The notes under the pieces are model-generated. The model was not told the origin of the DNA. It worked only from the letters and a program-made list of their open reading frames with translations, and ran no database searches. A program made the position numbers and the translations under genes. DNA of 64,000 nucleotides from Solitalea longa (GTDB lineage Bacteria; Bacteroidota; Bacteroidia; Sphingobacteriales; Sphingobacteriaceae): the NCBI RefSeq assembly GCF_002920915.1, contig NZ_PQVF01000004.1:124001-188000 (forward strand), read 5' to 3'. Below, piece by piece: positions 1-64,000 of the stretch (position 1 is the stretch's first letter; each line of letters begins with the position of its first letter).

Positions 1-1512
1 ATGTGGCCTCGCCATAGTGCCGATTTTGCGTTCTTTAGGGTATATGCAGATAAAAATGGAGCGCCGGCGGCTTATTCAAAAAACAATGTGCCATTGGCGG
101 TTAAAAACTACTTACGTATTTCTACCGAAGGTTATAAAAAAAGTGATTTTGCCATGTCAATGGGTTATCCTGCCATGTCCGATCGTAATGCTACTTCTTC
201 AGAAATCTGGGATAAAACGCAGGTGGTTAATTCGGCAATGATAGCCGCCCGTAAGCTTCGTCAATCAATTCTGGAAGAAGAAATGGATAAAAGTCCGCTC
301 GTTAAGCAATTATATGCTGAAAAATATGCCACCTCAGCCAACTATTATAAGAATGCTGTAGGTATGAATTTTTGGGTGGATAAATTAACTATCATCTCAC
401 GCAAAGAAAGCTATGAAAAGGAATGGATGAAATGGGCGACCCAAGACGAAAGCAAGAAAAACCTTTATGCCACTTTATTGCAGGATTTGAAAAGTGGAAC
501 AGAAGCAAATGCGCAATATAAAAAGGCGCTTAACTATTATGTAGAAGGCTTTGGGTCATGTGAAATGATTCAGTTTCTTTCAGCCTTTGCGAATTCATAT
601 ACAAATTATGTTACGAGTTTAAAAACGAGGCCAACTCTTCAAAACGACTTATCAAGCACAGCCAGAGGATATTATAAAAATTTCAATGCAGAAATTGACA
701 AGAGGGTAACCAAGGCAATGCTTAAGCTTATGGCTGATAGTATTCCTGAGCAATTATTGCCTGAGATTTTTTCTTCGAAGAACCTTCATTCTTCTGCAGC
801 GATTGATCAGTATGTTGATGAGCTGTTCCAAAGTTCAGTTTTTGCGAATGCGGATAAACTTCAGAATTGGTTAAAGAACCCATCGACACCGATTGAAAAT
901 GACCCTGCGGTGTTATTAAACGAATCGATAGAGAAAAAGCGTAGAGAACTCTTCAAAATAAACTCTTCTAATTCAAACAAACTATACAGATACGCTTCTG
1001 CCTACTCAAACAGCCTGGATGATTTTAAAGGTGGCCGATTTTATCCGGATGCAGATAGAACCATCCGTCTTTCATATGGAACTGTTACAGACCTGCAAGT
1101 GGACGGTAAGACTATCCCCTATCAAACCATGTTTAGTGGGTTGATCGCCAAAGCTGCCGATACAACAATTAAAGATTATCAACTCAATTCAAAACTGAAG
1201 ACGATTTGGCATAACAAAGAGTTTGGGAAGTATGGAGTAAACAGCGACATACCGACTTGCTTTGTGACCAACGGAGATGTTACCGGTGGTAATTCCGGCA
1301 GCCCGATGATGAATGCCAATGGAGAAATTATCGGACTGGTATTCGACTGTAACTGGGAATCAATGACAAGGGAGTTCAATTTCGAAAAAGACCTACACAA
1401 AGTAATCTGCGTAGACATTCGCTATTTACTCTTTATTACAGAGAAGTTTTCTGGTTCAAATAGAATAATCGCTGAAATTGAGAAGGCCAATCAAACTAGC
1501 AACCTAAATTAA
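1..1512 (+). CDS. S46 family dipeptidyl-peptidase (DPP7/DPP11 type), C-terminal part, cut by the left edge
   Basis: Secreted/periplasmic serine exopeptidase that releases dipeptides from peptide N-termini. About 503 residues are visible; S46 enzymes are usually about 700-720 residues, so roughly 200 residues, including the catalytic His, lie outside the window. The ATG at position 1 is an internal Met in the conserved WPRH segment and not the true start. The Asp of the triad fits D8 (HSADF), and the nucleophile Ser is S432 in GGNSGSP. The residue 18 after the nucleophile (C450, in FDCNWE) corresponds to the S1-specificity position, which as I recall is Gly in DPP7 and Arg in DPP11; here it is Cys, so the subfamily cannot be assigned. 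A terminator-like hairpin follows, so it is probably not co-transcribed with the TlpA genes downstream. Confidence 0.93.
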   Translation: MWPRHSADFAFFRVYADKNGAPAAYSKNNVPLAVKNYLRISTEGYKKSDFAMSMGYPAMSDRNATSSEIWDKTQVVNSAMIAARKLRQSILEEEMDKSPLVKQLYAEKYATSANYYKNAVGMNFWVDKLTIISRKESYEKEWMKWATQDESKKNLYATLLQDLKSGTEANAQYKKALNYYVEGFGSCEMIQFLSAFANSYTNYVTSLKTRPTLQNDLSSTARGYYKNFNAEIDKRVTKAMLKLMADSIPEQLLPEIFSSKNLHSSAAIDQYVDELFQSSVFANADKLQNWLKNPSTPIENDPAVLLNESIEKKRRELFKINSSNSNKLYRYASAYSNSLDDFKGGRFYPDADRTIRLSYGTVTDLQVDGKTIPYQTMFSGLIAKAADTTIKDYQLNSKLKTIWHNKEFGKYGVNSDIPTCFVTNGDVTGGNSGSPMMNANGEIIGLVFDCNWESMTREFNFEKDLHKVICVDIRYLLFITEKFSGSNRIIAEIEKANQTSNLN

Positions 1513-1566
1513 TCAATAAAGGTGAGGCTGCTTCTCAGGAAACTGGTAAACAGCCTCATTGATTTT
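1511..1566 (+). terminator. Terminator-like hairpin after the S46 peptidase
   Basis: An 8-bp perfect stem (1523-1530 with 1551-1558), extended by a second complementary pair AATCAA (1511-1516) / TTGATT (1559-1564), is followed by a short T-run. The 20-nt loop is large, so termination strength is uncertain. Confidence 0.5.
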
Positions 1567-1585
1567 TCAGTATTGAATTATAGCA

Positions 1586-2941
1586 ATGAAAAATATATTC
1601 AGGCAAGCCGCAATTGTTTCTTTAGGGTTGATAATTACTATCCAGACGTATGCTGAAGACGGTATCAAAACCATCGTGAAAGGTTCGGTTCAAAACGCAA
1701 AGATCAAATCGATCATGATCTCGAGGCGCACTAATATGCGCGGCGATAAGGTCACCGATTCTATAGCATCCAATGGTCAGTTTCAATTATCAATGAATGT
1801 AAAACAGGCTGGATTTTACGTATTATCAAGCATCTCAGGCAATCTTGATGGAGTAGATATGTATCTAAAACCAGGTGATCAAATTGCAATAAAAATAGAA
1901 AAGTATCAGTTGGTGATGAGTGGCAAAGGAAGCGAACTAAACCAGTTTCTATATAACATTCAAAAATCGATGCCTTACCAAGGCTGGGTTGCCAGCTATA
2001 GACAAACGTATAACGAACGAGTAAAGGCCATTAATAATTCGATTAATCCAGAGGTAATTCGTAATAAGTCGCTTCTCTTAGGTAATGCCCAGGGAGAATA
2101 CCTGAATAAAGTTTTTGGTCCGCTTATCGAATACAAATCGCATGGCGGTACTCCGGATATGATGGAGGTGAATTTTAGCGATCTGGATATTCAATTAGTG
2201 CCGGAAATCATGGTTTATCCTAACTGGAACGAAACTGTCACTGAGCTGATGTTTGCTAAAGTTAGATCTGGCAACTTGAAAGTGCGAAGTATTAACACTT
2301 GGATAGCCGATTTTGGAAATGCCATTGCGCATCCAAAATTACGGGAAGAGTTTATGCTGGAACTAATAAATTATTCGGCTTCAAATGGCGACCTCACACT
2401 CAACAAAGAGATTAAAGAAGCATTGCCTTTGATTAAAGAACCCAAAAATATTGCTCGATTAAATACAATAAAAATCAAGCTGGCCATGAACCTGAATAAT
2501 TACAAATCAGCTCCGGCGGGTACTGATATGAATACTTACTCTTTTCATGATTTAACCGGCAAGCAAGTTTCGATCAGCGATTACAAAGGCAAAATCATCT
2601 TTATTGATATTTGGAATACAGGATGTAGGCCTTGTATTGCAGAAATGCCTTTCTTAAGGAAAATGGAGCAGGATATGCAAGGGGAAGATGTTGTGTTCCT
2701 TTCCATTTCTTGTGATTACACCACCGAAGTTTGGAAAAAGTTTTTGGAAAACCGAAATCAAACCGATGAGCATCAACTGATCATGGGTAAAAAAAATCCA
2801 TTTTTTGAAAAAATTGGAAGATCAGGAATTCCACGTTTTGTGGTTTTAGACAAAGAAGGCAAAATGGTAAATAGTAACTGCTGCAAGCGCCCGTCGAACC
2901 CATTATTAAAGGTTTATCTCACTGAATTATTAAATCAATAA
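1586..2941 (+). CDS. Secreted TlpA-like thiol-disulfide oxidoreductase with DUF4369-like N-terminus
   Basis: 451 residues. A signal peptide covers about residues 1-23 (ends TYA). A beta-rich DUF4369-like region (about 25-125) follows, then a helical middle and a C-terminal thioredoxin/TlpA fold from about residue 310. The redox motif is C347-R-P-C350, preceded by Asn-Thr-Gly instead of the usual Ala-Trp/Thr-Trp, so the Trp next to the first Cys is missing. The cis-Pro segment GIPRF is kept. The family works in the periplasm on disulfide exchange; the actual partner is unknown. It lies 3 nt upstream of a second protein of the same architecture and is probably co-transcribed. A CC pair occurs near the C-terminus (NCCKRP), outside the fold's active site. 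Confidence 0.88.
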   Translation: MKNIFRQAAIVSLGLIITIQTYAEDGIKTIVKGSVQNAKIKSIMISRRTNMRGDKVTDSIASNGQFQLSMNVKQAGFYVLSSISGNLDGVDMYLKPGDQIAIKIEKYQLVMSGKGSELNQFLYNIQKSMPYQGWVASYRQTYNERVKAINNSINPEVIRNKSLLLGNAQGEYLNKVFGPLIEYKSHGGTPDMMEVNFSDLDIQLVPEIMVYPNWNETVTELMFAKVRSGNLKVRSINTWIADFGNAIAHPKLREEFMLELINYSASNGDLTLNKEIKEALPLIKEPKNIARLNTIKIKLAMNLNNYKSAPAGTDMNTYSFHDLTGKQVSISDYKGKIIFIDIWNTGCRPCIAEMPFLRKMEQDMQGEDVVFLSISCDYTTEVWKKFLENRNQTDEHQLIMGKKNPFFEKIGRSGIPRFVVLDKEGKMVNSNCCKRPSNPLLKVYLTELLNQ

Positions 2942-2944
2942 ACA

Positions 2945-4306
2945 ATGAAAAAATACTGGGCAATTTTTGTCTTACTATTAAGTGTGACTTTATCAGCAAA
3001 AGCACAATACACAGAAATTAGCGGCGTTTCAAAAACCGAAACACCGAATAACGTTAGGCTATTTAAAGTGGTGCAGGGTCGTATTGAAGAAATTGCCTCT
3101 ACTACTCCAGATGCAAAAGGTGCCTTTAACTTTAAGTTTCAACCGGAGTACAAAGGATATTATGCAATTGGATTTGGCGATAAATATGAAATACAGGATA
3201 AATATAAGATTTACGCAAAAGGTGATGATAAAATTAACCTGAAGTTGAATGACTCTACCTATGTGCTCAATGGCGAAAACACCAAAGAAAACCTGTTATT
3301 GTATCAATGGTATAAGTTAGCCTACAAGGTGGAGCGAAGGTCGGTGTATTTTAGCCGTAGCGGAAGAAGGATGCAAGGTTTCTTCCCTGAATTACAAAAC
3401 CTGGTTGATCAATCGCAAAATTGGATAGTGGGCAAAGAAACGGGAAACGCCGAATTTGATCAGTTATTGAAAAGCACTATCGATTATGATCTGGCTTATT
3501 TTACCACGGCCTTCATGATTTCTCCACGCGCTTCAAAACCTAATCCCAACGACTATACTGCATATGTAAAGAACTTTAATGCAGAGCAGTATTTACAAAC
3601 TGAAGAGCTGTTGAGATTTCCTTACGGAACTACATTGCTAAGAAGTCTGGTAGCATTTAAAACTCAAGACTATTACAATAGTGGTTGGGAAAAACAATTG
3701 CATGGAATTTCAAGCGATGTTTTGAAAGGAGAGCTCGTATTAAGTAAAATGGCTACTGTTAAATCATATACCAATTATCAGGAGTTATATGATGCTTATA
3801 AAAAGTACTTTCTTACAATTGATCAAAAAGAACGTGTAAAGAAAATTGAAGCGGGATTGCAAAAATATAAGCCAGGCGCGGCAGCTGTCAATTTTACTTG
3901 TTGGGATGTAACTGATAAGGAAGTTTCACTTTCAGATTTCAAGGGTAAAATTGTATTGGTTGACGTTTGGGCAACCTGGTGTGGCCCATGTAATAAGGAA
4001 ATCCCTTATTTAAAAAAATTGGAAGAAGAGTTTCATGGCAAGGATGTTGTTTTCATGGGTGTTTCTGTGGATGAGCCGAAAGACAAAGAGAAATGGAAGA
4101 AATTTCTAATCACCAATCAACTGGAAGGTGTTCAGGTGTTTGCCGGAGGATGGCATCAATCAACAATTGCCAAATCGTATAACATCAATGGGATTCCTAG
4201 ATTTATGCTGTTTGATAAAAATGGTAATATTATTAATGTTGATGCTCCTCGTCCCAGTGATCCGAAACTGAAAGAAACGCTTGATCGTTTATTAAGTGGT
4301 TTATAA
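2945..4306 (+). CDS. Secreted TlpA-like thiol-disulfide oxidoreductase, paralog of the preceding gene
   Basis: 453 residues with a signal peptide of about 20 residues (ends AKAQ) and the same order as its neighbour: beta-rich N-terminal domain, helical linker, C-terminal TlpA/AhpC-TSA-like thioredoxin domain (about 310-453). Here the canonical redox motif W345-C346-G-P-C349 is intact, with GIPRF as the cis-Pro loop. Lengths, architecture and the shared PSDP/PSNP-like ending (RPSDPKL versus RPSNPLL) mark the two as tandem duplicates. The 3-nt spacing suggests one operon. A strong hairpin terminator follows at 4330. Role inferred: periplasmic reductant or thiol oxidoreductase; substrate unknown. 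Confidence 0.9.
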   Translation: MKKYWAIFVLLLSVTLSAKAQYTEISGVSKTETPNNVRLFKVVQGRIEEIASTTPDAKGAFNFKFQPEYKGYYAIGFGDKYEIQDKYKIYAKGDDKINLKLNDSTYVLNGENTKENLLLYQWYKLAYKVERRSVYFSRSGRRMQGFFPELQNLVDQSQNWIVGKETGNAEFDQLLKSTIDYDLAYFTTAFMISPRASKPNPNDYTAYVKNFNAEQYLQTEELLRFPYGTTLLRSLVAFKTQDYYNSGWEKQLHGISSDVLKGELVLSKMATVKSYTNYQELYDAYKKYFLTIDQKERVKKIEAGLQKYKPGAAAVNFTCWDVTDKEVSLSDFKGKIVLVDVWATWCGPCNKEIPYLKKLEEEFHGKDVVFMGVSVDEPKDKEKWKKFLITNQLEGVQVFAGGWHQSTIAKSYNINGIPRFMLFDKNGNIINVDAPRPSDPKLKETLDRLLSGL

Positions 4307-4329
4307 GAGTAGTTTAATACAAAAATCAT

Positions 4330-4370
4330 AAACAAAGAAGCAATCTCCGCAAGAGATTGCTTCTTTGTTT
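4330..4370 (+). terminator. Strong intrinsic terminator of the TlpA pair
   Basis: An 18-bp perfect stem (4330-4347 with 4353-4370) with a 5-nt loop (CGCAA). The 3' arm contains T-rich sequence that serves as the U-tract. Confidence 0.85.
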
Positions 4371-4507
4371 ACTAGCTATCCTCTTCCCTAGTCTTCTAAG
4401 AATGTATGCACTTGGGCATTTTTCAAAAAAACTTTACATTATATGATTTAAATCATTCCTTGCAATTTCTGCTTGATTTAGATTTACAGCGTAAATTGAA
4501 GAAAGAA

Positions 4508-5758
4508 ATGTTTTGGAAAAAATTAAGTCATAACGAGATCAAAGAGATCGTTTTTGATGCTTTACATAAAAACGCGAACTATCGTTCACAGGCTGTCTTA
4601 GGAGTTCCAGGTACCTATTTAGACAGTGAACAGTTTTACCCTGATGCACCTTTTTTAAAAGATGCACCTTATATGTCGGTAATGGTAAACAACCCTAACC
4701 ATATTGGTTGCCATACCTTATCGGAAGAATCGGTACTTGACATTTTTGAGGGTACCCAAAAAATTGAAAAGGAATTGATAAAGATTTGTGCGGAACAAAT
4801 TTTCCATGGAAAAGAAAACGATGCTGATGGCTATGTGGCGCCAGGAGGAACTGAAGCCAATATCCAGGCAATGTGGGTGTATCGTAATTACTTCATGAAA
4901 GAATTTGGAGCTAAAGCAAACGAAATCGCTTTAGTTTACTCCCAAGACAGTCATTATTCGATGCCTAAAGGTGGTAATATTTTAAGCTTGACATCTATCA
5001 TCTTAGAGGTGGATGAAGAAGATCGCTCCATTAAACAGGAGGATCTGGAAGCAAAAATTACCCAAGCTCGAGCCAACGGAATCAACTATTTCATTGTGGT
5101 AATGAACCTGTCGACAACCATGTTTGGTTCTGTTGATGATATAGACCGTGTGGCCTCTTATTTCGATTCATTGGGAGTGGAGTTTAAAGTTCACGTTGAC
5201 GGGGCTTATGGTGGTTTTATCTATCCATTTACTAATCCTGAAAGTCGTTTTACATTCAAGAATAAATACATTACATCGTTTACCAGCGATGGGCATAAAA
5301 TGCTGCAAACACCTTACGGAACCGGTTTATTTTTGATCCGGAAAGGCTATATGGATTATGTTTGTACGGATGAAGCTCAATACATTCCTGGTAAGGACTA
5401 TACGATTTGCGGAAGCCGCTCAGGTGCCAATGCCGTTTCTATCTGGATGATTTTAATGACACATGGTTCAGCAGGCTGGCAATACAAAATGGAATCGTTA
5501 TGCGACCGTACCAGCCGCATTTGCAGTAAACTGGATGAACTAGGTGTGAAATATTTCAGAAATCCACACATCAACATTATCACAATTAAAAGTGATTTTG
5601 TTTCGAAACAATTGGCTGAAAAATATCACCTGGTAGCCGACAGCTATGAATTTGGTGCGAAATGGTGGAAAATAGTAGTAATGCCACACGTAAAGCAAGG
5701 CCATATCGACAGCTTTTTAATGGATCTGGAAGCAGAACGTAAAGCTGTAGCAGTTTAA
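4508..5758 (+). CDS. Pyridoxal-dependent amino acid decarboxylase, group II type
   Basis: A fold-type I PLP enzyme. From the ATG at 4508 it has 416 residues. An in-frame ATG at 4406 would add 34 residues (rich in Leu/Lys, looking like translated leader), so I prefer 4508, where the protein begins MFWKKLSHNE. The motif APGGTEAN binds the cofactor phosphate region, D231 in HVDGAYGG should pair with the pyridine nitrogen, and K264 in SDGHKM should form the Schiff base. SGANAVSIW near residue 310 also fits the family. Substrate is not clear from sequence (glutamate/aspartate/aromatic decarboxylases share these motifs). It is flanked by terminators on both sides and so is probably monocistronic. 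It is only distantly similar to the histidine decarboxylase at 58363. Confidence 0.88.
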   Translation: MFWKKLSHNEIKEIVFDALHKNANYRSQAVLGVPGTYLDSEQFYPDAPFLKDAPYMSVMVNNPNHIGCHTLSEESVLDIFEGTQKIEKELIKICAEQIFHGKENDADGYVAPGGTEANIQAMWVYRNYFMKEFGAKANEIALVYSQDSHYSMPKGGNILSLTSIILEVDEEDRSIKQEDLEAKITQARANGINYFIVVMNLSTTMFGSVDDIDRVASYFDSLGVEFKVHVDGAYGGFIYPFTNPESRFTFKNKYITSFTSDGHKMLQTPYGTGLFLIRKGYMDYVCTDEAQYIPGKDYTICGSRSGANAVSIWMILMTHGSAGWQYKMESLCDRTSRICSKLDELGVKYFRNPHINIITIKSDFVSKQLAEKYHLVADSYEFGAKWWKIVVMPHVKQGHIDSFLMDLEAERKAVAV

Positions 5759-5813
5759 ATTGAAGTTTTTAGTTTAGTTGTATATTCAATTGGGCAGATT
5801 TACTGCCAATGAT

Positions 5814-5857
5814 AAAAGCCGGAACCAACAGATTAATCCCTGCGTTCCGGCTTTTTT
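5814..5857 (+). terminator. Intrinsic terminator of the PLP decarboxylase
   Basis: 12-bp perfect stem (5814-5825 with 5844-5855), 18-nt loop, T-run at 5852-5857. It could also serve the convergent minus-strand gene ending at 5887, because the left arm starts with an A-run. Confidence 0.8.
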
Positions 5858-5886
5858 ATGTACGTAAAATATGACTTTACCGTTCG

Positions 5887-6318
5887 TTAATACCTCTCCA
5901 TTAATCGTTTAAAATACGACCATTGATTTAACAAAACTGGGCTTAAGGCTGCAGAAACTATAAGGATAAAAAACAAGGGGTGGACAAGCAATTCTTTCGT
6001 TTCGGGTTGAAATACAAATGCATACAGTAAGGAGATAAACACATAAAGACCCGCATTCAACACTATAAAAAGTAAAAGCTTACTGGCAAACCTGAGCTTG
6101 CTTAAGAAATAAAACAACAAAGTAGATAAGGCAAAATAAAAGATCAGCCTCATTAATTGCAAAAACAAGGTGTTTTGTAAATAACTTAATGTACCATATT
6201 CATCGCTCTTGTTAAGCATTTCGATCAACCCAAAAACCAACGATAGCACAAGGCTTATAACAGTATCACTAAGCCATAGAAGCAGGCAAATCCAAATTGT
6301 TTTAATTATTCTTTTCAT
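5887..6318 (-). CDS. Small hypothetical integral membrane protein
   Basis: 143 residues with four hydrophobic segments at about 7-33, 51-72, 77-103 and 112-128, and a basic C-terminus (FKRLMERY). I recognise no family motif. The start ATG is followed by a positively charged KRIIK, consistent with inside-positive insertion. It faces the decarboxylase terminator on one side and a 370-bp AT-rich gap on the other, so it is likely a single-gene unit. Function unknown. Confidence 0.65.
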   Translation of the reverse strand: MKRIIKTIWICLLLWLSDTVISLVLSLVFGLIEMLNKSDEYGTLSYLQNTLFLQLMRLIFYFALSTLLFYFLSKLRFASKLLLFIVLNAGLYVFISLLYAFVFQPETKELLVHPLFFILIVSAALSPVLLNQWSYFKRLMERY

Positions 6319-6689
6319 TTTTTTTAATTCCTAACCCTACCCTATTGCTAAGCTGTAAAAAAGCAAACGATTTCAACAAATAGTATCTACAAACAAACTC
6401 TCACAAAACCACCTGTCTATCAGCTATTTTAAATCGTTATTTTTAAAAATCGACGTTTTGCTTTCAATGGGCAAAAATACATGGCAAATATCAAATAATT
6501 AAACTGATTACCTTTGAGAAGCATCATATTTTTATCAGCAGGATTTTATTAAATACCAAAGTCGTTTTTGACAGAGTAAACCCAATATAAAATTCAAATA
6601 AGTTTTAGCTTCTATTGTAATATAAAACTACCAGTATTCCTTATAAGTCTTAATAAACGAACACCTTTAAGGCACTAAAGAAAATACAA
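6319..6689. other. 371-bp intergenic stretch without a supported gene
   Basis: Strongly AT-rich, with stop codons in all frames and no ORF of convincing length. It must contain the promoter of the minus-strand gene starting at 6318, but I could not pick out a clear TTG/TAnnTTTG pair. No strong hairpin or repeat seen. Confidence 0.6.
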
Positions 6690-7790
6690 CTATTGTAACT
6701 TAAGAGCGGTATATAAACGTTTTTTAAAAATTTCATTTCCACTGTAAAAAGCCTCAATAGTTTCACTTAGTAAAATAGCAGGTGAATAAACTATTCGATT
6801 AGTATTGAAAGACAACGCATTCATAGCTTTATCACTCCTATTTCGATTTTGTACCTCTACATATTTTATATAAGCTTGATGCTCCTTATTAATAGCTGCA
6901 AATTGCTGTTCTTGCTGATTGAAAGTATTAGTTGTAGTGATCGCACCGTTTGTAGTAGAAATCAAGGGAGGAGTTGCTTTAGTAACAATTGTAGCTGCAT
7001 TGATACGGGCATTCTCATAATCTTCTTTTGCCCAATATTCCAAACCATCATTATAAGGTATGGGGGTTAATTTTTCCTTATAAAAATGACCCTGAAAGGC
7101 AGTCATTCCACTATCTACATTTAAAGGCTTTACTTTTAGTTCAGCATAGTTGTTGTATTTTGTGGTATCAAATATCGAATCAACAACATTTGAAAAGGAA
7201 AACTCCTGCATTTTAATCTTTAATCCTTCATTTAAATCATAGTCACGTATTACAGCAGTAGTTAATAACCCCTCAAAAGCGTTTAAATACCGCAGTAATG
7301 GATTAAATGCTGGCAAAAATAAATGATCTACTAACTGCTTAAAATCAGATTGATCAGGGAGATAGACAAATGTTATCGTAGCATTTTGATTTTTCTTCCT
7401 CAACTTATTATAGTGAATATCATCTACTATTTCTTCACCCATATCTTTTACCTTCCAATCGATTGAATCGACAGGAATATTCACGTTTTCAAGGATCAAT
7501 TTGGTTTGTTCCTTATGATTTACCCAACAGGTTTCACCATTTTTCAGATTTTTATAGGCATCATAAACAATGCTTTGAGTAGTATCTATTACCAATGTTC
7601 TAACTACATCACCTTTCTTATAAATCCTTAAAAAATAACCATTGCCTAAGCCATCCTTAAGACTATAACTTATCAAAACATTCCTATCGAGGATTTGTGC
7701 AAAGGATTCTGTAGTAGAAAATATTGTAAATACGAAGAGGAAAATGGTTAAAAATTTAAAAAGGAATTTTTTGTTCACGAAAATCTTCAT
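6690..7790 (-). CDS. Hypothetical secreted protein
   Basis: 366 residues. The N-terminus is a clear signal peptide: basic start (MKIFVNKKFLFK), hydrophobic core, and a cleavage-like SFAQ near residue 32. The mature part is soluble-looking, with mixed alpha/beta composition and a Gln/Asn/Thr-rich stretch near residues 280-300. I recognise no catalytic motif or family, so no function is proposed. It begins with ATG at 7790 and lies alone between the 371-bp gap and the GH15 gene. A short array of 7-bp degenerate repeats sits upstream at 7913-7940. Confidence 0.7.
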   Translation of the reverse strand: MKIFVNKKFLFKFLTIFLFVFTIFSTTESFAQILDRNVLISYSLKDGLGNGYFLRIYKKGDVVRTLVIDTTQSIVYDAYKNLKNGETCWVNHKEQTKLILENVNIPVDSIDWKVKDMGEEIVDDIHYNKLRKKNQNATITFVYLPDQSDFKQLVDHLFLPAFNPLLRYLNAFEGLLTTAVIRDYDLNEGLKIKMQEFSFSNVVDSIFDTTKYNNYAELKVKPLNVDSGMTAFQGHFYKEKLTPIPYNDGLEYWAKEDYENARINAATIVTKATPPLISTTNGAITTTNTFNQQEQQFAAINKEHQAYIKYVEVQNRNRSDKAMNALSFNTNRIVYSPAILLSETIEAFYSGNEIFKKRLYTALKLQ

Positions 7791-7912
7791 GGAAATACTA
7801 GGTTAGGTTTTGTTTAAATAGCTGATAACGCCACGAAGATAAGGCTTTCAGAGAAATTATTCCAAACTCCGGCAGATGAAGAGATATTAAAATACACTCC
7901 AGCCATCCTTCC

Positions 7913-7940
7913 GACTGAGAACTGTAGACTGAGGACTAAC
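7913..7940. repeat. Degenerate heptamer array (gactgag type)
   Basis: Four consecutive 7-bp units read gactgag, aactgta, gactgag, gactaac. They lie between the GH15 stop and the start of the hypothetical secreted gene. The same 7-bp periodicity with other unit sequences recurs in further intergenic gaps of this window. Confidence 0.6.
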
Positions 7941-7943
7941 TAC

Positions 7944-9722
7944 TTACAAAAAATCCGGTTTATCCATTTTCTTGGCAATACGATAAGCGGCATTCATTAA
8001 GCCCACATGACTGTAAGCCTGCGGAAAATTGCCCCACTGACTGCCATCAGTCGACAGTACATCTTCGCTCAACAAACCCAGGTGATTGGTGTATTTCAAA
8101 AGATTTTCAAATGCCTGTGTAGCTTCATCAACCCGACCAACACATGCCAGTGCTTCCACATGCCAAAACGCAGTAATTAAAAAGGTGGTTTCAGGCACGC
8201 CAAAGTCATCTTCATGCTTATAGCGATAAAATAGACCACCCGGTGCCTTAAGTTCTTTTTCCACTGCTTCCAGATGTTTTCTGGCCTTTTCGCTCTTCGG
8301 GTCGAGGTAGTTCATCATAATAAGCTGCAAGGTGCTTGCATCCAGGTTTTTATTTCCAACAGCTTGTGTGTAAACCTGACGTTCTGCATCATAACAGGCT
8401 TCAATATGTTCTGCTGCTCTTTCGGCCAGCAAAGAGGCCATTTTCTCCAACTGATGGCTTTTAATATGGCGTGCTATGCAAATGGCAGCCTGGCAACCCG
8501 CCCATTGAAACAAATTGGTATACGAGTGCCGTTGCGCCAAATGCCGAAACTCCCAAATACCGGCATCTTCTTCATCAATTGTTTGCTGTATTTTTATCAG
8601 CATTTTCTCCAGCCATGGTGCTGAGTCATGTCGTTCGGCATAGGTAAAGCGCTTATCAGTATAAAGTGGTAATAGCGATAAAAGCATTTGTCCATAGGCA
8701 TCATTTTGAATATGTTCAGAAGCTTGGTTACCAACCCTTACCGGCTTATTGTTTAAATATCCTTCCAGATCAACTTCCTTTTCTGTTAAATCGGCGTCAC
8801 CTGTAATACTGAATAACGGCTGGTACCTGCCCTTTTCATTTTCAGAAATATTGGCCAGGTAATGAAAATAATGCTCCATTTCTTCGAAGTGGCCAATATT
8901 GTTAAATGCCTGCAAAATATAATAAGCATCACGCAACCAACAAAAACGATAATCCCAGGTACGTCCACTTCCGTCAAACTCAGGCAAACTGGTGGTACTG
9001 GCCGCTATAATGGCCCCAGTATCTTCGAACTGATGAATTTTTAAGGCTAATGAAGAGCGGATCACCTGCTCCTGGTACATGTTTCCTATCCCTGTATTTT
9101 TAATCCATTGCTGCCAATAACTGGTGGTTCTACGAAGAAAATCTTCGGCGGTACTTTCTAAAGGGGCTTCAAGAGGGCTGCCATAGGTCAGTACCAGGTA
9201 TTTGGATTCATTTAACACCGAATACTTCCCCTCAACAATATGACTTAGCGGAAAATTAGTGGTTAATCTTATTGGGTTTTCCAAACCATGATACTGCAAA
9301 TGATTACTGCCCGCCAACATTTTCAATTCGCATTCCCCATAGTTTTTGGTGGGTTTACATGTTACCTTAACCCTTGGATTTCCAGATAATGCCTGGATCT
9401 TTCGAATAAACATTAACGGTTTGAAATAGCGTTCAAACTGAAAAAATCTTGGGGCAAAATCTGTAATACGGTAAATACCTTCTCCACATTCAACCTCTGT
9501 ACACAAAACATTGGTATTCTCTACATAAAACTGTCGTGAGGTAAAAGGACCTTCAGGAAGTATGGTATACGAGCCGCCTTTGTTGCGGTCAAGTAAGCTG
9601 CCAAATACAAAACTACTGTCGAAACGGGGCCAGCAAAGCCAGGATATATCCGTGTTTTTATTAACATGAGCAATAAAGGCACAATTGCCAATAATGCCTG
9701 ATTGATAGGTGTGTTTCTGCAT
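7944..9722 (-). CDS. Glycoside hydrolase family 15 protein (glucoamylase/trehalase-like)
   Basis: About 592 residues from the ATG at 9722; a TTG ten codons upstream (9752) is a weaker start. The N-terminal beta-sandwich domain of the bacterial GH15 subgroup carries the conserved IGNCAFIAHV and SWLCWPRFDSS segments. The (alpha/alpha)6 catalytic domain starts near residue 230, with GRTWDYRFCWLRDA and, near the C-terminus, LLSED and WGNFPQAYSHVGLMNAA. No signal peptide is visible, so a cytoplasmic enzyme is likely. The family cleaves alpha-glucosidic bonds from non-reducing ends or trehalose; the substrate is not decided by sequence. It is the only other glycoside hydrolase besides the GH13 lipoprotein of the Sus locus about 26 kb away, and could process imported maltooligosaccharides or a storage sugar. 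Confidence 0.88.
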   Translation of the reverse strand: MQKHTYQSGIIGNCAFIAHVNKNTDISWLCWPRFDSSFVFGSLLDRNKGGSYTILPEGPFTSRQFYVENTNVLCTEVECGEGIYRITDFAPRFFQFERYFKPLMFIRKIQALSGNPRVKVTCKPTKNYGECELKMLAGSNHLQYHGLENPIRLTTNFPLSHIVEGKYSVLNESKYLVLTYGSPLEAPLESTAEDFLRRTTSYWQQWIKNTGIGNMYQEQVIRSSLALKIHQFEDTGAIIAASTTSLPEFDGSGRTWDYRFCWLRDAYYILQAFNNIGHFEEMEHYFHYLANISENEKGRYQPLFSITGDADLTEKEVDLEGYLNNKPVRVGNQASEHIQNDAYGQMLLSLLPLYTDKRFTYAERHDSAPWLEKMLIKIQQTIDEEDAGIWEFRHLAQRHSYTNLFQWAGCQAAICIARHIKSHQLEKMASLLAERAAEHIEACYDAERQVYTQAVGNKNLDASTLQLIMMNYLDPKSEKARKHLEAVEKELKAPGGLFYRYKHEDDFGVPETTFLITAFWHVEALACVGRVDEATQAFENLLKYTNHLGLLSEDVLSTDGSQWGNFPQAYSHVGLMNAAYRIAKKMDKPDFL

Positions 9723-9800
9723 AAATGAGAGCGATTTAAAAAGAAACGTCAATAGTTTAAGTTAACGTATTTTGCAGAGAACGGAAAGCCAACAGTCTAT

Positions 9801-11036
9801 TTAATTGACCTCAACCATTTCCACTTCATGAACAGCCTTTTGTTGCATCCACCAAAAACCTATAAAAACAATTAAACTAATGATAGTGATCAAGTACCAT
9901 AAAGCAGTAAAACCAAAGCTCTGTACCATTTTAGAGCCCATTGTTGGTGCAATTACCTGTGCGGCAGAATAAGCGATGGTATACAATGCTGCGTACTGGC
10001 CACGATTATGATCGCCACAACGTTTTATCCAAAATGTATTCATAAAAGGCATTGAAAACATTTCGCCAAACGTGATCAGCAACATACCAATAATTACCAC
10101 CCAAGCCGAAGGGCCAAAAAGATTAAATATAAAATACGAGGCTCCTGTTAACAAAACGCCCCTGGCAATATAATAAAGAGGAGAACGTCTCCCTTCTAGC
10201 TTAAAAACCAAAACCATTTCAATAACTGCTATCAGCAATCCATTAATTGCCATTATCAGTCCTATCTCCCATTCATTAAGATGCACTACCTGCTTATAAT
10301 AAACAGGCAGGATACTGAACATTTGAAAGAAACAAACGGCATTTAAGGTTACAAATACAATAAACCAGATATAGGTTTTATCACGATACGCCGATTGACG
10401 CGTGTTTATTTCCACCTGATCTTCTTTTTGGGCAGGAACATACTCTTTTTTAACAGGTGGCAGTAATATCTTTAGCAAAATAGCGGCAGCAATACATGTT
10501 AATCCATCTGCCCAAAATAACAGATCATAACTTATACTGGCCAATACACCGCCAACAGCGGGCCCTATTGACCAGCCCAGGTTAATAGCCAAACGATTTA
10601 ATGAGTAGGAACGGGTTCTGTTTTCAGGTGCACTATAATAAACTATTGCAGCTGCATTGGCGGGTCTGAATGCTTCACTAATTACACTTAACATAAAAAA
10701 ACAAGCACCAATTGTGTAAATCGAATGCATTTGCCCCAGCAGAAAAAACATGAAACCATTTAAAAATAAGCTCCAGAATTGAAGCTTGGAAAACCCAAAT
10801 TTATCGGTTAGCTGCCCCCCAACAAATGCGCCGATAATTGCTCCCAAACCGAAACAGGCCATAACTGCACCTGCCTGCTCAATTGAATAATGTAGATCTT
10901 GTGTGAGGTAAACGGTCATAAATGGTAATACCATTGTACCTGCCCGGTTAATGAGCATTACAGATGATAACAACCAAGTTGGACGGCTAAGGCCTCGGTA
11001 AGCGTTTTTGTAAAGTGTTAGTGCTTGTAGAAACAT
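9801..11036 (-). CDS. Major facilitator superfamily transporter (MdtH/multidrug-type)
   Basis: 411 residues with twelve hydrophobic segments in two six-helix halves separated by a charged loop (about 195-215, KKEYVPAQKEDQVE). The loop between helices 2 and 3 has GGQLTDKFG, a variant of the MFS motif A (GxLaDrxG). Similar proteins export drugs or metabolites by proton antiport; the substrate here is unknown. It sits 78 bp upstream of the GH15 gene in the same direction and could be co-transcribed, which would allow a sugar role, but nothing in the sequence supports that specifically. Confidence 0.85.
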   Translation of the reverse strand: MFLQALTLYKNAYRGLSRPTWLLSSVMLINRAGTMVLPFMTVYLTQDLHYSIEQAGAVMACFGLGAIIGAFVGGQLTDKFGFSKLQFWSLFLNGFMFFLLGQMHSIYTIGACFFMLSVISEAFRPANAAAIVYYSAPENRTRSYSLNRLAINLGWSIGPAVGGVLASISYDLLFWADGLTCIAAAILLKILLPPVKKEYVPAQKEDQVEINTRQSAYRDKTYIWFIVFVTLNAVCFFQMFSILPVYYKQVVHLNEWEIGLIMAINGLLIAVIEMVLVFKLEGRRSPLYYIARGVLLTGASYFIFNLFGPSAWVVIIGMLLITFGEMFSMPFMNTFWIKRCGDHNRGQYAALYTIAYSAAQVIAPTMGSKMVQSFGFTALWYLITIISLIVFIGFWWMQQKAVHEVEMVEVN

Positions 11037-11166
11037 TTGATAGTCTTGGTTCTACGAATATCAGAAAATTAGATTCAGGCAGAAATATGAAAAGAAGAAT
11101 AAAATGTAAAGAAATAGGTTAAAGAGAAACTTACTTCGGTTCAGCAGAAAAACCATTTTATAAATC

Positions 11167-11193
11167 AGGAGCCGATTAGTTGAACCGGCTCCT
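11167..11193 (-). terminator. Probable terminator of the carbonic anhydrase gene
   Basis: 8-bp perfect GC-rich stem (11167-11174 with 11186-11193), 11-nt loop, just downstream of the stop codon on the minus strand. The following minus-strand sequence is only moderately T-rich. Confidence 0.55.
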
Positions 11194-11213
11194 CAATCTA
11201 ATTAAGTAGAAAA

Positions 11214-11849
11214 CTATTTAATTTTATATTGATAAATAGTGTTGATATGGCTGATATCTGATGCCGACACTTCTAAATCATGCAAAATTCCATCAGCAAC
11301 GTCGAACACCCAGCCATGCACCGAAAGCTTCTGTCCTTCTTTCCAGGCTTTTTGAACAATGCTTGTGTTGCAAACATTCAATACCTGTTCTTTAATATTC
11401 ATTTCACATAACAAACGGAATCTGGTCTCTTCGTCTTCAATTCCATTAAGTTCATCCTCATGCATACGGTACACATCCTTGATATTTCTAAGCCAGTTAT
11501 CAATTAAACCGAAATTATGCTGACCCATAGCTGCTTTCACACCTCCACAGCCATAATGCCCAACCACTAAAATATGCTCCACCTTTAACACCTTAACTGC
11601 ATACTGGATAACAGAAAGACAATTTATGTCGGTATGCACCACCATATTAGCTATATTTCGGTGAACAAATACTTCACCCGGATCAAGACCTGTAATTTCA
11701 TTTGCCGGTACGCGACTGTCCGCACAACCTATCCACAAAAATTTAGGTTCCTGTAATTGTGCCAGTTTTTTGAAGTAGTTTTCATCCCTATCGAGCCAAT
11801 GCTGCACAAACTTCTTATTGTTTTCAAAGAGTTTTTCGATATCCTTCAT
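11214..11849 (-). CDS. can: Beta-class carbonic anhydrase
   Basis: 211 residues, the usual size. It interconverts CO2 and bicarbonate in the cytoplasm. The zinc ligands are all present: C42 in CADSRV with the D44/R46 dyad, H98 and C101 in GHYGCGG. There is no signal peptide. It is the second beta-carbonic anhydrase domain in the window; the other is fused to a SulP transporter at 22139. A terminator-like hairpin follows, and an E2 terminator lies upstream, so it looks monocistronic. Confidence 0.95.
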   Translation of the reverse strand: MKDIEKLFENNKKFVQHWLDRDENYFKKLAQLQEPKFLWIGCADSRVPANEITGLDPGEVFVHRNIANMVVHTDINCLSVIQYAVKVLKVEHILVVGHYGCGGVKAAMGQHNFGLIDNWLRNIKDVYRMHEDELNGIEDEETRFRLLCEMNIKEQVLNVCNTSIVQKAWKEGQKLSVHGWVFDVADGILHDLEVSASDISHINTIYQYKIK

Positions 11850-11907
11850 TCTAGATCGTGTTATTTTATTATTGTCAATTCAGCTTTCAAATTATTATAT
11901 ATTCAAT

Positions 11908-11939
11908 AAAAAACCGCCTCATTTTTAACTGAGACGGTT
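11908..11939 (-). terminator. Intrinsic terminator of the E2 gene
   Basis: 10-bp stem (11912-11921 with 11930-11939). The single mismatch becomes a G-U pair in the minus-strand RNA, and the A-run at 11908-11913 gives a U-tract on that strand. Confidence 0.75.
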
Positions 11940-11948
11940 AATACCTAT

Positions 11949-13331
11949 TTAAATATCTCTGTTGGGATCAAATGATTCGAGATAATCGGCAACTTTTCGC
12001 ACAAACATACCGCCCAGCGAACCATCCACCACACGATGATCGTATGAAAGTGACAAAAACATCATATGGCGAATAGCTATTACATCTCCAAATTCAGTTT
12101 CTATAACAGCTGGTTTCTTTTTAATAGCACCTACTGCTAAAATTGCAACCTGCGGCTGATTAATAATTGGAGTTCCCATAACGTTCCCAAAGGATCCCAC
12201 GTTGGTTAAGGTAAAAGTGCCACCCTGAATTTCATCAGGCTGCAGTTTATTATTGCGTGCTCGATTCGCCAAATCATTTACCGATTTGGTTAAACCTACC
12301 AAATTCATTTGATCGGCATTTTTAATTACCGGAACAATTAGATTGCCACTTGGCAAAGCAGTGGCCATTCCAATATTTATATTCTTGCGGATAATGATCT
12401 TGGTTCCATCTACCGAAACGTTGACCATTGGCAGATCTTTAATTGCTTTTGCAACCGCTTCTATGAAAATCGGAGTAAAAGTAATTTTATCTCCTTCGCG
12501 TTTCTCAAACGATTTCTTTACCTTTTCTCTCCACTGAACAATGTTGGTTACATCGGCCTCAACAAATGAAGTAACATGCGGAGAAACATGTTTACTCATC
12601 ACCATATGATCGGCAATAAGCTTTCGCATACGGTCCATTTCAATAATTTCATCAGCACCACCCACAGAAACTGCAGGCGCTTTAATTTCAATTGTTGAAG
12701 CAACTGCAGGTGTAGCTTTAGTTGAAGTAACTGCCGCCGACTTTTGCTCAATAGCTTGTTTTACAGGCTCAGCTTGTTTTGCAGGAGCTGAAGTGTTGCC
12801 ACCAGCGCGCTGCTGTACATATGCTAAAATATCTTGTTTAGTTACACGTCCTTCTGAACCCGTTCCTTGAATCGAATCAAGCTCAGCTGCCGAAATATTT
12901 TCACTTTCAGCAATATTGCGAACCAATGGGGAATAGAAACGAATTCCACTTGATTTTATCGGAGCATTAGTTGACTCAGTACGACCTAAAGTGGCATTTA
13001 CAAGTTCTAAATCAGGTAATTCTTCCGATTGTGGCTCATCAATTTTAACAGGAGATTCAGGCTCAGTTGCAGTGCTAGTGCTTTCTGCAACTTCGGTCTC
13101 AATAATAGCAATGGTTGCCCCTACCTGTACCACATCATTCTCTCCAAAAAAGGTTTCCATCAATGTTCCCGAAACTGGAGAAGGCACTTCTGAATCAACC
13201 TTATCAGTGGCAATTTCCAATACATTTTCATCGGCATCAATCTTTTCGCCAATGTTTTTCACCCACTTGATAATGGTGGCTTCAGCCACACTTTCACCCA
13301 TTTTGGGCATAATCAGTTCGTAACGTGCCAT
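11949..13331 (-). CDS. Dihydrolipoamide acyltransferase, E2 of a 2-oxoacid dehydrogenase complex
   Basis: 460 residues in the classical order. The N-terminal lipoyl domain has the lipoylated K44 in ATDKVDSEV. An Ala/Glu/Thr-rich linker follows, then the peripheral subunit-binding domain near residues 130-170 (SPLVRNIAESENI), a second Ala/Pro/Thr-rich linker, and the catalytic acyltransferase domain from about residue 230. The active-site His is H432 in YDHRVVDG. The family transfers an acyl group to CoA in the cytoplasmic complex. Bacteroidota lone E2 genes of this kind are often the branched-chain 2-oxoacid type, but sequence alone does not settle pyruvate versus branched-chain substrate. 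No E1 or E3 gene is adjacent. Confidence 0.92.
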   Translation of the reverse strand: MARYELIMPKMGESVAEATIIKWVKNIGEKIDADENVLEIATDKVDSEVPSPVSGTLMETFFGENDVVQVGATIAIIETEVAESTSTATEPESPVKIDEPQSEELPDLELVNATLGRTESTNAPIKSSGIRFYSPLVRNIAESENISAAELDSIQGTGSEGRVTKQDILAYVQQRAGGNTSAPAKQAEPVKQAIEQKSAAVTSTKATPAVASTIEIKAPAVSVGGADEIIEMDRMRKLIADHMVMSKHVSPHVTSFVEADVTNIVQWREKVKKSFEKREGDKITFTPIFIEAVAKAIKDLPMVNVSVDGTKIIIRKNINIGMATALPSGNLIVPVIKNADQMNLVGLTKSVNDLANRARNNKLQPDEIQGGTFTLTNVGSFGNVMGTPIINQPQVAILAVGAIKKKPAVIETEFGDVIAIRHMMFLSLSYDHRVVDGSLGGMFVRKVADYLESFDPNRDI

Positions 13332-13505
13332 AGAATGTAGAATCTCGTTTATTTAATAAGGTTATTTTTTGGTTGAACAAATGTAGAAATTTTCTTTAAA
13401 CGAAAATGGCTTATTTGAAGTAGGAGATCAGAATTACACAGTGCAATTGACAATATTGGCAAGCAATAATCTATAGTCTTTCTATCATTGATTGTTAGCA
13501 GCAGA

Positions 13506-14435
13506 TCACTGTTCTCCAACTTCAAAAGTAAAGCCTTCCTTGGCTAAAAAGCTATTTTTAAAAAATGCCTGGCATTCTTCTAAATGGGGTAACAGGTCGC
13601 GATAGCGAGCCGAAAAATGACCGATAATTAGTTTTTTAGCATTCGCCATAGTGGCAATTTCACCCGCCTGGCGAGCAGTAGTATGAAAGGTATCAGCAGC
13701 CCTTTGTTGCAGGTCATGAAGAAAAGTAGCCTCATGGTACAGTAGATCCACTCCTCTTATCTGATCAACAATTTCGGTATTCATAATTGTGTCTGAACAA
13801 TAGGCGTAGGAACGTGGCAAAGGAGGTTCAACCGTTAAAACTGCATTAGGCAATACTTCTCCATCAGGCAAAGTATAATCGGCACCTGCTTTTATTAATG
13901 GAATATAATCGGGTGGAATATTAAACTGTTTAATGTATTCCTTAATAATTCGCCTCGACCGGGGTAGTTCCTTAAATAAAAAACCGGTACAAGGAATACG
14001 ATGATCAAGAATTATCGTCTCCACCTCGAATTCAGAGTTCCTGAAAATTACCTCAGAATGATCGGTTTGAGTGGGTACAAACTTTAGCGGATAGCGTAAA
14101 ACTGTTTGTGAGTACTTTAACTGAATTTCGATGATTTCCAGTAACTCTGGCGGACCGGCAATGAATAATTCATTCACACGTCCGTTTAAGTGCATACTGG
14201 AAATCAATCCTACTAAACCCAGATAATGGTCACCATGTAAGTGACTTATAAAAATGTAATCGATCTTATTATAACCAAAGCCGTAACGACTTAACTGAAA
14301 CTGGGCTCCTTCGCCACAGTCGATCATGTAATATTTCTGGTTATAATTTACAATTTGAGCCGACGGATAGCGGTGATGAGCCGGAGTGGCAGAACTGCTG
14401 CCTAAAATGGTAACTTCAAACTTCGTCACGCGCAA
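13506..14435 (-). CDS. rnz: Ribonuclease Z
   Basis: tRNA 3'-processing endonuclease of the metallo-beta-lactamase fold, about 305 residues. The metal-binding HLHGDH motif is at residues 65-70; other conserved segments are LGSSSATP near the N-terminus, DCGEGAQFQ, the distal HEATFL and GHFSARY. There is no ATG at the N-terminus: the candidates are TTG at 14435 and GTG at 14429, the latter giving M-TKFEVTILG, which fits the family start well. A GAGGA-like sequence lies upstream within the end of the STAS gene. The gap to the STAS gene is only 5 nt, so both are probably in one operon. Confidence 0.93.
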   Translation of the reverse strand: MRVTKFEVTILGSSSATPAHHRYPSAQIVNYNQKYYMIDCGEGAQFQLSRYGFGYNKIDYIFISHLHGDHYLGLVGLISSMHLNGRVNELFIAGPPELLEIIEIQLKYSQTVLRYPLKFVPTQTDHSEVIFRNSEFEVETIILDHRIPCTGFLFKELPRSRRIIKEYIKQFNIPPDYIPLIKAGADYTLPDGEVLPNAVLTVEPPLPRSYAYCSDTIMNTEIVDQIRGVDLLYHEATFLHDLQQRAADTFHTTARQAGEIATMANAKKLIIGHFSARYRDLLPHLEECQAFFKNSFLAKEGFTFEVGEQ

Positions 14436-14440
14436 TAATT

Positions 14441-14827
14441 TTATTCCTCAGCTTCCCCTTTTAAATCACGCTCAATCTCTTCCATAAAAATGAAATCGAT
14501 CGCCTCATCAATCGTTGGAATAAGATTAATCACGTTTTCTAATTGAGATATCTTAATTAATTTTTCAACCGATGAACTAACACCTGTTAATACGAAAGTT
14601 CCTTCTTGATCGTTTCCTTTACATAGACGATGTGCCAGTAAAATAGCACTCAAACCTGATGAATCAGAATATTTAACTTCTGATAAATCAAGAATGACAT
14701 TTCTGATTCCCTCTGCATTCAATAAAATAAGTTCCGATTTTAGCATCGGAGTAATGATGGAGTTAAGCTTATCTTCATTAAGCTTGAATACTACATACTT
14801 TTCGTGTTTATCAACCGAAAATTTCAT
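14441..14827 (-). CDS. STAS-domain protein (anti-sigma-factor-antagonist type)
   Basis: 128 residues, a single STAS domain (about 1-110) with an acidic tail. The phosphorylatable Ser position of SpoIIAA-like antagonists fits S57 in YSDSSGLSA. Such proteins switch partners with a serine kinase/anti-sigma factor; no partner kinase is encoded nearby. It is located 5 nt upstream of rnz on the same strand, a pairing that suggests co-transcription. The role is inferred only from the fold. Confidence 0.88.
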   Translation of the reverse strand: MKFSVDKHEKYVVFKLNEDKLNSIITPMLKSELILLNAEGIRNVILDLSEVKYSDSSGLSAILLAHRLCKGNDQEGTFVLTGVSSSVEKLIKISQLENVINLIPTIDEAIDFIFMEEIERDLKGEAEE

Positions 14828-14905
14828 AGCGCGTAATTTTGTAAATAGTTAATTTGGTTCAATTGTGTTCGCCAAATTAAACTTTAATTTCTAAAAATAT
14901 ACTGT

Positions 14906-15856
14906 TTAAGCATTTTTTTGAATGAAATCATTCACATTTGATTCCACACGTTCAAAAATATTGCTTGAATCGTCCTTTACAAATTTCTCACCCACAATTT
15001 TTTCATACAGTTCTATATAGCGTTCTGAAATGGAGTTTACTATTTCGTCAGTCATTTCCGGAACTTGTTGTCCATCTTTTCCTTGAAACCCATTTTCAAT
15101 TAACCATTGGCGAACAAACTCTTTCGATAATTGTCGCTGTGGCTTATTCTCAACCTGCAATTGCTCATACGTGTCCTTATAAAAGTAACGTGATGAATCA
15201 GGTGTATGGATCTCGTCGATAAGGTAGATCTGTCCATCTTTTTTACCAAATTCATACTTAGTATCAACCAAAATCAATCCGCGTTCAGCGGCCATTTCAG
15301 TGCCACGTTGATAAAGGGCCAATGTAAACGCTTCCAGTTGTTTATACTCTTCTTCCGCAACTATACCTTGACTAATAATTTCTTCCCTGGAAATATCCAT
15401 GTCATGCCCTTCTTTGGCTTTGGTTGTTGGCGTGATGATTGGCTGAGGAAGCTTATCATTTTCTTTCAAACCCTCAGGCAAAACAACTCCGCATAAAAGT
15501 CGCTTGCCGGCATTATATTCACGAGCAGCATGGCCTGCCAGGTAACCCCTAACCACCATTTCAACCGGATAGGTTTCGCAAACCAAACCAACAGTTACGT
15601 TAGCATCCGGAACGGCAACCACCCAGTTTGGAACAATATCTTTAGTCGCCTCTAAAAATTTAGCCGCAATTTGATTTAAAACCTGCCCTTTAAAAGGTAT
15701 AGCGCGAGGTAAAACCACATCAAAAGCCGAAATACGATCAGACACTACCATTGACAGGTATTTGCCGTCGATATTGTATACGTCGCGAACTTTACCGCGA
15801 TAAAAAGATTTTTGCTTAGGAAAATTGAAGTTGGTATTATTTAAAGTCTGTGTCAT
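14906..15856 (-). CDS. purC: Phosphoribosylaminoimidazole-succinocarboxamide synthase (SAICAR synthetase)
   Basis: 316 residues. It ligates aspartate to CAIR in purine biosynthesis using ATP. Recognisable segments are [12 protein letters not shown] (ATP-binding N-lobe), [12 protein letters not shown], the [14 protein letters not shown] strand, the [11 protein letters not shown] loop and [13 protein letters not shown], followed by [11 protein letters not shown]. The length matches the longer form found in Bacteroidota. ATG start at 15856. A heptamer-repeat element with a 17-bp interrupted stem separates it from phoH upstream. Confidence 0.96.
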
Positions 15857-15862
15857 TTTAAT

Positions 15863-15944
15863 ATTTACGATTTACGAGTTAAGAATTACGAATTATTTGA
15901 TGCTCATCAAATAACCCGTAATTTATAATCCGAAATTTATTCTT
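15863..15944. repeat. Opposed heptamer arrays forming a hairpin between phoH and purC
   Basis: Four 7-bp units (atttacg, atttacg, agttaag, aattacg; 15863-15890) face an inverted set (about 15917-15944). The centre forms a near-perfect hairpin: AATTACG (15884-15890) pairs with CGTAATT (15917-15923), and TTATTTGATG (15893-15902) pairs with CATCAAATAA (15905-15914). It lacks a clean U-tract, so I treat it as a repeat element and not as a confirmed terminator. Confidence 0.65.
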
Positions 15945-16958
15945 TTATATATCCCCGTATGCCTCCAATATGCGGCGCACCAATTTATGGCGAACAACAT
16001 CCGAACCATTCAGATAAATTATATCGATCCCATCTATCTTATGCAAAATTTCGAGAGCCTTAAACAAACCCGAATGTTGCTTTTTAGGTAAATCGATCTG
16101 GGTAATATCTCCGGTTACAATGAATTTTGCCGAAGGCCCCATACGCGTTAAAAACATTTTCAACTGCATGTCGGTGGCATTTTGGGCCTCATCCAATATC
16201 ACGAAGGCATTATCTAAGGTCCGCCCACGCATAAACGCCAATGGAGCGATCTCAATAGTCCGGTTTTCGAGGTAAGTTTTCAGCTTTTCAGGCGGAATCA
16301 TATCATCAAGCGCATCGTACAGCGGGCGTAAATACGGATCGATCTTCTCTTTCAAATCACCCGGTAAAAAACCAAGATTCTCTCCTGCTTCTACAGCCGG
16401 ACGAGTTAAGATGATACGTTTTACTTCCTTGTTCTTCAGAGCCCTTACTGCTAAAGCCACGGCAGTGTACGTTTTACCGGTACCGGCAGGCCCTATCGCA
16501 AAAATAATATCGCTCTTAGTGGCACTGTCAACCATTTTGCGTTGATTCTCGCTACGCGCACGAACCATCAAACCGTTAGTACCAAAAACAATAACATCCT
16601 TGTTCCCTGCCCCATCGCCATTTACCACTGCCGGTTCGTTTATGTTAATGGTTGATGTAGGTTCAACACCTAATATCAATTCAACATCACGACTGGAAAG
16701 CTGATTGAATTTTTCTAGATGGTTGGTTAGATTGTTAAACTTCTGGGTAAAGTTTCCAAGTTCCTTTTCGTCGCCCAAAGCTTTCACTTCGGACCCTCTG
16801 GCTACAATTTTAAGCTTAGGAAAATTTCTCTTTAAAATTTCAAAGTTTTCATTGCCGGTTCCCCAAAACACCTGTGGGTCAACATGCTCAAGTTTCAAAA
16901 TAGTTTCACTCAAAGCCTTACCTTTTTTCTGAATATAACATGTTTTATTTATCGCCAT
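15945..16958 (-). CDS. PhoH-like ATPase
   Basis: 337 residues from the ATG at 16958. An N-terminal extension and a KH-like segment (about 20-90) precede the PhoH P-loop domain. Walker A is GPAGTGKT, with the Lys near residue 162; Walker B is FVILDEAQNA. The segment VTGDITQIDLP is typical of the family. PhoH proteins are cytoplasmic nucleotide hydrolases linked to RNA metabolism (PhoH/YbeZ type); the exact activity is not established. The next gene downstream on the strand is purC, after a repeat element. Confidence 0.92.
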   Translation of the reverse strand: MAINKTCYIQKKGKALSETILKLEHVDPQVFWGTGNENFEILKRNFPKLKIVARGSEVKALGDEKELGNFTQKFNNLTNHLEKFNQLSSRDVELILGVEPTSTININEPAVVNGDGAGNKDVIVFGTNGLMVRARSENQRKMVDSATKSDIIFAIGPAGTGKTYTAVALAVRALKNKEVKRIILTRPAVEAGENLGFLPGDLKEKIDPYLRPLYDALDDMIPPEKLKTYLENRTIEIAPLAFMRGRTLDNAFVILDEAQNATDMQLKMFLTRMGPSAKFIVTGDITQIDLPKKQHSGLFKALEILHKIDGIDIIYLNGSDVVRHKLVRRILEAYGDI

Positions 16959-17080
16959 CAAACCCGCTTTTTAGTTTTTAAAAGTGGATGGCTGCTATTT
17001 ATTATGCGAGTTTTCTTATTAAAATTCCAATATTTGCGTTCGGAAATTTTTGAACGGTAAAAATAACCAAATAATATCGA

Positions 17081-17857
17081 ATGGCAATCATCACCTTAAC
17101 TACTGACCTTGGGCACCGCGATTTTTATCAGGCGGCACTTAAAGGAGCCATTCTTACACAACTTCCCGAAGCAAGAATTATCGATATTTCTCATCAAATA
17201 TCTTCCTACAATATACCGCAAGCTGCCTTTATTCTGAAAAATAGTTACAAATTTTTTCCACAAAATGCGGTTCATATTGTAGGTGTTGATACCAATTACG
17301 AGCAAGTTCCTCGTTATCTGTTGGTTGCAAACAAAGGGCATTATTTTATTGGTGCCGACAATGGAATCTTTTCATTACTTTTTGATGAAAAACCGGAACA
17401 GATCATTCAATTAAATATCAAACCCAATCCTGAATTTGGACATTTCCCCCTACTGGATGTATTTGTAAAAGCAGCTTGTCATGTAGCTTCAGGTAAAAAC
17501 ATAGCCGAAATAGGCACTTTAACAGATGAGTTTCTCCATAGTTCGTTGATGCAGCCTGTTGTGGATGCTAACATTATTCGGGGCGGAGTAATTTACATCG
17601 ATTCCTTCCAGAATGTGTTAACCAACATAACACGAGAGCTGTTTGAAAAAACGGCAGCAAACAGACCTTTTGATATTTACTTCAGAAGAAATGAATCAAT
17701 CAGTAAAATCAGCACCCATTATAATGATGTACCGCAAGGCGAAAAGCTGGCCTTATTCAGTATTACCAATTATTTAGAAATTGCCATCAATAAAGGTAAT
17801 GCAGCAGGATTATTGGGTTTAGGTCCGGGAGATATGGTACGAATTGAGTTTAAATAG
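17081..17857 (+). CDS. S-adenosylmethionine hydroxide adenosyltransferase (DUF62 family SAM hydrolase)
   Basis: 258 residues. The family hydrolyses SAM to adenosine and methionine. The N-terminal domain begins ITLTTDLGHRDFY with the conserved Asp; further family segments are GVDTNY, YFIGADNGIFS and, in the C-terminal domain, GGVIYIDSFQNVLTNI. The start ATG is supported by the motif lying immediately after it. It is divergent from phoH (about 120 bp apart) and followed by two very closely spaced genes, so a three-gene unit with the ABM protein and a small membrane protein is likely. Confidence 0.9.
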   Translation: MAIITLTTDLGHRDFYQAALKGAILTQLPEARIIDISHQISSYNIPQAAFILKNSYKFFPQNAVHIVGVDTNYEQVPRYLLVANKGHYFIGADNGIFSLLFDEKPEQIIQLNIKPNPEFGHFPLLDVFVKAACHVASGKNIAEIGTLTDEFLHSSLMQPVVDANIIRGGVIYIDSFQNVLTNITRELFEKTAANRPFDIYFRRNESISKISTHYNDVPQGEKLALFSITNYLEIAINKGNAAGLLGLGPGDMVRIEFK

Positions 17858-17864
17858 AATTAGG

Positions 17865-18161
17865 ATGATAAAGCGAATTGTGAAGATGACTTTTGCACCT
17901 GAAAAGGTGGATGAATTTTTAACTGTTTTTGAAGACTCAAAAGCACTGATCAGAAATTTTGAAGGTTGCCAGCATTTAGAACTTTTAAATGATGTGAATT
18001 CAACGAATAGGTTCTTTACACTAAGTTTCTGGCAGTCAGAAACAGATTTAGATAACTATCGCCAATCGGAACTATTTAAAACAACATGGGCCAAAACCAA
18101 ACCACTATTTATAGAAAAGGCAGAAGCGTGGTCATTAAGCATTAAATCAGAAGTACGTTAA
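17865..18161 (+). CDS. Antibiotic biosynthesis monooxygenase (ABM) domain protein
   Basis: 98 residues from the ATG at 17865, with AGG just upstream; a TTG at 17844 would overlap the previous gene and is less likely. A single ferredoxin-like ABM domain shows an N-terminal KRIVKMTF strand, the helix around FLTVFEDSKALIRNFEGC, and the FFTLSFWQSETDLDNYR segment that is characteristic of the family. These small dimeric proteins include quinol monooxygenases and many of unknown role. The stop codon overlaps the next start by 1 nt. Confidence 0.85.
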   Translation: MIKRIVKMTFAPEKVDEFLTVFEDSKALIRNFEGCQHLELLNDVNSTNRFFTLSFWQSETDLDNYRQSELFKTTWAKTKPLFIEKAEAWSLSIKSEVR

Positions 18162-18364
18162 TGAAAGCATATTTAATATTGATTTCCATATTTGAAGCGC
18201 TGATTGGACTTGGCGGCTTTACCTTGGTAGTGTTAAATCTTGTTAAATGGAATGCCGACAAGAGTACAAGTTTTTATTTGTACCGTGCCGGCAAAATTTT
18301 AATGGTTGTTTGTGCGGCACTGGCTGTGTTAACCTTTATTAAATTATTTATCATCAAAATGTAA
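18161..18364 (+). CDS. Small two-helix membrane protein
   Basis: 67 residues with two hydrophobic segments (about 3-26 and 41-63) and a short charged loop between them. The start codon overlaps the stop of the ABM gene by 1 nt (TAATG), which supports translation coupling and a real gene. No family recognised. Confidence 0.7.
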   Translation: MKAYLILISIFEALIGLGGFTLVVLNLVKWNADKSTSFYLYRAGKILMVVCAALAVLTFIKLFIIKM

Positions 18365-18428
18365 AATTCTTGGTTTAAAAGTCCTCCTTTGGGTATTTTA
18401 TTAATTTTGTAGGGTTAAAATAAAATAG

Positions 18429-20255
18429 ATGGCGCGTCAGCGATTAAATAGCAGTAACCCTGCAGAACAGGAACTTCCAAAAGCAAAAATTTCAAAAGAA
18501 TCTTTACAACACGCTTATACATTATTAAAATATATTAAACCTCACCGTATGAAATTCGGTTTAGGTTTATTCTTTTTGATATGTTCAACGTTTGCCTTTA
18601 TGTATATTCCTATGGAAATGGGCAAATTGGTGGGAGTTGCAACAGAATCTCTTAAAAACGGTGATCTATCAAGAATCAAAGAAATAGCTTTGATCCTCTT
18701 TGCCACACTTGCTTTTGCAGCTGTATTTTCTTTCTTCCGAATTTTATGGTTTGTAGAAGTTTCTGAAAAAACTGTAGCCTCTATTCGCAAGGATGTTTAT
18801 TCCAACTTAATTCGTCTTCCCATGAATTTCTTTGCGCAAAGCAGAGTTGGTGAGTTGAACAGTCGAATTTCTTCTGATCTTTCTCAAATTCAGGATAGCA
18901 TTACAACTACTCTAGCTGAATTTTTAAGACAATCAATCATTCTTATTGTCGGTATTGTTGCCGTAACCATTATTTCTAAAGAGTTAACACTGTTTATCCT
19001 TTGTGTACTTCCTGTATTAATACTTATTGCCATATTTTTTGGAAGATACATTCGTAAAATAGCCCGCCAAGCACAAGATAAATTAGCTGAATCAAATACC
19101 ATTGTAGAAGAAACATTGCAAGGAATTTCAAATGTTAAAGCTTTTACGAACGAGGCTTACGAAACCAACCGTTATGTAAACAGTATTAACCAGGTAGTTA
19201 AACTGGCCATGCGAGGTGCTAAATTCAGAGGAACTTTTGTAATTTTCATCACTTTAGGTCTTTTCGGCGCTATTATTTCAATTGCTGTTTATGGTGCCGG
19301 TTTGGTTCAACTAGGCCGTATCGAAATGAAAGATTTTATTTCCTTTATTTTATATGCAGGTTTTGTTGGCGGTGCAATGGGAGGTTTTGCTGAGATTTTG
19401 GCGCAAATTCAAAAAACGCTTGGAGCTACCGAACGGGTAGTTGAATTATTGGCTGAACCAGGTGAACCTGTAAATATGGAAGATAGCAGCCATAAAATTG
19501 AGCATCCTATTAAAGGCCATCTTGCCTTCGAAAATGTTTCTTTCTACTATCCTTCCCGTCCAGAGGTACCTGTACTTAATGAAGTAAGTTTTACCGCAAG
19601 TGCAGGAGAAAAGGTGGCTATAGTTGGCCCAAGCGGAGCGGGAAAATCAACAATAGTTGGTCAAATTCTTCGTTTTTATGAACCCCAACAAGGACAAATA
19701 TTATACGATAACCTACCAGCATCGGCTTACTCCTTAACTGATATCCGTAACCAGGTGGCCATTGTTCCTCAGGATGTTTTATTGTTCGGCGGAAGTATTA
19801 AAGAAAATATTGCCTACGGGAAAATTGGAGCTACTGACGAAGAAATTATGCAAGCGGCCAAACGTGCCAATGCACATAACTTCATCATGAATTTTCCTGA
19901 GGGATATGAAACCATGGTAGGTGAACGGGGGGTAAAACTTTCGGGGGGTCAACGTCAACGCATTGCCATTGCAAGAGCATTGCTTAAAAATCCGGTTATT
20001 TTAATTTTGGATGAAGCCACCAGCTCGCTCGATTCTGAATCGGAACGTTTGGTTCAAGAGGCACTGGAAGAACTGATGAAGAACCGAACTTCCATTATTA
20101 TCGCTCATCGTTTATCGACTATTCGCGAAGCCGATAAAATTGTGGTGCTCGAAAAAGGAAAAGTAATTGAGCAGGGAACACACAACGAGTTAATATTAAA
20201 AGATAATGGATTATACCGTTATCTGTCGGAACTGCAGCTTGAGAGCAATAATTAA
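18429..20255 (+). CDS. ABC transporter, fused permease and ATPase (MsbA/lipid A exporter-like)
   Basis: 608 residues, a half-transporter expected to dimerise in the inner membrane. The six-helix transmembrane domain spans about 35-330 and the nucleotide-binding domain about 355-605. Walker A is GPSGAGKST (K406), the signature LSGGQRQR, Walker B ILILDEAT, and the switch His is in IAHRLST. The best-known relatives export lipids or drugs; the substrate is unknown here. A TAnnTTTG-like box (TAATTTTG, 18402-18409) lies about 20 bp upstream of the ATG, so it may have its own promoter. Confidence 0.9.
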   Translation: MARQRLNSSNPAEQELPKAKISKESLQHAYTLLKYIKPHRMKFGLGLFFLICSTFAFMYIPMEMGKLVGVATESLKNGDLSRIKEIALILFATLAFAAVFSFFRILWFVEVSEKTVASIRKDVYSNLIRLPMNFFAQSRVGELNSRISSDLSQIQDSITTTLAEFLRQSIILIVGIVAVTIISKELTLFILCVLPVLILIAIFFGRYIRKIARQAQDKLAESNTIVEETLQGISNVKAFTNEAYETNRYVNSINQVVKLAMRGAKFRGTFVIFITLGLFGAIISIAVYGAGLVQLGRIEMKDFISFILYAGFVGGAMGGFAEILAQIQKTLGATERVVELLAEPGEPVNMEDSSHKIEHPIKGHLAFENVSFYYPSRPEVPVLNEVSFTASAGEKVAIVGPSGAGKSTIVGQILRFYEPQQGQILYDNLPASAYSLTDIRNQVAIVPQDVLLFGGSIKENIAYGKIGATDEEIMQAAKRANAHNFIMNFPEGYETMVGERGVKLSGGQRQRIAIARALLKNPVILILDEATSSLDSESERLVQEALEELMKNRTSIIIAHRLSTIREADKIVVLEKGKVIEQGTHNELILKDNGLYRYLSELQLESNN

Positions 20256-20257
20256 AA

Positions 20258-20342
20258 AATTGTCAAATTGTTTTATTGAATAATAGTTCAACTTTTGGCA
20301 CTTTGAAATTTCTTGAATCTTGATTTTATAATTCTGATTTTC
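20258..20342. repeat. Degenerate heptamer-periodic intergenic element
   Basis: The gap after the ABC exporter is composed of T-rich sequence with a 7-bp rhythm, clearest at its right end (ttcttga, atcttga, ttttata, attctga) and with an attgtca/aattgtt start. It resembles the elements near 47.2 and 51.7 kb. No clear intrinsic terminator is visible for either convergent gene. Confidence 0.5.
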
Positions 20343-20350
20343 TCTGTTTA

Positions 20351-21577
20351 TCAATCTATAAAATGCGTTACCAACCCTAAAGGCATTTTTGGTTCAAACC
20401 AGGTTGATTTTGGCGGCATAATTTCACCTGCATCGGCAACTGCCATTAACTCATCAACTGATATCGGGTATAAAGTAATTGCATAATTATACCCTTCTGC
20501 ATTTATTTTTGTTGTAAGCTCCCGGCAGGTGAATGTTCCCGGAGCGAAGCCAAGTTTCTTATTATTTCGGGGATCATCTATTTCGAATAACGGTTCGAGA
20601 ATGTGTTTTTGAAGAATGCTTACATCAAGTTGATCCACTCTGGTTTCTGATTCCTGATCATCGCAGTCAATATAAAACTTATACCATTGTCCGTTAGCAA
20701 ACAAACCAAACTCTCCTTTTTTTGAAGGGTAAAAGCAATTTTCCTTAGCTACTGATTCGAATTGATACTTGCTTTTTATTTGATGGATAAGATTATCAGC
20801 CTTTAATTCAGACTTTATTAAACGGGAATAAGAAAAGATATTCAAATCGGTTGAAGGAAAATAAATAGAGGAGAAATAATTGTATTCTTCATTGCCGTTA
20901 TGCTGTTGGTTATGCTTACGCCTGCTAATTCCATATTTCGAAAACGCCGCAGCCCGGTGATGACCGTCAGCAATATAAACCGGTTTTAAGATTTTAAATT
21001 GAATTTCCAAAAATTCAATATCCTCATCCTTATCAATCATCCATAATTCATGTTGTCGTTTGTCTGTATCCAAAAAACTTAAAGCCGCCGATTTTTTAAT
21101 AATTCTGTTTACAACTGAGTCAATGGAAGTATCAAACTTATAGGTAATCAAGACCGGAATACAGTCCAAACCGGTTTCTTGTATAAACTGATAAAGTTGA
21201 TGCTCTTTTTCGGGTTGAGTAAATTCATGTTTCTTAATGGAGTTATTCAGATAATCATCGAGTAATGTACAGGTCCATATACCTGTTGATGACTGATCAT
21301 CAACTGTAAGCCGATAAATATAGAAACAGGCTTTGTGATCTCGTTCTAAAATATGCTGCTGTAAAAAATGCTTAAGCTTAACGATAATATTTCCAAATCT
21401 CGATTCATGATTTTGCAAATCAATCTCAGGGTTTAGTAGATGTAAAAAAGATTCAGGATGGGTTTGCAACCATTGTTGATGCTGCGTTGAAAAAGGATTA
21501 TCAATATGATTCAGCACTACTTTTTCAACAAATAAAGCTCCGGGCTTTAAGCCTTTAAATGGTTTAATAACAGGCAT
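20351..21577 (-). CDS. DUF1015 family protein
   Basis: 408 residues. The N-terminal VIKPFKGLKP segment and, centrally, PVYIADGHHRAAAF are diagnostic of DUF1015 (a conserved cytoplasmic family without established activity, related by its ADGHHR motif to a ParB-like/kinase-like fold). Further conserved pieces are DPRNNKKLGFAPG and the C-terminal MPPKSTWFEPKMPLGL. It starts with ATG at 21577. In other Bacteroidota the gene often neighbours serine biosynthesis genes; that is not the case here. It is divergent from the small His-rich gene at 21674. Confidence 0.88.
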   Translation of the reverse strand: MPVIKPFKGLKPGALFVEKVVLNHIDNPFSTQHQQWLQTHPESFLHLLNPEIDLQNHESRFGNIIVKLKHFLQQHILERDHKACFYIYRLTVDDQSSTGIWTCTLLDDYLNNSIKKHEFTQPEKEHQLYQFIQETGLDCIPVLITYKFDTSIDSVVNRIIKKSAALSFLDTDKRQHELWMIDKDEDIEFLEIQFKILKPVYIADGHHRAAAFSKYGISRRKHNQQHNGNEEYNYFSSIYFPSTDLNIFSYSRLIKSELKADNLIHQIKSKYQFESVAKENCFYPSKKGEFGLFANGQWYKFYIDCDDQESETRVDQLDVSILQKHILEPLFEIDDPRNNKKLGFAPGTFTCRELTTKINAEGYNYAITLYPISVDELMAVADAGEIMPPKSTWFEPKMPLGLVTHFID

Positions 21578-21673
21578 TTTTACTTCGAGTTAATTTTTCA
21601 AATAGTCTATTAACTTTATAGTAATAATATTTTTACCATCAATTTAAATCGAAAAAATTAGTTTTGTGATACG

Positions 21674-21985
21674 ATGCTTAAAAAACTGGTACATATTACT
21701 TTCATACTACTGCTAGCAAATATTATGCTTGCGGAGGTTTGTACTGTATATAGCTGGTTAAATAAAACATCACAACAGGTATTGATTGAAGAGGAGGATC
21801 ATAAAGATAACCATGATCATGCGAAAAAATTGAAAAAGAAGTCATTTGATGATTATTTCAACAAAAACGCAGTGCTCCTTCAAAGTATTGATGCCTTTTT
21901 ACGTTCAAGAAACCATGGTTTCGAACTTATTCTACATAAAGATCCGCATATAGAGATCCTCTGCCCCCCTCCAAACTTTTCTTAA
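21674..21985 (+). CDS. Small secreted His/Asp-rich protein of unknown function
   Basis: 103 residues. An N-terminal hydrophobic segment (about 5-22) looks like a signal peptide or anchor. It is followed by an acidic, His-rich patch (EEEDHKDNHDHAKK, about 37-50), a lysine cluster, and a C-terminus ending in CPPPNFS. The His/Asp patch could bind a divalent metal; this is inference. The gene lies about 150 bp upstream of, and in the same direction as, the SulP-carbonic anhydrase fusion. A TAGTTTTG box sits 8 bp before the ATG (21659-21666). Confidence 0.65.
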   Translation: MLKKLVHITFILLLANIMLAEVCTVYSWLNKTSQQVLIEEEDHKDNHDHAKKLKKKSFDDYFNKNAVLLQSIDAFLRSRNHGFELILHKDPHIEILCPPPNFS

Positions 21986-22138
21986 TTAAACCTTTTTGCC
22001 ATGACTTTAGCAATAAGCTAATGTTAATGATGAACTATTGTTTCAATTTTTCGGGCTTGCATTTTCCGTATAGTCAATAACTGATTATACTTTGGGGGAA
22101 AATGAAAAGTCGGGTTTAATTAATTAAAATTTACTAAA

Positions 22139-24385
22139 ATGAAAACCTCAGGTTTACTTTCGAATATAAAAAATGACTTTCCGGCGAGTATCGTCGTGTT
22201 TTTGGTGGCCTTACCCTTATGTTTAGGTGTAGCTATGGCTTCAGGCGCTCCCCTATTTTCAGGTTTAATTGCCGGTATTGTGGGTGGAATAGTTGTGGGC
22301 AGTTTCAGTGGTTCACAGTTAAGTGTGAGCGGGCCTGCAGCTGGTTTAACAGCAATTGTTTTAAGTGCCATAACAGAACTGGGCGCTTATGAAACGTTTT
22401 TATTGGCAGTGGTATTAGCTGGAGCTTTACAAATAATTTTGGGATTGGTAAAGGCAGGAACAGTATCTAATTATATTCCATCAAATGTGATTAAAGGTAT
22501 GCTGGCCGCTATCGGTATCATCCTGATCTTAAAGCAAATTCCGCACGCTTTCGGATATGATGCCAACGCTGAAGGTAATCTCAGTTTTATTGACGCTGAT
22601 CAGCATAATACCTTTTCTGAATTATTCTTTATGCTTTCTAAAGTTCATTTAGGAGCTATTGTTATTGCTGCTGTGTCGGTTGCCTTGCTGTTAGTATGGG
22701 AACGACCATTCTTTAAAAAATTCAAACTATTCCCTGCTCCTTTAGCTGTTGTGGTTATTGCAATGCTGCTAAATCAGTTGTTTATTGTAACAGGGTCACC
22801 ATTGGCTGTTCAGTCTTCACACTTGGTAAATATTCCTTTAAGCGATGGCTTTGGTGGCTTTGTAAGCAATTTTACCCTTCCTGATTTTACAGCGCTTGCC
22901 AACCCTCAGGTTTACATGGTGGCTGTAACCATTGCAATTGTTGCTTCCATTGAATCTTTATTAAGCCTTGAAGCAGTTGATAAGCTCGATCCTGAGCGCA
23001 GATATTCGTCTACAAACAGAGAATTAACGGCTCAAGGTATCGGCAATATGATATCGGGCTTAATCGGAGGTTTACCTGTTACTTCAGTAATTGTTCGCAG
23101 TTCGGCAAATGTTCAATCGGGAGCAAAATCTAAACTATCCACCATATTACATGGTACACTACTTTTAATTTCAGCCATGTTCATTCCAGGGTTGTTAAAT
23201 ATGATTCCTTTAGCAGCATTGGCAGCCATTTTAATAATGACCGGTTATAAATTGGCTAAAGTTAAGATCTTTAAAGACATGTATCAGAATGGCTGGGGGC
23301 AGTTTATTCCGTTCGTGGTTACCATATTGGCCATTGTTTTCACCGACTTATTAATCGGTATTGCCATTGGTATTGCGGTATCTACCTTAAGCATTTTGAA
23401 TAAAAATCTTCGCAATGCCTATTTCTTCAAAAAAGAGCAATACCACGTGGGTGAAGTAATCAGAGTGGAATTATCAGAAGAAGTTTCATTTTTAAACAAA
23501 GCTTCATTGTTGTTGACCCTTGAGAATATTCCTCATAACTCAAAAGTGGTTTTAGACGCCACAAAATCTGTTTATATTGATTTTGATGTTATTGAGGTAA
23601 TAAAGGAGTTTAAGGACGTGAAAGCCCCTGAAAGGAACATACAAGTAAACTTAGTGGGCTTCAAAAATGATTATAAAGATTATAACAATGTAAGCTTTAT
23701 CAGTGCCCCTACTAAAGAAACGCAGTCGCTGTTAACCCCTGAAAAGGTTTTGCAAATACTTAAAGATGGCAATGACCGTTTTGTAAGCAACAACCGTTTA
23801 GAGCGAAATCACTCGCACTTGGTGCATACCACTTCAAATGGTCAGTTCCCTCATGCTGTAATTTTAAGCTGTATCGATTCGAGGACTTCATCGGAGGTAA
23901 TCTTTGATCAGAGTATCGGGGATATTTTCAGCATACGTATTGCCGGAAATATTGTAAATGAAGATATTCTAGGAAGTATGGAGTTTGCCTGTAAGGTTGC
24001 GGGTTCTAAGCTAATTGTAGTTTTGGGCCATACCAATTGTGGTGCTATTAAAGGAGCGTGCGACCATGTTCAATTAGGTAATTTAAGTGGATTATTAAAC
24101 AAGGTACAACCCGCATTGGATGCTGAGATTTTGACAGTAAACAATCGAAATTCAAAGAATATCGACTTTGTGAACAATGTTACCAAACTCAACATTTTTG
24201 CAACAAAGAAAAAAATACGTGAGAAAAGTGCAATTCTGGATGAGATGATCGCCAACGCAGAAGTTGTTTTAGTAGGTGGTTTATACAATGTAGAAACCGG
24301 AAGGGTTACATTTTACGATCAGGGATTACACCATCATAAAGATACTCCTGTGCAAATTATACAGGAAGTTTTCCAACAGGTTTAA
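22139..24385 (+). CDS. SulP family anion transporter fused to STAS and beta-carbonic anhydrase domains
   Basis: 748 residues with three parts. A SulP transmembrane domain covers about residues 1-425 (segments FLVALPLCLGVAMASG and SVSGPAAGLTAI are typical). A STAS-like domain follows at about 440-530 (VVLDATKSVYIDFDVIE). The third part, from about 545 to the end, is a complete beta-carbonic anhydrase with C578/D580/R582 (CIDSR) and H631/C634 (GHTNCGA). SulP proteins carry bicarbonate, sulfate or other anions; the fused CA domain points to bicarbonate handling at the inner membrane, with hydration/dehydration directly at the transporter mouth. It is followed by a strong hairpin and converges with the transglutaminase gene. 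Confidence 0.93.
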   Translation: MKTSGLLSNIKNDFPASIVVFLVALPLCLGVAMASGAPLFSGLIAGIVGGIVVGSFSGSQLSVSGPAAGLTAIVLSAITELGAYETFLLAVVLAGALQIILGLVKAGTVSNYIPSNVIKGMLAAIGIILILKQIPHAFGYDANAEGNLSFIDADQHNTFSELFFMLSKVHLGAIVIAAVSVALLLVWERPFFKKFKLFPAPLAVVVIAMLLNQLFIVTGSPLAVQSSHLVNIPLSDGFGGFVSNFTLPDFTALANPQVYMVAVTIAIVASIESLLSLEAVDKLDPERRYSSTNRELTAQGIGNMISGLIGGLPVTSVIVRSSANVQSGAKSKLSTILHGTLLLISAMFIPGLLNMIPLAALAAILIMTGYKLAKVKIFKDMYQNGWGQFIPFVVTILAIVFTDLLIGIAIGIAVSTLSILNKNLRNAYFFKKEQYHVGEVIRVELSEEVSFLNKASLLLTLENIPHNSKVVLDATKSVYIDFDVIEVIKEFKDVKAPERNIQVNLVGFKNDYKDYNNVSFISAPTKETQSLLTPEKVLQILKDGNDRFVSNNRLERNHSHLVHTTSNGQFPHAVILSCIDSRTSSEVIFDQSIGDIFSIRIAGNIVNEDILGSMEFACKVAGSKLIVVLGHTNCGAIKGACDHVQLGNLSGLLNKVQPALDAEILTVNNRNSKNIDFVNNVTKLNIFATKKKIREKSAILDEMIANAEVVLVGGLYNVETGRVTFYDQGLHHHKDTPVQIIQEVFQQV

Positions 24386-24419
24386 CTCATCTGTGGATTT
24401 TTTTAGTTGTGTTAGTTTG

Positions 24420-24452
24420 GCAAAGGTGCATTTCATGCACCTTTTGCTTTTT
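24420..24452. terminator. Terminator between the SulP-CA fusion and the transglutaminase gene
   Basis: 9-bp perfect stem (24422-24430 with 24436-24444), extended by a GC pair past a single bulge, with a 5-nt loop and a T-run to the right. It is oriented best for the plus-strand SulP gene and may act on both. Confidence 0.75.
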
Positions 24453-24457
24453 ATCAC

Positions 24458-25423
24458 TTATTGCTGTTGTTGCTGCTGCTGCTGGTGCACTATTTCAATA
24501 TGTCGTTGGTAACTATTACGGTTATTAACCGTTTGATTCACTGATTCGATGATATCACCAAAATCAGCTTGCAAATTATCTTCATTTCCAACTAAAACCG
24601 AAACACTTAAGATGTGATCGCCTCCGCCTTTATAAACACCTTTAACAGGCGAACAATCACTAAAATTACGGCCAACAGCTAAACGAACATGTGTTTCGTT
24701 GGCAATACAATTATTAGTTGGATCTAAACCGAGCCAACCGTATTCTGGAATATAAGCCTCCGCCCATGCATGAGTTGCTCCCTCGCCCCGCATTCCATTT
24801 TTATTCGGACAAATATAGCCGCTAACATACCTTGCCGGAATATTTATGAGCCGAAGCATTACTAAAAGGATGTGAGCAAAATCCTGGCAAACGCCTGCTC
24901 TCAATTGCCAAATTTCATCTAAAGTGGTTTCAACTGTTGTTACCCCTTTTATGTACTCAAAATTGTCGTAAATGCATTTACAAAAATGTAAAGACGCCTG
25001 ATAAGGCGTATAATCTGTTTTTCGCTCAGGCCTTACTATCTGTCGCAACTCTTCTAAACCGCTAAATTGCTCCTGTTTTAAATAATCGATATAAGGGATT
25101 TGATTCTTAAGCTGTTCAAGTTTATCCCATTGCAAGGTTGCGAACATATCATCCACCGGCAAGGGCCTTGATATGGTTTCAACTTTCAGCTTCGATTTAA
25201 TGTTTAACTCAGTGTGGGGTTCGTTATAGGTAAAAACACCAACTTCATTACCATAATAATCCCTGTAAATGTCCACCAGCGGATCACCGCTAATTTTAAC
25301 ATCCTGCTTTATCACCTGTTGATATTCATCACTTATCGGATAAAGCATAATTTGGTTAGCACTATCACGAACTGAATTCTGATAGCTATAAACCGTTAAA
25401 TGTTGTATGTAAAATTCAGGCAT
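24458..25423 (-). CDS. Transglutaminase-like cysteine peptidase-fold protein with C-terminal polyglutamine
   Basis: 321 residues. The N-terminal beta-sandwich typical of the bacterial transglutaminase-like group spans about 1-100, and the papain-like core about 130-270. The catalytic triad fits C179 (AGVCQDFAH), H218 (ATHAWAEAY) and D234 (GLDPTN). There is no signal peptide. Proteins of this group are mostly predicted amidases/peptidases, not true cross-linkers. The C-terminus ends in eight consecutive Gln encoded by mixed CAG/CAA codons (24461-24484). It is the last gene of a three-gene set with the alpha-E and ATP-grasp genes (11-nt and 31-nt gaps). Confidence 0.9.
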   Translation of the reverse strand: MPEFYIQHLTVYSYQNSVRDSANQIMLYPISDEYQQVIKQDVKISGDPLVDIYRDYYGNEVGVFTYNEPHTELNIKSKLKVETISRPLPVDDMFATLQWDKLEQLKNQIPYIDYLKQEQFSGLEELRQIVRPERKTDYTPYQASLHFCKCIYDNFEYIKGVTTVETTLDEIWQLRAGVCQDFAHILLVMLRLINIPARYVSGYICPNKNGMRGEGATHAWAEAYIPEYGWLGLDPTNNCIANETHVRLAVGRNFSDCSPVKGVYKGGGDHILSVSVLVGNEDNLQADFGDIIESVNQTVNNRNSYQRHIEIVHQQQQQQQQ

Positions 25424-25434
25424 AAGTTTAAGGA

Positions 25435-26370
25435 TTAAGCATAAGCGAAATAATGTTCACCCAAAGCATTTCCCACACCAAACAATTCTTTTTTCAAATG
25501 AGCCAGGTAATTATGCAAACCTTCTTCATAAATTCCATCAACCGAACTGTATTTTACATGGCTTTGTAGTTTGCCTATCATAAAAAGCAGTTTTTGATTC
25601 TGATTGGTGGAAAGGTCGGCATTAAGCCTATCAAAATAGCGATAAAGCTGATTGATTGCGTACAACACCGAACGTGGAAAATCATTATTGAATACTACCT
25701 GCTCAACCACGTTGGCGGCTTCAATCCCTTTTCGGTACTTTTTCAAGTACAATTCATACCCGCCAATTGACAGTAACAAGTGTTTCAGGTAACTGGTATC
25801 GCTTAACAGATCGGCACTGGTGTCTACTGAACCGATCTTGGTATCTAAAATATCAATCGATTGTATAGCTCGTTCGAGGTATTTTCCAATACTCATAAAA
25901 CTGCGGCCTTCGCCCCTTTCCATAGTTATTTCAGTGGTGCCGTAATAAAGCATGCCTTGCTTAATCAATATATCCAAAACCGAAACCGGATCGTCACGTT
26001 GTAATAAACGTTCAATGGAAGGATCTTTAATAGTGTGATAATATTCGTTTAAGCATTGCCAAAGGTCTTTGTTAATGTGATCCTGAACACTACGGGCATT
26101 TTCACGAGCCAGGGTAATAATATTTATAACCGAATTGTGGTTTTCTTTATTTATAAGCATATAACGAATCACCTCTCTGCTATTATTCTCTAGCTCAACA
26201 AGGTGGTTATTATTTAATCCGGTAAATATTTTAATTACCGGACGCCAGGTAAAATCATTCATCACATCCTGCGAAGTGGCATAATTGATCTTTAACATTC
26301 TTAAAATACCATCACTGCGCTCCATGTAACGACTAAGCCAAAATAAACTATCTGCAACTCTACTAAGCAT
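25435..26370 (-). CDS. Alpha-E domain protein
   Basis: 311 residues, predicted all-helical. The N-terminus MLSRVADSLFWLSRYMERSD is diagnostic of the alpha-E family; a second conserved region is RGEGRSFMSIGKYLERA (about 150-167). The family is always found with circularly permuted ATP-grasp and transglutaminase-like genes and may act as a scaffold or peptide-synthesis partner; no activity is established. It lies between its two usual partners here. Confidence 0.9.
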   Translation of the reverse strand: MLSRVADSLFWLSRYMERSDGILRMLKINYATSQDVMNDFTWRPVIKIFTGLNNNHLVELENNSREVIRYMLINKENHNSVINIITLARENARSVQDHINKDLWQCLNEYYHTIKDPSIERLLQRDDPVSVLDILIKQGMLYYGTTEITMERGEGRSFMSIGKYLERAIQSIDILDTKIGSVDTSADLLSDTSYLKHLLLSIGGYELYLKKYRKGIEAANVVEQVVFNNDFPRSVLYAINQLYRYFDRLNADLSTNQNQKLLFMIGKLQSHVKYSSVDGIYEEGLHNYLAHLKKELFGVGNALGEHYFAYA

Positions 26371-26401
26371 AAGCTATTTATTATAAAATATAAAACCTTT
26401 A

Positions 26402-27856
26402 TTATGATGATGCTAGTACCCAAGTGTCTTTGCTACCTCCGCCCTGCGAACTGTTAACAACCAGTGAACCTTCTCTTAAAGCCACACGAGTTAATCCTCC
26501 GGGAACAATTTCAATTCCATTGGGGCCGACCAATGCAAAGGGTCGAAGATCGATGCGACGCGGCTGAAGTTTGCCATGCATGTAACAGGGCGCTGATGAA
26601 AGATTAATTGTGGGCTGAGCTATAAACTGACGGGTATCCTTTAAAATCTCCAATTTATATTCTTCGATCTCTTTCTCAGTTGCTGAAAAACCCATAAGCA
26701 TGCCATAACCGCCGCTTTCATTTGTTTTTTTGATCACCAATTTATTCATATTGGCAAATACATATTCACGCTCATCTGGATTGGATAGCTGGAACGTAGG
26801 CACATTTTTAAGAATAGGTTCTTCGTTGAGGTAGTATTTGATCATATCCGGAACATATGCATAAATGGCCTTATCATCGGCAACACCATTACCTATAGCA
26901 TTAACAATGGCTACATTCCCTTTTCTGTAGGCGCTCATTAAACCGGCAATACCTAAAATACTATTGGGATTAAACGTAAGCGGATCAATAAATTCATCGT
27001 CCACCCTACGGTAAATGACATCAATTTGCTGCAAGCCGTTGGTGGTTTTCATATATACATTATGATTATGAACCACCAAATCGCGACCTTCAACCAATTC
27101 AACACCCATTAAACGGGCCAGTGTGGTGTGTTCAAAATAAGCTGAATTATAAACTCCCGGAGATAAAAGCACAACTGTTGGATTGGCGATGGCCCTTGGA
27201 GATAGTGACATCAGGTTTTTATGGAGAATAGATGGATAACCGGTTACACTCCTTACTTTACACAATGGCAAAATATCTGGAAATAAACGTTTAGTAATTT
27301 CCCGGTTTTCGAGCATGTAACTAACACCTGAAGGTGTTCGAAGATTATCTTCTAAAACATAAAAAGTTCCATCATTATCCCTGATCAGGTCAATTCCGGC
27401 AATGTGAACATATATATCATAAGGTACGTTTACATCATGCATTTCGCGGGTAAAGTGAGGACAAGAGTATACAATTTCAGTGGGCACAATCTCATCTTTA
27501 AGAATAAACTGATTAGTATACACATCTTTTAAAAAAAGATTAAGGGCCTTCAGGCGCTGTTTAATACCTTTTTCGATATACTGCCATTCGTTTTCAGTAA
27601 TTATTCTTGGTATCATATCGAAGGGAAAAATCTTTTCAATACCCTCTCCGCTGTTATAAACGGTAAAGGTAATACCCTGTCGCATAAACAAGCTTTTTGC
27701 TAAATCTTCCTTCTTGTTTAGGTTTTCTACAGATTCACTTGATAAATATTCGATAATTTTTTTATAATGACCTCTTATTTCATTATTACTATCAAACATT
27801 TCATCATAAATATTATTTTTTACCAAATATGATTCAAATGTCGATGTGTTATTCAT
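26402..27856 (-). CDS. Circularly permuted type 2 ATP-grasp protein
   Basis: 484 residues. ATP-grasp enzymes join a carboxylate to an amine with ATP. Family segments visible are GIDLIRDNDGTFYVLEDNLRTPSG (given here only as a location near residues 150-175), VYRRVDDEFIDP, NAIGNGVADDKA and the glycine-rich NESGGYGMLMG, with C-terminal RRIDLRPFALVG. This is the first gene of the operon ATP-grasp / alpha-E / transglutaminase, predicted in comparative genomics to make or attach a peptide. ATG start at 27856; about 260 bp of AT-rich upstream DNA separates it from the Sus terminator. Confidence 0.92.
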   Translation of the reverse strand: MNNTSTFESYLVKNNIYDEMFDSNNEIRGHYKKIIEYLSSESVENLNKKEDLAKSLFMRQGITFTVYNSGEGIEKIFPFDMIPRIITENEWQYIEKGIKQRLKALNLFLKDVYTNQFILKDEIVPTEIVYSCPHFTREMHDVNVPYDIYVHIAGIDLIRDNDGTFYVLEDNLRTPSGVSYMLENREITKRLFPDILPLCKVRSVTGYPSILHKNLMSLSPRAIANPTVVLLSPGVYNSAYFEHTTLARLMGVELVEGRDLVVHNHNVYMKTTNGLQQIDVIYRRVDDEFIDPLTFNPNSILGIAGLMSAYRKGNVAIVNAIGNGVADDKAIYAYVPDMIKYYLNEEPILKNVPTFQLSNPDEREYVFANMNKLVIKKTNESGGYGMLMGFSATEKEIEEYKLEILKDTRQFIAQPTINLSSAPCYMHGKLQPRRIDLRPFALVGPNGIEIVPGGLTRVALREGSLVVNSSQGGGSKDTWVLASS

Positions 27857-28053
27857 AGTATATTCCGATTATTTAAGTTGAAAATAGGAATAATTAATCC
27901 ATTTAGGATTAATTATTTTACATTTTATGTTATTTAAGTGATAAATTTATTTTTTCAATCAAGTTATTAGATTAATCCAAAATTCAATTTTTAAGGAATT
28001 TTATTTAATACAAATAACCTACCAATTATATAGAGTTTATATAGAATTATATA

Positions 28054-28091
28054 AAAAACAAGCCGTTAGTTTTCGCTAACGGCTTGTTTTT
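28054..28091 (-). terminator. Strong terminator at the end of the Sus locus
   Basis: 16-bp perfect stem (28054-28069 with 28076-28091), 6-nt loop, A-run on the left giving a U-tract in minus-strand RNA. The stem core AACAAGCCG also occurs in the terminator at 38500. Confidence 0.9.
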
Positions 28092-28118
28092 ATGTGACTT
28101 TATCGAACTGCTAACCAG

Positions 28119-29570
28119 CTAATTTTTTATTAATGAATAGGTATAACCTGTAGGCGAGAGATTTAAAGTAATGGTATAATTTCCCTTAGTTGCAATTGAG
28201 ATATTGCCACCACCGGTATATTCTAAAGTACCATTAGCATCATCGTCACCTAAGTTAATATCCCAGCTGTCATTAGCTCTAAACTTCATATAACCGACAT
28301 TTAGTTCTGTGGTAACAATCCAGGTATAAGTACCTTTTGTTGCGGAGGTGATGGTCATTGGTGTGCTACTACCCCAGCCATTTAGAGTTGCATCGCCAAT
28401 AATTCCCCAATCAGTAGAAGTAACTTTATAGGTACCTGTTTCTTTATCAACGTTCATTGCAACTTCTATTCTATAAAATCCATCACTTGGTATGGTAAGG
28501 TTATCTTCAGCATCTGACACCAATTCGCCTTCAACGCCTTTCTTTTTGCCAATATCTCCGTCATAGCTGCCTTTTTGAGGTAAGAATTTAAAACCAGAAC
28601 CGGCAACAGTAATGTATTGATACATATCAAACTTACCATCGCCCATGTACACTAAACCGATTGCATCTGGTGGCGACCAATCTACAATAGTTGATCCTCC
28701 AACTATAAACAGTTTTGTAGGCTTTCCAATTAATAATACCGGTAAAGAATTGCTGTAAATAGAAGGCTGTGTTGCAGACCCGGCAGTTGCATTAACGGTC
28801 CATGATAATGAAACAGGAGCACCGGCCTGATACCCTTTGGCTAAAAAAGCATCTGATAAAGCATCATGCGTCAGAGTTAAAACCGTATCTGCACCTGAAT
28901 TATCAGAAACAAATTCCACCTTATTATTCGGATTATCAGCATCAGATACAAGTACTTTATAACTTACAGCTCCACTAGTTGAAGTAGTTTTTTGCCAAAT
29001 AAACTTAAGGGTTCCTCCTGTTTCAAGTTCAGTACTAGCGGTGGTTGATTTAGGTCCATAAAGGGTAAAGTCAGTTAAACCCACTCCAAAACGGGTGATG
29101 CTAATATTGTAAGTATCTGTACTTTGAACCTGAACAGATCCGTTATCGGCAATAACCGCCCAAACCAGATCCACCTGTCCCTGATCGGGTATTCCTGCAG
29201 CTTTCAATGCATCATCAATAGTCTTATATGTTAAAGTAAGATGAGTGTCATTTCCATTATTATCTGATGGAATTGATAAAAGTGGAGTGTTTAGATCGCC
29301 ACCCTTAATAGAGGCTACCCATTTATAAGTTGGCTTAATGCTAACTCCAGGTTGAGCTGCTCCCCATTGAATAAGGACTTCCTTGGTTGGATATGCAGCA
29401 TTTAAGGACAATGTAGTATTATTGGACGGCGCAGTAAGGGTAAAGCCTCCTAAAGCTTCTCCTTTGGCTTCATCATCCAAAATATCTTGTTGACAACTGC
29501 TCAAGAAAAATGATACAATCATCAGCCCCACTAACTGAAAGGATACCAATATTGAAATTACCTTTTTCAT
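28119..29570 (-). CDS. SusE/SusF-like outer-membrane starch-binding lipoprotein (susE1)
   Basis: 483 residues from the ATG at 29570, which directly precedes a lipoprotein signal (hydrophobic core then FFLSSC); an upstream ATG at 29603 would bury the signal and is rejected. The order is lipobox Cys, two SusE-type N-terminal beta-sandwich repeats (about 35-170 and 170-285), then SusE/F-type carbohydrate-binding modules (about 290-483) with LFIVGGSTIVDW, GSGFKFLPQKGSYDG and NLTIPSDGFYRIEV. It should bind alpha-glucan at the cell surface. The C-terminal half matches the protein at 38553 almost segment by segment, so the two are paralogs. It is the last gene of the downstream Sus unit. Confidence 0.9.
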   Translation of the reverse strand: MKKVISILVSFQLVGLMIVSFFLSSCQQDILDDEAKGEALGGFTLTAPSNNTTLSLNAAYPTKEVLIQWGAAQPGVSIKPTYKWVASIKGGDLNTPLLSIPSDNNGNDTHLTLTYKTIDDALKAAGIPDQGQVDLVWAVIADNGSVQVQSTDTYNISITRFGVGLTDFTLYGPKSTTASTELETGGTLKFIWQKTTSTSGAVSYKVLVSDADNPNNKVEFVSDNSGADTVLTLTHDALSDAFLAKGYQAGAPVSLSWTVNATAGSATQPSIYSNSLPVLLIGKPTKLFIVGGSTIVDWSPPDAIGLVYMGDGKFDMYQYITVAGSGFKFLPQKGSYDGDIGKKKGVEGELVSDAEDNLTIPSDGFYRIEVAMNVDKETGTYKVTSTDWGIIGDATLNGWGSSTPMTITSATKGTYTWIVTTELNVGYMKFRANDSWDINLGDDDANGTLEYTGGGNISIATKGNYTITLNLSPTGYTYSLIKN

Positions 29571-29603
29571 TGTTGTGTTATATTTAAGTTGATGATCAAA
29601 CAT

Positions 29604-30371
29604 TTATTCCAGATCTAACAAAGTTAATTCGGCCACCGATGTTCGTACTTCTACAGGTTTACCTGTAGCATCATAGCCCTTACCTACAAACACATACTCC
29701 AGTTTTACTATTTTGGTACCTCCTGTTGCAAATAATTGCGTAGGAATGAAGGAATATGAAAAAGTTTTGTTCCCGCTATTTTTAATTGGAAGCCCAGTTT
29801 TTTCAACGTTGATAATAACATTATGCTCATCAATCGCTTTAATAGAAATACTTTGAGGAGTCATCCGGGCCGCATCAGGATTATCAGCCACACTTTGATT
29901 AAAGTTGAGAGTTACTACATCATTTTGAGAAACCTTGGCTGGAAATGAGCGAAACTGAGTTTCAAGAAATACAAGGGGATCGAAATTATAAGGCTTAAAA
30001 TCTATAGTTTGTTTAGATCCATCTTTCGTTTTCACCAAACAGCCAAACCATTGAAGTTCAGCTGGCGATTTTCCAAAAGCTACGGTACCTGTAAACTTGA
30101 ACTCCCAAATATTTGCGCTTATTTTTGTAAGCTGATTAGCATCATTTGAATTTTGAAATGATGTACCATTTGTTAAACAGTTGCCTGCATTTGACCAAAG
30201 CCATAAATAAGCAGGATCCTCACCCGCCATCGGACTACCTGTTACATCAAACCGTAAAGTTATCTCATCTTCAGCTGTATAAGATGTTGGAGAAATTACT
30301 AATGTCTGTGCATTAGTTTGCTTTATTGTAAAAATAAGGCTTATTATTATGTAGAATATTTTGGTTTTCAT
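29604..30371 (-). CDS. Sus-associated secreted protein with a glucan-binding-like domain
   Basis: 255 residues with a signal peptide of about 21 residues (ends NAQ; no lipobox Cys). The first domain (about 22-130) resembles the N-terminal domain of the GH13 lipoprotein at 35828: both have TAEDEITLRF / TDDKEVTLIF, then LTKI-A---KF and a VKTKDGSK / FKNADGSK strand. The second domain (about 135-255) is beta-rich. It probably binds the polysaccharide at the outer face or in the periplasm; no enzymatic motif seen. It lies within the downstream Sus operon between the DUF5004 lipoprotein and susE1. Confidence 0.7.
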   Translation of the reverse strand: MKTKIFYIIISLIFTIKQTNAQTLVISPTSYTAEDEITLRFDVTGSPMAGEDPAYLWLWSNAGNCLTNGTSFQNSNDANQLTKISANIWEFKFTGTVAFGKSPAELQWFGCLVKTKDGSKQTIDFKPYNFDPLVFLETQFRSFPAKVSQNDVVTLNFNQSVADNPDAARMTPQSISIKAIDEHNVIINVEKTGLPIKNSGNKTFSYSFIPTQLFATGGTKIVKLEYVFVGKGYDATGKPVEVRTSVAELTLLDLE

Positions 30372-30389
30372 TTCTAAATCAATTAAAAT

Positions 30390-30890
30390 TTACTTTTTGA
30401 AATGATATTCGTAGGTAACAACCGGTTTGTCACTGAGTTTTTTAACAACTTTCAAAACCAGTTCATTTTCTCTTAAAGTTGTATAATTTCCAACTTCAAT
30501 TTCTGCCTCATTTGTTCCATCGCTGAGATTAATAGTTTTTGGTGCTAATTCATCATCTACTTCCCAGTTACCTGATGCTATGGGAATTAAGCTTGGTGAA
30601 GAGCCCGGATCAAACGTAAAAGTTGAGGGTTGGCCACTACCATCAGTATTTAAAGTAAGTTTCATGGTAGTATAAGGATAAAGATCAGTGATATCTAATT
30701 GCTGGTACGGGAACCCCTTTTTCACAGCATCATTATCAAATTGAATTACTTTTGACACGGTCCAGTTTCCAGCCATAGCCGAAATAATATTCACCGGTTC
30801 TCCTACAGGCTTAACATCCTCTGGTTGACAGGAAATCACACCAAGTAAAATTAAACCTATGGCTATTGTAAATGTTATCAATCTTCTCAT
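30390..30890 (-). CDS. DUF5004-like lipoprotein of the Sus operon
   Basis: 166 residues with a lipoprotein signal ending GVISC. The mature domain is lipocalin-like: AGNWTVSKVIQFDND at the start, ASGNWEVDDE in the middle and TYEYHFKK at the end. This matches DUF5004-type lipoproteins that accompany SusC/SusD pairs in Bacteroidota; function unknown. It sits 25 nt downstream of susD1 and 18 nt upstream of the next gene, so it belongs to the same transcript. Confidence 0.75.
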   Translation of the reverse strand: MRRLITFTIAIGLILLGVISCQPEDVKPVGEPVNIISAMAGNWTVSKVIQFDNDAVKKGFPYQQLDITDLYPYTTMKLTLNTDGSGQPSTFTFDPGSSPSLIPIASGNWEVDDELAPKTINLSDGTNEAEIEVGNYTTLRENELVLKVVKKLSDKPVVTYEYHFKK

Positions 30891-30915
30891 TTGAATGTTT
30901 TTTTAATATTATTAA

Positions 30916-32295
30916 TCAGTTACATCCACCTTCCGGATTTCTAGGAAAATCAACGCTGTTTGCAATTTCAGCTTGAGGAAACTGTAAAACCATTCCGGGG
31001 CAGTTCCAAGGAGCACCTCTGGTAATCACATTTTCTCCACTTGCTCCAATTCTTTTAATTTGAGTCAATCGATCTCCTTCGCCTACCATTTCTAAAATTC
31101 GTTGTTGGCGGGCTGTGGTTATTACTAATGCAGAAGATGAATTTGTAGCCAATGGAGGCACTGTAGATCCGTAAGCGCGAGCAAGTATATCGTTAATATC
31201 CTGAATACCAACAGCCATTTTAGCTGCATCATTCAATTCGCCGGCACTTTCTGCACGGGTTAATTTCATTTCAGTTAAATGAATGACGGGCAATTCAAAT
31301 ACGCTACTGTTGTATTTAGTTAATACACCGAAACCTTGAACCTCCGTGTACCAAATGTTTCTACGGTCATTAGGATTCGATGTTGCAGTTGAGAAAAAGC
31401 TTGGAGAGATCCTTAAGGTTGGAATAGAGCTTCCATCACTTCTAAACTGATTACGCAATTCATTGAATCTATTTAAATTACTTTCATTAACCAGTTTAAA
31501 AATTGCCTCTGGAGTACCATCCGGAGAAAAACGGGTAGCAAAATCTGAGTCGAATGTAAAGTTGCCACTTTCAATTACCTCATTTGAATAATTATAAGCA
31601 TTTGCATAATCATTCATCTGAAAATAAACTCGTGCCAGCAAAGCCTTGACCGCCCATATAGATGCATAATTTCCATTGTCATCCGGCAATAGCGATTCTG
31701 CTGACTTTAGATCATCAATAATAAACGCATAGGCGTCACTTACTGGCGGTCTTGTACCTGTTGAAGGTTCAGAACTAGATCTTAATGGAACTCCTAAATG
31801 GCTATTATCAGTCGTAAATCCAAAGGGCTGAGCGAAAAGTTTTACCATTTCAAAATGGCATAACGCTCGCAGGAATTTTGCCTGGCCTTCAATTGAGTTG
31901 CCGTTGGTTGTGGCCAGGTCAAGGTGTTCAAGAACAATATTTACTCTATTGATTACTTTGTAAGGATTTTCATACATACCGGTTTTGTAATCACCAAAAA
32001 TTGATGACTTGCGATTATAGATCTCGCCAAAATCGCCAGTAAGATTATCACCTCTTAACTCATCAGAGAGAAGCTCCTGAATAACCTGCAAGCGACCTCC
32101 ATAAATTTTGTCATCTCCACCGGCCAGTAGGTCATAACAGGAGTTTAAGAGATTAGTAAGATCTTGTTCATTTTTTAATGCTTCACTACTAGGTACCTGA
32201 CCTTCCTGCGGAGCCACTTCCAGAAAGTCTTTACAACCTCCCGAAAAGATTAAAGAAGTGGCAAACAGATATATTATATATAATTTTTTGTTCAT
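30916..32295 (-). CDS. RagB/SusD family nutrient-binding lipoprotein (susD1)
   Basis: 459 residues with a lipoprotein signal (LIFSGGCKDFLEV). The SusD fold is tetratricopeptide-based: QLTNLLNSCY-like N-terminal helices, the conserved GQAKFLRALCHFEMVKLF segment near residue 130, WAVKALLARVYFQM near 215, and the C-terminal RQQRILEMVGEGDR (where many SusDs have ERxxEL.GEG.R). It forms the surface lid of the SusC channel. The gap to susC1 upstream is 35 nt. Confidence 0.94.
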   Translation of the reverse strand: MNKKLYIIYLFATSLIFSGGCKDFLEVAPQEGQVPSSEALKNEQDLTNLLNSCYDLLAGGDDKIYGGRLQVIQELLSDELRGDNLTGDFGEIYNRKSSIFGDYKTGMYENPYKVINRVNIVLEHLDLATTNGNSIEGQAKFLRALCHFEMVKLFAQPFGFTTDNSHLGVPLRSSSEPSTGTRPPVSDAYAFIIDDLKSAESLLPDDNGNYASIWAVKALLARVYFQMNDYANAYNYSNEVIESGNFTFDSDFATRFSPDGTPEAIFKLVNESNLNRFNELRNQFRSDGSSIPTLRISPSFFSTATSNPNDRRNIWYTEVQGFGVLTKYNSSVFELPVIHLTEMKLTRAESAGELNDAAKMAVGIQDINDILARAYGSTVPPLATNSSSALVITTARQQRILEMVGEGDRLTQIKRIGASGENVITRGAPWNCPGMVLQFPQAEIANSVDFPRNPEGGCN

Positions 32296-32330
32296 TTCCT
32301 TAAGTATTTAAATTCAAAATGTCATTTCAT

Positions 32331-35300
32331 TTAAAAACCTATGTTAATTCCCAGTGTCCATGATTTTTGTTGAGGAGGAGTTAAGTAGGTGATATTAGGA
32401 CTCATATTTCGATCCTGAGAATTTTCAAAATCACGGGCAATTTCGGGATCCCCCCCAGGGTATTTTGTAAAGGTTAAAACATTAAAGCCTGTTATAAAAA
32501 CCTTTGCACTATTGATACCCACTCGTTTTCTAAAATCTACTGGAAGGTTATAAGAAAGAGTAAGCTCCCTTAAGCGTACATAAGAGGCATCATATAGAAA
32601 TAAAGTAGAGTTGTATTGCCATTCACTTGATAAACCGTTGTAGGTTCCGGTTTGCATTGTTAATCGTGGAAAACGAGTATCATCACCTGGTTTTCGCCAT
32701 CGATCCCCAATCTCACTTCTCATAGTCCAGTCGGTTACAACCCCCATTTGTCGTTTGGCTGAACCATCATATATATTTCCTCCAAAAGAGAAATTGAACA
32801 AAACACCTAACTCAAATAGTTTATATTTAAAAGTATTAGTTAAACCACCAAATGCATCAGGTGATACCTTTCCGGTAACTACACGATTATCTAATGAGAA
32901 AGTTTTAGTTTTATTACCATTTATATCTAACCAAATAGGCAAACCATCGGTTGGATCTGTTCCATAATACCTCACCAAATAATTGGTTCCAACAGGATAA
33001 CCTTCAACCACCCGGGTATCATTTGTGCCTCCTCCTACTGCATCTGAAGAAAGATCTCCAAGGTCAACCACTTTATTATTCAAACTAGAAATATTAAAAT
33101 TAGTCGACCAGCTAAAATCTTTAGTTTTAACGTTAACTGTATTAATGGCAAATTCGATCCCGTAATTTTTTATCTTTCCAATGTTTTGCCAATAGGTTGA
33201 CCAGCCAGTTGACTGTGGCAGATTCCGATTAATAAGTACATCTTTTGAAAGTTTGTTATAATATGAAAGTTCGCCAGTGATGCGGGCATTAAGGAGTGAA
33301 AAATCAAGGCCTATGTCGAAATTATTTGAGGTTTCCCATTTTAGGTCAGGATTCTCAAGTCTTGTAGGAGCAGTAACCGGATTACCATTATATAGAGGTA
33401 AAACATCGGGAGTTGCATAGGTTCCGATCCATTGATTAAATGGAATATTAGAATTTCCAGTGACACCAAAACTTGCCCTAAGTTTTAATACATCAATAAA
33501 GTTTACTGATTTTAAAAAGTCTTCTTCAGATAAGATCCATGCGCCTGAAACTGCTGGAAAAAAACCATATCTATTATTCTTGCCGAATTTAGAGGAACCA
33601 TCAACCCGGGCCAGAACCTGAAGTACATAGCGATTATTATATGTATAATTTACCCTTCCAAAATAACTTATAAAAGTCCATTGATCCGAAATTTTTGCAT
33701 TCAATCCCAAAATTGTGGGATCATCCTTCATATTACCGGAGTAATCATACAATGGTCCATCGGCAAAATCCTGAGTTACAGAAGCAGCTTTAGCTGTTGA
33801 TTTTTGAGTCTCAATACCCAGCGTACCGGTTAGTTTATTTTGCTCATTTGGGATCCAATTATAAGATCCGACCAATGAGTTATTCCAGTTAGAAACGTAA
33901 GTAGGCCAACGTTCGGCCCTACCCTGTTCGGTCGGGTCCCTTCCCACCAGGTCTGCATTTTGAAATTTATCTTCCTTAATATCAAGGTAATCAATACCTC
34001 CATTATAAGTAAACGTAAGGTTCTTAACTGGTGTATAATTAAGTGAGATCGTTCCAATACTACGCAAATCAACTGTTCTCCAAATGGTACCTTCGCGTTG
34101 CCTAACCGGATTAGCACCAAGCGTAAAAAATGAACCATCGTCATTGTAAACAGGATAAATAGGAAGAGCAGTTGACATCGCATCACCCAGTCCACCGCTC
34201 CAGGCCGAAGCTACACGATTATTCTGTCCACGACCGAAACTACCATTAACGGTTAAATTAAGGTTATCTAATATTTTATACTCAAGAGATGCTTTAGCTC
34301 CTGCACGACCATATGAATTCCCTTTTAAATAACTATTATCCTTGCTATAGTTTAGCCCCACATAGGTTTTATATTTTTTTGTACCGTATGTAAACGACAA
34401 ATTATTATCATTTTGAATACCTGTTTCAGTAGTTTCATTCCACCAGTCAGTATTTGTTCTATTGGCAAGGTCCCATGATAAACCATTAGGTAATGGTGCT
34501 AACCCTGTATTTCCATCATTCTCCCATGCTTCCTGACGTAACTGAAGCCATTCTGATCCATTTAAGAAATCAGGTTTAATGGAAGCATTAGAAAACCCAA
34601 CCCTGGTTGAAAAATTAAATACCGGTTTGCCTTCTTTACCTTTCTTAGTGGTTATTAGCACTACTCCATTAGAGCCCCTAGAACCGTAAATACCGGCAGC
34701 TCCGGCATCTTTCAATACCTCTATTGACTCAATGTCATTTGGATTGAGTGCTGCCAACGGATTTTGATTCATACCCCCGCGATTAGCATTTAAAAAAGGA
34801 TCTTGTGTTACGGGAATACCATCAACAACATAAAGGGGGTCTCCACCTGCGCTTATAGAGGCCGCACCCCGAATCCGTACAACAGAACCAGAACCAGCCA
34901 AACCACTTCCTTGTGTTACCTGCACTCCTGCAGCCCGCCCTTGAAGACTTGCCTCAAAACTCGGTGTTGGCAATGCAGTAATTTCTGCCGCATTAACTTT
35001 AGTTATCGCACCGGTAACCTCTCTCCTCTTTTGCGTACCGTAACCAACAACCAATACTTCATTCAGGGTACGTGATTCCTCCTGTAGTTTTACATCAATT
35101 TTCTGTCTTTTATTAATTGCAATTTCTTGTTTTTGAAAACCGATGTATTGAAAAATTAAAGTACCATTTTCGGGAACGGTAATAGTAAAATACCCTTCAG
35201 CATTAGTGGTAGTGCCAACATTGGTCCCTTTTAATACAACAGATACCCCCGGCAAGGGCTCTCCTGTTTCATCCTTTACAGTTCCGCTTACTTTAATATC

Positions 35301-35417
35301 TGCAACGGCCGCTGCAAGAACTTCGGATGAAATAGAATTTGCAAAACATTGATAGCTACCTTGAACCATCAATACAAATTGCAGTAGGAAGAAAATTCTA
35401 AGTAGATTTTGTGTCAT
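32331..35417 (-). CDS. SusC/RagA family TonB-linked outer-membrane transporter (susC1)
   Basis: 1028 residues. A signal peptide covers about 1-26, then a CarboxypepD_reg-like domain (SGTVKDETGEPLPGVSVVLKG region, about 45-125), the SusC signature LNEVLVVGYGTQKRREVTGA, the plug domain with YVVDGIPV and VLKDAGAAGIYGSRG, and the 22-strand barrel ending in aromatic GINIGF. It imports oligosaccharides into the periplasm with TonB energy, paired with susD1. It is first in the downstream unit, preceded by a 360-bp gap and the GH13 terminator. Confidence 0.95.
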   Translation of the reverse strand: MTQNLLRIFFLLQFVLMVQGSYQCFANSISSEVLAAAVADIKVSGTVKDETGEPLPGVSVVLKGTNVGTTTNAEGYFTITVPENGTLIFQYIGFQKQEIAINKRQKIDVKLQEESRTLNEVLVVGYGTQKRREVTGAITKVNAAEITALPTPSFEASLQGRAAGVQVTQGSGLAGSGSVVRIRGAASISAGGDPLYVVDGIPVTQDPFLNANRGGMNQNPLAALNPNDIESIEVLKDAGAAGIYGSRGSNGVVLITTKKGKEGKPVFNFSTRVGFSNASIKPDFLNGSEWLQLRQEAWENDGNTGLAPLPNGLSWDLANRTNTDWWNETTETGIQNDNNLSFTYGTKKYKTYVGLNYSKDNSYLKGNSYGRAGAKASLEYKILDNLNLTVNGSFGRGQNNRVASAWSGGLGDAMSTALPIYPVYNDDGSFFTLGANPVRQREGTIWRTVDLRSIGTISLNYTPVKNLTFTYNGGIDYLDIKEDKFQNADLVGRDPTEQGRAERWPTYVSNWNNSLVGSYNWIPNEQNKLTGTLGIETQKSTAKAASVTQDFADGPLYDYSGNMKDDPTILGLNAKISDQWTFISYFGRVNYTYNNRYVLQVLARVDGSSKFGKNNRYGFFPAVSGAWILSEEDFLKSVNFIDVLKLRASFGVTGNSNIPFNQWIGTYATPDVLPLYNGNPVTAPTRLENPDLKWETSNNFDIGLDFSLLNARITGELSYYNKLSKDVLINRNLPQSTGWSTYWQNIGKIKNYGIEFAINTVNVKTKDFSWSTNFNISSLNNKVVDLGDLSSDAVGGGTNDTRVVEGYPVGTNYLVRYYGTDPTDGLPIWLDINGNKTKTFSLDNRVVTGKVSPDAFGGLTNTFKYKLFELGVLFNFSFGGNIYDGSAKRQMGVVTDWTMRSEIGDRWRKPGDDTRFPRLTMQTGTYNGLSSEWQYNSTLFLYDASYVRLRELTLSYNLPVDFRKRVGINSAKVFITGFNVLTFTKYPGGDPEIARDFENSQDRNMSPNITYLTPPQQKSWTLGINIGF

Positions 35418-35780
35418 GTTTCGACATTTTTAGAATACCCATAAAGAGGAAATAAACTGGCTTATTTACATAAGTTACAAAAATGTCAGTATCTGATTAT
35501 CAATAAGTTATTGAAATTATCTCATTTAAAATGAACTATTTTTAGGAATATTTCAGTTTATAATTAATAAGTATAGAAAATTCTATTTAAACCCCATTTT
35601 TCAAAAAAAAAATAACAAAAATAAAAAAATGAAGAAAGGAAAGTTTTAATTAAATGAGCTAATAGTTTCAATTCAAATGACTTAATAAATGAGTAAGAGT
35701 TAATATATCTTCTTAATTATTTAGCTATTATTTGCCAAAAAATATACGTTAAGCTTTCAAAATGTATTTCGGAAAACAAA
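35418..35780. other. Upstream region of the second Sus operon
   Basis: An AT-rich gap between the GH13 terminator and susC1. It must hold the promoter of the downstream Sus unit. The nearest box is CATTTTTG (minus strand, one mismatch from TAnnTTTG) about 65 bp before the start, with an ill-placed TTG 15 nt upstream. No ORF or repeat of note. Confidence 0.5.
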
Positions 35781-35808
35781 AAAGGGCCAGTAAAAATTAC
35801 TGACCCTT
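35781..35808 (-). terminator. Terminator of the GH13 gene
   Basis: 12-bp stem (35782-35793 with 35797-35808) and a 3-nt loop. The one mismatch on the plus strand is a G-U pair in the minus-strand RNA, and the A-run to the left supplies a U-tract. It lies 20 bp past the GH13 stop. Confidence 0.8.
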
Positions 35809-35827
35809 CAATTTATTTGTCAATTAA

Positions 35828-38440
35828 CTAGGGTTTCACTTCCGAACTTGTGTAAACGTGGTATTCACCTGGCGCTAAAGTAGTATTGTAAGTACCTGCA
35901 GGTAAATTTATAGTACCTGAACCACTGCCAGCATATTCATACCAATCGCCCGACGATGGGAAATTGAAATTCACAGCCTGAGCAGACACATCGAAGTTAC
36001 CCACAACAACGATCTTTCCGGCTGATGACTGAATGATCATGTACTTCCATGCCGAATTGCTTATCGATGTGGTATAGGTTGCATTATCCAACCAATTGGT
36101 CTTGGTTTTTAACTTAACCATCTTAGCATATACATCATATAATTGCTTACGGCTGGCATTTTGCAAATATTCCCATTGGATCGGTTTTTCTCCGGTACGT
36201 CCATTTTGGTCTATAGAAATATCATAACCTTGTTCACCAAATTGCCAGATCATATTCGGCCCCGGAGCCACAAATAAAAATGCAGCATTCATTTTTTGGC
36301 GGTTTAAAGCGGTGGCAAGATCCCGGATATTATATGTACCGTTTGAATTTCCTCCATTTAACGCATGATACATTAAACGCTGCTCGTCATGACTTTCCAT
36401 ATAGGTAACAAGGTTTGATTTGGTAAAACCATGGCTAGTGTACATGATACGAGAAAGGCTTGATGATTTTCCTTGCGTTGCATTAGCAAAACTTCCATTC
36501 ACGTTATTCCACAACAACATTCCTTCGTTTGCCAATTCAGTTTCTTCCTGATCGGAACCTAAGTGTTCGAGAATAACATAAAAGTTATTGTCAAGGTTCT
36601 TTATATAGGAATTATAATCCTTCCAGATCGCAATACGAGTAGCATCATAGGCGCCCCAGGCATCTACATTATCAGGGTTATTCTTTTGAGTAAATCCTTT
36701 CGATAAGTCGAACCTCATACCGTCCAAATGATATTCTTTTATCCAGAACTCCATCACATTTTTAGAAAAATACTTGGTTTCTGCGCTTTCGTGATTAAAG
36801 TCGTAACCTACGTTGTAAGGGTGTTTAGCATCAGTATTGAACCAAGGGTTATTTGCAGCTGGTTTACCTGATGTACCATTCCAATACAATTGTACCATTG
36901 GCGACTGCCCGAATGAGTGGTTTAATACCATATCAATCACCACAGCCATTCCGCGCTTATGACATTCATCAATAACTTCCTTCAGTTTGTTTTTGGTACC
37001 ATAATATTTATCCGGAGCAAAATAGAAACTTGGATTATAACCCCAGCTGTTATTGCCTTCAAACTCGTTAACAGGCATTAACTCAACTGCATTGACACCA
37101 AGACCAGTCAAATAATCTAATGTATCAATTAAAGTAGAATAGCTATGCGTTTGAAGAAAATCGCGCAAATGCAATTCATAAATCACCAATTTACTTTTAT
37201 CAGGGCGAGTAAAACTGGTATACTTCCAGTTGTATGACGGTTCATTACTTTGAGCAACGCTTACAATTCCTGAAGTTTTTCCTGTTGGATAAGCTTTTAA
37301 ACTTGGAAAAACTGAAGTTGGAACATATTGATCATTACTAGGATCGAGAATCAGCTGGCAATAAGGGTCGGCAACCTTTAAGGTTCCATCAACCACAAAC
37401 TGGTAGCCGTATTTTTCACCCGGTGTAAGTCCGTCAATTTGAATCCACCAACGTTTACCATCCGTGGTTTTCTTCATAAAACCTTTAATATCCATTTTCC
37501 AATCAGTGAAATCACCAATAAGGAAAACATTTTGCTTATTTGGAGCTAGTAAAGTAAAAATTGCAGAGGTCCCATTGTTGATATAGGTAACTCCATCAGG
37601 TTTTGCATTGCCTGGTATAGCTGCAACTTCAACCTGACCTTTAACAACAACATTAAATTTTTTCTCAGCCGTTTTTCCACCCGCAGAAATCACCGCTTTA
37701 ATTTCGTTGTCACCAGTTTTAGTTAAAGCAACATCTGTTGAGAATGAAGCTACATTTTCGGCTGACTTTACTTCTGACCCATTCACATATAAGGTAATCT
37801 TTCCCTTTTCAGATGCCACAACGGATAACTTTGTTGATTCGCCAATATTAGCTATTGAATTAACTAAAGTTGGCTCATAAAAAGGATTAAACACCGGAGA
37901 GGTAAAGCGAATTCCTAAAGTTCCAGATGAACTAATAGGCAAGTAAATATCACTTCCATCTGTATTACGACCCGTTTTACTACCATCAGCATTTTTGAAC
38001 ACCATAGCCACTTTTAGAATTTTTTCATTTGCAGGTACATTAGAAAAAAAAATGCGAGGCACAAATTTAAGCTGATATTTATCGGCAGCAATTTTGGTAA
38101 GCTTAGCATTTGCATCCGGCTTAGTCCAATCAGAACTTTTTCCCCACCTCCAATCCGATGGACCTGTACTTTTATCGGTTATTACACCTGCCCAGATATA
38201 AACATCGGTCGAAAGACCTTTCATGCCGGCATTGCCTTCATTAGCATTAAAAATAAGAGTAACTTCTTTATCATCAGTTGGAAAAGCGGGACTATAAGCA
38301 ATAACAGCCTTTTCGTCCAATGAATTCACTTCGGTGATAACCGGAGGTTGAGGAGGCTTAGGTTCTGGATCATCTGACTTTTTACAGGCAGCGATGACCG
38401 TTATAATCGTTAACAGTATTAACCCGAAATATTTTTTCAT
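35828..38440 (-). CDS. GH13 alpha-amylase family lipoprotein with N-terminal binding domains (SusG-like role)
   Basis: 870 residues from the ATG at 38440 (a GTG two codons upstream is less likely). A lipobox (ITVIAAC) places it on the outer membrane. Order: Pro-rich linker, a glucan-binding-like domain (about 40-185), an Ig-like domain (about 190-270), a CBM48/E-set domain (about 280-375), and the TIM-barrel catalytic domain (about 410-780) followed by a beta-sandwich. The catalytic residues fit D578 (GMRFDLSKG), E625 (VILEHLG) and D685 (ESHDEQRL). It should cut alpha-1,4-glucans at the cell surface for import by the SusC/D pairs. It has its own promoter after the terminator at 38500. At about 870 residues it is longer than SusG because of the extra N-terminal domains. 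Confidence 0.93.
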   Translation of the reverse strand: MKKYFGLILLTIITVIAACKKSDDPEPKPPQPPVITEVNSLDEKAVIAYSPAFPTDDKEVTLIFNANEGNAGMKGLSTDVYIWAGVITDKSTGPSDWRWGKSSDWTKPDANAKLTKIAADKYQLKFVPRIFFSNVPANEKILKVAMVFKNADGSKTGRNTDGSDIYLPISSSGTLGIRFTSPVFNPFYEPTLVNSIANIGESTKLSVVASEKGKITLYVNGSEVKSAENVASFSTDVALTKTGDNEIKAVISAGGKTAEKKFNVVVKGQVEVAAIPGNAKPDGVTYINNGTSAIFTLLAPNKQNVFLIGDFTDWKMDIKGFMKKTTDGKRWWIQIDGLTPGEKYGYQFVVDGTLKVADPYCQLILDPSNDQYVPTSVFPSLKAYPTGKTSGIVSVAQSNEPSYNWKYTSFTRPDKSKLVIYELHLRDFLQTHSYSTLIDTLDYLTGLGVNAVELMPVNEFEGNNSWGYNPSFYFAPDKYYGTKNKLKEVIDECHKRGMAVVIDMVLNHSFGQSPMVQLYWNGTSGKPAANNPWFNTDAKHPYNVGYDFNHESAETKYFSKNVMEFWIKEYHLDGMRFDLSKGFTQKNNPDNVDAWGAYDATRIAIWKDYNSYIKNLDNNFYVILEHLGSDQEETELANEGMLLWNNVNGSFANATQGKSSSLSRIMYTSHGFTKSNLVTYMESHDEQRLMYHALNGGNSNGTYNIRDLATALNRQKMNAAFLFVAPGPNMIWQFGEQGYDISIDQNGRTGEKPIQWEYLQNASRKQLYDVYAKMVKLKTKTNWLDNATYTTSISNSAWKYMIIQSSAGKIVVVGNFDVSAQAVNFNFPSSGDWYEYAGSGSGTINLPAGTYNTTLAPGEYHVYTSSEVKP

Positions 38441-38478
38441 TTGCACTAATTTTTAGAACTTAAATTACAAAGACAACG

Positions 38479-38506
38479 CAAAGATAGTCAGCATTATACA
38501 AAACAA
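38479..38506 (-). promoter_or_regulatory. Promoter of the GH13 gene
   Basis: Minus-strand TATCTTTG (plus 38479-38486) matches TAnnTTTG exactly, and TTG (plus 38504-38506) lies 17 nt upstream. The expected start of transcription is about 30 nt before the GH13 ATG. The TTG element is within the stem of the terminator at 38500-38534. Confidence 0.6.
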
Positions 38507-38534
38507 GCCGCCATTTAAGTGGGCGGCTTGTTTT
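38500..38534 (-). terminator. Terminator between susE2 and the GH13 gene
   Basis: 13-bp perfect stem (38500-38512 with 38522-38534), 9-nt loop, then TTTTGT on the minus strand. It ends the susC2-susD2-susE2 transcript or attenuates readthrough into GH13. Confidence 0.85.
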
Positions 38535-38552
38535 TTGACTTAAATCAAATAA

Positions 38553-39641
38553 TTAGTTTTTAACCATGCTAAATGTTTGGTTAACAGCATCAAAAGTAAT
38601 AGTATAACTTCCTCCTGCGCCAACTCCAATATTTTTTCCGTCTTGTTTCAATGAACCTGTCAAGGCTACTTCTCCGTCACCTGCTGCTGTAGCAGAACCT
38701 GAGTTTATCGCCCAACCATCTTCCAATCTGAATTTGAACTGCTTACCAGCAATTAGGTCCATAGTAACTTTCCACGTTTTACTTGCCGGATCATAAGTCA
38801 TGTTTGTGTCGGTATCCCAACCACCAGGAGTTGCATCACCAATAACACCCCATGAGGTACCGGTTAATGTATATGTACCTGTTTTAATGGTTTGCATATT
38901 AAGAGCTATCTTATAGAAACCATCGGCAGCAACCGGAATATTATCTTCACCTTCAGATATTAAAACACCAGGTTCACCACCTTTCATACCAAGGTCGCCT
39001 GACCATGAACCTTTTGTAGGTAAAAGTTTGAAACCACCTCCACTAGCAATTAAATATTGATAGGTTACCAGTTTTCCTTCACCTAAATCTGTGAATTGAA
39101 TCGCTTTATCAGGATTCCAGTCAGCAATTGTTGAACCACCCACCAAATACATAACTTTTGGTTTTCCAGAGTAGGTAACAACTTTCATCTGAAGCGGTGT
39201 ATTTGAGAAAATGGAGTCTACCGCGGTACTAATTCTGGATGTAACACGCAGTTCCACATCCGATGCTACATCAGTAGGCAACTTAAGTTCAGCCAACATT
39301 GTATTGAACTGCTTTACTGTCAGGGCCTGCTCATACGAATTTTTATTACCTGAAATTGATAATGGCATAGTTGCAGGTTTAGCAAAACCGTTCCCTTTTT
39401 TATCAACCTGAAGCTGGTATTTAACAACCGAAGTATATCCGTAATCAGCTCTAGTCCAAGAAAATCTAACTGCTTCTTGCGATTCAGTCGCTTCTGTTAA
39501 CACCACATTTTGATTAGATGCAGTTAAAACTGATGGAGTGCCATCCGTAGCAATAACCATGTTTTCATCTTTCTTACAAGAAGAAAGCATTAACAACATA
39601 GCAGCACCACATCCTATTATATTTTTGAATGTATTTTTCAT
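38553..39641 (-). CDS. SusE/SusF-like outer-membrane starch-binding lipoprotein (susE2)
   Basis: 362 residues with a lipoprotein signal (LMLSSCKKD). An N-terminal SusE beta-sandwich (about 30-155) is followed by two SusE/F carbohydrate-binding modules (about 165-265 and 265-362) containing MYLVGGSTIADW, GGGFKLLPTKGSWSG and NIPVAADGFYKIAL. It is a paralog of susE1 but has only one N-terminal sandwich where susE1 has two. It is predicted to bind starch on the cell surface. The gap to susD2 is 29 nt; a terminator follows. Confidence 0.92.
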   Translation of the reverse strand: MKNTFKNIIGCGAAMLLMLSSCKKDENMVIATDGTPSVLTASNQNVVLTEATESQEAVRFSWTRADYGYTSVVKYQLQVDKKGNGFAKPATMPLSISGNKNSYEQALTVKQFNTMLAELKLPTDVASDVELRVTSRISTAVDSIFSNTPLQMKVVTYSGKPKVMYLVGGSTIADWNPDKAIQFTDLGEGKLVTYQYLIASGGGFKLLPTKGSWSGDLGMKGGEPGVLISEGEDNIPVAADGFYKIALNMQTIKTGTYTLTGTSWGVIGDATPGGWDTDTNMTYDPASKTWKVTMDLIAGKQFKFRLEDGWAINSGSATAAGDGEVALTGSLKQDGKNIGVGAGGSYTITFDAVNQTFSMVKN

Positions 39642-39670
39642 AATATCTTAATTTCTATAGCGCTATTGAA

Positions 39671-41257
39671 TTAATAGTTCTTGTTTTGAATAATATTTGG
39701 ATTGGCAGAAATCTCATCTGAAGGGATAGGATAGAGAATTCTATGACTTTCTACACTTGATCCTGTTGCAGCTCCACCTTTCCATGGCCATAAATATGTA
39801 CCTTCAACAAACTGGTGGAAACGAATCAAGTCAGTTCTTCTGAAACCTTCCCAATACAATTCGCGCGAACGCTCATCCAATATCTGTGGTAACGAAATAG
39901 AAGTTAATTTGCCTTCTGTTTGACTTTCAAAAGCGCGGGCACGTAAAACATTTACCGCATTTACAGCAGCTGTTTGATTGCCAGCACGCACTGCAGCCTC
40001 AGCAACAATCAGGTACATTTCGCCTAAACGGAACAACGGAAAATCAGTATCAGAATATCCTAAGTTCATGTTTGGTGAAAATGTTCCATCCGCTTTAATG
40101 TTCTTGAATTTGATACTTGCATAACCTTGGCTAAATACCAAAACGTTATTGATCTCTTCTCCTGCATTATCAACGAACATTGCTCTTTTATCAGCTGAAT
40201 TCAATGGATTTTCAAACAATTTTGGCAAATTCTTGGTTGTTCTGTGACCACCCCATCCTGCACTTGTTCCAGAAATAGTTTTATCCATATCAGCACCAAC
40301 AGACCCATTTACAAGGAAAGTTGTACCTCCATAGCTCTGAGTTTTAGCACCATCATAGTTAATACTTAAGATGATCTCATTTTTTGCAACAACATTATTA
40401 TCGGCAACAAAAAGGTTTTTGTATTTAGGTGTTAATATATAGCCTGCACTAATTACTTTGTTTGCGTATACTGCAGCTTCAGCATATTTAGCATCACCGG
40501 TATAAACCTCCGCATTCAAATATAAACGAGCTAACAATGCCCATGCAGCAGCCTTATCGGCACGGCCGTATTCGTTGGTGCGTGGCTCTTTAAGTAAGCT
40601 TTCAATAGCTTTTAACTCACTTTCTACATACTTAAATAAGGTAATTCTGTCTTTCTGTGGAGGAAGATTCGCACCAAGTGGACTATTTTCATCCACAAAA
40701 GGCACATTTCCAAACAAATCAATTAATACCCAATATTGAAAAGCTCTTAAGAAACGAGCCTCTGCAGCCTGATATTTGATTTCAGCAGCGTCGTTACCAG
40801 AAATTCCACGAGATGCCAATTTTTCATCACTAGATTCTCTAATGAACTCATTTGCAGCTGTAATTTGATAGAATGATCGATAGTAAATACCTTTTAAGAA
40901 GGCGTTATCCGATGACCAGTTCATTAGGTGGAAATCCTGCAAACCCGGATCACTATTCCATGCGGTAACAGTTTCATCTGTTGGTAACTGTTGAGCATCC
41001 CAGAATAGGCGAAAAAAATCAGAAGTACCTTCATCAATACCTCCTAAGTCACCCTGACCGGCAGGACCTTGATTACCTGTTGTTCCATAACAACCGTAAA
41101 CTTTTGCCAATGCCTGTTTGTAACCTTCAGGAGTTTTATATACCACATTTGATGTTACATCATAAAATGGTTGCCTATCTAAATCATTAATACATGATGT
41201 TAAGGCTAATGCCAATACACCTGTTAATGAGAGTTTTTTAATATATTTTGAATTCAT
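39671..41257 (-). CDS. RagB/SusD family nutrient-binding lipoprotein (susD2)
   Basis: 528 residues with a lipoprotein signal (ALALTSCINDLD). SusD hallmarks are YQAAEARFLRAFQYWVLIDLFG, WALLARLYLNAEVYTG, LGEMYLIVAEAAVRAG and the C-terminal DERSRELYWEGFRRTDLIR, followed by YPIPSDEISANPNI. Closer to the starch-type SusD in layout and ending than susD1 is. It forms the lid of the SusC2 channel and binds alpha-glucan. Confidence 0.95.
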   Translation of the reverse strand: MNSKYIKKLSLTGVLALALTSCINDLDRQPFYDVTSNVVYKTPEGYKQALAKVYGCYGTTGNQGPAGQGDLGGIDEGTSDFFRLFWDAQQLPTDETVTAWNSDPGLQDFHLMNWSSDNAFLKGIYYRSFYQITAANEFIRESSDEKLASRGISGNDAAEIKYQAAEARFLRAFQYWVLIDLFGNVPFVDENSPLGANLPPQKDRITLFKYVESELKAIESLLKEPRTNEYGRADKAAAWALLARLYLNAEVYTGDAKYAEAAVYANKVISAGYILTPKYKNLFVADNNVVAKNEIILSINYDGAKTQSYGGTTFLVNGSVGADMDKTISGTSAGWGGHRTTKNLPKLFENPLNSADKRAMFVDNAGEEINNVLVFSQGYASIKFKNIKADGTFSPNMNLGYSDTDFPLFRLGEMYLIVAEAAVRAGNQTAAVNAVNVLRARAFESQTEGKLTSISLPQILDERSRELYWEGFRRTDLIRFHQFVEGTYLWPWKGGAATGSSVESHRILYPIPSDEISANPNIIQNKNY

Positions 41258-41281
41258 GGTGTTAATCTTAATTTGATGTGA

Positions 41282-44200
41282 TTAAAAGTCTACTCCTACT
41301 CCTAAAGTAAATGTGCGTGGACGTGGATAGAAATTATTATCGATACCTGAACTGATCTCCGGATCTAATCCTTTGTATTTAGTTACTACAAATACGTTCT
41401 GAACGTTAGCAGTAATACTTAAGTTAGCAATGCTTCTGTTTAATTTTCCGAAATGATAACCAACATTAAGGTTGTCCATACGTAAGAATGATGCATTTTG
41501 AACATAATAGTCTGACTGTAATTGAGTTTCATTAAAGCCAGTTGCTAACATGTTAGAAGAAGCATTACCTAAATACATCAATGGATCCAAAACTCTTTTT
41601 TCAACACCGATGTTTGAATAGATGTTGTTGTACATATAATTATTCACCGAACCATGGAAAGCCATTGAAGCCGTCCATTTCTTGTACGTTAACGAGCTAT
41701 TTAAACCTAAAGCCACTGGAGCAATTGATGATTTATAATGGTACAGATCTTTTTCATTTCTAATACCGTCATTGTTTCTGTCTACATAAGCACCTTCAAT
41801 AGGTTTTCCATTTGCATCATATACTTGCTGATACACATAAAATGCACCTGATTTATGACCGATACTGAAGATCTGAATATTGCTTCCAGTACCACCAGTA
41901 ATTCCTCCGGTTGGTACACCTGGATAATTAGGGTCGGTTACCTGAGTAAGTTTGGTAACTTCATTTTCATTATAAGAAACGTTAAAGCCAAGGTTCCAGT
42001 TTAAATCTTTTTTGCTAACCGGAATAGTGTTTACAGTCAATTCAATACCCTTATTTCGCAATGAACCAACATTGGTTAATAAATAGTTACTAAAGTTTGA
42101 TCCACCTGGAACAGGAATATTATTTAGTAGGTCTGAAGTATTTTTTCTGTATGCATCAATGGTAGCAGTGATTCTGTTATTAAAGAAACCAAGGTCTAAA
42201 CCTACGTTTATTGCATCTGTCTGCTCCCATTTCAAATTAGGATCATATGCTACAGGACGATACATTTGATAAAAGTTATCACCAAATTGATATTGTGCTG
42301 TAAGCGTAGATAATGCATATACAGGAATGTATTTATAATTTTGAATTCCATCTTGCTGACCGGTAACACCCCAACCTGCACGTACTTTAAAATCACTGAT
42401 AGTTTCAGAACCTTTCATGAAATTTTCCAGGTTAACTTTCCATGCTCCCGAAATGGTAGGGAAATAACCCCAACGATTTTCTTTTGAAAATTTCGATGAT
42501 CCATCAGCACGCATACTGGCTTGCAATAAATATTTCTCGTTGAACGTGTAATTTAAACGACCAAAGAATGAAACCAACGTGTTTTGGGTAGTTGTTGGGA
42601 AAGGAGCTGGTTGAACAGTTACTTCAGTTCCTTCATAGTTGTAAGTAGCAGAATTTGGAATATCATTATAAAAATCCTGATAAGTATAACCACCGGTTAA
42701 GTCCAAATTACTTTTACTTGCTTTGAAATCTTTGTTATAGTTTAAATAGAAATCGAATAGTTTATTTTTCTTTTCCTGAGCGTAAGGGGTTCTTTGGAAA
42801 TGATTAAGATATTGTGGAGCTGCATCTGTTGAGAAAACAGTAACACCTTCACCTTTGCTGTAATCATAGCCCACATTAAGGTTAGCTCTTAATTCAGGCA
42901 AGAAAGGTAATTTATAGTCTAAGCGGGCGTTACCGATAAACTGATCTACATTACTATTGTTATTATTTTGGTTTAATAAGGCTACAGGGTTTGCTGGAGA
43001 CTGATTTTGCCACTTATCTCCGTCTAACCATTGAAAATATCCTCCGTACTTAGCCAAATCGGCATTGTCAGAATAAATAGATTGAGTAGGGTCAAACCTA
43101 ACCGCACTACCAATAGCAGCCGTATTAGCAAACCTATTTTTTATGTTTGAATAACGGGCGTTTACATCAACTGATAAGCTATTATTAAAGAACTTTGGAT
43201 TTAATGATAAAGCACTGTTTAAGCGCTCCATGTTATCAGTTTTAAGAACACCATTCTGATTTAAATAACCTACAGAAAGGCGATAAGGAAGTTTTTTAAG
43301 ACCACCTGAAATATTGAAACTGTTATCAGTTACAAATGCCGATTGATAAATTTCTTTTTGCCAGTTAGTGCTGGTATTTCCTAATTTATCAATATAGGTT
43401 TGGTCACCACTTGCATTTACAAAATCACGGAATTGAGCGGCAGATAATACATCAACTGTTTTAACTACTTGCTGAACACCGTTAGAAGTTGTAAAGTTAA
43501 CTTTCATTTTATCAGAAGTTCCTTTTTTTGTGGTGATAATAATTACACCATTAGAAGCTCTTGAACCGTAGATCGCTGCAGAAGAAGCATCTTTCAAAAC
43601 ACTGAACGACTCAATATCCTTAGGATCAATCATTGCCATCGGGTTTTGTGAACCGGCCAATGTTCCATTATCCAAAGGAATTCCGTCAACAACAATAAGA
43701 GGTGAGTTACCTGCTGAAATTGAATTTCCACCGCGAATTAAAATCTGAGACGACGCACCAGGAGCACCACTTCCTGAAATAATTGATACACCGGCTACTT
43801 TACCGGTTAATAACTGCTCAGGTGAAGAGATGGGGCCTTTTAAGAAATCTTTTTCAGTAACAGCAGCAACAGAACCGGTTAAGTCCTTTTTGCTTTTGCT
43901 ACCGTAACCAATTACAACTACCTCGGTAAGTGCTTTTGATTCTGGCTTCAAAGAAATATTAACCTTGGCCATTTTTCCGTTCAAGGTTACTTCCTGGCTT
44001 ACAAAACCAATAAACTGGAAAACCAAAGTAGCATCCGAAGGGGCTACAATTGAATAATTACCGTCAACATCAGTTGATGTTCCCTTACTTGTACCTTTCA
44101 CAAGGATAGAAACACCAGGAAGAGGCATACCTGTTTCATCAGTAACGTTACCGCTAACAGTTACGTCTGCCTTTTTGGTTGTTTTAGTAATAATTAGGTG

Positions 44201-44287
44201 ATTTACATTGGGTGAAGCCACTGCTGACCCCGTAATAGATGCTAACATCAAGGCATAGCAAAGCCTTAAGGGTAAATTTTTTTTCAT
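41282..44287 (-). CDS. SusC/RagA family TonB-linked outer-membrane transporter (susC2)
   Basis: 1001 residues. Signal peptide about 1-24, CarboxypepD_reg-like domain (about 38-115), SusC signature ALTEVVVIGYGSKSKKDLTGS, plug with IVVDGIPLDNG and VLKDASSAAIYGSRAS, then the barrel ending FTLGVGVDF. First gene of the upstream Sus unit, with a good promoter at 44352-44381 and a small 5'-leader hairpin. Imports maltooligosaccharides in the Sus model; substrate inferred from the linked SusE and GH13 proteins. Confidence 0.95.
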   Translation of the reverse strand: MKKNLPLRLCYALMLASITGSAVASPNVNHLIITKTTKKADVTVSGNVTDETGMPLPGVSILVKGTSKGTSTDVDGNYSIVAPSDATLVFQFIGFVSQEVTLNGKMAKVNISLKPESKALTEVVVIGYGSKSKKDLTGSVAAVTEKDFLKGPISSPEQLLTGKVAGVSIISGSGAPGASSQILIRGGNSISAGNSPLIVVDGIPLDNGTLAGSQNPMAMIDPKDIESFSVLKDASSAAIYGSRASNGVIIITTKKGTSDKMKVNFTTSNGVQQVVKTVDVLSAAQFRDFVNASGDQTYIDKLGNTSTNWQKEIYQSAFVTDNSFNISGGLKKLPYRLSVGYLNQNGVLKTDNMERLNSALSLNPKFFNNSLSVDVNARYSNIKNRFANTAAIGSAVRFDPTQSIYSDNADLAKYGGYFQWLDGDKWQNQSPANPVALLNQNNNNSNVDQFIGNARLDYKLPFLPELRANLNVGYDYSKGEGVTVFSTDAAPQYLNHFQRTPYAQEKKNKLFDFYLNYNKDFKASKSNLDLTGGYTYQDFYNDIPNSATYNYEGTEVTVQPAPFPTTTQNTLVSFFGRLNYTFNEKYLLQASMRADGSSKFSKENRWGYFPTISGAWKVNLENFMKGSETISDFKVRAGWGVTGQQDGIQNYKYIPVYALSTLTAQYQFGDNFYQMYRPVAYDPNLKWEQTDAINVGLDLGFFNNRITATIDAYRKNTSDLLNNIPVPGGSNFSNYLLTNVGSLRNKGIELTVNTIPVSKKDLNWNLGFNVSYNENEVTKLTQVTDPNYPGVPTGGITGGTGSNIQIFSIGHKSGAFYVYQQVYDANGKPIEGAYVDRNNDGIRNEKDLYHYKSSIAPVALGLNSSLTYKKWTASMAFHGSVNNYMYNNIYSNIGVEKRVLDPLMYLGNASSNMLATGFNETQLQSDYYVQNASFLRMDNLNVGYHFGKLNRSIANLSITANVQNVFVVTKYKGLDPEISSGIDNNFYPRPRTFTLGVGVDF

Positions 44288-44321
44288 AATACTGGCTGTT
44301 TTTCTTTTTAAATTATAGCTA

Positions 44322-44337
44322 ATTGAGTTTCCTCAAT
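44322..44337 (-). promoter_or_regulatory. Hairpin in the susC2 leader
   Basis: A 6-bp perfect inverted repeat (ATTGAG, 4-nt loop, CTCAAT) lies about 35-50 nt upstream of the susC2 ATG. It would be near the 5' end of the transcript predicted from the promoter at 44352. It could stabilise or regulate the mRNA; small, so uncertain. Confidence 0.4.
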
Positions 44338-44351
44338 GAGTTATTTGGTTG

Positions 44352-44381
44352 CTAATATAGAAGCATCAACCATAAAGTCAA
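44352..44381 (-). promoter_or_regulatory. Promoter of the upstream Sus operon (susC2)
   Basis: Minus strand: TTG (plus 44379-44381), 19-nt spacer, TATATTAG (plus 44352-44359; one mismatch to TAnnTTTG). It predicts a leader of about 58 nt. Confidence 0.6.
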
Positions 44382-44506
44382 AAAAAAAATTGCAAGTACT
44401 TGAAGATAAATTCGTATAGTTCTAATTAATAGCTAATTAAAAACCTACAGGTTGAGTATATTTAATAGAGAAAATGAAATAATAGGTAGATTTTGTTACA
44501 AAAATG

Positions 44507-45298
44507 TTAAAAATATTTTTGTGTAATTTTCAGAATTTCATTTCCGATATGACCATTTCCAGCAACAATTTCTCTGGAATTAATGTATTCATCTCCTCCT
44601 GAAAAATTGTGAATCGTTCCACCTGCCTGCTGAACCAGGTAAGCACCGGCAGCAACATCGTAAGCATTTAAATTAAATTCAAAATAGCCATCAAAACGAC
44701 CACAAGCCACATAAGCTAAATCAACAGCCGCGGATCCAATGCGGCGTAAACCATGCGTTTGCTGCATTAATTCCTTGAAAACATTGATATATTGTTCAGC
44801 CTTTTCAAAGTCGTAATAAGGAAAACCAGTAGCTAACAATGATTCGCCTAACGTTTTATTGGTTGAAACCTGAATAGGTGTTCCATTTAAATAAGCCTTC
44901 TCCCCTCTCCAGGTATAAAACAGTTCATCAAGATTGATCTCATAAACTACACCCAAAATTGGCTGGTCATATTCATGTAAGGCAATACTAATTGAATAAG
45001 TGGGTATACCGTGAATAAAATTGGTAGTTCCATCTAGCGGATCAACAATCCAATTATAGCGCTCTCCATTTTTATTTATTGTTTCCTCTTCTGTAATAAA
45101 TCCCGCTTCCGGCAAAATTTGAATCAATGCCTTAACAATCATTTCTTCGGCAGTTTTATCAACATACGAAACCAGGTTGTTCAAACCCTTATATTCAATT
45201 TTATCTGTGTTGAACTTTTTACGTTCCTCTCTGATAAACGATCCAGTGCTTAATGTTATCTCTTTTACCTGTAAGAAAATGCTTGCTAAATTGATCAT
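44507..45298 (-). CDS. Inositol monophosphatase family protein (SuhB-like)
   Basis: 263 residues, the normal size. Metal-binding motifs are present: ITEEE (Glu ligand), WIVDPLDGTTNFIHG (Asp/Asp ligands) and AYDVAAG, where the usual WD is YD but the Asp is kept. RRIGSAAVDLAYVACGRFDGY is also typical. It hydrolyses a sugar or inositol phosphate in the cytoplasm; the substrate is open (inositol-1-phosphate, fructose-1,6-bisphosphate, or others). 1 nt from gtrA-like upstream, so co-transcribed. Confidence 0.92.
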   Translation of the reverse strand: MINLASIFLQVKEITLSTGSFIREERKKFNTDKIEYKGLNNLVSYVDKTAEEMIVKALIQILPEAGFITEEETINKNGERYNWIVDPLDGTTNFIHGIPTYSISIALHEYDQPILGVVYEINLDELFYTWRGEKAYLNGTPIQVSTNKTLGESLLATGFPYYDFEKAEQYINVFKELMQQTHGLRRIGSAAVDLAYVACGRFDGYFEFNLNAYDVAAGAYLVQQAGGTIHNFSGGDEYINSREIVAGNGHIGNEILKITQKYF

Positions 45299-45299
45299 A

Positions 45300-45770
45300 C
45301 TAAATTGTTTTAACTTTGAAAGCGAAATATTTACCCAATAAAAAACTCATTACTGCAACTATCATAGCAGAAATTGCTCTTGAAACTGTTGGTTCCAAAT
45401 GCAGGAACTCAACAAATAATTTCAGCAGAAAATAATTGGCGCAAAAGTTTACGGCTGCCACCACCATGTATCTAAATAATTGAACCCTGGTTTGAAGGTT
45501 CGAATTATTGAAAACAAAAAATTTACTGATTAAAAAATTGGTAATAAATCCGGCAGTAAATGACACGCAAAGAGCAGCTGTATGCCCACTTATTTGAGAA
45601 CCTAAAAAATTGATCGGTTGTTGATACAGTATGTGATAATAGAAAATCCTGTATAAGCCAATATCAACAAGGGTTGATGTTCCGCCAGATATAAGAAATC
45701 TGAATGTTTTGTTTTCAAATATTGTTTTAGAAAGTATAAAAGCTCTTTTTCGGCGTTCTCCGCGAGGCAT
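45300..45770 (-). CDS. GtrA family membrane protein
   Basis: 156 residues with four transmembrane segments after a basic N-terminus. FLISGGTSTLVDIGLYRIF and the FxxNFLISKFFVF segment are characteristic of the GtrA family (proposed flippases or helpers for lipid-linked sugars in cell-surface polysaccharide synthesis). Located between mtaB (48-nt gap) and the IMPase gene (1-nt gap). No glycosyltransferase is adjacent. Confidence 0.88.
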   Translation of the reverse strand: MPRGERRKRAFILSKTIFENKTFRFLISGGTSTLVDIGLYRIFYYHILYQQPINFLGSQISGHTAALCVSFTAGFITNFLISKFFVFNNSNLQTRVQLFRYMVVAAVNFCANYFLLKLFVEFLHLEPTVSRAISAMIVAVMSFLLGKYFAFKVKTI

Positions 45771-45817
45771 TGGGTGTTAAGATTATAAAGGGTTGTTCAA
45801 CTCAAAAATGATCAGAA

Positions 45818-47152
45818 TTAATGAACTAAAATCTCTTCTGCCTCTTTAATATCAACATCACCTTCATTGTTTATTGATACCAATTGGACATCTTTTAATT
45901 CATTTACCAAAACTGGATCGTACTTTACTGATACTTTAATATAGTTACGGGTAAAGCCATGCATTATTCCATCTTTGCAATCGGCTTCAAATAAAACCTG
46001 ATAATTTTTACTGAGATTTTGTTCATAGAAAAACCGACGTTTCTTTTCAGATAAAATATGAAGCATTTTACTCCTGTCTGCCCGTTCTGAACCTCCTACA
46101 ACACCTTCAAAATCAATCGCTGGGGTATTTTCGCGTTCTGAATAAGTAAATACATGCAGATAGGAAATATCGAGCCCGTTTAAAAAGTTATAGGTATCGA
46201 GAAAATCTTCTTTTGTTTCACCTGGAAAACCAACAATCACATCCACTCCGATACAACATTCGGGCATTAATGATTTTATATGTGCAACGCGCTCAGCATA
46301 CAACTCACGTTTATATCTGCGGCGCATTAGTCCTAAAATTTTATTATTACCTGATTGTAATGGAATATGAAAATGCGGAACAAAACGTTTCGATTGGGCT
46401 ACAAACTCAATTACCTCATTAGTCAACAAATTAGGTTCAACCGAAGAGATGCGAATCCTGTCTATACCATCCACCTTATCTAATTCCTGTATAAGTTCCA
46501 GAAAAGTATTTTCATGCTTTTTATTGCCGTGTTCCCCTTTCCCGTAATCGCCAATATTCACTCCAGTCAATACAATTTCTTTAACTCCCGAAGCTGCAAT
46601 TTCAGTAGCGGACTTAACAATATTTGAAACGGTATCGCTCCTGCTGGCACCCCTGGCTAAAGGAATGGTGCAGAAAGAACAAGAATAATCGCAACCATCC
46701 TGAACTTTCAGAAAAGCCCGTGTACGATCACCCACCGAGTAGGATGAAACGAACGTATTAGCTTCGTTGATCGGTTGGTTATGAATTTCGGCCTTCGGTT
46801 TTTTAGTGAGATCATTTATGAAATCAAGCAGTCTGAATTTTTCGGCCGCGCCTAAAACCAAATCCACTCCGGGAATATCTGCAATTTCTGCAGGCTTTAA
46901 TTGCGCATAGCAGCCAATGATTACCACATATGCTTTAGGTGAATATTTTAGAGCCTCCTTTACAACCTTCTTACACTTTTTATCAGCGTTTTCAGTCACC
47001 GAACAGGTATTGATCACATAAACATCCGCACCTTCCTGAAATTCCACTTGCTTATAGCCATTGTCGGCAAACATGCGACCAATGGTGGAAGTTTCAGAGA
47101 AGTTCAACTTGCATCCCAGCGTGTAAAAACTAACTTTTTGAGGCGAATTCAT
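45818..47152 (-). CDS. mtaB: tRNA (N6-L-threonylcarbamoyladenosine37-C2)-methylthiotransferase
   Basis: 444 residues from the ATG at 47152; an upstream TTG-type extension is unnecessary. The enzyme converts t6A37 to ms2t6A37. The N-terminal methylthiotransferase domain has its three cluster Cys (GCKLN, NTCSVT, GCYAQ), the radical SAM core has CDYSCSFC, and a TRAM-like C-terminal region follows (about 375-440). ADKKCKKVVKEAL and LGAAEKF segments fit MtaB and not MiaB or RimO. The upstream region contains a 13-copy octamer satellite. Confidence 0.94.
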   Translation of the reverse strand: MNSPQKVSFYTLGCKLNFSETSTIGRMFADNGYKQVEFQEGADVYVINTCSVTENADKKCKKVVKEALKYSPKAYVVIIGCYAQLKPAEIADIPGVDLVLGAAEKFRLLDFINDLTKKPKAEIHNQPINEANTFVSSYSVGDRTRAFLKVQDGCDYSCSFCTIPLARGASRSDTVSNIVKSATEIAASGVKEIVLTGVNIGDYGKGEHGNKKHENTFLELIQELDKVDGIDRIRISSVEPNLLTNEVIEFVAQSKRFVPHFHIPLQSGNNKILGLMRRRYKRELYAERVAHIKSLMPECCIGVDVIVGFPGETKEDFLDTYNFLNGLDISYLHVFTYSERENTPAIDFEGVVGGSERADRSKMLHILSEKKRRFFYEQNLSKNYQVLFEADCKDGIMHGFTRNYIKVSVKYDPVLVNELKDVQLVSINNEGDVDIKEAEEILVH

Positions 47153-47174
47153 AAGGCGCAAAGGTACGCTTTTT

Positions 47175-47222
47175 TTGATTTGTAAATTGGTTAATTTGAA
47201 ATTTGGTAATGAGGTGATTAGG
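47175..47222. repeat. Heptamer-periodic arm left of the octamer satellite
   Basis: Units read approximately gatttgt, aaattgg, ttaattt, gaaattt, ggtaatg, aggtgat. They are mirrored on the other strand to the right of the satellite (47339-47374: caattta, accattt, atcaatt, tgacaat). The two arms make an inverted pair. Confidence 0.55.
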
Positions 47223-47228
47223 GGGATT

Positions 47229-47340
47229 GTTTTATTGTTTTATTGTTTTATTGTTTTATTGTTTTATTGTTTTATTGTTTTATTGTTTTATTGTTTTATT
47301 GTTTTATTGTTTTATTGTTTTATTGTTTTATTGTTTTACA
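47229..47340. repeat. 8-bp tandem satellite, 13 perfect copies plus a partial
   Basis: The unit GTTTTATT is repeated perfectly 13 times (47229-47332) followed by a degenerate copy. It lies in the 222-bp gap between the ubiX-like stop and the mtaB start, 77 bp before the mtaB ATG. An open frame over it (LLFYCFIV peptides) is an artefact of the repeat. Copy-number change would alter promoter spacing or leader length of mtaB. Confidence 0.95.
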
Positions 47341-47374
47341 ATTTAACCATTTATCAATTTGACAATATTACCTC

Positions 47375-47935
47375 TTAATTCCCCCACCTATATGTTTCAT
47401 CTTCTAATCCGATCAAATCAATTATCCGATTAATCACGGTAAGCGCTATTTCTTCGTGTGACTGTGGTTTGCTATAGAAAGAAGGGCTTGCGGGACAAAT
47501 AATCCCTCCCGCTTCTGTTACCGTTTTCATATTATTAATATGAATAAGGCTCAATGGTGTTTCCCTGGTAATCAATATTAGTCTGCGACGTTCTTTAAGT
47601 ATTACATCTGCGGCTCGTGTAATCAAATCATCAGAAACTCCTGCTGCAATTCGAGCTAAGGTACCCATTGAACAGGGAGCAATGATCATGGTATTAAACT
47701 TTGCTGAGCCAGATGCAAAAGGAGCCATAAAGTCTTTCTTGTCGTAGAATTTAAATGGATATTGTTGATATGAGTTATTATCCAATTCAAACTCCCAAAC
47801 CTGTTTTGCGTTATCAGACATTACTATCCCAACATCATCAATCTGTTTATTTAACTGCATGAGTTTATCAAGCAATACTTTTGCATAAACTGAACCGCTT
47901 GCCCCTGTTATGGCCAATATAATTTTATGTCTCAT
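47375..47935 (-). CDS. ubiX: UbiX family flavin prenyltransferase
   Basis: 186 residues, typical. The enzyme makes prenylated FMN for UbiD-type decarboxylases. The N-terminal ILAITGASGSVYAK is the flavin-binding motif; IIAPCSMGTLARIAAGVSDDLITRAADV and ERRRLILITRETPLSLIHI are diagnostic of the family. No UbiD partner is encoded next to it. ATG at 47935. Confidence 0.93.
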   Translation of the reverse strand: MRHKIILAITGASGSVYAKVLLDKLMQLNKQIDDVGIVMSDNAKQVWEFELDNNSYQQYPFKFYDKKDFMAPFASGSAKFNTMIIAPCSMGTLARIAAGVSDDLITRAADVILKERRRLILITRETPLSLIHINNMKTVTEAGGIICPASPSFYSKPQSHEEIALTVINRIIDLIGLEDETYRWGN

Positions 47936-48063
47936 TGATCTGAAAATCAGTAGTTAAAAGTATTCTGTAGATTGAATTAGTTTTTTGTCGATACAAATTA
48001 ACGCTTTATGATTATTTTCACACAGCAAAGTAATGAGTATAAAATCCGTCAAATGCATCGAAA

Positions 48064-48133
48064 TAAAAAAAGGGCCGATTAATCTCTTAATCGACCCCAC
48101 ATCTACCTATGAAAAACATGCCCTGGGTGGGCA
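48064..48133 (-). ncRNA. Candidate small RNA of about 70 nt
   Basis: On the minus strand, a TACTTTTG box (plus 48137-48144; exact TAnnTTTG) is followed at the expected distance by a 5' hairpin (TGCCC 48119-48123 with GGGCA 48129-48133). A single-stranded stretch of about 20 nt comes next, then an intrinsic terminator: an 11-bp stem (48072-48082 with 48087-48097; one G-U) and an eight-U tract (48064-48071). No minus-strand gene lies upstream that would need this terminator, because the neighbours are divergent (ubiX at 47935 and a plus-strand thioredoxin at 48193). The -33 element is weak. It may belong to a known Bacteroidota RNA class (for example Flavo-1) but I could not test that. Confidence 0.6.
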
Positions 48134-48192
48134 CTACAAAAGTAGAAAGATTTACCAGATTATTAAAATAATTTATAAAAAAAGTTAAGCAT

Positions 48193-48729
48193 ATGCGTTT
48201 TAAATCCTTTAAAAAGCGTTTTCCAATACCCTTAATGGCCTTTTTAATACTGTCTAATTTTTGTTACAGTCAACAGAAAAATGAAATTAGATGGTTAAAC
48301 ATGCAAGAAGTTGAAGCACTTATGAAAAAGAAACCTAAGAAGATTTTAATTGATGTTTATACTGACTGGTGTGGTTGGTGCAAAACCATGGACAAAAAAA
48401 CATACCTGAATGAAGGTGTTATTGAAATAATTAACAGGGACTATTACGCAGTAAAATTTAACGCTGAAACCAGAGATACGATTACGTTTAACAATAAGGT
48501 ATATGCTTATAATCCTAACTACCGTTGTAACGAATTAGCAGCGGCTTTATTGAATGGTCAGATGTCGTATCCCAATACGGTGTTTATGGATGAAAAACTT
48601 CAAGTACTAACTGCTGTTGCCGGTTTTGTAAATAGCGATGAGTTTATTCCTATTCTGAATTACTTTGGAGAAAACCACTATTTAAAGAAGAAATGGGAAG
48701 AGTATAAATCGACTTTACAAAAAATGTAA
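48193..48729 (+). CDS. Secreted thioredoxin-fold protein
   Basis: 178 residues. A signal peptide of about 26 residues (hydrophobic core, NFCYSQ). A single thioredoxin-like domain of the DUF255/SoxW-like type follows with IDVYTDWCGWCKTMDKKTY as the active-site region (CGWC). It should act in the periplasm on disulfides. It is convergent with the coiled-coil gene at 48776 and shares a bidirectional terminator with it. The ATG at 48193 is preceded by an AT-rich leader. Confidence 0.88.
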   Translation: MRFKSFKKRFPIPLMAFLILSNFCYSQQKNEIRWLNMQEVEALMKKKPKKILIDVYTDWCGWCKTMDKKTYLNEGVIEIINRDYYAVKFNAETRDTITFNNKVYAYNPNYRCNELAAALLNGQMSYPNTVFMDEKLQVLTAVAGFVNSDEFIPILNYFGENHYLKKKWEEYKSTLQKM

Positions 48730-48734
48730 AAGCA

Positions 48735-48769
48735 AAGAAGCCTTTCAAAATTAAGTTGAAAGGCTTCTT
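48735..48769. terminator. Bidirectional terminator
   Basis: 14-bp perfect stem (48735-48748 with 48756-48769), 7-nt loop, between two convergent genes. Confidence 0.85.
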
Positions 48770-48775
48770 CTATTA

Positions 48776-49162
48776 TTAATTGTATTTCGTTAAGAAGGAA
48801 TTGTACTCAGATTTTAATTCATCAAAGATCTTTTGATAAGAACTTGTTCGGCTTCTGAGTTCTTCTGGATCATCAACCGTTAATTGATTTACATCAGACC
48901 CATTTTCTTCGGCCTTGAGTTTAATAGCCTTATCTGCTTGTTTCAAATCGTGAAATAACTCATCAGAAACTTCACTATGCCTGATAAACTGGTTTTGAAA
49001 GTGTTCAACAAAAGGCATAGCGTCGGCGTTTCTTTTTTTAACCACCTCGGTTAAGCTCGAGTTAAACTTTTTTAGTTCATCTCTAACCGTGTTTACCAGG
49101 TTTTTCCATTCTGTAATTTCTCCGTGTAAATCGGATGCTTGAATTGTGCTGTTCATACGCAT
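48776..49162 (-). CDS. Small coiled-coil protein of unknown function
   Basis: 128 residues (ATG at 49162; a second ATG at 49156 is equally possible). Almost entirely helical and charged, with likely coiled-coil regions about 15-75 and 100-125; no signal peptide and no Cys. I recognise no family. It stands alone between the thioredoxin gene and cydA. Confidence 0.7.
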   Translation of the reverse strand: MRMNSTIQASDLHGEITEWKNLVNTVRDELKKFNSSLTEVVKKRNADAMPFVEHFQNQFIRHSEVSDELFHDLKQADKAIKLKAEENGSDVNQLTVDDPEELRSRTSSYQKIFDELKSEYNSFLTKYN

Positions 49163-49366
49163 AATTTTTAATTAATGAACAATTAGAAGAGTATATCCGG
49201 TGGGATATTATTTGTATAAATTTTATAAAAAAATACCTTATTCCGAAATCAATTTTCCTAAAAAATGAACCTCTTTCAGATACCCCGATTAGCTGGTTGA
49301 GTAGCAATTTTTCGGAGAAAAAAATAATTTTCAATGTTGCAACCGTTCTTTTAATAAATTTGAAGT

Positions 49367-50704
49367 ATGGATAATTTACTAGCCGCCCGTTCACAAATGG
49401 CCCTTTCCCTGGGCTTCCATATCATATTTTCTTGTATAGGCATGGCAATGCCTTTTTTTATGGCCGTATCTCATTATAAATGGTTAAAAACAGGCGACGA
49501 GCAGTTTAAAAACCTTACGAAAGCATGGAGTAAAGGGGTGGCAATATTTTTTGTTACTGGTGCCGTTTCAGGTACTATGCTGTCGTTTGAATTAGGTTTG
49601 TTGTGGCCAACATTTATGAAGCATGCAGGTCCCATTTTCGGAATGCCATTCTCTTTGGAAGGCACTGCATTCTTCATTGAAGCAATTGCCTTAGGCTTTT
49701 ATTTGTACGGATGGAAGAAATTCAAACCCTGGTTCCATTGGTTTACAGGCGTTATGGTTGGAATAACCGGATTAGCCTCTGGAATTTTGGTAGTTTCAGC
49801 AAACGCATGGATGAACAGCCCTGCCGGTTTTGATTTTGTAAATGGAGAGTATCTTAACGTCGATCCGATGAAAGCGATGTTCAATGAAGCCTGGTTTTCA
49901 CAAGCCTTACATATGACCATAGCCGCTTTTGTATCTACTGGATTTGCGGTGGCAGGCGTACATGCTTTAATGATTCTAAAAGGCAAAAACACCTTATTTC
50001 ATTGGAAAGCATTTAAAATTGCTATTTCATTCGGAGCTGTTTGCGCCATTTTACAACCCATAAGCGGTGACATTTCTGCCAAGGATGTAGCCCAACGCCA
50101 ACCAGCCAAGCTTGCTGCCATGGAAGCGCATTTCAAAACTGAAGAAAGAGCTTCTTTAATAATTGGGGGAATCCCGAATGAAAAAGAGAAACGAGTTGAT
50201 TATGCAATTAAAATCCCTGGTGCCTTAAGTTTTTTGGCTCATGGTAACTTTAAGGCTGAGGTTACGGGTTTAGATCGTATTCCGGAGAATAATCATCCTC
50301 CTGTTGCCATTACCCATTATGCATTTCAGGTAATGGTGGGTTGCGGAGTAATTTTGATGCTATCTGGAATTCTATTTTTAATCGCTTTTTATAGAAAGAA
50401 GAAATGGCTCGAAGCTAGTTGGTTTTTCAGACTTTTTGCCATTCTCACACCTCTGGGTTATATCGCTCTTGAGGCAGGTTGGGTAGTTACTGAAGTAGGT
50501 CGTCAACCTTGGATCATATACGGTGTGATGAGAACCTCCGAAGCCGTAACTCCAATGCCTGGCATCCAATATTCATTTTATCTATACTCATTGGTTTATT
50601 TATCCTTAAGCGTAGTGGTTACCTTTTTGTTATATCGCCAAATAAAAAATATCCCACTTAAGTATGATGCAAACAACATCCATCCATCTTTAACTTTAAA
50701 ATAA
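49367..50704 (+). CDS. cydA: Cytochrome bd ubiquinol oxidase subunit I
   Basis: 445 residues, shorter than E. coli CydA because the Q-loop is of the short type. It oxidises quinol and reduces O2 at the inner membrane without pumping protons. LLAARSQMALSLGFHII carries the conserved His of the high-spin haem (H18); LWPTFMKHAGPIFG, FSLEGTAFFIEAI and the late EVGRQPWIIYGVMRT are all diagnostic. The start is fixed by the family N-terminus MDNLLAARSQ. cydB follows after 3 nt. Confidence 0.97.
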   Translation: MDNLLAARSQMALSLGFHIIFSCIGMAMPFFMAVSHYKWLKTGDEQFKNLTKAWSKGVAIFFVTGAVSGTMLSFELGLLWPTFMKHAGPIFGMPFSLEGTAFFIEAIALGFYLYGWKKFKPWFHWFTGVMVGITGLASGILVVSANAWMNSPAGFDFVNGEYLNVDPMKAMFNEAWFSQALHMTIAAFVSTGFAVAGVHALMILKGKNTLFHWKAFKIAISFGAVCAILQPISGDISAKDVAQRQPAKLAAMEAHFKTEERASLIIGGIPNEKEKRVDYAIKIPGALSFLAHGNFKAEVTGLDRIPENNHPPVAITHYAFQVMVGCGVILMLSGILFLIAFYRKKKWLEASWFFRLFAILTPLGYIALEAGWVVTEVGRQPWIIYGVMRTSEAVTPMPGIQYSFYLYSLVYLSLSVVVTFLLYRQIKNIPLKYDANNIHPSLTLK

Positions 50705-50707
50705 GTA

Positions 50708-51718
50708 ATGCTTTATATCGATATTGCCTTTTTAGGCCTTTCCATCCTACTCTATTTATTGTTTGGTGGTGCTGATTTTGGTGCAGGGATTATTGAGTTA
50801 TTTAGCTCCGACGACATTAAAAACAAAACCCGTCAACTTACCTATAAAGCTATTGGCCCCATTTGGGAGGCCAACCATATGTGGCTAATTATTACCATTG
50901 TGATCTTATTTGTAGGTTTTCCGATAGTTTATACTACCATTACAGTCCATCTTCATATTCCTTTACTGATCATGCTATTTGGCATTATTGCAAGAGGTAC
51001 TGCATTTGTATTCCGACATTATGATGCGGTTAAAGACGATATGCAAAAGGTATATAATCTGATCTTTGTTTATTCAAGTTTTATCACTCCCCTATTTTTA
51101 GGCATTATTGCTGGTGCATTGATCAGTGGAAAAATTGATCCGGTGGCAGTTAGTTTTCAGGAAGCTTTTATAGCCCCGTGGTTTAATCTATTCTCGCTTA
51201 GCGTTGGATTGTTCACTGTTTGCATTTGCGGTTTCTTAGCGGCGGTTTATTTGATTGGGGAAGCTAAAACGACTGAAGATGCCGGTATTTTTATTTCAAA
51301 AGCAAAGTGGATGAATATTGCCACTGTTTTATCGGGTGCATTGGTATTTATAATTTCAGAGATGGAATCTATTGGAATTTTTAAAGGGTTATTGACGAAT
51401 CGAATTAGTTTATTGGCCATTATCGCTGCTTCAATTTCGTTATTCTTTTTGTGGGATTATCTTCTAAAGGGAAAGAAAAACAGAGTGAGAATATTGGCTG
51501 GGTTTCAAATCACAATGATCTTATTTGCTGTAGGATATGAGTATTTTCCTGCTTTTGTTTTGTTGAAGAATAACTCATTTATATCACTGCTTGAAAATAC
51601 GGCCCCTTTAAGTACATTAACAGTCTTAGGATGGGCGCTAATACTGGGCAGTTTATTTATTCTCCCGGCTCTATTCTATTTATATTATAGTTTCCAGCAT
51701 AGGGAGCAGGAGGATTAG
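50708..51718 (+). CDS. cydB: Cytochrome bd ubiquinol oxidase subunit II
   Basis: 336 residues with eight or nine transmembrane segments. GGADFGAGIIELF at the start, then AIGPIWEANHMWLI, FPIVYTTIT and GIIARGTAFVFRHYD are conserved CydB segments. It is the structural partner of CydA and is co-transcribed with it. No CydX or cydDC genes are visible nearby. Confidence 0.95.
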   Translation: MLYIDIAFLGLSILLYLLFGGADFGAGIIELFSSDDIKNKTRQLTYKAIGPIWEANHMWLIITIVILFVGFPIVYTTITVHLHIPLLIMLFGIIARGTAFVFRHYDAVKDDMQKVYNLIFVYSSFITPLFLGIIAGALISGKIDPVAVSFQEAFIAPWFNLFSLSVGLFTVCICGFLAAVYLIGEAKTTEDAGIFISKAKWMNIATVLSGALVFIISEMESIGIFKGLLTNRISLLAIIAASISLFFLWDYLLKGKKNRVRILAGFQITMILFAVGYEYFPAFVLLKNNSFISLLENTAPLSTLTVLGWALILGSLFILPALFYLYYSFQHREQED

Positions 51719-51821
51719 GAAGTAGAGCCAAGAAGTAAGAGATAAGAATCAGGATATATCACCCAACAATTTGTCAATTCAACAAATGTTCCTGGTTCTT
51801 TATTCTTGATTCCTGAATCTT
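51719..51821. repeat. Opposed heptamer arrays between cydB and the nuclease gene
   Basis: Left arm heptamers gaagtag, agccaag, aagtaag, agataag, aatcagg (51719-51753). The right arm, inverted, reads ttcctgg, ttcttta, ttcttga, ttcctga, atctttt at about 51790-51820. Between them is a caatttgtcaattcaac segment resembling parts of the elements at 20.3 and 47.3 kb. It occupies the entire gap between two convergent genes. Confidence 0.65.
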
Positions 51822-52307
51822 TTATTCATATTTCCAAAGCCCCAGATTTTTGCTGCGAGCTTCGCGTTCGAGTTTTACAAAATACTTGGAGAACTTAACG
51901 TTTGGAGGAAAAGTAGCAGCTTTTGCATATCCGAGAGCAACTAATTTTTCATTAATAAAAACACCGTTAGGCAAATAAACGTAAGCCAATGTTCGTCCGT
52001 AACGGTCTTTTTTGCTAACATCATATTCCAGCTTTACCTGTTTATCTTTCAATAATGCAATTAAAAAAGACTTAGCCTGTTGGCCATAAACACCAACCTC
52101 CTTGTGAGCCGATCTATGGATCTCGGGTGCATCAATGCCAATCAGTCTGATCTTTTCAGTTTGATTTTTACCATTAATAATCGAGAATGTATCTCCATCA
52201 ACAACCTTTTGAACGATATAACACCGGCTTCCGGATTCAGATTTTGGTGAATTAATTTCAATTGCGCCGAAAAGCAGCAATAATATGGTGGTTAAAAGAT
52301 TGGGCAT
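51822..52307 (-). CDS. Secreted thermonuclease family (SNase-like) protein
   Basis: 161 residues with a short signal peptide or hydrophobic N-terminus. The staphylococcal nuclease fold has VVDGDTFSI (Asp ligand), IRLIGIDAPEIHR (Arg and Asp), and KKDRYGRTLAYVYL (second Arg). It hydrolyses DNA/RNA using Ca2+ outside the cytoplasm. The C-terminus SKNLGLWKYE is typical of the group. Confidence 0.9.
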   Translation of the reverse strand: MPNLLTTILLLLFGAIEINSPKSESGSRCYIVQKVVDGDTFSIINGKNQTEKIRLIGIDAPEIHRSAHKEVGVYGQQAKSFLIALLKDKQVKLEYDVSKKDRYGRTLAYVYLPNGVFINEKLVALGYAKAATFPPNVKFSKYFVKLEREARSKNLGLWKYE

Positions 52308-52344
52308 TTTGATTTATTGGTTTGATTGGCGGATATACAAGAAA

Positions 52345-52373
52345 CCGGCGCTCTCATCACTGATTAGCGCCGG
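52345..52373 (-). terminator. Hairpin after the tolC-like gene
   Basis: 8-bp GC-rich perfect stem (52345-52352 with 52366-52373) with a 13-nt loop; the minus-strand sequence after it is TTTCTTG. It probably ends the efflux operon. Confidence 0.55.
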
Positions 52374-52402
52374 CAATAATACAACCTATCTATGTATTTT
52401 GC

Positions 52403-53710
52403 TTAATTATTGTTCCAAAACTGTACACCCATTAAGCGTTTTAAAGCTAACTGGGTGGTTGCTAGTTGATATTCGAATTGAATTTGATCGACCTTAGCCT
52501 TTAATAAATTACTTTGAGCATCCAACAATTCAATATTGGTAATTACACCATTTTTGAATCTTGAGTTAGCCAGGTCAAGTGCTTTTTGAGCTTGTTCAAC
52601 CTGGGTTGCTGAAAATGTAACCTTTTCACGTTCAGTACTTTCATCTGCAATGGTTTGCTGAATATCTTTTTTAAGGTTAATGCTTACCGCATCAGTATTG
52701 TATTCAGAGGCTTTGTAGTTGACTTTTGAGATATTATGCTCATTGTCGTTACGCCCTCCCGTATAAATTGGAACAGATAAAACCGCCCCAACATTATAGT
52801 TGAACTTCATTTTGTAGAGATCGCCAGGGAAATAGCCGTTTTTATAGCCTGTCCCACCAACAAAGCGTAAAGCCGGAGCCCAATTCTTTTCCGTTATTTT
52901 CAGCTCACTTGCGGCTGCATCCTGACGAGATTTTGCAGCAGCTAAATCAGGGTTGGTTGCCTGTGCTACAGCGAAAACTGAGTCCGCATTATGCTGGGTA
53001 AGTTGGTAATCGAAACTCTTAAACGGAATTGAACTGCTATTGTAAGAAGTACCTGCCATAGTGTTCAACAATATAACCTGCTTTTGAAGGGAATTCTGTA
53101 GTTCTGTTTTACGATTGATGGCATCATTCAACTTAACCTGTGTCGATACCAAATCAAACTCAATACCTACACCATTACGAATACGGCTGTCAATGATCTT
53201 TTTGGTACCGTTTAACACCTCAATTTGGGCGTCAATGGCATCAATACTTTTGTTCAGAAAAATAATATTGTTGTAAACATTGGCCACACGATAAGCAAAA
53301 CCAAACGAGGTGCTCTTGTACTGACTTTCCACAACCTTTTTCTGACTCTTACTTTTATCAATATCTGCCTTGGTTTTCCCAAAATCATACACCAGCTGAT
53401 TTACTTTAATACCAGCATCCCATTGGTCGAGTGGGTAAAAAGAGAATTGCTCCGGTCCAAAGTTAGCGTAAGAATCAGGGTACACGTGATGATAAGCAGC
53501 GTCGCCTGTAACAGTTGGTAAGTATTTACTTTTGGTGATTTCAGTTTGAAAATCGCTTACTTCCAACTGAACCTTTTGTTCTTTTAATGTTGGGTAATAA
53601 TCGATCGCCTTGGCAACAATGCCATTTAATGACGCTGGTTCATTGGTTTGCGCCTGTAAAGAGGTAAATGCAAACAATGAAATTATACCGAATACGTATT
53701 TTTTGTCCAT
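52403..53710 (-). CDS. TolC family outer-membrane efflux protein
   Basis: 435 residues with a signal peptide of about 20 residues (SLQAQ). Two TolC/OEP repeats: helical hairpins with VNQLVYDFGKTKADIDKSKS in the first half and LSVPIYTGGRNDNEHNI in the second; the C-terminal NIELLDAQSNLLKAK segment is typical. It forms the outer-membrane tunnel of the tripartite pump with the two genes upstream. The 77-nt gap to the MFS gene may allow partial uncoupling. Confidence 0.92.
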   Translation of the reverse strand: MDKKYVFGIISLFAFTSLQAQTNEPASLNGIVAKAIDYYPTLKEQKVQLEVSDFQTEITKSKYLPTVTGDAAYHHVYPDSYANFGPEQFSFYPLDQWDAGIKVNQLVYDFGKTKADIDKSKSQKKVVESQYKSTSFGFAYRVANVYNNIIFLNKSIDAIDAQIEVLNGTKKIIDSRIRNGVGIEFDLVSTQVKLNDAINRKTELQNSLQKQVILLNTMAGTSYNSSSIPFKSFDYQLTQHNADSVFAVAQATNPDLAAAKSRQDAAASELKITEKNWAPALRFVGGTGYKNGYFPGDLYKMKFNYNVGAVLSVPIYTGGRNDNEHNISKVNYKASEYNTDAVSINLKKDIQQTIADESTEREKVTFSATQVEQAQKALDLANSRFKNGVITNIELLDAQSNLLKAKVDQIQFEYQLATTQLALKRLMGVQFWNNN

Positions 53711-53787
53711 CTATCTTTCGATTTATTTTTTGATTGTAGTTGTGAATTGAAAATGTAGTTCAATTTACTACAAGCTATTATTATTTA

Positions 53788-55374
53788 CTAATGTGCTGCC
53801 TCTGCTGCTGCTTTTTGAGCTTGTTCAGCTTCTTTTTTGCTCATGGTTTTACGTTTTACCAAACCAATTAAAGGAAGGCAAATAATAAAGAAAATGCCCA
53901 CCAAACGAAATGCATCCTGATAACTTAGTAATGCAGCCTGTTGATTTACAATTCCATCGATCATGTGTAAAGCCTGATCTTTTGCACGGGTCAAATCAGC
54001 TCCTTTACTCATAAAAAAGCTGGTTAATTGATTGATACGTTGAGATGAAATAAATCCACCATCTACATTACTTACCAAATCAACCCGGTGCGTGCCCATA
54101 CGGTTGCCGATATAAGTATTGGTTATAGCAATACCAAAAGCTCCACCCAACTGGCGCATCATGTTGTTAATGGCAATCCCTTGTGGAATATCTTTTGGTG
54201 CTAAGCCCATTACTGCCTGGTTGGTCAACGGCACCGTTAACATAGCTGCTCCCACCCCACGGATGATCAAGGGATGAAAGAAATCCCAGCTACTTGCATC
54301 GGCATTAAAGCTGGCCATCCAAAAACAAAATCCTATGTAACAGGCAAAGCCAACACCTACGAATAATTGAGGAGAGGTTCCTTTAACCATCATTTTACCT
54401 ACAATAGGCAAAATGAAAAAGGCACTCAAGGTCCCGGGAATTAATGAAACACCCGTCATAGTTGGAGTGTAACCCATTAATCGTTGAACCATTACCGGGT
54501 AAATAAATACGGCCGCAAACAACCCGTAACCGAAAATAAAGGTTAAGATTGTGGTAAAGGCCAGGGTTTTATTACCCATCACCCGGATGTTAACCACCGG
54601 TTCTTTTTGCCGGAGCTCCCAGAACACAAAACCTACCAGACCGACAATTGCGGCAATGGTTAAAACGGTGATATAGTTGGTGTGGAACCAATCTTCCGAT
54701 TCGCCTTTTTCAAGGACAACCTGTAACGCTCCAATTCCTACAGCAAGTAATACAATTCCAATCACATCAATATGCATGTTTTTGCGATCGATACTGTACT
54801 CTTCCGGTTTCTTATCAACAAACAGGTAAACTAAAACCGCGGCAACAATACCTACCGGAACATTGATATCGAATATCAATGGCCAGTTGAAATGATCAAT
54901 GATCACACCTCCTAGAGTTGGGCCGAAGGCAGGGCCAACAATCACTCCCATACCAAATAAAGCGGAAGCAAACGGACGTTCTTCAGTAGGAAATGAATCA
55001 AATAAAAGAGCTTGAGATGTAGATAGAAGCGCGCCACCACCCACGCCTTGTATGAACCTGAAAATAACCAGTTCAACCAAACTGGTTGATTGACCACAGG
55101 CATACGAAGCAATGGTGAATAATATAATGGAGCCGAGATAGTAATTTTTCCGCCCAAAATAACGAGCCAAAAAGCCTGTCATCGGAATGATAATTACGTT
55201 GGCAATTGCGTATGATGTTACCACCCAGGCAATATCTTCAATTGACGCACCTAAACTGCCGCTCATTTGCGACAAGGCAACGTTTACAATTGAAGTATCA
55301 ATCAGCTCCATGATCGCTGCAACAATAACTGTTATTACAACAATCCATTTTTTAAAGCCTGTTGGAGTAGCCAT
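53788..55374 (-). CDS. DHA2-type drug:H+ antiporter (EmrB/QacA family)
   Basis: 528 residues with 14 predicted transmembrane segments. DTSIVNVALSQMSGSL in helix 1 (motif D1 of 14-TM drug exporters), RFIQGVGGGALLSTSQAL (motif B) and GPAFGPTLGGVI (motif C) are clear. It exports hydrophobic drugs or similar molecules in the EmrAB-TolC arrangement. It starts 1 nt after the HlyD-type gene stop. Confidence 0.94.
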   Translation of the reverse strand: MATPTGFKKWIVVITVIVAAIMELIDTSIVNVALSQMSGSLGASIEDIAWVVTSYAIANVIIIPMTGFLARYFGRKNYYLGSIILFTIASYACGQSTSLVELVIFRFIQGVGGGALLSTSQALLFDSFPTEERPFASALFGMGVIVGPAFGPTLGGVIIDHFNWPLIFDINVPVGIVAAVLVYLFVDKKPEEYSIDRKNMHIDVIGIVLLAVGIGALQVVLEKGESEDWFHTNYITVLTIAAIVGLVGFVFWELRQKEPVVNIRVMGNKTLAFTTILTFIFGYGLFAAVFIYPVMVQRLMGYTPTMTGVSLIPGTLSAFFILPIVGKMMVKGTSPQLFVGVGFACYIGFCFWMASFNADASSWDFFHPLIIRGVGAAMLTVPLTNQAVMGLAPKDIPQGIAINNMMRQLGGAFGIAITNTYIGNRMGTHRVDLVSNVDGGFISSQRINQLTSFFMSKGADLTRAKDQALHMIDGIVNQQAALLSYQDAFRLVGIFFIICLPLIGLVKRKTMSKKEAEQAQKAAAEAAH

Positions 55375-55375
55375 A

Positions 55376-56425
55376 TTACTTAACCTCTACAGAAACGTCC
55401 AAACTTAAGCCTGATTTTAAATACTCGCGGTATTTATCTGGTTCGTTCAATTGGATTTTTACAGGAACACGCTGGGTAACTTTAACGAAGTTGCCGGTGG
55501 CGTTGTCAGGAGGTAGTAAAGAGAACTTGGCGCCCGTGGCTTCAGAAATTGAAACAACCTTACCTAAAATGCTTAAATCAGGATAACTGTCGATAGTGAT
55601 TTTGGCAGCTTGACCAACTTTGATCTTCTCAATTTGAGTTTCTTTAAAATTAGCTACCACCCAAAACTCATTATTATCAATAATGGTCATTAATGACTGA
55701 CCGGCTTGAATATATTGTCCGTTCTCAATGTTCTTTTTACCGATTTTACCACTTGCTGTTGCAACAATAGTCGTATAAGAAAGCTTCAGTTTTTCTTCAT
55801 CTATTTTAGCTTTCTTGAAATCAACATTTGCCTGGGCTTTAGCTACAGCAGCCTGCATCATTGGAATTCTAGAAGCTGAAATGGCTACATCTTCCTGTGA
55901 GGCTACTATTTGTTTTTGGGTAACATCATAATTGGTTTTCGAATCATCAACTTGTTTCGAAGTGATGGCCTGGTCTTTAAATAAGTTTTGATCACGTTTA
56001 TAATCAGCAGAAGCCTTATTAGCTTTAATTTGATTTAAAGACAAATTGGTTTTGCTCAGGTTTGCGGTCAGTTCCGTATTCTTTAACGAAGCCTTTGCGC
56101 TTTCAAGATCAGCCAAAGCCGTTTGATATTCAGCTTCCATTTGTTTCAGGGTTATCTGTAACTCATCGTCATCAACGGTAACAATGGTATCCCCTACTTT
56201 TACTTGTTGATAATCCTGAACATTTACGGTTTTTACATAACCTCCTACACGCGATAAAATTGGCGTCATATGACCCTCAACCTGTGCATTATCAGTGCTT
56301 TCGTGGGCTAAAAAGAAAGTAATGCGCTTATAGCCATAAATACAAGCAGCGATAATCACTATACCAATTATCACGCGGCTAACAATTTTCTTACTTGGAT
56401 TTGATGTAGAATTCTCAGTGCTCAT
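55376..56425 (-). CDS. HlyD/EmrA family membrane fusion protein
   Basis: 349 residues. One N-terminal transmembrane helix (about 16-36), a split lipoyl-like domain with VEGHMTPILSRVGGYVKTVNV, a long coiled-coil hairpin (about 85-190), and a beta-barrel domain with NGQYIQAGQSLMTIIDNNEFWVVANFKETQIEK. First gene of the efflux operon; its promoter overlaps a palindrome likely bound by the divergent MarR regulator. Confidence 0.94.
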   Translation of the reverse strand: MSTENSTSNPSKKIVSRVIIGIVIIAACIYGYKRITFFLAHESTDNAQVEGHMTPILSRVGGYVKTVNVQDYQQVKVGDTIVTVDDDELQITLKQMEAEYQTALADLESAKASLKNTELTANLSKTNLSLNQIKANKASADYKRDQNLFKDQAITSKQVDDSKTNYDVTQKQIVASQEDVAISASRIPMMQAAVAKAQANVDFKKAKIDEEKLKLSYTTIVATASGKIGKKNIENGQYIQAGQSLMTIIDNNEFWVVANFKETQIEKIKVGQAAKITIDSYPDLSILGKVVSISEATGAKFSLLPPDNATGNFVKVTQRVPVKIQLNEPDKYREYLKSGLSLDVSVEVK

Positions 56426-56443
56426 AAATTTTAAAATATTTTA

Positions 56444-56492
56444 CAAAGGTAAACCACGTTGACTATATTGTCAACCTTATTGACTATTTTTG
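56444..56492. promoter_or_regulatory. Divergent promoters and palindromic operator of the efflux operon and marR
   Basis: Palindrome GTTGAC (56458-56463), 6 nt, GTCAAC (56470-56475), with a third half-site ATTGACTAT at 56479-56487. For the operon (minus strand): TTG (plus 56472-56474), exactly 20 nt, TACCTTTG (plus 56444-56451). For the regulator (plus strand): TATTTTTG (56485-56492), with a TTG at 56459-56461 23 nt upstream. The palindrome covers the -33 elements of both, so binding should repress both. Confidence 0.75.
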
Positions 56493-56557
56493 TAAAATAA
56501 ATTTACATATTGCACTCTGAATGTTATTGTAGCTGCAATCAGAAACGTGAGTATTTT

Positions 56558-57058
56558 ATGAAAGAACGATTAAAGGGTCAACTTGAGCAATTAACGGATT
56601 TAAGAAAGAAAAGTCTTAGCCGAACAGTTCATAACCTAAGAATGCATTTAAGCAGTAGACTTACTAAACGTATCCATGAAATGGGCTATCTTTCGTGCTC
56701 GTTTCAACATACAGCCATTTTTGCCAACATCGATATTGAGGGAACCAATATTGTGACATTAGCCGATAGAGCTAATATTTCTAAACAGGCGATGAGTAAG
56801 CTGGTTAAAGACATTGAAGAAATGGGCTATGTAGAGACGATTAAAGATCCAAAAGATTCAAGGGCACTTCTGGTTATTTTAACTGATTTGGGAGCTGAAT
56901 TAATAATTAACGTTCAATCATGTATTACAGAGATCAGGAATGAGGTGGAAAGGGTTATCAGTAAGGATAAACTCGAAACCTTCATGTCCATTGCCACCGA
57001 AATCAACGAATATTTTGATCAGGATAACAGATCAGAAAAAGGATATAAGGTTCAATAA
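56558..57058 (+). CDS. MarR family transcriptional regulator
   Basis: 166 residues from the ATG at 56558; an upstream TTG at 56510 would add 16 unlikely residues. Winged helix-turn-helix of MarR type: TLADRANISKQAMSKLVKDIEEMGYVE, then the wing KDPKDSRALLVILTDLG, between dimerisation helices. Divergent to the efflux operon, with the palindrome between them; typical ligand-responsive repressor of drug efflux. Ligand unknown. Confidence 0.9.
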   Translation: MKERLKGQLEQLTDLRKKSLSRTVHNLRMHLSSRLTKRIHEMGYLSCSFQHTAIFANIDIEGTNIVTLADRANISKQAMSKLVKDIEEMGYVETIKDPKDSRALLVILTDLGAELIINVQSCITEIRNEVERVISKDKLETFMSIATEINEYFDQDNRSEKGYKVQ

Positions 57059-57145
57059 ATAGTAAGAGTGTACCGCCAATGAGTCTTTTTTGTAACATTC
57101 TTTTCTATGCCTCGTTAAAATATTACGAATACACTAGCTATTTAA

Positions 57146-57742
57146 ATGACGCCTATTGCTGCTGCTTTAAAGAAACACAAAAACTTTATTCCAATTATTT
57201 TTCTTCTAATTCTATCAATTAATACTTTAATCAACTTAATAACATTAGAAGAAGCTATTGATGGTGTATCTTATCATAGGCATTTTTCAATAAAAAATTA
57301 TTTAGCATTTGCCTTGCTAGCGATTTTAACCGTTACTTATTGTTATAAAAGAGTTTGGTTCAAGAACTTACTCGCTGTTTTTTTATTATTAAGCTTAGCC
57401 AATCTTATTAACTTCACTTCAGGCGAATATACAGGTGACCTGAGCTTTAACTCACTTTCTATTGGTTTTGGAGAAATAGGCTTTCTTTTGATCCTTTCTT
57501 ATTTCTTTATAAACTATAAGAAAGTCAAAGCGTATATCTTTTCATCGGTAACCATTGAAAAAACGGCTATTGAAGAGGAATTCTATTATAATGAGGAACT
57601 CGAAAAATTTAAAAAGAACCTGGGACATTACTCAAATCAAGAGTTGGAAGGTTTAATTTACGCCAATAAACTCGTTCCTCATGCCGTAATAGCAGCCAAA
57701 CAAATAATTGAAGAAAGACAATCAGTTGATCCACAATTGTAG
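57146..57742 (+). CDS. Hypothetical membrane protein
   Basis: 198 residues. Four hydrophobic segments (about 14-32, 48-62, 70-88, 104-125), then a soluble, acidic helical tail (about 130-198) with the pattern YYNEELEKFKKNLGHYSNQE. No family recognised. It ends 1 nt from the convergent Lrp/AsnC gene. No promoter clearly seen. Confidence 0.65.
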   Translation: MTPIAAALKKHKNFIPIIFLLILSINTLINLITLEEAIDGVSYHRHFSIKNYLAFALLAILTVTYCYKRVWFKNLLAVFLLLSLANLINFTSGEYTGDLSFNSLSIGFGEIGFLLILSYFFINYKKVKAYIFSSVTIEKTAIEEEFYYNEELEKFKKNLGHYSNQELEGLIYANKLVPHAVIAAKQIIEERQSVDPQL

Positions 57743-57743
57743 A

Positions 57744-58208
57744 TTAAACAATCTCCATCGCTGTTTCATTTTTAATCTCTTTTAAAACAAAACTACTTTG
57801 CAGATTAGAAATATTGGGAATTTGAGATAATCTGTTTAGCACAAACGAATGATAATCGTTCACATCTTTAACAGCTATTTTCAATAAGTAATCATGATTA
57901 CCGGCTAAACACAATACTTCGAGCACTTCCTTAAAATTGGTAATGGTTTGCTCAAAGATCACCAGTGTTTCCATTGATTGCTGTTTTAAGGTAACCGTGC
58001 ATAATACCAGCAGATGTTTGCCAATTTTTTCACGATTTACAATAGCTACATATTTCTCTATAAAACCATCTCTCTTTAAGCGGTTAATGCGCTCATAAGT
58101 AGGTGATACACTTAAACCTATAGCTGCCGAAACATCTTTTACACCCAATGAAGAATCTTTCTGAAGCAGATTTAAAATTCGAATATCAATTGAATCAAGC
58201 CTATCCAT
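57744..58208 (-). CDS. Lrp/AsnC family transcriptional regulator
   Basis: 154 residues. The N-terminal HTH covers about 1-60 (LDSIDIRILNLLQKDSSLGV and GLSVSPTYERINRLKRDGFI), and the RAM ligand-binding domain about 65-145. Divergent to the histidine decarboxylase gene, 154 bp away, so it most likely responds to an amino acid (perhaps histidine) and controls that gene. Direct control is inference. Confidence 0.92.
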   Translation of the reverse strand: MDRLDSIDIRILNLLQKDSSLGVKDVSAAIGLSVSPTYERINRLKRDGFIEKYVAIVNREKIGKHLLVLCTVTLKQQSMETLVIFEQTITNFKEVLEVLCLAGNHDYLLKIAVKDVNDYHSFVLNRLSQIPNISNLQSSFVLKEIKNETAMEIV

Positions 58209-58230
58209 AAACTGTTTTTCCTGTTATTAC

Positions 58231-58300
58231 CATCAAAGTCATCAAAGTTCAATAATATTTCCTAAAAAAGTTAATTAATCAGAAACAATTACTGATTTAA
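58231..58300. promoter_or_regulatory. Candidate Lrp-type operator region between the regulator and hdc
   Basis: A 9-bp perfect direct repeat CATCAAAGT occurs twice (58231-58248). Then an AT-rich dyad AATCAG (58277-58282) / CTGATT (58292-58297) with a 9-nt spacer. Lrp-family sites are AT-rich imperfect dyads, so this is a plausible binding region. Confidence 0.45.
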
Positions 58301-58332
58301 TAAATTTAATAGAAACATTTTTCACCAACATC

Positions 58333-58340
58333 TACTTTTG
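58333..58340 (+). promoter_or_regulatory. Promoter -7 box of hdc
   Basis: TACTTTTG matches TAnnTTTG exactly and lies 22 nt before the hdc ATG. No good TTG is found 17-21 nt upstream, which would fit an activator-dependent promoter. Confidence 0.5.
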
Positions 58341-58362
58341 CAGAAGATTAACCTACTAAACG

Positions 58363-59520
58363 ATGAATCACTTAAACCAATCTGATCGCACCCATTTGCA
58401 TGAGTACATGCAGAAAGCTACTGAAAGAAGTAAATACTTTATTGGTTATCCAATTGCCCGGGATTTTGATTATTCAGAACTGTACCCTCTTTTAGAACTA
58501 CCTTTAAATAATGTTGGCGACCCACAGGTTGAATCGACTTATGATTTAAACTCACGTTCACTTGAACAAGAGGTACTTGCTTTTTTTGCCGAATTATTTA
58601 AAGCCCCTGAAAACAATTGGTGGGGTTATGTTACGAATGGTGGTTCAGAGGGTAATCTTTATGGTTTATATGTTGCCCGTGAGTTATATCCAACCGGAAT
58701 CGTTTATTATTCAGAATCAACCCATTATAGTGTTCAAAAGAACATTCAACTATTAAACCTGAGAAGTATTGTTATTCGTACGCAGGAAAACGGTGAAATG
58801 GACTATGACGACCTACGCCAGATGTTGCAAATGCACCGCGATCAACCGGTTATTATGTTAGCCAATATTGGAACTACCATGACCGAGGCGAAAGATGATC
58901 TGGGACAAATTCAAAAGATATTCAGAGACCTGGCCATCAAAAACTCTTACATCCATTGTGATGCTGCATTGTCAGGTACCTATAGCGCTTTATTAAAATT
59001 AAATCCTGGATTCGATTTTACCTACGGTGCCGATAGTATTGCCATCAGCGGTCACAAATTTATTGGTTCTCCTATACCTTGTGGATTAGTGCTGGTGAAA
59101 AAAAATTATAAAGAACGTATTGGTCGTTCCATACCTTACATAGGTACAGTTGATACTACCATTACCGGTAGCCGTAACGGCCACAGCCCTATTTTTATGT
59201 GGTATGCCATTAAAAAAATGGGTAAAAATGGATTGATCCAACGTGCATTAGCAGCTTTAGCAATGGCTAACTATACAGTTGAAAAATTAAACTCAATTGG
59301 TGTAAAGGCTTGGAGAAATCCTGATGCGCTTACAGTGGTATTTCCACAACCATCTTACAAGTTGCGTCAGAAATGGCAAATAGCAACAGAAAATGGCAAA
59401 AGTCACGTTATATGTATGCCGGGTGTTACACAGGAACAGATTGATCAATTTGTAAGTGAACTGGAAGCAGAACTAAATGAAAATACTTCCACTCCCAATC
59501 GTCTCCTTTCGTCAATTTAA
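58363..59520 (+). CDS. hdc: PLP-dependent histidine decarboxylase
   Basis: 385 residues, matching the Gram-negative histidine decarboxylases (about 378 residues). It turns L-histidine into histamine in the cytoplasm. YFIGYPIARDFDYSEL, GYVTNGGSEGNLYGLYV, YYSESTHYSVQKN, NIGTTM, CDAALSG, and SGHKFIGSPIPCG align along the Morganella enzyme as I remember it; the Schiff-base Lys falls at K232, the same number I recall for that enzyme. Also TITGSRNGHSP. It is preceded by the divergent Lrp gene. No histidine/histamine antiporter is next to it, so acid resistance by exchange is not supported locally. Confidence 0.9.
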   Translation: MNHLNQSDRTHLHEYMQKATERSKYFIGYPIARDFDYSELYPLLELPLNNVGDPQVESTYDLNSRSLEQEVLAFFAELFKAPENNWWGYVTNGGSEGNLYGLYVARELYPTGIVYYSESTHYSVQKNIQLLNLRSIVIRTQENGEMDYDDLRQMLQMHRDQPVIMLANIGTTMTEAKDDLGQIQKIFRDLAIKNSYIHCDAALSGTYSALLKLNPGFDFTYGADSIAISGHKFIGSPIPCGLVLVKKNYKERIGRSIPYIGTVDTTITGSRNGHSPIFMWYAIKKMGKNGLIQRALAALAMANYTVEKLNSIGVKAWRNPDALTVVFPQPSYKLRQKWQIATENGKSHVICMPGVTQEQIDQFVSELEAELNENTSTPNRLLSSI

Positions 59521-59545
59521 CTTTTCATTATATTTCATTAGATTG

Positions 59546-59578
59546 ATCGGCTTAGAGGAAACTTTAAGCCGATTTTTA
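59546..59578 (+). terminator. Terminator of hdc
   Basis: 9-bp perfect stem (59546-59554 with 59565-59573), 10-nt loop, T-run just after. It also abuts the convergent DUF3999 gene. Confidence 0.8.
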
Positions 59579-60832
59579 TTTACCCTTCATTTCCCCAATC
59601 ATTTTAAAAGAAATCAAGAGCAAGGTTCCTACCAATACAATCAAGCCGGTCCAGATCCAATTTTTACTACCAAAGAACACAGAAGTTGATGATTCGGTTA
59701 GTTTTTCAACCGACTTAATTTCACCTACCTTCAATACCGGTAGATTACCGTTGATTTTATCTGTAAAATAGCTAAGATCATATTGAGGCGATGAAATGAT
59801 GGTGGCATTCCCAAAGTTCAAGCTATAAATTTTATCCTTCTCCAGGTAAGCAGTTAGATAATATCGCTGTTGAAATGCTTCTATCTGTTTAAAAACTAAA
59901 GGCTGATTATCTTCATTTTCAACAACCAAATACACCGTGCTTTCTTTAACAGGATTATCCAAAGTAACTTCTTGCATTCCACCTGAAACTAAAGAAAATG
60001 AACTTATAGGGATGTATTGAATGGCTGATTGCTTTTTATACCGAGGAGTTTTTTCATTTTTTAATGCCAGAAAAGCTTCTCTTTTAAAAAACTTAGGCGA
60101 CTTAACATCAAATAACAACTTTCTTATAAGAAATGGCTCTTTAAACGTTAGCTGTAGAACCGTTTGATGACTGTTTGAGCTCTTTACTTTGGTAATTACC
60201 GGAGATGGAACCTGATCATAATCCGAATTATTGATCAACGAAGTATTAAATTTTCCAACATTTTTAATAAACAATGGAGCACTTAATGAATCATTGATCT
60301 CCAATTTATAAAACTTATAATTAGTGGTTGGAACCGTGATCGTATAAATTAATTCTGTACCTGATTTAGAAGAAGAAGCCTCAAACGGATCCAAACTTAT
60401 TGAATTGTTTACTACATACCATTGTGCGTTATCATTACTCCCACTTATAGATGCGACTTTCTGTACTGCAGTATTGTTTACTACCATGCTAAATTCATTT
60501 AGCTTAGCGGCATTTTCATTGGCAAATATTACCGATGTAAACTGCTTGGAAGTTTCTATTTTTTGAATAATAGTAAACGGAGTGAGTTTAGTTTCGTCGT
60601 ATGCTAATGGTTTAGTGCGCAAAATATAAGATACGTCCTTCTCTCCTTCTGTTAATCGTATGTCGAAAAGATCAGGGCTCTTTAGTTTGGCAATGATCTC
60701 AGGCAAAAGTACTATGTCGTAAAACCCATTTTTATCAACTGTATTCAAAGAACCTTTCCACTCAAAAGATTGAGCATTGGATGTCGTTGAACACATGAAG
60801 CAAAAAAGAAAAAGTAAATAGCTCCTATTCAT
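59576..60832 (-). CDS. DUF3999-like envelope protein
   Basis: 418 residues from the ATG at 60832, which gives a normal signal peptide (MNRSYLLFLFCFMCSTTSNAQ region, about 20 residues); the longer frame overlaps the upstream gene. A large beta-rich periplasmic domain is followed by one C-terminal transmembrane helix (about 390-412, TGLIVLVGTLLLISFKM) and a short basic tail. This architecture and the pairing with the DUF2339 gene upstream (13-nt gap) match DUF3999. Function unknown. Confidence 0.8.
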   Translation of the reverse strand: MNRSYLLFLFCFMCSTTSNAQSFEWKGSLNTVDKNGFYDIVLLPEIIAKLKSPDLFDIRLTEGEKDVSYILRTKPLAYDETKLTPFTIIQKIETSKQFTSVIFANENAAKLNEFSMVVNNTAVQKVASISGSNDNAQWYVVNNSISLDPFEASSSKSGTELIYTITVPTTNYKFYKLEINDSLSAPLFIKNVGKFNTSLINNSDYDQVPSPVITKVKSSNSHQTVLQLTFKEPFLIRKLLFDVKSPKFFKREAFLALKNEKTPRYKKQSAIQYIPISSFSLVSGGMQEVTLDNPVKESTVYLVVENEDNQPLVFKQIEAFQQRYYLTAYLEKDKIYSLNFGNATIISSPQYDLSYFTDKINGNLPVLKVGEIKSVEKLTESSTSVFFGSKNWIWTGLIVLVGTLLLISFKMIGEMKGK

Positions 60833-60845
60833 CAATATAAATTGG

Positions 60846-63347
60846 CTAAGATTCAATTTGAATTTCCCCATTATCATCATTCGTATTTTCCTGCGATGCA
60901 TCTGATAGAAGGATCCGTTTTAATCGTTGATACATAAAAGATATTACAAGTAGTAAAGCTCCCAGCGAAAGAAAAGCTGCGATTTTACCGCCTTCAGATA
61001 ATCCTCTTAAATCAAAAACAAAAAGCTTAATTAATGTAACCGCGAATACCGAAAGAGAGATAATACGTACATTTTTAGACTTCCAATGCATTCCTAAGTG
61101 GATAAGGATAAACGCAAAAACTCCCCACAAAATCGCATAGCCTGTTTTATGAGTTACTTCAGTTAGGATATCCGCATAGGTTTCAGGATTTCCGTATACC
61201 GCAGCCCCAATATGATCAAGTTCAGAGCTTAAAATGAACACCATACACACAGCGGCAAACCACTGAAAAATACGCAACAAATTTTCATTTGAAAGCACTT
61301 TAACAAGTCTGTAAACCTGAAATAGAGTAACAAAGAACAAAACCACTAACACGATTTGCAATAAGACATCGAACGTAGAAAAACCATTGATCATGTTTTG
61401 CAAGCGAAGTAAAATAAGCTGATTATTATAAAAAACAGGGTATGCTATCAGGTTAATTAATCCTACTGCACCTAAAAATTGCTTAGCAAAAAGAGAAATC
61501 TTTTCTTTTGCTCTTACTGAAAGATACAAAAGGATGGCAATGAACATATAGTTGTAGCAACCTACTATTATAAACAACTCTTCATTAAAATAATAAGCAG
61601 CCTGATAGTTGATCTCCAATCGGAATAATACATAGATCAGTATAACTGAAATTACCGATAATGCAGTTTTGTAAGATTCAACCTTAATACCATCTACTAA
61701 ATGACTTTCTGATTCATCATTTTTTAACAGCTTAAGGGTTGTGTAAACTGAAACAATTGCAGCCACACCGGTAATAAAACCACTGTTGCTAAACGGCCTT
61801 AAAAACTTAAGGGTGGTTTGATAGATCGCGCCTGTATTGTAAATAGCGATCCAATCCATTGCTAAGCTGATAAACATTAGTGTCATAACAATTACGGATG
61901 CAACTCTTATATACACAATGCCCGATTTTTGTGATAACCAGAGTAATAAAACTGCCTCTGCTGCCCAGAATAGAGTAATGTAGTTACCATGCAACTGTAT
62001 TGGCGCAACTAAACTGCAGAATGTTAACACTAAGCCAATCAACAGGTAAATCAAGTTCTTATCAACCCGCTCATTTTTATACAATACATATGCAAATACT
62101 AGATTAAATACGGCTAATAATGCTGTAAACAGACCTTGATAGACTTCTGCTTGCATACTGTTAAGCACCAGTATCCCGGCAGAAAAATAAAAGAAGGTAT
62201 TACTTAATAAAATACTTATTTCGGCTGCATTAAATCTAGTTTTCTCTTTGATATTGTTGATTATGTTCATTAAAAAGAAAACAAAATAGAATAGCGTAGC
62301 AAATAGTAGAGCGCCGACATAAGGAACATTTTCAGCATCACTACCAACCATAATTACTTTAGTTGAGAGCCATGCCCCAAACATTATTATCGTAAAGGCA
62401 TAGCAAATGATGTTCAAAATATTCCATTTTTTAAAGTAAGCCAGCACCAGCATACCGATGTTTAAAATCAGGATATAGGAGAACAGTACAACATAATTCC
62501 CTTCACCGGTGCTAATCATTAATGGTGAAGTAAAGCCGCCTAAAATGGCCAGGATAGCCAACTCTTTTCTATCATAACTTATAGATAATAACACGGCAAA
62601 ACCGGTTATCAATACCATTATTAAAAATGCAATTGTTTGGCTGAAAAGCTGATATTGCTGAAAGGCTATGGTAATAGTAAAATAAAGTATGGCAATGCCA
62701 CCACCAACTAAAACCGAACTGAACGCAGCAAATGATTTACGCATTCGGTGAGCGATTGTAATTAACGCTCCGCCGGTTACAATACCAATAAAGGTTCTGC
62801 CTATTTCGTTGATCCAGTTTTTGTCGATAGCGTATTTAAGGAAAAAGCCCATCCCTAATACCAAAATTGCAATCCCAATTTTATTAAAGAGGTTTTCTCC
62901 AATGTATTTTTCCAAATCCGGATTACGTTCAAGGAATGATTTTTTAGTGGGAATTTCTTCAGATTGGTTTCTAAGAGCTGCTGATGCCTCGGCAAATGAA
63001 GGTATTGATTGTTCCGGTTCGTAAGCAGAAATTCCTGAATCAGATAATGTTAAATGATCACTTTCTTCAGGGAAAAATAATCGCTCAGCATAGATTTCAT
63101 CCTTTTCAGGTGAGGGTTCAACTTCCGGCTTAACAACTGAACTAATCACATTAGGCTGTACATCTATTGCAGTTTGGGTAGACTGTTCTCCTTTAGGTTC
63201 AACTTTAACAGATTGACTATTGATTAGCTCTGTAAGCTGATCAATTTTATAGCTTAAGTAAGTTGATTTTTGATTTAAATCGTTCTTTTGCTGTATTACC
63301 ACAACCAAAATAACCAGGAGAAGGATAAAAATTAATGCTTCAATCAT
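60846..63347 (-). CDS. DUF2339 multi-spanning membrane protein
   Basis: 833 residues from the ATG at 63347. One N-terminal helix, then a coiled-coil and a long acidic, Pro/Ser/Glu-rich linker (about 30-140), then more than twenty transmembrane segments starting with GENLFNKIGIAILVLGMGFFLKYAID, which is the DUF2339 signature, and later RTFIGIVTGGALITIAHRM. It ends with a short acidic tail. Function unknown; always seen with DUF3999-type partners in many Bacteroidota and Proteobacteria, so the two are likely one envelope complex. Confidence 0.88.
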   Translation of the reverse strand: MIEALIFILLLVILVVVIQQKNDLNQKSTYLSYKIDQLTELINSQSVKVEPKGEQSTQTAIDVQPNVISSVVKPEVEPSPEKDEIYAERLFFPEESDHLTLSDSGISAYEPEQSIPSFAEASAALRNQSEEIPTKKSFLERNPDLEKYIGENLFNKIGIAILVLGMGFFLKYAIDKNWINEIGRTFIGIVTGGALITIAHRMRKSFAAFSSVLVGGGIAILYFTITIAFQQYQLFSQTIAFLIMVLITGFAVLLSISYDRKELAILAILGGFTSPLMISTGEGNYVVLFSYILILNIGMLVLAYFKKWNILNIICYAFTIIMFGAWLSTKVIMVGSDAENVPYVGALLFATLFYFVFFLMNIINNIKEKTRFNAAEISILLSNTFFYFSAGILVLNSMQAEVYQGLFTALLAVFNLVFAYVLYKNERVDKNLIYLLIGLVLTFCSLVAPIQLHGNYITLFWAAEAVLLLWLSQKSGIVYIRVASVIVMTLMFISLAMDWIAIYNTGAIYQTTLKFLRPFSNSGFITGVAAIVSVYTTLKLLKNDESESHLVDGIKVESYKTALSVISVILIYVLFRLEINYQAAYYFNEELFIIVGCYNYMFIAILLYLSVRAKEKISLFAKQFLGAVGLINLIAYPVFYNNQLILLRLQNMINGFSTFDVLLQIVLVVLFFVTLFQVYRLVKVLSNENLLRIFQWFAAVCMVFILSSELDHIGAAVYGNPETYADILTEVTHKTGYAILWGVFAFILIHLGMHWKSKNVRIISLSVFAVTLIKLFVFDLRGLSEGGKIAAFLSLGALLLVISFMYQRLKRILLSDASQENTNDDNGEIQIES

Positions 63348-63441
63348 AAGTAGAAAAATTACAGCCAAAATTCATTTTACGCAGCAATATGTATTATTGT
63401 TTCAGGTTACTAACATAATGATTAAGATTAGTACTTAAAAC

Positions 63442-63478
63442 AAAAAACACCGATCCATCTTAAAGACGAATCGGTGTT
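63442..63478 (-). terminator. Terminator of argS
   Basis: 9-bp perfect stem (63446-63454 with 63470-63478), A-run at 63442-63447 giving a U-tract in the minus-strand RNA. Confidence 0.8.
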
Positions 63479-63499
63479 GAAGAATATCTCAATTGAAAA

Positions 63500-64000
63500 C
63501 TACATTCGTTCAGGAACCTCAATTCCTAACAAAGAAGTTCCGCGGTTAAGTACATCAGCTGTTAATGACGATAAGGCCAAACGGAATTTCTTCAGTTCCT
63601 CATCTTCATTTTTCAATATCGGATTATCGTGATAGAATTTATTATAACCTTTAGCCAGTTCATATAAATAATTAGCTACAGATGCCGGGTTATAATTCTC
63701 GGCTGCGTCAGCAATAATAGTTGGGAACTTATCTAATTGTTGAATTAGTTCGCGCTCATCTTTATTGATGGTTTCGGGAACAATTCCTGCAAAATCGGCC
63801 TGCTCACTTTTACGAATTACTGATTTAATACGAGCATAAGTGTATTGAATAAACGGACCTGTGTGTCCCTGGAAATCAATGGACTCATTCGGGTCGAACA
63901 TCAAACGTTTTTTAGGATCGACTTTTAGCAAATGATACTTTAATGCACCTAAGCCAATTTTACGGAACAGCTCTATTTTCTCTTCTTCCGTAAAATCATC
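63500..64000 (-). CDS. argS: Arginyl-tRNA synthetase, C-terminal part, cut by the right edge
   Basis: The last 166 residues of a class I aminoacyl-tRNA synthetase. The frame is open to the edge of the window (DDFTEEEKIELFRKIGLGALKY is readable in part before the edge), so the gene continues beyond 64000. The segment KKRLMFDPNESIDFQGHTGPFIQYTYAR is the ArgS signature near the KMSKS region; the rest is the DALR anticodon-binding domain ending RGTSLLGIEVPERM. Charges tRNA-Arg. Confidence 0.94.
   Translation of the reverse strand, partial: DDFTEEEKIELFRKIGLGALKYHLLKVDPKKRLMFDPNESIDFQGHTGPFIQYTYARIKSVIRKSEQADFAGIVPETINKDERELIQQLDKFPTIIADAAENYNPASVANYLYELAKGYNKFYHDNPILKNEDEELKKFRLALSSLTADVLNRGTSLLGIEVPERM

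Follow-up and report, generated by a model that had tools for sequence, protein, structure and literature searches.

The DNA analysed here, referred to as the window, is a stretch of 64,000 nt from Solitalea longa, in which a candidate small RNA gene lies on the minus strand at 48144-48064. The first-pass annotation, made from the sequence alone, had proposed at this place an exact TAnnTTTG box, a hairpin directly behind it and a terminator ending in an eight-U tract. The box is present as TACTTTTG (48144-48137, minus strand), an exact match to the housekeeping -7 consensus of Bacteroides, which also occurs in Flavobacterium johnsoniae (PMC7366714). Two nucleotides on from this housekeeping-type promoter box begins the 5' hairpin GUGCCC-ACCCA-GGGCAU (48134-48118, minus strand, 17 nt), assigned from the fold and from covariation in relatives, with a 6-bp stem (48134-48129 with 48123-48118) and a C-rich loop, ACCCA (48128-48124). 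The hairpin is followed by the 20-nt core GUUUUUCAUAGGUAGAUGUG (48117-48098, minus strand), the presumed seed, which is nearly invariant among relatives, resembles FopS R1' and is mostly unpaired in the predicted fold, where a weak 4-bp helix appears in the minimum-energy structure and is absent from the centroid. The terminator itself stands, as a hairpin with an 11-bp stem and a GAGA loop (48097-48072, minus strand; fold and covariation), while the eight U's do not: the sequence reads seven (48071-48065, minus strand), then an A and three more U's. The predicted RNA, with its 5' end placed from the box and its 3' end from the U run, would be about 70-72 nt long (48065..48136, minus strand), and a 73-nt stretch has a folding energy of -27.3 kcal/mol, where 200 dinucleotide shuffles give -15.66 +- 2.64 (z = -4.41) and none folds as well.

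The next gene downstream, on the same strand after a gap of about 130 nt, encodes a UbiX-like flavoprotein (47375..47935, minus strand), and the thioredoxin-like gene (48193..48729, plus strand) is divergent and an upstream neighbour only, so the earlier remark that no minus-strand protein gene needs a terminator here holds. A search with Rfam models, which had been recommended as a check, returned no Rfam 15 family at its gathering cut-off anywhere in the 64-kb window. Two further features of the neighbourhood were recorded: a perfect 8-bp tandem repeat, ATTGTTTT, in 14.1 copies (47226-47338) between a methylthiotransferase-like gene and ubiX, where strain-to-strain length variation is possible, and a 14-15 bp hairpin (48734-48770) between the thioredoxin-like gene and a 128-aa ORF, scoring as a terminator on both strands.

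A DNA search found close relatives of the locus in all four genomes of the window's genus, and further copies found in this way had the linker in common and not the hairpins. MAFFT alone misaligned the 5' hairpin (alignments A1 and A2), and the first covariance model, R1, was therefore built from three cleanly aligned copies (A4). At E <= 0.01, R1 matched 110 of 121 Sphingobacteriaceae genomes (103 of the 111 well-assembled ones), with a match in 20 of 25 genera; the 11 genomes lacking a match at this threshold include all drawn members of two well-assembled genera, g3 (three genomes) and g17 (both). Matching genomes carry 1-11 copies, many of them one and Solitalea longa five. The second model, R2, built from 95 rows, many of them from genomes afterwards searched with it, matched 150 of 151 genomes in a draw by order, which contained Sphingobacteriaceae alone and shared genomes with the first draw. 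When 295 genomes of the class were drawn, R2 matched 19, namely ten of Sphingobacteriaceae and nine others, mostly weak, and in a draw of 296 genomes of the phylum the eight matches at E <= 0.001 were all Sphingobacteriaceae. Three of the model matches (L325, L326 and L327) appear to be genuine copies and three (L329, L331 and L335) retain a shorter or altered core; the out-of-family matches L328, L330, L332, L333 and L334 (E 0.0008-0.009), together with L336, a second match in a member, were set aside as chance terminators by their appearance.

An exact search for 19 bases of the core in contigs of named genomes gave at least 120 stretches, and the genera among the matches listed are Pedobacter, Mucilaginibacter, Sphingobacterium, Parapedobacter, Daejeonella, Olivibacter, Desertivirga, Arcticibacter and relatives, alongside one Flavihumibacter record and some Bacteroidetes MAGs. 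In viral contigs an exact 18-mer of the core had three matches, with hairpins poor or absent, a number close to the estimated chance expectation, and these were discarded. The RNA family matched no Rfam 15 family, and no description of it was found in the literature searched, a coverage outside which most subscription papers lie. Beyond what the first-pass annotation had proposed, the comparisons point to a multicopy family, to a FopS-like seed and to three apparent promoter types among the copies.

The RNA is structured, and its hairpins vary while the core stays near-constant; comparison of copies is a stronger test of this than the fold of the window copy. In an alignment of 86 distinct copies, standard pairs fill 95.3% of cells (80.1 in shuffles), and both partners change in 16 of 17 pairs. 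Covariation scores 0.510, where shuffled alignments give 0.218 +- 0.009 and sliding the pairing never gives more than 0.091; for another set, of 18 copies, the score is 0.834 against 0.268. Both hairpins contribute, the 5' hairpin with 93.6% of cells paired and both-side changes in all six pairs over the 86 copies, the terminator stem with 96.2% and both-side changes in 10 of 11 pairs. Because the later alignments were fitted to the first model and are biased towards its structure, more weight lies on the slid and shuffled controls than on the raw percentages. Loss of the hairpins in relatives had been named as grounds for abandoning the proposal; by covariation, both are kept.

The core, GUUUUUCAUAGGUAGAUGU, averages 1.96 of 2 bits per column over 20 columns, compared with 0.95-1.20 bits in the stems and 1.39 in the loop. 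Its usual form in the family reads ATGTTTTTCATAGGTAGATGTAGGG, of which the first two bases belong to the 5' stem, and its complement is ACAUCUACCU-AUG-AAAAAC, containing AUGAAAAAC. The stretch of about 20 unpaired nucleotides once suggested as a possible seed has thus turned out to be the nearly invariant part of the family. Some copies allow short reading frames, from AUGUUUUUCAUAGG or, in other genera, AUGCCCUCCC...UAG, from which a tiny peptide might be encoded; the core columns, however, have no third-position freedom, and hairpin lengths do not vary by multiples of three, which means that a frame through the 5' hairpin is not kept, and we regard a coding role as highly improbable.

The regions upstream of the copies fall into three promoter-like classes. 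The counts refer to 211 usable distinct upstream regions and to 836 control windows lying 50-140 nt farther upstream; removed beforehand were L263_1563 (a target), L201_2344 and L289_4969 (weak), duplicate regions and five with too little upstream sequence. The exact housekeeping box occurs in 131 regions against 13 control windows, and ends 2-3 nt ahead of the stem in 127 of 136 measured boxes, five of which lie in short regions. The pattern TGGCA-N5/6-TTG, found in 31 regions and in no control window, ends 10-13 nt before the stem. A third pattern, TGNAAC or CGNAAC followed after 14-18 nt by NGTA, was found in 19 regions and three control windows, having been widened once after three near misses were noticed, and ends 5-8 nt before the stem. 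From the known consensus sequences, we take the second pattern to be of sigma-54 type, although the base after TTG frequently differs from the C of the usual sigma-54 consensus, and the third to be of ECF type. Two regions that fit two classes (L261 and L290) were scored as housekeeping, and 30 of the 211 contain none of the three patterns. In each of the three classes, these distances would put the transcription start close to the foot of the 5' hairpin.

Four genomes (G008, G032, G065 and G084) have all three classes among their fetched copies, and a pattern search recognised no promoter ahead of the other four copies in the Solitalea longa genome. The sample of copies is uneven, extra ones having been deliberately fetched from multicopy genomes. 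In the set from named genomes, 24 of 102 new regions among the matches listed are of sigma-54 type, 17 of them from Mucilaginibacter records, and none is of ECF type; before regions already counted were removed, the ECF type accounted for 3 of 119 among the matches listed (L199, L274 and L292). The ECF class therefore rests mainly on the first, multicopy-enriched sample. Tandem arrays of three or four RNA copies within about 1 kb were also seen: four copies in Mucilaginibacter endophyticus (L278), all behind sigma-54-type boxes, three in M. pedocola (L264), two of sigma-54 type by pattern, and three of ECF type in genome G075 (L090).

Genomic context was assessed in 113 rows (111 distinct), and no copy lies inside an ORF of at least 90 aa, partial overlaps with ORF ends not being scored as inside. 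In 45 of the 113, a ubiX homologue lies downstream on the same strand, and this ubiX-linked position looks like the ancestral place of the family. Together with the gap of about 130 nt in the window, it might also suggest a cis-acting leader or attenuator of ubiX; this we think very unlikely, as 68 of the 113 copies precede other genes, 34 have their next gene on the opposite strand, and elsewhere the same structure follows boxes of ECF and sigma-54 type. That the copies are dispersed and sometimes tandem (L264, L278) might likewise suggest a mobile repeat that carries a terminator and has no RNA function, an idea to which we attach hardly any weight given the ubiX-linked copy in many genera, the covariation, the near-invariant core and the three promoter-like classes positioned at the 5' stem. 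By sequence evidence, the element has the free-standing promoter and terminator outside coding sequence expected of a trans-acting small RNA gene, and it is very probably a genuine small-RNA gene; comparison across relatives supports the original suggestion of a complete small-RNA gene with its own promoter and terminator.

The closest known counterpart is FopS of Bacteroides (RF04319, BTncRNA_FopS). Both RNAs are short and multicopy, with a TAnnTTTG promoter, a 3' terminator and an unpaired seed that contains UGUUUUUCAUAG, with UAGAU a few bases on, and whose complement includes AUGAAAAAC. The R1' consensus of FopS is given as GTGTTTTTCATAGTATTAGATTTAAGGTTAACAAA (PMC11697453). The 12-mer UGUUUUUCAUAG is common to the core and to the R1' seed, GUGUUUUUCAUAGUAUUAGAUUUAAGG..., with 25 of 20000 shuffles yielding a match as long or longer, and the remainder of the core aligns to R1' with gaps; this is suggestive of common descent and not proof of it. 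The differences are equally clear: FopS has its seed at the very 5' end with no 5' hairpin, in contrast to the covarying hairpin ahead of the core in this family; its seed continues as UAUUAGAUUUAAGG, unlike the core, and its 14 copies in B. thetaiotaomicron have housekeeping promoters, whereas copies of this family often have others.

RF04319 (cut-off 56 bits) has no match in the window or in the ten same-family genomes listed among the 295 of the class, and for eight copy-bearing loci it yields no row even at E <= 5; it passes its cut-off in all four Bacteroidales loci and in 8 of the 295 class genomes. In the other direction, the model of the family finds 13 of 17 FopS loci, picked from 70 for promoter and terminator, weakly (E 0.0043 to 0.82). 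By the tests run, then, the family is FopS-like in sequence yet no member of FopS. Outside both groups, loci in other families were seen by eye to combine a terminator with UUUUCAUAGGU or something close to it, together with a hairpin or a bare end. This is a hint that a seed is common to the class Bacteroidia, whether by descent or by convergence on the same target. Five loci from other Bacteroidia families (L448, L449, L450, L454 and L461), below the RF04319 cut-off and in genomes unreported by R2, have UUUUUCAUAG-type cores and terminators and may be further branches. Separately, the exact FopS seed TTTTTCATAGTATTAGAT was found in 66 predicted viral contigs (L367-L432, IMG/VR) and in Bacteroides phage BX-TP2 (L433); by eye, many of the viral contigs have a terminator-like hairpin after the seed and some no preceding TTTG box, so FopS-like RNAs seem to be common on phage-like DNA.

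Other known RNAs are more distant. GibS (RF04182) has the R1 seed in common with FopS and pairs at start codons (PMC7366714). It differs in its 142-position model, its second seed, R2, and its middle hairpins, and RF04182 (cut-off 115 bits, R1 and R2 seeds) gave no row for the window or the eight loci. Permissive Rfam searches of eight and of six loci returned rows below cut-off only, the best weak score being that of suhB/mmgR (RF00519, cut-off 41), with 23.8 bits for the window copy (L001) and 21.1 bits for L003; this family is alphaproteobacterial, has a similar hairpin-linker outline and was compared with the window copy through the Rfam alignment. In mode of working, with no sequence relation claimed, the RNA may be compared with MicA and RybB of Escherichia coli, small RNAs that are controlled by an ECF sigma factor, act on the start region of the messages they repress and depend on Hfq. 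Neither Hfq nor RRM_1 (PF00076) has a match in the Solitalea longa genome; control genomes respond for Hfq and the controls Bacteroides ihuae and Synechococcus elongatus give a match for RRM_1. RbpB (RRM-1), the partner of FopS, thus has no counterpart found in this genome, and any chaperone needed would be another protein.

Gene anatomy, covariation, conservation, distribution, promoter-like classes and the resemblance of the seed to FopS are all read from sequence; the account that follows adds by inference that the RNA is transcribed, which sigma factors it uses, that it pairs and represses, which messages it targets and what its 5' hairpin does. The housekeeping sigma factor would start transcription at the foot of the 5' hairpin, which is probably a cap shielding the 5' end and which, with the terminator, would flank a 20-nt single-stranded core. 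This core would pair with mRNAs over the start codon (AUGAAAAA... and the preceding bases, ideally AUCUACCU) and so block the initiation of translation. Other copies retain the core nearly letter for letter while their hairpins change freely, and in several genera ECF-type or sigma-54-type promoters may drive them. With the same core under several promoter types, one repression seed would be the common output of several stress or state signals. We consider it likely that the locus encodes a trans-acting small RNA of about 70 nt that acts in this way. It most likely works like FopS, which was found by probing and translation assays to base-pair over the start codon of susC mRNA and to repress this message (PMC11697453).

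A preference of the core for start regions was sought in 877 genes from Sphingobacteriaceae loci and the window, with L263 excluded and the first ATG taken as the start. The core binds more strongly at start regions than inside genes (difference -0.54 kcal/mol), and shuffled cores do the reverse (+0.46 +- 0.37), 1 of 120 being as low; in the comparison with upstream regions 3 of 120 are as low; the FopS seed shows a like trend on the same genes, less clearly (7 and 4 of 120 shuffles). Taken alone, the start regions of 400 sampled non-SusC genes are unremarkable, 8 of 60 shuffles being as good. This preference and the complementarity of the core to AUGAAAAA speak against a different reading, in which the core is kept as a protein-binding site and the RNA, with no core-mRNA pairing, acts as a sponge for a ribosome component or for a protein that binds RNA. 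Twenty near-invariant columns in 86 distinct copies exceed, in our judgement, what most pairing seeds need, and the 5' part of the B. thetaiotaomicron FopS sRNAs binds RbpB (PMC11697453); against these points stand the start-region preference, the lack of any RRM_1 or Hfq match in Solitalea longa and the pairing of the related FopS core with susC, and we judge a sponge unlikely.

For the pairing seed, a broader reading is offered tentatively and, with all its parts taken together, falls somewhat short of probable: a Bacteroidia-wide start-codon seed, UUUUUCAUAG, would be carried on lineage-specific scaffolds (equally tentatively, with a bare 5' end in Bacteroidales and a hairpin cap in Sphingobacteriaceae), and in Sphingobacteriaceae would stand behind three promoter types that share a translation-blocking output, without Hfq or RRM_1 in at least this genome. 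Post-transcriptional control in Bacteroidota is little known beyond gut Bacteroides, and a covarying small RNA with a FopS-like seed in most genomes of a large soil and water family would carry the start-codon mechanism far beyond the gut and offer a marker for testing it there. The authors of the FopS study suggested that paralogous sRNAs might answer to different sigma factors and observed no strong sub-diversification among FopS members (PMC11697453); three promoter-like classes, even within single genomes, make this question directly testable, and a constant seed behind three kinds of putative promoter is the part most deserving of specialist attention.

Candidate targets were sought in several gene sets. 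Comparing 30 SusC with 55 other gene starts gave P = 0.019, yet 11% of shuffled cores did equally well and the strongest duplexes formed with non-SusC genes; in a wider set, 7 of 60 shuffles matched the SusC preference and every SusC start stayed weaker than -12 kcal/mol. These results do not single out SusC genes as the principal targets, the trend across both gene sets being weak at most. Searching the four genus genomes for the complement with at most three mismatches gave 78 forward and 67 reverse matches, compared with 54 and 53 for the reversed pattern, a modest excess in which some of the matches are sRNA copies, so no strong target is known in the genus.

Among the matches listed, 123 exact cores lie in 120 stretches (118 were assigned to sRNAs by an automatic terminator test and four more by eye), and the one outside an sRNA falls exactly over a start codon in Mucilaginibacter endophyticus (L263). 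There, the core has a perfect complement at the start of an alpha/beta-hydrolase-like ORF, and of the four RNA copies of the same species in L278, two match the hydrolase start over 21 bases and two over 18. The reductase-like ORF preceding the hydrolase has a near match to the core at its start region. Both functions were named by eye from the sequence, and the two adjacent ORFs (L263:584-2399) are candidate natural targets.
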